DNA of 27,231 nt, from positions 1 to 27,231 of the forward strand of contig JALPMN010000596.1 of NCBI GenBank assembly GCA_024243835.1, written 5' to 3'. Both the position numbers and the translations under genes were made by a program. Positions 1 to 27,231 of the stretch are shown one piece after another; the stretch's first letter is position 1, and each line of letters begins with the position of its first letter. Source of the DNA: Enteropsectra breve. Lineage: Eukaryota; Microsporidia. The notes beneath the pieces were generated by a model. It ran no database searches. It was not told the DNA's origin and was given only the letters and a program-made list of their open reading frames with translations.

Positions 1-822
1 GTTTTTTTTTGGGGATTTTTAAAGTTGTAAATTTAAAAGTAAAAATAGAAGACAAATTTACTTCAATGGAAAGAGTGTCTGTGTATATTAATGCAGCATG
101 ATATACTCTATAATATAGTATGTCCATACCTCCTATAAATAAATAAAAGATGTGCAATCGTAAAATTTTAATAGTGCGCAACTTTTTTTTGGGGGTAGTG
201 TATATGTTTGTTTCCAAGCAGAAAGAATTGATCTTGTGCTCAGGTTTAGATTTTTTCAATCTATTAGACGTATATATTTAAAGAATAAATATTAGCTAAA
301 TGCAAATGAGTTCATATTCCTGATGCAAGTCAGAATTAAAGAAGAAAATTCAATCTTTCAGCAATTATTCATTAATATTTTAGGCATTAGCATCAACACA
401 AGTTCTGATTTTTGTTTTGTTTTTCCAATAAAGACTATAAACTATCTTTTAATTAAAAATTTCATGTTTTTATACTATTTTTCAAATCTGGCGGTTTGAT
501 GTTATTTAAAAGAAAGCCCGCTAAAAATTCTTAGTTGTTAAAACATTATTTCATTTGTTCAACAATTAAATTTTAGCTTAGATTATAAGAATTTTGTTAA
601 CCAGAGTTGCTAGATTTTTATAGGTAAAGATAAAAAAAGCTTAATATGCCATTATCTATTAAAACAAGCATTCAAAAAAATGACTTGAGTAAATCCACTT
701 CAATTCTATAACTGCTTATAAAGAGCATGAAATACCTAATAACAATTGTACTTCTAAAAATTGATACAGCCTTCCACACAGAATATAAATTTTCATTGCG
801 CAAGCTTTTATATACCATTTAC

Positions 823-854
823 ATCGGATTATAACCCGCGGGTTATAATCCGAT
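823..854. repeat. Perfect 32-nt palindrome
   Basis: Each arm is 16 nt, ATCGGATTATAACCCG, followed directly by its exact reverse complement with no spacer. The centre is a GC-rich CCCGCGGG block flanked by TTATAA. The symmetry stops at both ends. It could be two abutting transposon ends, a hairpin or cruciform, or a symmetric protein-binding site. No target-site duplication is evident beside it. Confidence 0.9.
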
Positions 855-857
855 ACT

Positions 858-1135
858 TACTGTAGTGTTTTTCATTTTAGATTCTTACAATCCGTTTGCA
901 TCTATAGAAACTGCCGTATTCGGGATGCGTTGTGGGTCCCCGGATCCCTTTCTTGAATAAACGGCGGTGTAAGAAGACGTAGATGATAACACAAGGTGGT
1001 TATTTAACAATTTTTAAAACTTCTAGAAGCTTTTAAATTAATTAAAGTTCTTGATTTGGACGACTGATGGGTCGAGGAGTAAGTCCTAAAGCTGGGCTTA
1101 AGATAGAAATACTTTGTTCCTGCAAAGACATCAAA
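858..1135. other. GC-richer non-coding patch, possible structured RNA
   Basis: From about 895 to 985 the GC content is near half, against roughly a quarter to a third in the surrounding spacer. The patch includes a GGGTCCCCGGATCCC segment, which can partly self-pair, and a TAAACGGCGG string. A second slightly GC-richer stretch lies near 1055-1105. No ORF fits. I compared it by eye with tRNA, 5S, U1, U2, U6 and SRP RNA signatures and found no convincing match. A diverged structural RNA such as RNase P or MRP RNA, or a decayed insertion, remains possible. Confidence 0.25.
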
Positions 1136-1410
1136 TAGAAACCATATTAATTTCGATCTAAAATAGATAAACAAAATCAGCATGTCAGATTATTTAAATT
1201 TGTACTTTGAAAAAACATATATTTAGAAAGAAGAGCGAATAATAGCATACAAGTAAATTAATTTACACTAAAACAACGAATTTTTAATGCGCTATAGTAT
1301 TATATCTATTATTTTCAAAGTATAAAAGCTCCTTTCCAATTTATTTACATTAGTTTCATTTCGTCCTTAGTATAAATCCTCCTATAGCTTCTCTATTTTA
1401 TTTTCTACTC

Positions 1411-1427
1411 TCAAAATTTTTACCCTT
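1411..1427 (+). promoter_or_regulatory. AAATTT + CCC start-proximal signal of the Nup155 gene
   Basis: The sequence reads AAAATTTTTACCCTT directly before the ATG at 1428. An AAATTT-like block followed by a CCC block next to the start codon is known in microsporidia. It supports this ATG and the microsporidian assignment. Confidence 0.6.
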
Positions 1428-4400
1428 ATGAGATACGACCATTTAGCTGAGGCACGTAAATATGCGGAAATGCTGCCCCCGAAAAGAAGTGAAATCTACG
1501 CCAATGGCAATTCCCTCTACAGCAACTACAAGACACTTGTGCTGAACCGAGAATACTCTGCACCTAGCGATGACTATCACAGGGTCGGAATAATTCCGCA
1601 GATAAATGTTGTTTGGCACTGCAGGTACGGAAAGCTCACGTTCTATAACTACGAGGCGAACTCAAGTGAGTCGGTCATGCAAATAAACTCGAACATCACG
1701 CATGTGGAGGTCTTTGTGCCTACCCCTGGAATCTTCAAGGCAACCATTGCGCAGTGTCTCCTCATAGTCACCGAGACGGAAGTAATGATATTTGCTGTTG
1801 ATCAAAAAACAATAATAGCTACAGATTTTCAGATTAAGCTTTATTCCAAGGTGAGTAAGGTTACAATCGCAAACGGCAGAATATTCTTGGGCTGCCACAA
1901 CGGTGTGACCTACGAGTTCCAGTACATAATGATGGATATCTTTGATTACAAATACTGCAGACTCTACAACCCCAATGGAATCATTACGTCCCTGGTGAAG
2001 GCTGTCAGGAAAAGAAATGCGCCCATAAAGTGTCTTGCTTCTGGCAGCTCGTATGTTGTGTCTTATGGCAAGGAAATTAATATTCTTTCGATCAAATCAA
2101 ACAGCATCCAGAATGTAAAGGCTATTTCTACAGACGAAACGTATGTCTCGATCCAAATAATCGAAGAAAATCCACTCTTTTTCTCCTGTCTCCACTCCAG
2201 CGGCAGAAGAGACTTCTACACACAGGATGGAATATTTTATACGAAAGAGGGAACGGCTATTTCAAAGAACAATCCGTTTGATTATCTCGGGCCAGCACCG
2301 GCAGCCCAGATGCCGCCGGCACCAGTCATGAGAAGAAGCATCAGAAACGAAGTGTACTGGGTCCAGCCGAAATACGAGCCGTATCAAGACTTCAACCAGC
2401 CAAAGTATCTTTCTACACCAGATGTATTAATTTCAATTCAGCCATCAGAGAAATCATCAAGATTTGTGGCCATTTCATTCAACGAAGATCAAGAAAAGAA
2501 TTTTTCTAAAACTAAGCCGATAGAAAACTTTGAGACAAACATTTTATATGACCAGATCAGGGAGGCCAAGATCCACAACAGCCAGCTGTTTATTGTTACG
2601 AAGGGCAAGCTCCTGATTTATGATATTTTGGACAGCAAAAAGTATTTACTCGGCTGCAAGATACAGGATATAGCGCTTATGTACAAAAACTATGGAGATA
2701 TTGAATTTATGATTATGTATTTTGAGCTGCTGATGGAGGGCGCGAGTGTTACGAAGCTTGAGGGATTCTGCAAAAATGAGTCTGTGAAAAAGCATGCACT
2801 GTATCTTTTTATCTACAAAATAATAAAATCGGTATACCACAAGAGCCTGTATGAACTGATTAAAAAGGAAAATGAAGATGCATATCATGATGTTGAGCGG
2901 TGGAATGACATCAAAAATGAAAGAAAGGTAATGGAGGCTGTTCTGCAGGTAAAGCGAACGAGCAATGAAATACCACCCGCAAACCTGAGCACAAGCGAGC
3001 TTGACTTAACGATATACAAGCTGAAAAACCTTAAAAACAGAATATTAAACACCCACGTAATTGTGGACAAGGAGATACTAAAGTTCATTGAGGATTTTAT
3101 TGAGACTGTTTACTATGGAAAGGTGCTTTTCGAGTACAAAATTGTTTTTGAAGAAAGCGTTGAAGACATTCTGATGCGGGAGAGCAATTTCAAGAATAGC
3201 ACGTTAAAAGCGCTTTTGAACTCTGTGTCGCTGAACCACAACATCTATCCAATTATGAAAATGATGAAAAACAAGTGCCCTGGGTATCTGCCGGCCGACC
3301 AGATCAACTATCAGCGGGGCCTTGAGCTGCTGAAGAAGGAGGAAGGCAACTATCTTTCTGAGGCCCTGGAGCTGTTCAAAGAAGGAAAGTTTGATTTGGA
3401 ACTGGTTTCCAAGTTTAATGCAATGGGATACTTCTATGGAAGTGTTACGCTGCTGAGAGCCAAGGCGCTGGAGAACAGAGATGCGTTTACTGGCAACCGA
3501 AGAAACGGGATGTCAAAAAGTGCCAATACAATTGGCTTTTATGAGGGGCTGGCGAGTGTTCTGAAGGACTCTGTGAGATGCAAGGCAGCTTTAGAGGAAG
3601 GCCTTAAAGACTCCAATGAGGAATTTTTATATCCCTTTTTCGAGGCGATTTTGAAAATAAAAGAATTTTCAAAGTGTGTCTGCTGCTCGAATGTTGATTT
3701 GGAGATGAATCTGCTTAAAACTGAAAATCCGCTTTTCTTGGGCTTTTTGCGCAGCAGCAGAAGCGATGAGGCATGCAACCTGCTCTGGAGATACCTGCTG
3801 TATCGCGGCAGAAAACGCGAGGCTGTAGAGGCAATCTTAAATTTATGTGAAAGGAATGATCTTGAGTTCAGCAAAAAGATAGGGCTTCTGGAGGTGGGCC
3901 TTGCTGCAGCTACCGTTACAACGGGAATTAAAAAGTCCGAGAATGAGGCACTGAATGAGCTCCATGCGCGCATTTCGCTGATGCTGAAGCTTGGACAAAT
4001 ACAGGAAGAGCTTATGGAGCGAAACAAGAGGTACAAAACCAGCCAGCTTTTGAACGCTGATAGCCTTTTCAACGACTATTGCGCAGATGCTCCTGATTTG
4101 GGCCTGAGGGTATTAGATGCCGTTAATTTCGAGGACAAAAAAGTCATTAGGGAGCTGTATCATCAGTACATGGAGGACAAGCCACTGGGTATTTGTCTTG
4201 AGTTTATGAAATCCATCAGAAACAAGGACTTGGAAATGGTGTTCACCATTCTTCTTGGCAAAATGGAGAAGCAGCACAATATCTGTGCATTGCTCCAAGA
4301 ATCTGGATTTAAGAGCAATGACATCATCACCTGTACCAAAAATGCAATACAAACTGGTGGAGATCCTGTTAAGAAGGGACAGCTGGTGCAGAGTCTTGAG

Positions 4401-4481
4401 GATTTTACGCATGAGAGAGCAACGGACTGCAGGGTTTATTGTGAACAGGCGTGTGGAATGAATTTTAATAAAAAAGTTTAA
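1428..4481 (+). CDS. NUP170: Nucleoporin Nup155/Nup170 family
   Basis: This 1017-residue protein matches the Nup155/Nup170 scaffold nucleoporin, a core part of the inner ring of the nuclear pore. The N-terminal part (about residues 20-400) is the beta-propeller: an early segment has the family's 'W..R..KLTFYNYE' strand, followed by 'VEVFVPTPGIFKATIAQCLLIVTETEVMIFAV', quoted here only as the region near residues 92-128. A Pro/Ala-rich linker lies near residues 290-305. The rest (about 430-1017) is alpha-helical with charged helices, as expected of the solenoid that contacts other inner-ring proteins. Yeast and human homologues are about 1400-1500 residues, so this is a compact version, usual for microsporidia. 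The ATG follows a CCCTT signal. It converges on ELP2, with 75 nt between the stop codons. The family call is fairly secure; the orthologue name is by analogy with yeast. Confidence 0.8.
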   Translation: MRYDHLAEARKYAEMLPPKRSEIYANGNSLYSNYKTLVLNREYSAPSDDYHRVGIIPQINVVWHCRYGKLTFYNYEANSSESVMQINSNITHVEVFVPTPGIFKATIAQCLLIVTETEVMIFAVDQKTIIATDFQIKLYSKVSKVTIANGRIFLGCHNGVTYEFQYIMMDIFDYKYCRLYNPNGIITSLVKAVRKRNAPIKCLASGSSYVVSYGKEINILSIKSNSIQNVKAISTDETYVSIQIIEENPLFFSCLHSSGRRDFYTQDGIFYTKEGTAISKNNPFDYLGPAPAAQMPPAPVMRRSIRNEVYWVQPKYEPYQDFNQPKYLSTPDVLISIQPSEKSSRFVAISFNEDQEKNFSKTKPIENFETNILYDQIREAKIHNSQLFIVTKGKLLIYDILDSKKYLLGCKIQDIALMYKNYGDIEFMIMYFELLMEGASVTKLEGFCKNESVKKHALYLFIYKIIKSVYHKSLYELIKKENEDAYHDVERWNDIKNERKVMEAVLQVKRTSNEIPPANLSTSELDLTIYKLKNLKNRILNTHVIVDKEILKFIEDFIETVYYGKVLFEYKIVFEESVEDILMRESNFKNSTLKALLNSVSLNHNIYPIMKMMKNKCPGYLPADQINYQRGLELLKKEEGNYLSEALELFKEGKFDLELVSKFNAMGYFYGSVTLLRAKALENRDAFTGNRRNGMSKSANTIGFYEGLASVLKDSVRCKAALEEGLKDSNEEFLYPFFEAILKIKEFSKCVCCSNVDLEMNLLKTENPLFLGFLRSSRSDEACNLLWRYLLYRGRKREAVEAILNLCERNDLEFSKKIGLLEVGLAAATVTTGIKKSENEALNELHARISLMLKLGQIQEELMERNKRYKTSQLLNADSLFNDYCADAPDLGLRVLDAVNFEDKKVIRELYHQYMEDKPLGICLEFMKSIRNKDLEMVFTILLGKMEKQHNICALLQESGFKSNDIITCTKNAIQTGGDPVKKGQLVQSLEDFTHERATDCRVYCEQACGMNFNKKV

Positions 4482-4556
4482 ATTAATGCATATATTTAAA
4501 ACATAATTTAAAAAAATACTTTTCAAGGCTATTTTTAATGAAAGTAGGACGATTGT

Positions 4557-6569
4557 TTATAGTGAAAACACACGTATCAGTCCGCATGCACTTCCCACTG
4601 CAAATTTGCTGCCTGCTTTATTAAAAGCAACAGAATTTATCTGTTTAGATGCAACTTTCAGGCTTTCCATCTTGTCTTCTCCAATATTCCACAAAATTAT
4701 TTCTCCACTGATGGTGCCGAGCACGATCTGATTATCACTTCTGGTGCTAAATGCCAGCGAGCGCACTTCACTGTCCACCTCTTTTGTGGCTATTATTTCA
4801 AGTGTCTCGTAGCTATAAACAATGATTTTGCTGTCTCTTGCACATGTTGCGAAGTATTTTGAATTTGAAGAAAAATCGCAATCCCAAATAGCCCTGGTAT
4901 GATCGGTTAAAATCTTATTCAAAGTTAACAATCCATTATCAATGTCATACAAACAAGCAGTTTTGTCTCTGCTGACTGTTAAGACTCGCCCACTGCATGC
5001 TGCGATCTTTTGTATTCCCAGCTCATGATCTGTCAAATATTGCTTTTTGTTTCCTTGATGGTCCCATACAAAAAGCCCTGCAAAATTCCTGCTCAGACTC
5101 TTGTTGCAGCTGAAAATAAGCTTTTGATTTACAGCGATATTTTTGATTTCAAAATAATGGCCATACAGCTTTTTCGTTTCCTTAAAAACATTTGAAGAAA
5201 GGCTGTTTTCAGAAAGGCGCTCTTCGTTGGGCTCGGCCACAATTTCATTTGTCAAATTCAGCTCGGCCATTATGGCAGTTGCTTCGTAGTTTTCAGCATT
5301 TTCTATTTCAAGCACTGTCTCTGAGTCTCCCTCATAAAGATCCTCAGCCTCCTCACAGTTTTTGAAGAAATTTTGTGTTCCCTCAAATATTCTTAGGATG
5401 GTTTCTTGTCCTGCTGAAATAAAGCATATTTTATCCCCGGGAATAAATTTTGCACTTGCAAGAGAATATCCGTGGGTCTGTGGTCTTCCGCACTCAAAGC
5501 CCTTGTAAAATATTCTTGCGGTCATATCAAGTGAGGACGAAAGCAGCATTTCATTTTCATTCCAATCCAGGTCTGTTACTTCGTCTTGGTGTCCGCTAGT
5601 GAAGTATTTGCTGCCGTAATATTCAGGTTCAGCATCCTCCTCCGCAGCATCGCCCAGTATATCGATGCCTCCTGTTCTGCTCTGGCCGTAGATCTCGTTT
5701 CCTCTTATCAGCACTCCCAGAAATGCGGATGTTCCTCCATAAATCATAATTGACTGGTAAACCTCTAGTTCTGAGCCTGGATTTTTATAGGCGCGCCAGA
5801 CCCTGATGGTTTTGTCTGAAGAAGCCGAATAAAGAATTGTTTTATCCCAGAAAAGGGCATTTACCCAATCGGCATGACCGTTTAGTGTTTGAATTAGGCT
5901 TAATTTGTGGCATTCTCCCACGCTTCAGACTTTTATGTTCGTGTCCAATGAGCACGTTGCCATTTTAGCTCTGCCGTCTATATAAGTTATTTTTATATCT
6001 GTTATGCCATTCGTGTGAGCCTCTATCTTTTCTAATAAGAGCACTTTTAACTCTTCATTAATATTATTTTCAATTTTGTATGAATAGAGAGACCCGACAC
6101 TGCTTCCAACGAACAGGATTTCATCTAAAATGTGCATGCTGCTGATCAAATACGGCATCTTATTTTCGGATACTTTCTCTGTTTGCAAATCGTAAACGAA
6201 AAGCTTGTTTAGAGATGAAAAAGCAAATAAGTTAGAGGTGAGGATCTTGCAGTGCTGAATGGTGGAATTCATTCTGATTATTTTTTGTATTCGATCATTT
6301 TCTATTAGATAGCCGTTTCCATCGACATCTGCAGCCAGTATTTGAGCGTCAAGAGAATCGATCGCATTTGCATTTGATTCGAGAAATATCACATTTTCGC
6401 ATTTGCTGCTCATTTTTACGATATTGGACTGTGAAAGATAGTAAATGTGCTCCCCGTGCACGCATATTGCATTTGCTTTGGCTGATACTCCGGCCTTTGT
6501 ATAAATCTCCTGCATATCGGTAAAATTTTGAAAATATTTTAGACAAATCCACTGGGAGTTGCGTGCCAT
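4557..6569 (-). CDS. ELP2: Elongator subunit ELP2, WD40 protein, interrupted by one in-frame TGA
   Basis: Read as one frame this locus encodes 670 positions of WD40 repeats and matches Elp2, the double-propeller subunit of the Elongator complex that modifies wobble uridines of cytosolic tRNAs. The second part carries features I associate with Elp2: 'LSLIQTLNGHADWVNAL', 'SASSDKTIRVW', 'SGHQDEVTDLDW', then 'PQTHGYSLASAKF' and 'GQETILRIFEGTQNFFKN'. The first part (codons 1-214) contains further propeller blades and ends in 'SLDTNIKV'. Codon 215 (5927-5925) is TGA and the frame then continues 'SVGECHKLSL...' with no other lesion. There is no ATG at the start of the downstream half (the first candidate is GTG), so two separate genes are unlikely. 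The stop sits where a WD repeat normally has its closing tryptophan (TGG). It may be a sequencing error, a recent pseudogene or readthrough. No CCC signal precedes the ATG at 6569. Confidence 0.75.
5925..5927 (-). other. In-frame TGA at a conserved WD-repeat tryptophan of ELP2
   Basis: The minus strand reads ATA AAA GTC TGA AGC GTG GGA. The preceding residues SLDTNIKV and the following SVGECHKL are both typical of a WD repeat end, so TGA replaces the expected TGG. Both flanking frames are open for hundreds of codons. Confidence 0.85.
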
Positions 6570-6748
6570 AAAACAATGTTTATTCTTTGGCTTATTAAAG
6601 TTAAAGTATCGAAATGTTGACGAAATATATCACTACATTTATATTGTATTTTTCAAATTGCTCGCGCATACCCATTGGTATGTTGTGAACAACACTTTCG
6701 AACTTTTTACAAGGTTTGATGTACCAGTTTATAGAGGCATTAAATTTC

Positions 6749-6828
6749 AATTAATAAAATAGAAATTCTCAACACATTTTAAAAATACAATTAATAAAAT
6801 ATAAACTCTCAACATATTTTAAAAATAC
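6749..6828. repeat. 40-bp direct tandem duplication
   Basis: Two adjacent 40-bp units begin at 6749 and 6789 and differ at about three positions. Each contains AATTAATAAAATA and TTTTAAAAATAC. They lie just downstream (3') of the shorter dUTPase-like gene, whose stop codon is at 6832. Confidence 0.8.
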
Positions 6829-6831
6829 AAT

Positions 6832-7206
6832 TTAGTTTTCAAGCACCAGTTCACTGTTATCAACCTTTGCGAACATCAGCTGGGCAATTCTCATACCCGC
6901 TGTGTATTCAAACTCATTATTGCTCGTGTTGTATATGTGAACAACAACCTCTTCGTTGTTCTTCACGTATGAAGGCTTTATTTCAAGGCCGTTCTTAAGG
7001 GCCAGTCCCGATCTTCCCATCAGGATTCCCAGAAATTCATAAGGAATGCTTAAGGAAAATCCAGTCTTGACAGACACAAGTGAATGTGGCGGAATAACAC
7101 CTGATTCAAGGCTGCACACATCGTATCCTGCAGCACCAGAAGAGTGCCGTTGTGGCACGCTTGCATTTATCTTAAGTCGCTTGAATGTCACGGAGGCTGG
7201 ATTCAT
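6832..7206 (-). CDS. dUTPase-like protein A, lacking motifs 3 and 5
   Basis: This 124-residue protein has the trimeric dUTPase fold signature. Motif 1 is AAGYD (25-29), motif 2 is GRSGLA (64-69) and motif 4 is RIAQLMF (106-112). Motif 3, normally an Ile-Asp-x-x-Tyr-x-Gly loop carrying the catalytic Asp and a base-stacking Tyr, is here EIKPSYVKN (75-83): the Tyr remains (Y80), but Lys stands where the Asp is expected and the loop is about four residues shorter. The glycine-rich C-terminal motif 5 (RGxxGFGSTG) is absent. The protein ends 12 residues after motif 4, and no remnant follows the stop. It lies just downstream of a second dUTPase-like gene on the same strand. Known dUTPases hydrolyse dUTP to dUMP and PPi. 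This copy alone should not work in the standard way. The start is supported by a TTTTACCCA signal. Confidence 0.8.
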   Translation of the reverse strand: MNPASVTFKRLKINASVPQRHSSGAAGYDVCSLESGVIPPHSLVSVKTGFSLSIPYEFLGILMGRSGLALKNGLEIKPSYVKNNEEVVVHIYNTSNNEFEYTAGMRIAQLMFAKVDNSELVLEN

Positions 7207-7219
7207 TGGGTAAAATTTT
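7207..7219 (-). promoter_or_regulatory. AAATTTTACCC signal of dUTPase-like A
   Basis: On the minus strand AAAATTTTACCCA abuts the ATG at 7206. It has the same arrangement as at the Nup155 and TyrRS-like genes. Confidence 0.6.
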
Positions 7220-7497
7220 AAACTAGATTTTTAGAAAATGATAAATATTAAAGAAGGAGCCTTCCGTTACATCTCTAAAAGAATAGTTCTTACTTTATAA
7301 AGAAATAAATATTGGTCATGTTATTAACCATCTCTTATCCCACAAGGAGTAGATTCTTTTCTCTTATCCTCTTGGGATGAAGGAGCTTCTAAGGCATTTT
7401 TATGTACAAAATAAACTATAGTATTCTGTCTATAAAGAGTTGATTCAAGCGAAAATAAAAATTATTGCTTTAAAACGTAGATTTTGCAATAAACATT

Positions 7498-7926
7498 TTA
7501 ATGAGAGAGGAGACCTGTGGATCCGTAGCCGTTTAGTCCTCTTTCAGTTTCATCCAATGAATCTGTAATTTCATACTCACCTCCGTATGTCTTCAATATC
7601 ATCATTCTTGAAAGAACGGAATTTGGATCAACCTCCACCTCATCCTTCTTGTGATTTATGACATGAAAGTTTATTTCCTGTCCAGTTCCTATAAAGTCCC
7701 TGCTTACCTCAATGTGGTTATTCTCGGGTGTTGATGGAACACCCATGAGCAAAACAAGCCTGTTCTGCAGCTTCTCGACGGTAATGCCAGACGGGAGCGT
7801 CTCATCCTCGCCAGCCTTGAAGGCCTTGTGGTAGATATTGTGCATGTCGTATCCAAACGAATCTCCGTGTACTTTCTGAGGCAGAATTGCTCTGTCCTTG
7901 GATTTTGTAATTTTAATGACACCCAT
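7498..7926 (-). CDS. dUTPase-like protein B, retaining motif 5
   Basis: I place the start at 7926 because that ATG is preceded directly by GACCCTA; an upstream in-frame ATG at 7998 would add 24 residues unlike the family. The protein is then 142 residues, close to the usual dUTPase length. Motif 1 is recognisable (SFGYD, 23-27). The C-terminal motif 5 is well kept (ETERGLNGYGSTG, 126-138). Motif 2 is lost: no RSxLA, with GVPSTPENN (62-70) in its place. Motif 3 is reduced to RDFIG (76-80), with Ser where the catalytic Asp belongs and Phe for Tyr. Motif 4 is SRMMILK instead of RxAQLxF. The losses are nearly complementary to those of protein A next door. It could be a partner subunit, a dUTP-binding regulator, or a decaying duplicate, although the frame is intact. 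Confidence 0.75.
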   Translation of the reverse strand: MGVIKITKSKDRAILPQKVHGDSFGYDMHNIYHKAFKAGEDETLPSGITVEKLQNRLVLLMGVPSTPENNHIEVSRDFIGTGQEINFHVINHKKDEVEVDPNSVLSRMMILKTYGGEYEITDSLDETERGLNGYGSTGLLSH

Positions 7927-7933
7927 TAGGGTC
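7927..7933 (-). promoter_or_regulatory. ACCCTA signal fixing the start of dUTPase-like B
   Basis: The minus strand reads GACCCTA immediately before the ATG at 7926, almost identical to the TACCCTA before the TyrRS-like gene. This favours 7926 over the upstream ATG at 7998. Confidence 0.55.
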
Positions 7934-7998
7934 ATTCTAAAGAAAAATATTTTTGAGAAAATTGATTTAAAATATTTTGTGAGAATGCAAACTGACAT

Positions 7999-8422
7999 AA
8001 ATTATATATGGCACGGATGATAGCCATAACATCCTCATTTCAATAGAAAAGCATCGAATATTTAGCTTAGAACGCTATGCTACTAATATCCAGAAAATTA
8101 TGTCGGATCTTGCATTCTTAAGAAATATTTTAAAATGATTTGGTTTTATGCAACGATTTATTATATTTAGTTGTGTATTATATAAGTAACTATAATTAAA
8201 TACCCATGTTTACCTCAAATTCTTACTTATTTTAAAATAAGCAAGAACTATAGAGCGAAAAGATATAAAACATATTGTTTTTATTTTAATATATTTAGCT
8301 ACAAATATAAAATATGGACACAAAATATTTTCAAATATAAACGCGGCCAAACTTATCCGCTCGTTAATTTGATAAAAGTACAATAAAAAGTAACAATAAA
8401 GTATTTAGTGCACACTGTATTC
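7999..8422. other. AT-rich spacer, nothing recognised
   Basis: No coding sequence, tRNA or clear repeat is seen. The stretch is dominated by A/T runs. Confidence 0.5.
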
Positions 8423-8608
8423 TTAATATCCTCTCTTTTGGCACTTATCAGCAGGTACTATGAAAATGTAATAAAATGACACTATCGAATATATAAACAT
8501 CATGAATGCAGCTATCATCACTAGCCTAAGAAACCGCACCCAAACATTAATGCGTTTCTTTTTTATATAGGCTTTATCTTGATCTATTAATATTCTGTAC
8601 TCCGTCAT
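8423..8608 (-). CDS. Small single-pass membrane protein candidate (61 residues)
   Basis: I do not recognise this protein. Residues 1-23 are polar and basic (an IKKKR cluster at 15-20). Residues 24-51 form one long hydrophobic segment rich in Val, Ile, Phe and Met, and ten hydrophilic residues follow. By the positive-inside rule the N-terminus would face the cytosol. The gap between its neighbours leaves room for a gene, and such short membrane proteins are often missed. There is no CCC signal at the ATG, and AT-rich DNA readily produces hydrophobic chance ORFs, so the call is tentative. Confidence 0.4.
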   Translation of the reverse strand: MTEYRILIDQDKAYIKKKRINVWVRFLRLVMIAAFMMFIYSIVSFYYIFIVPADKCQKRGY

Positions 8609-8818
8609 CTGTATAATTCAGAGTATTGGAATAAACAAATGCTAATATTTTGCCCATCTAAACCTGAAAACAATTTTTACAAAAAATCGTTTAGCTTACT
8701 CTTAAGTGATGTAAATGAAAGCTAATTTCATTACTCACTTAGAACTTATAGACTTGATTATTTGGTAAACAAGCTTTTTATGAGGGTACAAAAAATAAAT
8801 GCACATATAGTTTATTTT

Positions 8819-11257
8819 CTAAACTTCTTTTTTCCTTGCGTTATTCGGCCAGCAAAATGATTGAGTAAAATTCAAGCTGTTGTTTCTTTTAGTAATTGCT
8901 TGTTTATTTCTTTCTTCATCAACTATCATCATGAAGAAATACATAAGCCTCTTATTATTTATAAAGGAGGGGTGAATAGCTACAAGTATCAATTCAGCAT
9001 ACTGAGCAATTATTATATTGCTTTTATTTTTAACCCAGTAGGCAACAGCCTTGGAAAAATCCTGGCCAATAGGACTTTGATTCACTATTTCTGCCACAAT
9101 ATCTGTATTTAGCCTTTTTATTAGATTATTGTCCCTAATGGAGAATATGATCATCCCCGTGTCTTTATATTCCTTGTTTAGCAACATTTTCTTAAAGATC
9201 ATGTTTTGATGTCTCTCCGGCAGCACATCAAAAAGACCAATCCCTCTGCCCATTGCACATATTAAAATACTCCACAGATCAGAATCCACATCGCTCTGAG
9301 AATAAAATTTCTTCTTATTCCAATATGATGGTTTGTGTTCTATCTCTTGCCTTACATAAGCATGAACAGCATGAGCATTGTTTTGGTTCAAAAAATCAGT
9401 ATTCTCCAGTGCTCTCTTTATAATTTCATATAGCCTTTCAGCTCCAAAAATATACTTACGGATTATCAGGTTTCTAAGATCATCTTCTGTGGTCTCAAAG
9501 TGCTGCAGAGCAAAAACAACACCTGAAATAAGATCTTCAGCGCAGCCATCAAAAAGAAAGTTCTGGTACAGCATGTTTACAACATCAACGAAACTGGCAT
9601 CTTGAGTGCGAAAAAATTCTTTTACAAACAGAAAACACACGTTGGATCTTTGTTCTTGGTTCTTCATATGCTTTATCATAATATTAAAGGCTTCTTTGTA
9701 GTTTATAGTGAGGTAAACTCTCGTCTTTGCTATAAACTTCACAAAAACCAAGTCCCACACAAACCATAGAGAGTCCAATTGCTTGTTATCCGGAAACTCA
9801 TTATCCTGCTCAGTGCCATTGTTGGCAAAACTCCCTGCTGCAATTTCACAAATAAAATCATAGAGAATGCCTATTTCTCTTGGAACTTTATTTCCATTGT
9901 AGTATTGGCTTATATTCAGTGAAAATATTCTGACCCATAAGACCTGAAAAAGGACATCAATGCCTTTAAATTTTGAATTTTCTTTGGCGAGTTTAAGGGC
10001 CCAATCAAAAAGGAATTCAAAATCTTGCTCTTTAATATTTCCTCTGTTCGAAAATACAAAGCTATTTGGTTCTTTTGAAACAGACATGTTGATTTTATAC
10101 AAGTTGCGCAGCCTACCGAATTCATTTTTCAATGCCTCTTTCTCTAAGAGCGTGAGCTGCAGTTGATTATCATACGATTTATTCTTTGAAAAGCTAGCAC
10201 TTACAAATCCGAGCAAGTGATCAGCAACTTCTGAAAAAGATGGAAAGTTTTTATGGCTCACCATTGCATAGTCCATCATGCTGCAATAATACCTTGCTTC
10301 ACTCAAAGTCATATTCGAAATAAAACCCATAAACTCCCTATTGTCAGACGAATCATCTAAAATAGACTGCATGAGGTACTTGTAAACACGCTCATCTCTC
10401 ATATTCGCTCTCCTGTACAAGCTTTGTATTATTTCTCCCATAGCATATTTGCTGTTATTGTCCCTAAATTTTTCACAAAGAAAAATCCCAAATTCAAAAG
10501 CATCTAACTGATTATCTTTAGACTGAGGCAGTTGTGAGACAGCCAAGTTGAAAACATTGAGCTCTGAACTGCCAAACTTTATGATACACGCTATTCTGAA
10601 GAGGTTTGCAAGGGCATCCTTCTTTGCATGTTTGCAGAAGTTCTGAGCCTGTAACAGAGAATTGTGGCTAAAGTTTTCATTTAGCAGATAGCTAATTACG
10701 TAAAGATTATCCGCAGCAAGTAAAAGTACTCGATCGTATGATGCAGCTCCATTCACATAGTACCACAGAGCATACGATAAAAACTCATTTGGATTGAAAT
10801 AAAAGTCGTAATGACATTTTGGGCAGTATGCCCAGTAATTGGAGTTTCTGTGCCCCTGATTCTTCTTATCTGAGTCGAGTAGCTCATTCTTAAGAATGTG
10901 ATAAAGCTGTCTTTTCATTTTTAAAAAATCTTTTCTTTTCATTTTTGAAGAATCAATTTTTTCCACATTCATCTGCAATGTTTGTGCTATGATGCATATA
11001 GTGCTGAAAGTTGCCGTGCATTGAGCATTCGGACACTTTAAAATGCGCAGCGAGAATCTTTTCATATAATCCCTTGCTGGAATCGCAGGAGGATCAGAGT
11101 TGATGAACGTTCTGCAGCAAACCGTACATTTAGTGCTGCTGTTTATGACTATTTGGCCCTCCACCGCAGTACATAGGAGCCTTTTGTATTTATCTGTGCC
11201 CCCTTTTGGCTTGCTTGCTAAGATTTCGAGGAAATGCAACCAAAAATAGATTCTCAT
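8819..11257 (-). CDS. Large C4HC3-like zinc-finger protein with signal-peptide-like start (R1)
   Basis: I do not recognise a named family for this 812-residue protein. The N-terminus (MRIYFWLHFLEILA) resembles a weak signal peptide. A cysteine cluster follows: C44-x2-C47, C75-x4-C80, C88, and C145-x2-C148. In the paralogue at 12773-13807 the same pattern includes a His three residues before the C88-equivalent, giving a PHD/RING-CH-like C4HC3 order. In this copy that His is Ser85. Directly after the last pair comes FYFNPNEFLSYALW (152-165), nearly identical in the paralogue. The remaining 640 residues look alpha-helical. The gene is divergent from a small secreted-protein gene starting at 11995, an arrangement repeated at 12773-14916. 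It may be a host-exposed protein with a ubiquitin-ligase-like finger, but loss of the His weakens any enzymatic inference. Confidence 0.7.
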   Translation of the reverse strand: MRIYFWLHFLEILASKPKGGTDKYKRLLCTAVEGQIVINSSTKCTVCCRTFINSDPPAIPARDYMKRFSLRILKCPNAQCTATFSTICIIAQTLQMNVEKIDSSKMKRKDFLKMKRQLYHILKNELLDSDKKNQGHRNSNYWAYCPKCHYDFYFNPNEFLSYALWYYVNGAASYDRVLLLAADNLYVISYLLNENFSHNSLLQAQNFCKHAKKDALANLFRIACIIKFGSSELNVFNLAVSQLPQSKDNQLDAFEFGIFLCEKFRDNNSKYAMGEIIQSLYRRANMRDERVYKYLMQSILDDSSDNREFMGFISNMTLSEARYYCSMMDYAMVSHKNFPSFSEVADHLLGFVSASFSKNKSYDNQLQLTLLEKEALKNEFGRLRNLYKINMSVSKEPNSFVFSNRGNIKEQDFEFLFDWALKLAKENSKFKGIDVLFQVLWVRIFSLNISQYYNGNKVPREIGILYDFICEIAAGSFANNGTEQDNEFPDNKQLDSLWFVWDLVFVKFIAKTRVYLTINYKEAFNIMIKHMKNQEQRSNVCFLFVKEFFRTQDASFVDVVNMLYQNFLFDGCAEDLISGVVFALQHFETTEDDLRNLIIRKYIFGAERLYEIIKRALENTDFLNQNNAHAVHAYVRQEIEHKPSYWNKKKFYSQSDVDSDLWSILICAMGRGIGLFDVLPERHQNMIFKKMLLNKEYKDTGMIIFSIRDNNLIKRLNTDIVAEIVNQSPIGQDFSKAVAYWVKNKSNIIIAQYAELILVAIHPSFINNKRLMYFFMMIVDEERNKQAITKRNNSLNFTQSFCWPNNARKKEV

Positions 11258-11994
11258 GGTTATACAATTTAATTAAAATATCAATATTTTAAATCAGAGA
11301 ATTTATTTGAATCATATAATTGAAAAAGAAACATACCATAGTATGTGCTAATTTATTCACAGATAACCTTAAGTTATTAGGATTTAATTTTCAATATTCT
11401 ATCACATATTTTGAAGGGTTGTCATAAGGCTCAACCATTACTTCAAACAATAGATAGAAAATATCTTCCTGGGTTTTAATATTCTGAGACTTGTAGCGTT
11501 TATTTAAGAGTCTTCATTTTTTAGCATAGAATAAAACATGAGAGGGCTGAATTTTTCGAAATCTGAACTATTCATTTGAAGATACTCCATAGCAACTCCA
11601 AATCTATTCTATCGAAAGCTTAATGAAGCAGCAATTTTTATAGACAATCCATGCTTTAATTTTTATAAAAATACATGCGCCGAATATCAAAGTGCATTAT
11701 TAAACATTTTAGATAAAAAGTACAGAAGCTTCAAAAAGCAGATCATCATCTATTTCTTCTATAAACTATGTATTTGTTTGCTGAACAGTTTTGGAAAAAA
11801 GATTGTTTGTTGCAGACAAACTTATTATCATCATTTGATCATATTCTAGAACTTTGATGCAGTAATATCTTTAACGCTCCTTTTTGCTTTTTAGTAGCCA
11901 ATAGGAATTTAAAAGATATTTGAACCAATCATATTATATGCTAACGTTTTTGATTGGTTAAGATAAAATTTTATTCAACATAAAATCTTAGTCC
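11258..11994. other. Divergent intergenic region between R1 and S1
   Basis: These 737 bp separate the two diverging starts, so both promoters must lie here. No ORF of note and no CCC signal is found next to either ATG (contexts AACCATG and AGTCCATG). I see no strong repeat. Confidence 0.5.
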
Positions 11995-12495
11995 ATGTTA
12001 TGTGCTTCTAGATCCCAACTGTTGAAACTGCTTCTTATGTTAGTGCCGATCTTCTCCTCGAGAGAGGAAACGTCACTTCCAGCCTCTTTCTTTGATGTGC
12101 AAAGTGCTCTTGATGCAAGACAAAGAAACTATCCTCCCAAAGTTTACTATAGGAAGAAACTAAACCTGCACGGAGAATATGGAAGTTTTATTTTTGTTGT
12201 CGATGATAACGAAGCTCAATGGAGTCCGGTTCATTTTGGTACGGGTTTTAAACTTATCCGGCCAGGATATGAAACAGAAACTATTTCACTTCTCTTATTG
12301 AACGTTGTGGACATCAAAGTTACTGGGCCTTGGTTCAAGTGGGAGGCCAAATACCATCAAAATTTTGCAAAAGGAGAGGTTGAGTTTTGTTCAAACGCTT
12401 CATTACTTAAATATAAAAATGACAAGGGCACAGAGGATTTTGCTAAGGAAAGGTATATAGAGGTTGCCGTTTACCCAACAGACAGTAAGGAGTAA
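11995..12495 (+). CDS. Small secreted protein S1, member of a duplicated family
   Basis: This 166-residue protein has a good signal peptide: SRSQ then a hydrophobic core LLKLLLMLVPIF (about 9-20), with cleavage likely before or near residue 25. The mature part shares a distinctive pattern with the paralogue at 14389-14916: TSLPxSF, SALxAR, PPKVYYR, FKLxRPGYETE, PWxKWE, KGTEDF and a C-terminal YIExxVY. The mature region has only one cysteine and no transmembrane segment, so it is probably exported. I do not recognise the fold; the spacing of short beta-like segments suggests a compact beta-rich domain, which is inference. It is divergent from zinc-finger gene R1. Confidence 0.7.
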   Translation: MLCASRSQLLKLLLMLVPIFSSREETSLPASFFDVQSALDARQRNYPPKVYYRKKLNLHGEYGSFIFVVDDNEAQWSPVHFGTGFKLIRPGYETETISLLLLNVVDIKVTGPWFKWEAKYHQNFAKGEVEFCSNASLLKYKNDKGTEDFAKERYIEVAVYPTDSKE

Positions 12496-12772
12496 AGAGA
12501 AATAAAAATCTTTTAACACCATTCTTTAATTTTCACCTTAATCATTTTTTCTCCATATGTTAAATATTGTGTGAAACTACGATAGTATAAAAAGATCCGG
12601 TAGAATTATAGATTTACAAAGAAACTTACTGGGTCAATGTGAATTTTTATTCCAATGGTTCTATAATTGAAACAAACGCCCTGACATCAAACGCCTGCTC
12701 TATCACTTTTAATCCTTAGCGAACACTGAAAATTCTCAAAATAAACATCTTTGTCTCTTTAAAGACACTGAG

Positions 12773-13807
12773 TTATCTATCAAATAAGGTTTTACTCTCA
12801 GCAAAATTCTTATGTTTTAAAATATCTTCATCAAGACTGCGAAGAAATGCCGATTCTCTGCTGAAGTTCATTTTAAGGACAAACTCTTTCATTCTGCTTC
12901 CGTCATTAGCCGTGTTTAGCATCTTCAAAATAATATAGCTTATCTCTTCTTTTTCTATCTCCATAGACTTGTTTAAAAGCACCACAAGTAAACCTTCAAT
13001 TGAGCTTTTGGATCGTTTCAAAAATGCGTCACAGGAGCTAATAAAGAATTCCTTCCTCACATAAGGTAGAATAAATTGCTGGTTAATAAAAGTGATGAGC
13101 ACAGCAGCAAATTCCTTGTGCGTAGTTCCTTTCATTTTAACTACAGCAACGAAATAAAGCATCTCTGAAAGTATCTTCAAACTCGTCTTCTCCACTCGAA
13201 ACGAACAGGTTGAAAGTGCCTTAATACCATAGTTTTGTAACAATAAGCTTTTAAAGATATAAATACTGTTGTACATCAGATGGAAATCACTGTCTTGAAG
13301 ATATGCTTTGTTGTTGCTGTATAGCCATAGGATGTACGAGAGAAATTCATATGGGTTGAAGTAAAAGACCATTCTACATGTTGGACAGTCCATCATACAG
13401 CTATTATGCAGTTCATTCAGCTGCCTATCTGCCCGCATTTGTATCTCTTTTATGCAAAGCTGATTCAGTTTCTCGTTCATTTCGGGAAAGCATAGTGGAG
13501 CACCTGCCATAGCAAGAGAATAAGAAATCAGGCAGTGCTTGTGAAAAATAGATTTGCAGCAGGTATTTGGACATTGCAAGATTCTTAATGACATTTCATC
13601 TTGATACCCACCACTTTCATACCAAGGCATTTCAGTTTGTCTAAATGCATCATGGCATAGGTGGCATGCTCTGTTGCTATTTACTACATCTTTCATCTCC
13701 GAAGCGCTGTGACCCATCCTATCATATCTTGTAATTTTGTCTGCAGGGCTGAATGACAGCGTCTTGTGTAGTAAAAGAATAGCAAAGATTCGCATGTGGC
13801 AATACAT
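12773..13807 (-). CDS. Shorter C4HC3 zinc-finger paralogue with signal peptide (R2)
   Basis: This 344-residue protein is a paralogue of the N-terminal 330 or so residues of R1. From the first Met the finger ligands are C48-x2-C51, C79-x4-C84, H89-x2-C92 and C141-x2-C144, a full C4HC3 set of the PHD/RING-CH type with long loops. The conserved FYFNPYEFLSYILW (148-161) follows. The start could be Met5 (13795), because MRIFAILLLHKTLSF then aligns with the R1 N-terminus and forms a cleaner signal peptide. The end (MKEFVLKMNFS...HKNF) still aligns with the middle of R1, where R1 runs on for about 470 more residues. The 277 bp downstream cannot hold that region. R2 is therefore a truncated copy, or R1 gained a C-terminal extension. 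It is divergent from secreted gene S2. Confidence 0.7.
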   Translation of the reverse strand: MYCHMRIFAILLLHKTLSFSPADKITRYDRMGHSASEMKDVVNSNRACHLCHDAFRQTEMPWYESGGYQDEMSLRILQCPNTCCKSIFHKHCLISYSLAMAGAPLCFPEMNEKLNQLCIKEIQMRADRQLNELHNSCMMDCPTCRMVFYFNPYEFLSYILWLYSNNKAYLQDSDFHLMYNSIYIFKSLLLQNYGIKALSTCSFRVEKTSLKILSEMLYFVAVVKMKGTTHKEFAAVLITFINQQFILPYVRKEFFISSCDAFLKRSKSSIEGLLVVLLNKSMEIEKEEISYIILKMLNTANDGSRMKEFVLKMNFSRESAFLRSLDEDILKHKNFAESKTLFDR

Positions 13808-14388
13808 GAATCCTATTATATAGCTTTAAAATGATAAATATTTTAAGTTTAAAAAAGTTTATTCTATTAGCAGCATAGGATTAGAATGCGGATACCGAAA
13901 CAAACCCAAAGCTATAGATTTAAATAAAGAGCTAGTGAAAAACATTAGTATAGGAATAAAAATAATCTCTATTTCATAATGTCTTTGGTATAATCAATTA
14001 TGATAGTCCCCATGTTTAGAATGATCAAAATCTACAAATGAAAAATGTTACGCTTTTTTATTTACATGAGCTTTATAATACAAATAATAACACTACCATC
14101 TATTCTACAACATTGTTGGCTAAATAGATACTCAAAGGTGCGCTCCCTTTAGCTAGTTAAACGAATACTCATCATAAAATACAATGAATTTTAGATTTTT
14201 TAAGAGCAAATGAAACGCAAGTGAATTAATTATTTTAAACTGTCTCCTGTTGAGATTTTTAGTAAACATTTCTAAAATGGTGATAAAAACAAGAGCTAAT
14301 CTAGAAAATCATTCCCTTAATAATCACTTGACATATTTTCTTGCTAATTTTATTAAAAAAAATTTTACTTCAAGGTTCTAATCCCTTA
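13808..14388. other. Divergent intergenic region between R2 and S2
   Basis: An AT-rich spacer with no supported gene. It must contain the promoters of both diverging genes. The S2 end carries an AAATTTT block and a CCCTTA element (listed separately). Confidence 0.5.
14360..14388 (+). promoter_or_regulatory. AAATTTT and CCCTTA signals of S2
   Basis: AAATTTT lies near 14360-14366, and TCCCTTA (14382-14388) directly precedes the ATG at 14389. This fixes the start inside a longer frame that opens at 14341. Confidence 0.55.
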
Positions 14389-14916
14389 ATGGATCACGCT
14401 TTTAGATCACAAATATTAATATTCCTGCTTATTTTAGTGCCAATCTTCTCAGTGAGCCCAGGAACGTCCCTTCCTTCTTCATTTCTTAATATTGAAAGTG
14501 CTCTCTATGCCAGAATTAGAGAAGATCCTCCCAAGGTTTACTACAGGATGACTCTCATCACGTCGTTAGAAGTTTATAGAAATTACATTTTCGCCATTGA
14601 TGATGGTGAAGAACACTGGCAACCAGTGTATCTTGGTGATATGTTTAAACTTACTCGGCCAGGCTATGAAACTGAAGCCCTCCCATTCATCCCTCGATAT
14701 TACGCCCTTCTCAAAACTACATGCCCTTGGTCAAAGTGGGAGAGCAATTATCTTCTTCTTAAAAGAGGAGACAGATTTGTTTTCTTTAATGACATGTCTT
14801 ATCATAAAATTAATGGAGACAAAGGCACGGAAGACTTTTCAACGGAAAAATATATCGAGGCCAAGGTCTATCGAACGTCTAATAGCGAGAATGCCACTTT
14901 TTCTCAACCTGAATAA
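14389..14916 (+). CDS. Small secreted protein S2, paralogue of S1
   Basis: The start at 14389 is chosen because it aligns with the S1 start (FRSQILIFLLILVPIF against SRSQLLKLLLMLVPIF) and follows a CCCTTA signal. A non-ATG opening 48 nt upstream is less likely. The 175-residue product has a strong signal peptide (hydrophobic core about 8-20). The mature part carries the same landmarks as S1: TSLPSSF, SALYAR, PPKVYYR, FKLTRPGYETE, CPWSKWE, DKGTEDF and YIEAKVYRT. Similarity is clear but far from identity, so the duplication is old or the proteins evolve fast. Function unknown; export is likely from the signal peptide. Confidence 0.7.
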   Translation: MDHAFRSQILIFLLILVPIFSVSPGTSLPSSFLNIESALYARIREDPPKVYYRMTLITSLEVYRNYIFAIDDGEEHWQPVYLGDMFKLTRPGYETEALPFIPRYYALLKTTCPWSKWESNYLLLKRGDRFVFFNDMSYHKINGDKGTEDFSTEKYIEAKVYRTSNSENATFSQPE

Positions 14917-14918
14917 AT

Positions 14919-14937
14919 GATTTACGTGTCGTAAATC
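14919..14937. repeat. 8-bp stem hairpin just after S2
   Basis: GATTTACG, a three-nucleotide loop TGT, and CGTAAATC form a perfect hairpin two nucleotides after the S2 stop codon. It may influence 3' end formation, or it may be chance. Confidence 0.4.
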
Positions 14938-15123
14938 TATATAAAGTGAATCTTGACAAAAAATGAAAAAGTGTAACTTTAGAATAAAGCGCTTAATTTT
15001 CAGAGATTTAGATTTACATTTTAGGCTTTTCATTTCGAATAAAATTAAGCTTAACTTTATAAGGACTGAAATTTATTATGTCAGTTCAACAATAGGTAAA
15101 TAAAAAGGTGTATGAATGCTATT

Positions 15124-15131
15124 ATCTAAAG
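15124..15131. repeat. Left 8-bp target-site duplication of the hAT element
   Basis: ATCTAAAG here is repeated exactly at 17627-17634, right after the other end of the element. An 8-bp duplication is the hallmark of hAT transposition. Confidence 0.95.
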
Positions 15132-15146
15132 CAGGGGTCGGCAAAC
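15132..15146. repeat. Left terminal inverted repeat of the hAT element
   Basis: CAGGGGTCGGCAAAC, followed by a GC-rich CGGCCCGCGGGCCGG subterminal block that is itself partly palindromic. Confidence 0.9.
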
Positions 15147-15613
15147 CACGGCCCGCGGGCCGGATCCGGCCCGCTGCATGGATCAATCCGGCCCGCGGCA
15201 AAAATTTTAGTGTTTAATAAAAAGTCACATGAGATAATAAGTTGTTTTATCGATTTTATATTATTAGGTAAGTTAAATAAAATGAAATCGAAAAGAAGCT
15301 GTAAATTATGCTTGTTTGCCATCCAATATCTTGTTTTATTTGAGTTTAATTATAATTACTAAACTTTAATATAAACGAAAAAAAATAAACGATAAATATC
15401 GCTAAATCTTTTACTTTTAAAAAATTTAGATCGAAAATACATCGTTTGTGTTTTTTTTCATGTTAAATGGCTCAGATAAATTTCTAGCTAAAGTTGCACT
15501 TCTTTGGTTTGGCTATACTTACACTACTAAAAAAATTAATTTTGATTCCATGGGCAAGATGTTTCAGCCGTTTCAAAAAATTTTTATTTCTTAAAATTTT
15601 TTCTTTAACCGCC

Positions 15614-17434
15614 ATGTATTCTAACTTAAATAAAAGCAGAAAGGTAGATAAGGAAGGACGTGTATTTAACGTCGAATGGTCTGTCAAATATTTTATAGCA
15701 GAGATCAATGAAAAAATTGTTTGCTTAATATGCAACGAATATATTTCTGTGCGGAAGGAGTATAACATACGGCGGCATTATGAGACAAAGCATGCAGCGA
15801 TATATTCTAAACTTTGTGATCCAGAGCGCTTGGCGGAATTAGAGCGATTAAAAAGAACAGTGCCATCTCTGGACAAAATATTTCAAAAAATTACTAATGT
15901 TAACAAATCTGCATCCTTGGCGAGCTTAAAAATAACTAATATATTAGCAAAACTAGGTAAGCCATTTACCGATGGAAATATTATTAAATCCTGTTTACTT
16001 ACAGCAGTTGAGGAACTGTGTCCTGAACAGTTTGAATTGTTCCATTCAATATGCTTATCGCCGAGATCTATTGCAAGGCGGATCGATGAAATCGGCAATA
16101 ATATTACCGATCAATTAGTAGAAAGAACAAAAGCATTTAAATGGTTTTCTCTCGCTCTGGATGAGTCAACAGATATAACTGATACTGCTCAATTGCTTAT
16201 TTTTATCCGTGGGATCAGTGCTGAATTTGAAATAACAGAGGAATTAGCATCTTTAAATAGTATAAATGGAACAACAAAAGGTGAAAATATTTTTTTAGAA
16301 GTAGAAAAAACATTAAAAAAACATGATTTAAAATGGAATCAATTGAAATCAATTACAACGGATGGCGGAAAAAATGTAAGTGGAACTGGAATTGGATTAA
16401 TTGGGCATATTTTTAGGGCTTGCGAAGAGGCTAATTGTAATAGGCCATTAGTAATACACTGCATTATACACCAGCAAGCATTATGTGGGAAGTATTTAAA
16501 CATGGCATCAGTTATTGAACCAGTTGTTGCTACTGTGAATTTTATTCGCGCTCGAGGACTTAATCATCGAGAGTTCCGTAATTTCTTATTAGAAATTGAT
16601 GCCGAATATCCAGATTTGCCATACCACACAGCTGTTAGATGGCTAAGCAAAGGAAAAGTACTTAAAAGGTTTTTCGAGCTACGGGCAGAGATAGACATTT
16701 TTCTTAAGGAAAAGAATAACTCACAGCCGCTGCTATCAGATAACGAGTGGATTTGGAAATTAGCATTTACAGCAGATATCCTGTCATATCTCAATGAATT
16801 TAATTTAAAGCTGCAAGGTAAAACGGTCTTAATATCTGAGATATATTCGGTTGTTATTTCTTATCGACGTAAATTTAAATTATTTGAAACACAAGTGTCT
16901 TCAAATATATTCGATCATTTTCCATGCTGCAAAAGTATAAAAGGCTTATCTCAAGCAAAAATACCAATTAAGTTTGCAGTGGATATTTGTTCTGAATTAA
17001 ACGTACAATTAGAACAGCGATTCGCAGACTTAGATGCACAAGCAAGTAATATGACAATTTTTGAAAATCCATTTAATGCATCAATAGAAAAAGTTCGTTC
17101 ACATCTCCAACTAGAAATAATAGATTTGCAGAGTGACAATGTTCTTAAAGCAGCATTTAAAGAAAATCAAAATAATCTAGTAATATTTTATAAAAATCTT
17201 TCTGGTGACAAATATCCTGAGCTTAAATCATTCGCGGCAGAGTTTATTTCAATTTTTGGAAGTACCTACTTGTGCGAACAAACATTTTCAAAAATGAAGT
17301 ATGTCAAATCGCAATACAGATCTACATTAACTGATGAGAATTTACAAACAACTTTAAAAGTAGGATGCACTAATTTTGAAATTGATTATGATAAAATTTT
17401 ATCAGAGAGATCACAATTTCATTCATCTCATTAA
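15614..17434 (+). CDS. hAT transposase with BED-type zinc finger
   Basis: I start at the first ATG (15614), which gives 606 residues; the upstream open frame lacks an ATG. A BED-like finger comes first: C37-x2-C40 with H55 and H60 in the segment EYNIRRHYETKHA. The RNase-H-like catalytic core follows, with D183 in LALDESTD, D250 in ITTDGGKNV, a C283-x2-H286 motif in IHCIIHQQALC, a TAVRWLSKGKVLKRFFELR segment, and E555 in STYLCEQTFSKMK within the C-terminal hAT dimerisation region. The similarity is to transposases that gave rise to animal ZBED5/GTF2IRD2-type genes. All expected catalytic residues are present and no frameshift is seen, so it may be active. It should cut and paste the surrounding 2.5-kb element. 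The animal-like affinity suggests acquisition from a host. Confidence 0.93.
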   Translation: MYSNLNKSRKVDKEGRVFNVEWSVKYFIAEINEKIVCLICNEYISVRKEYNIRRHYETKHAAIYSKLCDPERLAELERLKRTVPSLDKIFQKITNVNKSASLASLKITNILAKLGKPFTDGNIIKSCLLTAVEELCPEQFELFHSICLSPRSIARRIDEIGNNITDQLVERTKAFKWFSLALDESTDITDTAQLLIFIRGISAEFEITEELASLNSINGTTKGENIFLEVEKTLKKHDLKWNQLKSITTDGGKNVSGTGIGLIGHIFRACEEANCNRPLVIHCIIHQQALCGKYLNMASVIEPVVATVNFIRARGLNHREFRNFLLEIDAEYPDLPYHTAVRWLSKGKVLKRFFELRAEIDIFLKEKNNSQPLLSDNEWIWKLAFTADILSYLNEFNLKLQGKTVLISEIYSVVISYRRKFKLFETQVSSNIFDHFPCCKSIKGLSQAKIPIKFAVDICSELNVQLEQRFADLDAQASNMTIFENPFNASIEKVRSHLQLEIIDLQSDNVLKAAFKENQNNLVIFYKNLSGDKYPELKSFAAEFISIFGSTYLCEQTFSKMKYVKSQYRSTLTDENLQTTLKVGCTNFEIDYDKILSERSQFHSSH

Positions 17435-17611
17435 GTAAATTAATATACTTTATTTTTCTATTTTAGCCTTTTTACTCTATTATAGTTATTATAATGCTAA
17501 TTCTATTTAATATTATGAAATGTTTTAAGAACGCTTAAATTTTAGTGGTCTTTTATTAACTATGGCCCCTAGAAGAAGAAACATATTCAATACGGCCCGT
17601 TGCATAAAAAA

Positions 17612-17626
17612 GTTTGCCGAGCCCTG
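17612..17626. repeat. Right terminal inverted repeat of the hAT element
   Basis: GTTTGCCGAGCCCTG, the inverse of the left end apart from one mismatch. Confidence 0.9.
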
Positions 17627-17634
17627 ATCTAAAG
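17627..17634. repeat. Right 8-bp target-site duplication
   Basis: ATCTAAAG, identical to 15124-15131. Confidence 0.95.
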
Positions 17635-18007
17635 TGCCAGATTAAAATTTTAAAAAGAGAACTTTGATAATGAAATTCAATGTATAAATAGAGCATTAAT
17701 CTGTGGCAAAACATTAAGGCTAGACAGAAAGATGTTGTTCTATGTTTTCATATATAGAATAATATCTTGGTTACTTATTTCAATGTCCTGTTAGTCTTTT
17801 AGCATCGACATATTGAATGTATTATGATCAATTGTGAAGTATTGCAATTATCCTTCATTTTTATCAATAAGGGCAATATTTTCATGCTAAGAAAATACAA
17901 GTAAGACTCAAAGCTCTCACATGGAGTGTATATAAAAGTATATGTATGGATTAGATATAAAAGTATATGTATAAATAAAAAGAAGAGTTGGCTTAAAAAT
18001 ACTTATC
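17635..18007. other. Spacer between the hAT element and BMS1
   Basis: No gene is seen. An 18-bp exact direct repeat (ATATAAAAGTATATGTAT) occurs at 17930-17947 and 17955-17972, immediately 3' of BMS1. Confidence 0.55.
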
Positions 18008-20365
18008 TTATTTATTCTTCTTAAATTTCTTTTTCTTGTGCATTTTCTTTTTTCTTCCGCTCTCCTTCATGGCCTTAGACTCCAATGCTGTCTTTTTTTG
18101 CTTAACCACTTTTATCTCCTTCTTTCCCTTACTTTCAGCCTCCTTTTTAGACTCAATTAAAGCCAGTCTTTTTGCTTCCTCAGCCTCATTTATCTTTCTC
18201 TTTTCCTCAGCAGCCAATCTGCTTTTCAAAAATGCACGCTGCTCAGGTGGCACCGGGAGGTCAAGTGATTCTTTCACTTCTGTAATTTTTCTTTTTTCAA
18301 ATGGCAATTTTGTCTCTAGTTCTTTTATTTCTTTTTCTATTCTGCGTGTTGATTTATATCTCTGTACGTTTTCAACACCCTCTTCCACCGTATCGCTGCT
18401 CTCTTCAGACTCCTCAATACCCAGCTCTTTTATTCCCCTAACATACTTTTCTCCATCTCTGATATTCTTAAAATACTCCACTGGTGTCACTGGGATGTAG
18501 CACTTCAGTGCAACAACATCCGACATCAGAAGCGGTGCCTCAAATCCAGCCCTAATGTCTCCACCGTGCCCAATTGAGCTTTTAATCTGCCCTCTGATTC
18601 CGCTTGCACACTGCAGCCTGGCCCCGATAAATCCATCTGCCTCTTTGTCTGAGCTGAACATCGCCTGTATAATAACGTTGTTACCCATCAGCTTCTTCGG
18701 ATATCCCACCAAATTCTGTTTCTTTTTGATTGAAATCTCGCCACACGCGTCTGACACTTGTCCAGAAGCCAAAACTCTATATTTTTCATTTGGCCCAAAT
18801 ATAAAGAATGAGGTTCCTACCGACACAGATGGCCCATAAAACACAACTTCCGCAGCTGAAGAGCCCTTAACAGCCGTAAGCTCCTTAAGCGCCATATTTT
18901 CCTGTGAGAATATCGGAATGCTCTGGAATCGCCACCATCCCATAGAAACCATGTACGGCGAATTGCTTATCAGGTTGTTTTTCTGCCATTTGTTTTTCGT
19001 TATTTTTCCACACACAAAAATATTGAAACTCTCATTTGCCATGTAGCTCCCCAGAATTCTTATTTCCTTAAGATCCCACTTAAGATTTACTTTTATTCTG
19101 CAGTATTCCCCGGGTATCAGCGCATTCGTCAGCTTCCCGATCTCCAGCTGCTTTTCTATTTGCATCTTTTTCTCCCGCTGCAGGAAGTTCATCCCATCGC
19201 ACTCCTCGCTTTCTTTGTACTCCCGTTCGAACTTTTCCTTCAGCTCCTCTTCTGTTTTTGGTGCTGTTCTGAATTTGCCTTTAACCTTTTTTAGCAGGCT
19301 GCTCACACTGTCTTCTGATTCATTATCTTCTTCATCTATATATTTTTCATCCATACTATCTTCTTCATCACTACTTTCTTCTCCCTCGTGATTATTCTCA
19401 TCAGAATCAAAGTTATCATTTGAATTAGAGTCAATAGAGGAATTGTCATCAGCTGCACTATCATTTATTTCAGAAGCTGCAAAAGACTGAATGTCTGATT
19501 CTTCTGTATCATTAAGCTCATCAGGAGTGTTGCTAGTATCTTTTGGCTCATCGTGATTAATAGCTGTGCATCCAGGAAGTGGATCTACTGCCGGATTATA
19601 AAACTTCGTCTTTTTCTGTTTTACTCCACAGGGATCCTCTAGTTTTACAATTTCAGAAACTGAAAAATCACCAGCACCAGGCACATGAAAACGGACCGGC
19701 GCCTTAAGAGGCCCACCCCTCAAATATCCATAGACATAATTTGAATCGAAGCGGTCAGGCACAAAGAACGGATGCACACAACGCCACTCAACAGGCCGCG
19801 ATTTGATAAGATCGAGAGCACGCGCGATCTTCATGATGCCATCCTTCTCCATATCGAAGAGCTTTATGGGATAGCTGAATTCCTGCTTGATTCGCTTGGC
19901 CATTTTTTCCTTTACCGTTCTGCCATTGTCTCCAGGCCCAAAGACCTCCCTCCTCTTGTCTCCCAGCCGTGTGAAAATAAAGAAGAACTTGGACTGTCCG
20001 TAGGAATTTACCATATTAATAAATTCCAGAATTTCTTTTTCAAGCCCATTGTGAATGTTGAGCGGAATAACCACAATATCAGCGACTTTAATTGTATCGA
20101 TAATGTTGTTGAGTTCATTAGTGGACTCATAAAATGTTACTCGCTTTGTTTTGGTTTTGAGGGTTAATGGGCCCGCTGGAGATATTTCTTCACCAGTATG
20201 ATGCTTTACCAGCTGTCGGAGAATTGTGCTTTTTCCGGAGGATGCTGTGCCGATTAGAGAAACAAACTGCGGTGCATGGTCCTTATAAGCCATGTTGGTA
20301 ATAGCCACTTTCGAGCACTCGTCATTGTACGCCTTGTAGCGCTCCAGCCGGTGGACTTTGACCAT
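18008..20365 (-). CDS. BMS1: Ribosome biogenesis GTPase BMS1
   Basis: BMS1 is a nucleolar GTPase of the small-subunit processome that delivers Rcl1 to pre-ribosomes for 18S rRNA maturation. This 785-residue protein has an intact P-loop GTASSGKST (39-47), then GPLTLKTKTKRVTFYE, matching the BMS1 segment after the P-loop, and a GTPase-like core up to about residue 210 ending in VHPFFVPDRF. An Asp/Glu/Ser-rich acidic stretch spans about 280-355. The C-terminal half has the Bms1/Tsr1 beta-barrel signature, including 'GDIRAGFEAPLLMSDVVALK' and PVTPVEYF near residues 620-655. It ends in a Lys-rich tail (KKKMHKKKKFKKNK). The intact P-loop separates it from Tsr1, which lacks a functional one. Yeast Bms1 is about 1180 residues, so this is shortened, mostly in the linker and C-terminus. 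No CCC signal precedes the ATG, though AAATTTT lies close upstream. Confidence 0.9.
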   Translation of the reverse strand: MVKVHRLERYKAYNDECSKVAITNMAYKDHAPQFVSLIGTASSGKSTILRQLVKHHTGEEISPAGPLTLKTKTKRVTFYESTNELNNIIDTIKVADIVVIPLNIHNGLEKEILEFINMVNSYGQSKFFFIFTRLGDKRREVFGPGDNGRTVKEKMAKRIKQEFSYPIKLFDMEKDGIMKIARALDLIKSRPVEWRCVHPFFVPDRFDSNYVYGYLRGGPLKAPVRFHVPGAGDFSVSEIVKLEDPCGVKQKKTKFYNPAVDPLPGCTAINHDEPKDTSNTPDELNDTEESDIQSFAASEINDSAADDNSSIDSNSNDNFDSDENNHEGEESSDEEDSMDEKYIDEEDNESEDSVSSLLKKVKGKFRTAPKTEEELKEKFEREYKESEECDGMNFLQREKKMQIEKQLEIGKLTNALIPGEYCRIKVNLKWDLKEIRILGSYMANESFNIFVCGKITKNKWQKNNLISNSPYMVSMGWWRFQSIPIFSQENMALKELTAVKGSSAAEVVFYGPSVSVGTSFFIFGPNEKYRVLASGQVSDACGEISIKKKQNLVGYPKKLMGNNVIIQAMFSSDKEADGFIGARLQCASGIRGQIKSSIGHGGDIRAGFEAPLLMSDVVALKCYIPVTPVEYFKNIRDGEKYVRGIKELGIEESEESSDTVEEGVENVQRYKSTRRIEKEIKELETKLPFEKRKITEVKESLDLPVPPEQRAFLKSRLAAEEKRKINEAEEAKRLALIESKKEAESKGKKEIKVVKQKKTALESKAMKESGRKKKMHKKKKFKKNK

Positions 20366-20500
20366 TCTATGGATCTGATAAAATTTAAAAATTTCTCACA
20401 AATATTTTTTCTTAAATATTTTAACGCCTTTATTGATAGATGTTGTATATTTTCTCCGTATATAAAACCAGTATAGCTTTGAAAATATATCCCTGTGTAC
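20366..20500. other. Upstream region of BMS1
   Basis: AT-rich and without a gene. On the minus strand an AAATTTTTAAATTTTAT stretch lies close to the BMS1 start and may serve as its AAATTT-like signal. Confidence 0.4.
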
Positions 20501-20786
20501 TGTATAGTGCTGTATATTACTGTATAGTGCTGTATATTACTGTATAGTGCTGTATATTACTGTATAGTGCTGTATATTACTGTATAGTGCTGTATATTAC
20601 TGTATAGTGCTGTATATTACTGTATAGTGCTGTATATTACTGTATAGTGCTGTATATTACTGTATATTACTGTATAGTGCTGTATATTACTGTATAGTGC
20701 TGTATATTACTGTATAGTGCTGTATATTACTGTATAGTGCTGTATATTACTGTATAGTGCTGTATATTACTGTATAGTGCTGTATA
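20501..20786. repeat. 20-bp minisatellite, about 13 units
   Basis: The unit TGTATAGTGCTGTATATTAC repeats from 20501 without visible substitutions. It is made of two related 10-mers, TGTATAGTGC and TGTATATTAC. One extra TGTATATTAC decamer at 20661-20670 breaks the phase, after which perfect 20-bp units resume and end with a partial unit. The near-zero divergence means recent expansion or homogenisation. It lies between the start of BMS1 and the 3' end of tRNA-Thr. Confidence 0.97.
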
Positions 20787-20917
20787 CATTTTAATTAGCT
20801 TTAGTAATCGTTATTAAAAATTTTGTAGTGCCCGTACTATTAAGAATAGATATTTTCGGTATCGAATAGTACAACACACAGGCTATTTAATTCATATCAA
20901 CACAGTATCTGTTTTTT

Positions 20918-20930
20918 AAAAATATGAAAA
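20918..20930 (-). terminator. RNA polymerase III terminator of tRNA-Thr
   Basis: Reading the minus strand past the tRNA 3' end, a TTTT run (20930-20927) comes within eight nucleotides and a second T5 run (20922-20918) follows. Short T runs are the standard Pol III stop. Confidence 0.7.
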
Positions 20931-20934
20931 TTTT

Positions 20935-21006
20935 AGGCACCACCGAGATTCGAACTCGAGACCTTTTGTTTACAAGACAAATGCTCTACCACTGAGCTAT
21001 AGCGCC
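20935..21006 (-). tRNA. tRNA-Thr (anticodon UGU)
   Basis: A full cloverleaf folds on the minus strand: acceptor GGCGCTA with TGGTGCC, D arm GCTC-AGTGGTA-GAGC, anticodon stem TTTGT/ACAAA with loop CTTGTAA (anticodon TGT, reading ACA), variable loop AGGTC, T stem TCGAG/CTCGG with loop TTCGAAT, and discriminator T. CCA is not encoded, as usual for nuclear eukaryotic tRNAs, and there is no intron. The internal A box (TAGCTCAGTGGTAGAGC) and B box (GTTCGAATCTC) are intact. T-run terminators follow. Confidence 0.95.
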
Positions 21007-21203
21007 TAATTAGTTTTCCATTTATAAACTCATATAGAATTTATATCGTTGCTAACTTAATACTAACTTTTACTTTTGAGTTACCAAGGACATTCAAAGG
21101 AGTGTTGTCTTAAAAGTAAAATAAATTTTATAAGAGTATTTTGTCGATATTCCCGCATACCTTTAATATTTTTTCATATGAAACTTTATTTTGCATGGCA
21201 CCT

Positions 21204-22091
21204 TCATATATTCGTTATTTCTACATTTATGTTGTATTTGTTCATTATTTCTACAAACTCTTCAATTGTTGTTCTCTCAATATATTCGCTCTTTCCAGCA
21301 CATATCTGTTGCACCAATCCAGCAACCCTATTCTTCTCCTCTAGACTCACAGGTATTTTTTTCAGCTTTGCTAGTTGAGAAGCGATTTTCTCCAGGGACG
21401 CCTTCATTACCGTAAGCTTCTCGTAGGATAGTTTGGCCAGTCTCAGAAACAGCTTTTTCAGTTCTGAATTCTGCTCCTCAAGAACGGCACTCTCTTTTCT
21501 AAAGAGTTCTATTTTCTCATTTAGCACCAGAAGACTTGCAGCATCGCCTATTCCGTTCTCTTTATTCCCATGTTGCTTATTTCCATGCTCTTTATTCCCA
21601 TCCACTGCATTACCATTATTTTCCAGCGCTGAGTTGTCCCTTATAAAGTTGTAGGTCTTGTTTGGCTCGAGTGTGCTCAAAAACTCCACATTTGTGCTGT
21701 TTGGACGCGTATTCTCCTTTTTGCTCTGAAATGCAAGCAGAAGCTCACTGTCCATATTGTCGAAGCTGAACATGCGGCTGCTGTCAAACACAGCACTGGC
21801 CTCGTTTTTGAGAAAGGAATCCTTGGTCCTGTCCTTCTTGACCACGCGATACTCCGTATCTTCTCCATTGTCTTCCGTGCTTGTCAGCCTGTTGGCATTT
21901 AGAAAGAGCCCGTAGTTTTTGTTGCATACAAAATACCGCCTTCCCTGGTGGCTCCCGTCATTTGTGCCACGCGCAGAGTCCAGCTCCATCCCGGCCCAGA
22001 TGCCCTCCTTCCCGTCTACTGGGCCAACGTAGCGGATAACACCATACAGCCCCGCTCTTATCTGCACCCTTGCGTTTATTGGTATTCCCAT
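21204..22091 (-). CDS. CAP-Gly domain coiled-coil protein
   Basis: The ATG at 22091 is preferred: it gives MGIPINARVQIRAG, the natural opening of a CAP-Gly domain. The longer frame begins with a non-ATG codon. In the 295-residue protein the CAP-Gly domain spans about 5-68, with GPVDGKEGIWAGMELD, then GTNDG (42-46, in place of the canonical GKNDG) and GRRYFVCNKNYGLFL (50-64). CAP-Gly domains bind the EEY/F tails of tubulin and EB1, so this is probably a microtubule plus-end or dynein-adaptor protein. Residues about 165-290 are heptad-rich and likely form a coiled coil. An Asn/Lys-rich GNKxH/N repeat lies near 158-172. N-terminal CAP-Gly followed by a coiled coil fits a reduced Bik1/CLIP-170 or a dynactin p150Glued homologue; I cannot choose between them. 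The Lys-to-Thr change in the GKNDG motif could alter ligand binding. Confidence 0.8.
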   Translation of the reverse strand: MGIPINARVQIRAGLYGVIRYVGPVDGKEGIWAGMELDSARGTNDGSHQGRRYFVCNKNYGLFLNANRLTSTEDNGEDTEYRVVKKDRTKDSFLKNEASAVFDSSRMFSFDNMDSELLLAFQSKKENTRPNSTNVEFLSTLEPNKTYNFIRDNSALENNGNAVDGNKEHGNKQHGNKENGIGDAASLLVLNEKIELFRKESAVLEEQNSELKKLFLRLAKLSYEKLTVMKASLEKIASQLAKLKKIPVSLEEKNRVAGLVQQICAGKSEYIERTTIEEFVEIMNKYNINVEITNI

Positions 22092-22434
22092 CGGCACGGC
22101 CTTTCGATACAAATTTTATGAACCATAAAAACATCAAGAAATGGCTTTTCTAAGTAGAAGAAACAAAGAATATTTAATATTGCTTTAAACATTAAGTATC
22201 ATAGCCTATAATTAAAAGCAAAATACTTTATCATAATTCGTTTAAACTCCAAGATATTAAAACTCATTCACGATTACAAATAGTATAATTGAGATTTTGA
22301 TGATATCTACTACAATAGTAATTGGTAGCTCTATTTTTATATCTAGAACTAAAATCTGTTCTTGTATTCAAAAAAGAAGATTATAAAAACATATAGCAAA
22401 ACTATTTATTTACTAGCTTAAAAACTCCTTAATT
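22092..22434. other. AT-rich spacer, nothing recognised
   Basis: No ORF, RNA gene or clear repeat was found between the CAP-Gly gene start and the TyrRS-like gene end. It contains the promoter of the CAP-Gly gene; an AAAATTTG block lies close to its start. Confidence 0.45.
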
Positions 22435-23433
22435 TCACTTAAATGCCTTTTTAATTAGTTCCTCATGCTCCTGCATCCCATTTCTGATACTCGAAACAAA
22501 TCCCTCGATGCATTCAGCAAGAGCATTCTTCAAATCGCCTGGATGAATTTCCTCAAGCGAATAGGCCTTCTCAAGATCCTCAAAATTTGCATATTTCCTG
22601 TTGTTTATCTCAATACAGGAATCACTGCCTGCGATTATCTTTCTGGACAGCAGCGGGAACACCATGAATTTTATAAGCCCAAGAACACCAGTGCTGCTAT
22701 TTCCTGGCTCGCAGAAACACTTCTTGATTTTGTTTGAAATCTGCTTTTTGGTATCAAGCAGATCGATTTTCAGAAGCTCTTCAAGACCAGCGTATTTTTC
22801 AAAGTCAATTTCAGAGGTGTCTTTGCCGAGCAAAAATGCCTGCTGTTCGTAGCTGAGCTTTGGCAGAAACTTGTTTGCATGCTCAAACATTCTCCTAAAT
22901 CTAACAGACTGGTACACAGCATCGCATCTGGCGTAGTGCGCATCAAGTGCCATCATATTGGCATACAAAAGAGTGCTCAGCAGGCCATTCTCATTATCGG
23001 CACACGGCTGCTTTCCTGCCTGAAGAGCATCCTCAACGGTTGTGTAGCTGCTTATTCTGTAGATATCGAAAGTAAAGTCATTTTGAAACTGGTGCTCTGA
23101 AGCTACTTTGAATGAAATGTCACTGATGCCCATGCCCTTAAAGACGAGCTTAACAATCTCCATGTAGTACTTTGTTTTCAGCTCCTGTTTCTCCATGTCT
23201 GTCTTTGGATCCTCCAGGAAGCCATGCAGGTCCTGCAGCAAAATCTTCACATTGCAATTCGCATCGATAAAATCCTTCACATCCATGAACAGAAGCACAT
23301 CCCCGAGTGTGAGCCTGCTGTTCGCAGTCATTGGCCAGCAAATGTCCATCCGCTCTTTGCTCTCACAGACTTTTTCGCCATTTATAACATCAGCAAGCGA
23401 TGTCTTAGACAGGAATGCTTTGGATATCGCCAT
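22435..23433 (-). CDS. Tyrosyl-tRNA synthetase homologue with erased active site (pseudo-TyrRS)
   Basis: This 332-residue protein aligns along its whole length with the eukaryotic/archaeal TyrRS catalytic and anticodon-binding core. Landmarks include VKILLQDLHGFLED (62-75), FDIYRISS (122-129), GLLSTLLY (150-157), KIDLLD (222-227), KKCFCEPGN (237-245) and LEEIHPGDLKNALAE (293-307). The catalytic signatures are gone. The first-motif segment reads WPMTANSRLTLGDV (33-46) without the HIGH-like His. The KMSSS segment aligned just before KIDLLD is KYAGL (213-217). In the tyrosine pocket Y157 and D164 remain, but the neighbouring Gln is M161 and the GGIDQRK segment is QSVRFRR (175-181). The frame is intact and the start carries a TACCCTA signal, so the gene is probably expressed. 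It should not charge tRNA-Tyr by the normal mechanism. A regulatory, tRNA-binding or structural role is inference. Confidence 0.8.
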   Translation of the reverse strand: MAISKAFLSKTSLADVINGEKVCESKERMDICWPMTANSRLTLGDVLLFMDVKDFIDANCNVKILLQDLHGFLEDPKTDMEKQELKTKYYMEIVKLVFKGMGISDISFKVASEHQFQNDFTFDIYRISSYTTVEDALQAGKQPCADNENGLLSTLLYANMMALDAHYARCDAVYQSVRFRRMFEHANKFLPKLSYEQQAFLLGKDTSEIDFEKYAGLEELLKIDLLDTKKQISNKIKKCFCEPGNSSTGVLGLIKFMVFPLLSRKIIAGSDSCIEINNRKYANFEDLEKAYSLEEIHPGDLKNALAECIEGFVSSIRNGMQEHEELIKKAFK

Positions 23434-23447
23434 TAGGGTAAATTTTT
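23434..23447 (-). promoter_or_regulatory. AAATTTACCCTA signal of the TyrRS-like gene
   Basis: The minus strand reads AAAAATTTACCCTA directly before the ATG at 23433. It is one of the clearest copies of the start-proximal signal in this window. Confidence 0.6.
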
Positions 23448-23484
23448 ATAAAGAATGAAAATTGTCTCACAGGGCTATAAGAAA

Positions 23485-23557
23485 TGATTCTATAAAGTGA
23501 CTCTATAGAATATGACTCTATAGAATATGATTCTCTATATAAAGTGACTATAAGAAT
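23485..23557. repeat. Short degenerate tandem repeats upstream of the TyrRS-like gene
   Basis: Two perfect copies of a 15-mer TGACTCTATAGAATA (23498-23512 and 23513-23527) are flanked by related partial copies such as TGATTCTATAAAG and CTATATAAAGTGACTATA. They lie in the upstream region of the TyrRS-like gene. Confidence 0.7.
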
Positions 23558-23733
23558 CTCATACAAGATATTTATATTCAACCTTAAATCATTTAAACCT
23601 AATTTTAATACGTGCATTTGTGAAAGAGAAAAATATCTATTAAAATGCTCCTAACATTCCTATGAGACTATATTAAAATCACTTATAAAGTGTCATAAGA
23701 GTTTTTAAAGATTTTATTTTGTTGCACAGGCGT

Positions 23734-25002
23734 TTACTTCTTTACAAAGCATCTCTCCGCCCGTGCCTTTCGTCTCTCGCGATTCATTTCCTTTACAATC
23801 GCCTTTCTTCTTTTGTTCAGGTCTTTTTCCTGTTCTTTTGTAATTTCTGGATTCTTAAGTCTCATTCTTCTCACCAAAATATCTATGTCCTTGTCCTCAG
23901 CCGGCATTTTAAAGCCTGAATTTTCCTCACTCAGCTCATTACTAATAGAGTCATTATTAACTGAATCATTATTAGCTGAATCATTATTAATATTTGATTC
24001 CTCAAAATCAGAAAGTGCCTCATCATCCATGCTGTTGCTGAGCGATCCATCGTCTGAAGACTCGCTTTCTTCAGGCTTTTGCATTTTCTTGTTCTTCTCC
24101 AGCAGCTCAGTGGGAATGAAAAGAGAAATATCCTCTTTATTAACCACCTCTGTGATTCTTGTGGGAATAAAATTGTCCTTGTTCAGCTTCCCGTCCTTCT
24201 TAAGATAAACAGGTATCTTAAGGCCTGTTATTTCCTCAAAAATATCCACCTCGCTCTTCACAGCGACATTCTTTTTCTGGAAGAAATCATTGCAGTTCTG
24301 AATGTCCATGCAGAGAAAGGAATTAGAATTCTCATGGTCTCTTTCCACCGCCTGCCCAACATCAATCACAAAAACCTTATTTTCGTGATATATTAAATTA
24401 TATTCACTGAAATCTGCATGCACAAGACCTGCCTTCTGATAGAGCTGCTTCAGCAGCTCCAGGCACTGGGCATAAACCTCGTTCCAGTCTTCTGGATCAG
24501 CATCTTTGAGCCGCTTGGCGGGTGCTTTGTCTCCAATCATCGTCATGACCAGAATCGATCGCTTCAGATAAAGCGGCTTTGGCGATGGAATGCCGTGCTT
24601 CTGCAGCCTTTTGAGATTTCGCACCTCCTTCTCCGCCCAGACCTTCATCAGCTTCCTGGAATTTCCCGTACAGAAGTTTGAGAAGCGCTTCTCATTTACG
24701 ATGTACCTCTCGCGGTCCTTGAACTGCATGGTGGAGGTCTTGTAGATCTTGAGAACAACTGGCACAATCTGCTCCTCCTCAGTCACTTCTTTCTGTATGA
24801 ACTTGGAAATAAGCGATGTAGAGCATTTTGCCGTGTAGACATTCGCTTCTTTTCCGCTCGAAAATGTTCCGCCAAGATCAATAAGCTTCTTTCTTTCCTG
24901 CAGCTTTTTCAGGATATTCATTGTCTTCGGGTCCAGGACCTTGTCTACAGTGGCCGTATCTGCCTTGTCTTTTTTTCTGCGCTCAACTTTGTATTCTTTC
25001 AT
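23734..25002 (-). CDS. RIO1: Atypical protein kinase RIO1
   Basis: RIO1 is an ATPase/kinase acting in the last steps of cytoplasmic 40S maturation. The 422-residue protein has the RIO nucleotide loop SSGKEANVY (48-56) and the catalytic Lys in VVLKIYKTS (K85). The RIO1-type flexible loop region follows (RERYIVNEKRFSNF...WAEKEVRNLKRL, about 97-133). The catalytic loop is LVHADFSEYN (193-202, D197). The metal-binding loop is VIDVGQAVE (212-220, D214), followed by the RIO1-specific segment with CMDIQNCNDFF (231-241). The C-terminal quarter is an acidic, Ser/Asn-rich tail with NNDS repeats, then a basic end (NKRRKAIVKEMNRERRKARAER), similar to other RIO1 tails. Length is slightly below the usual 480-570. 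All key residues are present. The start context CTGAATG lacks a CCC block. Confidence 0.93.
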   Translation of the reverse strand: MKEYKVERRKKDKADTATVDKVLDPKTMNILKKLQERKKLIDLGGTFSSGKEANVYTAKCSTSLISKFIQKEVTEEEQIVPVVLKIYKTSTMQFKDRERYIVNEKRFSNFCTGNSRKLMKVWAEKEVRNLKRLQKHGIPSPKPLYLKRSILVMTMIGDKAPAKRLKDADPEDWNEVYAQCLELLKQLYQKAGLVHADFSEYNLIYHENKVFVIDVGQAVERDHENSNSFLCMDIQNCNDFFQKKNVAVKSEVDIFEEITGLKIPVYLKKDGKLNKDNFIPTRITEVVNKEDISLFIPTELLEKNKKMQKPEESESSDDGSLSNSMDDEALSDFEESNINNDSANNDSVNNDSISNELSEENSGFKMPAEDKDIDILVRRMRLKNPEITKEQEKDLNKRRKAIVKEMNRERRKARAERCFVKK

Positions 25003-25345
25003 TCAGCCAGTGTAAATAAAATTTTATTTATTTTGAAACTGAATTTCAACAACAAAATAAAAATATTACTATAAGAGATGTTTGCAAATAATGATAATTC
25101 AAGAATTCAGGCCAAAAATACTTAACTATGGATGCAAAATAAACTTTTACTAATATTCTTTTATTATAGAGTAGATTTTGTTGTAATGGATTTATTATAG
25201 AGTAGATTTTGTTGTAATGGATTTATTATAGAGTAGATTTTGTTGTAATGGATTTATTATAGAAGTGAATTTATTATTGTAATGGATTATTATAGAAATG
25301 GTTTATTATAGATTTAGTTATAGAAGGTGAAGGGTGCACAGAGCT
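25003..25345. other. Spacer carrying a 31-bp tandem repeat
   Basis: AT-rich and without a gene. It contains the RIO1 upstream region and a tandem array (25161-25323) just after the stop of the coiled-coil gene. Confidence 0.5.
25161..25323. repeat. 31-bp tandem repeat, three exact copies plus degenerate tail
   Basis: Units start at 25161, 25192 and 25223 and are identical; each runs TTATTATAGAGTAGATTTTG then TTGTAATGGAT. From 25254 the pattern decays into shorter copies built from TTATTATAGA and GTAATGG. It sits in the 3' flank of the coiled-coil gene, whose stop codon is at 25346. Confidence 0.9.
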
Positions 25346-26710
25346 TCATTCCTGGCTAAGCACCGCATCTTCTGCACCTTCCTTCTGAAGAAGCTCAACC
25401 CTTTGCCCCAGTTCCAAAACAAGTTTCTTAAGCCCCATGTTTTCAAGCCTTAGCTTCTCTATCTGCCGTTCCAGCACTGAACTGATATCTTTTTCCTGTT
25501 TTATCTTTTGAATCAGCTGAAGTGCTGCCTTGACTTTCGTTTCAATGTATTCCTCGTCGAGGGAGGCTACAGGCAGCTCTGCATGTCTCAGCTGCTGCTC
25601 CAAAAGAAAAATATTCTCATCTTTGCTTTTAAGCTCATTCTGCATATTGTCCATCTGGCTCCTCATCATTCGCAGCCTGTTTTCCAAATATTCCACTTGC
25701 TCAAATGTTTGGTCAACTGGTATGGTTCCGCACATGTATTTGGATGTTTGAACCACCGGCGATCTCTTGATGCAGCTCTGGCTAATTTCGCTTACTTTTA
25801 TTCCATTCTTCTGGATTAATGCAGACTTATCAGCATCCAAACTGGTATTTGCTTTTTCGACAGTTCTTTCATGCTGTGTGTCACATACAGCACTCTTCTC
25901 TTTAGCAAAATCATCACTGCTTATGAAGCTCACTTTACTGCTTCTTTCTATTCTGCTGTTGTTTCTGGAGCCACTGGTATTGTTTGTGACACTCATATTA
26001 CTTCTGTTGTTATCCAAATTATTTATGTCTGCTTTGTGTTTACTGCTATTAATAAAAGTGTTTTCAGGCATTATATTTGAATGATCCCCCTTCAATGAAT
26101 AAAACTTATGGGTATTTTCATCAGCTTCTTCCAATTTATCATCCTTATCGCCAATTGCATGCCTGATTATCTCCATTATGCTGTGTGATTCTATATTTTC
26201 AGAATCCGGGGATTTAGTGTCATTTTTCGAAAGTTCAATTTCTGGCAGGTCTGTTATTTCATTGGTGCTACTCGCCATTTTATTTGTGCTGTTTATGTCT
26301 GAAGTATTGGGAATATAAATATTTGTCTCTTCTTTGCTTGTCTTAGGACGTTTAATTAATGAGTTTATTTCGGCAGACTCCTCGTTTTTAATGAGCTCCA
26401 TAAAGCTGTCATAGTCGTACGCTCTTGCTTTTTGCGGACTCTCGTTTTTATTTTTACTTGTGTTGTAGCACTTTTCAGGCTCAAACAGACTGCTGTTCTG
26501 GCTGTCAGTCTTCTGTTTTTTAGCGCACTGAAAAATATTCTCGTTTGAAAAGATGGAAACAGCGGCATCGACATCCTGTGGAAACAGAGAATCAGCACTG
26601 TCTGGATCGTGCCTCTTTGCGGGCCCTTTTTCCTCCGTCAGGCTCTTCTTCTCTTCCTTTTCATTGAAAGACTCCCATTCAGGCTGTACAGAATCTGAAT
26701 TTTTGCTCAT
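25346..26710 (-). CDS. Unrecognised Ser/Asn-rich protein with C-terminal coiled coil
   Basis: I do not recognise this 454-residue protein. Residues 1-320 are low-complexity and polar, rich in Ser, Asn, Glu and Lys, and probably disordered. There are basic clusters (KKQK near 65, RPKTSK near 120) that could be nuclear signals. From about 333 to 445 the sequence has strong heptad character (QVEYLENRLRMMRSQMDN..., later LERQIEKLRLENMGLKKLV) and is likely a coiled coil broken near 380-390. No signal peptide or transmembrane segment is seen. A disordered N-terminus plus a C-terminal coiled coil is common in spindle-pole, kinetochore and scaffold proteins, but nothing specific supports one of these. 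The ATG follows an AAATTTTAAACAGCCCCA signal. The next gene downstream on the same strand is RIO1. Confidence 0.7.
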   Translation of the reverse strand: MSKNSDSVQPEWESFNEKEEKKSLTEEKGPAKRHDPDSADSLFPQDVDAAVSIFSNENIFQCAKKQKTDSQNSSLFEPEKCYNTSKNKNESPQKARAYDYDSFMELIKNEESAEINSLIKRPKTSKEETNIYIPNTSDINSTNKMASSTNEITDLPEIELSKNDTKSPDSENIESHSIMEIIRHAIGDKDDKLEEADENTHKFYSLKGDHSNIMPENTFINSSKHKADINNLDNNRSNMSVTNNTSGSRNNSRIERSSKVSFISSDDFAKEKSAVCDTQHERTVEKANTSLDADKSALIQKNGIKVSEISQSCIKRSPVVQTSKYMCGTIPVDQTFEQVEYLENRLRMMRSQMDNMQNELKSKDENIFLLEQQLRHAELPVASLDEEYIETKVKAALQLIQKIKQEKDISSVLERQIEKLRLENMGLKKLVLELGQRVELLQKEGAEDAVLSQE

Positions 26711-26728
26711 TGGGGCTGTTTAAAATTC
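26711..26728 (-). promoter_or_regulatory. AAATTTTAA + CCCC signal of the coiled-coil gene
   Basis: The minus strand reads AATTTTAAACAGCCCCA before the ATG at 26710, with the same two-block layout as at Nup155, dUTPase-like A and the TyrRS-like gene. Confidence 0.5.
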
Positions 26729-26883
26729 TTAAAATATCAAAATGCCAAAAATAAAGATAAAAACAGGAATCCGGTATTTAAAGAGCCATGAAAAGAACCA
26801 TCCAGTCTTTCAAAAGCTAATAGAATTTATAATCATAAGAATCTATTGACTAAGGAGAAGGCATGCCGATCTCCTTATAGATA

Positions 26884-27030
26884 TTTGTCCATACATAATT
26901 GCAAAAATATTATGTTAAACTTTACTATTTTATAGTTAATTTTTGAATGGCTAGATATGAAAAAAAACAGGTATAAGATTCACTATAAAATAACTGTTTT
27001 TAAATATTCTTGAAGTTATGTATGGACAAA
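26884..27030. mobile_element. MITE-like element with TA flanks (Tc1/mariner type?)
   Basis: The left end TTTGTCCATACATAA (26884-26898) is the perfect inverse of the right end (27016-27030), and both are flanked by TA (26882-26883 and 27031-27032). Further in, the two arms keep matching imperfectly, sharing AATATT and ATTTTATAGTxAAT blocks, so the inverted repeats reach roughly 60 nt each. There is no coding capacity in 147 bp. TA target duplication plus long inverted repeats is the layout of a non-autonomous Tc1/mariner MITE. Confidence 0.7.
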
Positions 27031-27231
27031 TAACTTTAATGTTATTTAAACAAAGTATTATGTGCACTTGATATCTTCCCTTGCCTATTAACTTCTTTTA
27101 CTTGATCTTCCTTTGTCTGCAACTATGATTTATTCAGGTTGTTTAACTTATATTTTTATACTCTGTGCCTGTTTTGGCCGGATAAATAATTTTCCCTGCC
27201 AAAATCTCATGGAACATGCGCCTTCGCAGCA

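Follow-up and report, generated by a model that had tools for sequence, protein, structure and literature searches.

What would an organism do with an intact gene for a tyrosyl-tRNA synthetase (TyrRS) whose product has lost the signature motifs of its active site? Enteropsectra breve, described in its genome paper as a microsporidian that infects nematodes (PMC10393165), raises this question at 22435..23433 (minus strand) of a 27,231-nucleotide stretch of contig C117, which we analyzed at its full length and refer to as the window.

A TyrRS-like gene with replaced catalytic motifs

The locus is an intact open reading frame of 332 codons. Its 332-residue product matches the Pfam family tRNA-synt_1b (E = 1.5e-20), human TyrRS structures (E = 2.4e-56) and yeast TyrRS (E = 2.5e-40), and the landmarks VKILLQDLHGFL, FDIYRISS, KIDLLD, CFCEPGN, and HPGDLKNALAE follow one another in collinear order. 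The predicted model is a confident, full-length TyrRS fold consisting of a Rossmann catalytic domain and an alpha-helical anticodon domain. The frame and the Pfam match bear out the original prediction of a TyrRS-like paralogue with collinear landmarks at this position.

Alignment with human TyrRS confirms that the catalytic motifs have been replaced, as had been read from the sequence. The HIGH-equivalent segment is CWPMTANSRLTLGDV (residues 32-46; 23296..23340, minus strand), in which human Tyr39, His49, and Tyr52 become Cys32, Thr42, and Asp45. The tyrosine-pocket segment is QSVRFRR in place of GG[IV]DQRK (residues 175-181; 22891..22911, minus strand), and KYAGL stands in register for KMSSS (residues 213-217; 22783..22797, minus strand). 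Among 224 aligned TyrRS-like proteins that we retrieved, KMS is absent at this place only in the window copy and in P0119, which has QMSSS. The protein is thus a pseudo-synthetase in an intact frame, catalytically dead by its motifs, although the statement that all catalytic signatures are erased goes too far: HIGH, GGxDQRK, and KMSSS are lost, while the first Lys of KMSSS remains, as do Y157 and D164, which align with human Tyr166 and Asp173, residues that we take to have a role in the catalytic site.

The anticodon domain has kept its motifs, CFCEPGN (residues 239-245; 22699..22719, minus strand) and HPGDLK (residues 297-302; 22528..22545, minus strand), so that both the FCxxG and the HPxD residues are present. 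HPGD corresponds to HPMD of Mj TyrRS, its His and Asp to Mj His283 and Asp286. These two Mj residues are reported to contact G34 (PMC10135938).

The ATG of the window gene is directly preceded by CCC (ACCCTAATG), presumably a microsporidian start signal, and the "clear start signal" originally noted here is plausible; the start of the second TyrRS gene described below has no such CCC. At four of eight start sites examined (23433, 7206, 7926, and 26710, minus strand), CCC lies at most a few bases from the ATG, and it may be a start signal of the E. breve genome.

Several other features of the window were observed in passing. Two adjacent WD40-like frames on the minus strand, 4557-5921 (454 residues, with a GTG start) and 5925-6569 (214 residues), appear to be two parts of a single beta-propeller protein. 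An hAT-type transposase frame at 15494-17434 (plus strand, 646 residues) has no internal stop and matches a zinc finger and the C-terminal hAT dimerization region. Two pairs of look-alike proteins, both without a Pfam match, are likely lineage-specific families: a small pair with a hydrophobic N-terminus (11995-12495 and 14341-14916, plus strand) and a larger, Cys-rich pair whose N-terminus appears RING-like by eye (8819-11257 and 12773-13807, minus strand). A tRNA-Thr gene (anticodon TGT) lies at 20934-21007, minus strand.

A second TyrRS gene and reciprocal motif loss

A second TyrRS was sought in the same genome by sequence search of 155 contigs (3.96 Mb) and is present on contig C152 (L002:1498-2475, minus strand), unlinked to the window gene on C117 and identical letter for letter to the E. 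breve NCBI protein P0121. Besides these two TyrRS-like loci, the contigs contain a single tRNA-synt_1b gene, which we read as TrpRS, and no further TyrRS-like protein named as E. breve appeared among the 120 matches listed. The published assembly is given as about 6.0 Mb (PMC10393165), so that a third, complete TyrRS or a complete dUTPase (see below) may lie elsewhere in the genome. Two of the contigs, C63 and C64, carry tRNA-Arg (ACG) at the identical position 807-878 and may be duplicates.

The C152 protein has the full set of catalytic motifs, with PHIAYF as its HIGH segment, FGGVDQRK, and KMSSS. Its anticodon motifs are gone: DVEE (DVEELK) replaces HPGD, and CMDASC replaces the CFCEPGN loop, while the fold of the anticodon domain is otherwise kept. 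Of the 224 aligned rows, 216 have the Asp of HPGD, and the eight without it are the C152 copy, P0163 (truncated), P0122 (double-length), and five of Nosema/Vairimorpha type. A separate observation concerns the CP1 segment, which in the C152 copy (YMIDSFKMAKNTT) departs from the usual YTxDxYKxSSxTT, as it does in the Nosema-type rows, and which the window copy retains (FTFDIYRISSYTT); by sequence, this departure may mark another division between the copies, on the dimer surface or the acceptor-stem surface.

We counted losses against 67 canonical microsporidian TyrRS rows chosen by rank from the matches (68 in one per-copy test), leaving out the Nosema-type rows, P0163, P0173, and P0186 (the last only from the 67-row set), and placed the boundary between the catalytic and anticodon domains at KIDLLD. 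At a conservation of at least 90%, this yields 117 columns, 97 catalytic and 20 in the anticodon domain. The window copy has lost 60 of the 97 and 3 of the 20, keeping 17, whereas the C152 copy has lost 4 of the 97 and 5 of the 20 (F264, E304, H313, P314, and D316 in P0002 numbering), the latter a loss that is small in number; the canonical rows have lost a median of 2 catalytic columns (maximum 9) and 0 anticodon columns (maximum 3). At 75% conservation, the columns lost by one copy only number 73 in the window copy versus 5 in the C152 copy for the catalytic domain, and 4 versus 9 for the anticodon domain. Because the columns depend on one another and the test was devised after the pattern had been noticed, the p-values are descriptive: a post hoc Fisher p of 1.5e-6 for the one-copy-only losses at 75%; 4.2e-6 at 75% and 9.3e-6 at 90% in a second, 60-row alignment with overlapping sequences; and, for the contrast between domains within a single copy, 0.0002, 0.002, and 0.019 for the window copy and 0.0075, 0.035, and 0.11 for the C152 copy at 90%, 95%, and 98%, respectively. 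Taken singly, the window copy shows the sharper contrast of the two.

In a tree of 64 rows, both copies fall within the Enteropsectra/Pancytospora group (a 14-row branch with support of 100/98), and the window copy sits on a terminal branch of 4.87 changes per column. A tree with the two copies as sisters is other than the best one and is not rejected (p-AU 0.058). Joining the window copy to the TyrRS of Nosema/Vairimorpha type was also tried and is rejected (p-AU 0.012). We saw no orthologue of the window copy among the best 120 of 208 matches to the full-length protein, among the 58 matches to its anticodon domain (10 of the 25 new proteins inspected), or in viral contigs; the best matches listed are canonical TyrRSs at 42% or less. 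Conservation of this pseudo-synthetase across microsporidia is not supported by these matches.

A proposed heterodimer and competing explanations

TyrRS is described as a homodimer whose site for a single tRNA extends over the two subunits (PMC8319005). With such a site and reciprocal motif loss, an obligate heterodimer made by two genes is the simplest reading, and, judging from sequence, the TyrRS of E. breve is probably an obligate heterodimer of the two unlinked paralogues. The two genes, their predicted folds, and their reciprocal losses are observations; from them we infer the pairing, the inactivity of each copy alone, and the division of labor on the tRNA. The C152 gene would supply the sole active site, binding tyrosine and ATP and taking the acceptor end of tRNA-Tyr, and the window gene would supply a catalytically dead dimer body together with the sole working anticodon-reading domain. 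One tRNA-Tyr would lie across the pair, with its acceptor end on the C152 subunit and its anticodon on the window subunit, in the geometry of an ordinary TyrRS dimer but with a single productive half. Presumably, a homodimeric TyrRS was duplicated within the Enteropsectra/Pancytospora group, and complementary degeneration followed. Among the roles first suggested for the window protein, that of partner to a genuine TyrRS is the best supported, with the amendment that the second TyrRS is itself incomplete; because the anticodon motifs missing from the C152 copy are those still present in the window copy, a vague pseudoenzyme becomes a specific complementation hypothesis.

Our literature search (titles and abstract openings) returned no split or heterodimeric microsporidian TyrRS. 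Neither two search patterns nor ARAGORN (38 of the 61 tRNA places) found a tRNA-Tyr of E. breve; one of the tRNA places, L039, resembles by eye a tRNA-Ile with an intron.

The main competing explanation is that the C152 protein works as a lone homodimer that relies on the acceptor stem and dispenses with anticodon recognition, and that the pseudo-synthetase of the window has a job of its own, whether regulatory, structural, or in binding tRNA. We consider this unlikely, yet it deserves attention because six TyrRSs of Nosema/Vairimorpha type (P0148, P0164, P0168, P0160, P0171, and P0213; three assigned by name and three by tree placement) resemble the C152 copy in having intact catalytic motifs and lost anticodon columns. 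All six keep the catalytic motifs (3-6 of 97 columns lost) and have lost 7-10 of the 20 anticodon columns, the FCEPGN and HPGD motifs included; F264, E304, H313, and P314 are lost in all six and D316 in five. Unlike the E. breve copies, they belong to a separate lineage. To our knowledge, no dead TyrRS partner has been described in Nosema or Vairimorpha, and we found none in the anticodon-domain search, in viral contigs (query P0148), or in genome contigs (query P0213, which returned three archaeal loci only), a set that includes no Nosema genome. As judged from sequence, these lineages either have a dead, anticodon-reading partner too or have shed anticodon reading without one, and the latter would favor a lone C152 enzyme. 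Pseudo-synthetases with other roles are documented (PMC9437257), and in Archaea and Eukarya the acceptor-stem pair C1-G72 is reported as an identity element for tyrosine (PMC9976931). What a lone C152 enzyme does not predict is that the dead copy should keep the very motifs that the live copy lost, or that it should retain a TyrRS-like body over its whole length.

A rebuilt active site in the window copy, one with which it would still activate tyrosine or some other substrate, is much less likely. The residues retained at the positions of human Tyr166 and Asp173, together with the first KMSSS Lys, would suit such a site, but the 60 changed catalytic columns include the HIGH, GGxDQ, and KMSSS positions. 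A decaying pseudogene is more improbable again. The very long branch and the lack of an orthologue among the matches listed are what such decay might leave, but the 332-codon frame is intact, its codon-position composition resembles that of the neighboring genes, 17 of the 20 anticodon columns are kept, and the predicted fold is confident. Moreover, neutral simulations starting from the C152 frame (n = 2000) left 6 frames open at 0.2 changes per site and none at 0.5, so that an open frame at such divergence is unexpected without selection. Least probable of all is a mixture of two organisms in one assembly: the assembly is fragmented (155 contigs), but the Rio-type kinase and Bms1/Tsr1-like genes of the window (Pfam) each occur at full length at a single place in the genome and have just one other match, weak and partial, and both TyrRS copies lie inside the Enteropsectra/Pancytospora group.

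Asymmetric synthetases, dUTPase, and wider meaning

The proposed E. breve heterodimer has a close parallel in the double-length TyrRS pseudo-dimer of trypanosomatids (Leishmania major, 3p0h/3p0j; Trypanosoma brucei), in which, as in the motifs of the E. breve pair, one half is dead and the other is without anticodon recognition, but in which both halves reside in one polypeptide. Reportedly, to judge by the title of a study of the T. brucei enzyme, both units are needed. In the fused protein, KMSKS is described as changed to ARAVL in one half, and the other is said to have an anticodon domain affected by a six-residue deletion (PMC8319005). When set against the L. major enzyme, the models of the window and C152 proteins both align best with its N-terminal half (3-352 for the window protein; best alignment per chain), and structure therefore fails to mark the window copy as the counterpart of the dead half.

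A two-gene parallel is found in the animal mitochondrial SerRS2alpha/SLIMP pair, of which neither subunit is reported to charge tRNA alone (PMC10570016). Here too the active site is ablated in one subunit and the tRNA-recognition domain is lost in the other; the pair differs in being a mitochondrial SerRS and in having lost a whole coiled-coil domain rather than a few anticodon residues. SerRS is a class II synthetase, and the homology of the window protein is to TyrRS and not to SerRS. The double-length TyrRSs of plants and nematodes are duplicated like those of E. breve, but fused; both Arabidopsis halves reportedly keep HIGH and KMSK (PMC9437257), and the nematode enzyme is said to share the plant organization (PMC7564348).

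Two retrieved proteins carry comparable asymmetry: P0122 (545 residues), a double-length TyrRS, has a catalytic first half with DPRE for HPGD and breaks off in its second domain, and P0229 (455 residues) opens with a dead half in which KINVP replaces KMSSS but FCEPGN and HPGDLK are kept, and continues into the beginning of a second half carrying PHVAYF. Asymmetric TyrRS pairs thus recur, but these are fused. Separately, P0245 (301 residues) and P0249 (205 residues) keep FCEPGN and HPGDLK, show no catalytic motifs by eye, and have no Pfam match; from their sequences they are possibly dead TyrRS halves in other eukaryotes. The window and C152 genes are a variant of this known asymmetric-synthetase theme, new in being unlinked and in another lineage.

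A second enzyme of E. breve shows a related pattern. The contigs hold four dUTPase-like genes (PF00692), all with intact frames, whose motifs we read from alignments by eye against the dUTPase motif consensus. Two lie in tandem in the window on the minus strand: the gene at 6832-7206 keeps motifs I, II, and IV and not III or V, and the gene at 7498-7998, whose true start may be the CCC-preceded ATG at 7926, retains motif V and a part of motif I and not II, III, or IV. The other two lie in tandem on contig C93 (L057:809-1156 and L057:1450-1833, plus strand), and each keeps motif III, has a degraded motif IV, and lacks I, II, and V. No complete dUTPase was found with PF00692 in the 3.96 Mb of contigs. 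The classical trimeric site is described as drawing motifs I, II, and IV from one subunit, III from a second, and V from a third (PMC7948977, PMC8961515). The split of motifs suggests that the E. breve dUTPase may be heterotrimeric, and it raises the likelihood that the TyrRS pattern reflects real complementation; no heterotrimeric dUTPase appeared among the 20 listed of 1,647 literature matches. Thymidylate synthase, a dimer with a shared site, gave a single strong match in the contigs, so that the dUTPase and TyrRS patterns are not blanket duplication; SAM synthetase, tried as another control, gave no match in them.

We offer only tentatively a broader reading, in which at least two E. breve homo-oligomers with subunit-spanning sites (TyrRS, and dUTPase with its motifs divided as I, II, IV / III / V) may have become obligate hetero-oligomers by duplication and complementary loss, with the Nosema/Vairimorpha TyrRS as an independent second case whose partner would have gone unrecognized. 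The split-TyrRS reading predicts such an unrecognized dead partner in the genomes of Nosema and Vairimorpha, which have received much attention in work on bees and silkworms. If the heterodimer is real, E. breve would have placed TyrRS chemistry and anticodon reading on different proteins independently of the trypanosomatids and without fusion, and would provide a natural case of a homodimer turned into an obligate heterodimer by complementary degeneration. This would have happened within a reduced genome, in which gene loss rather than gene gain is expected.
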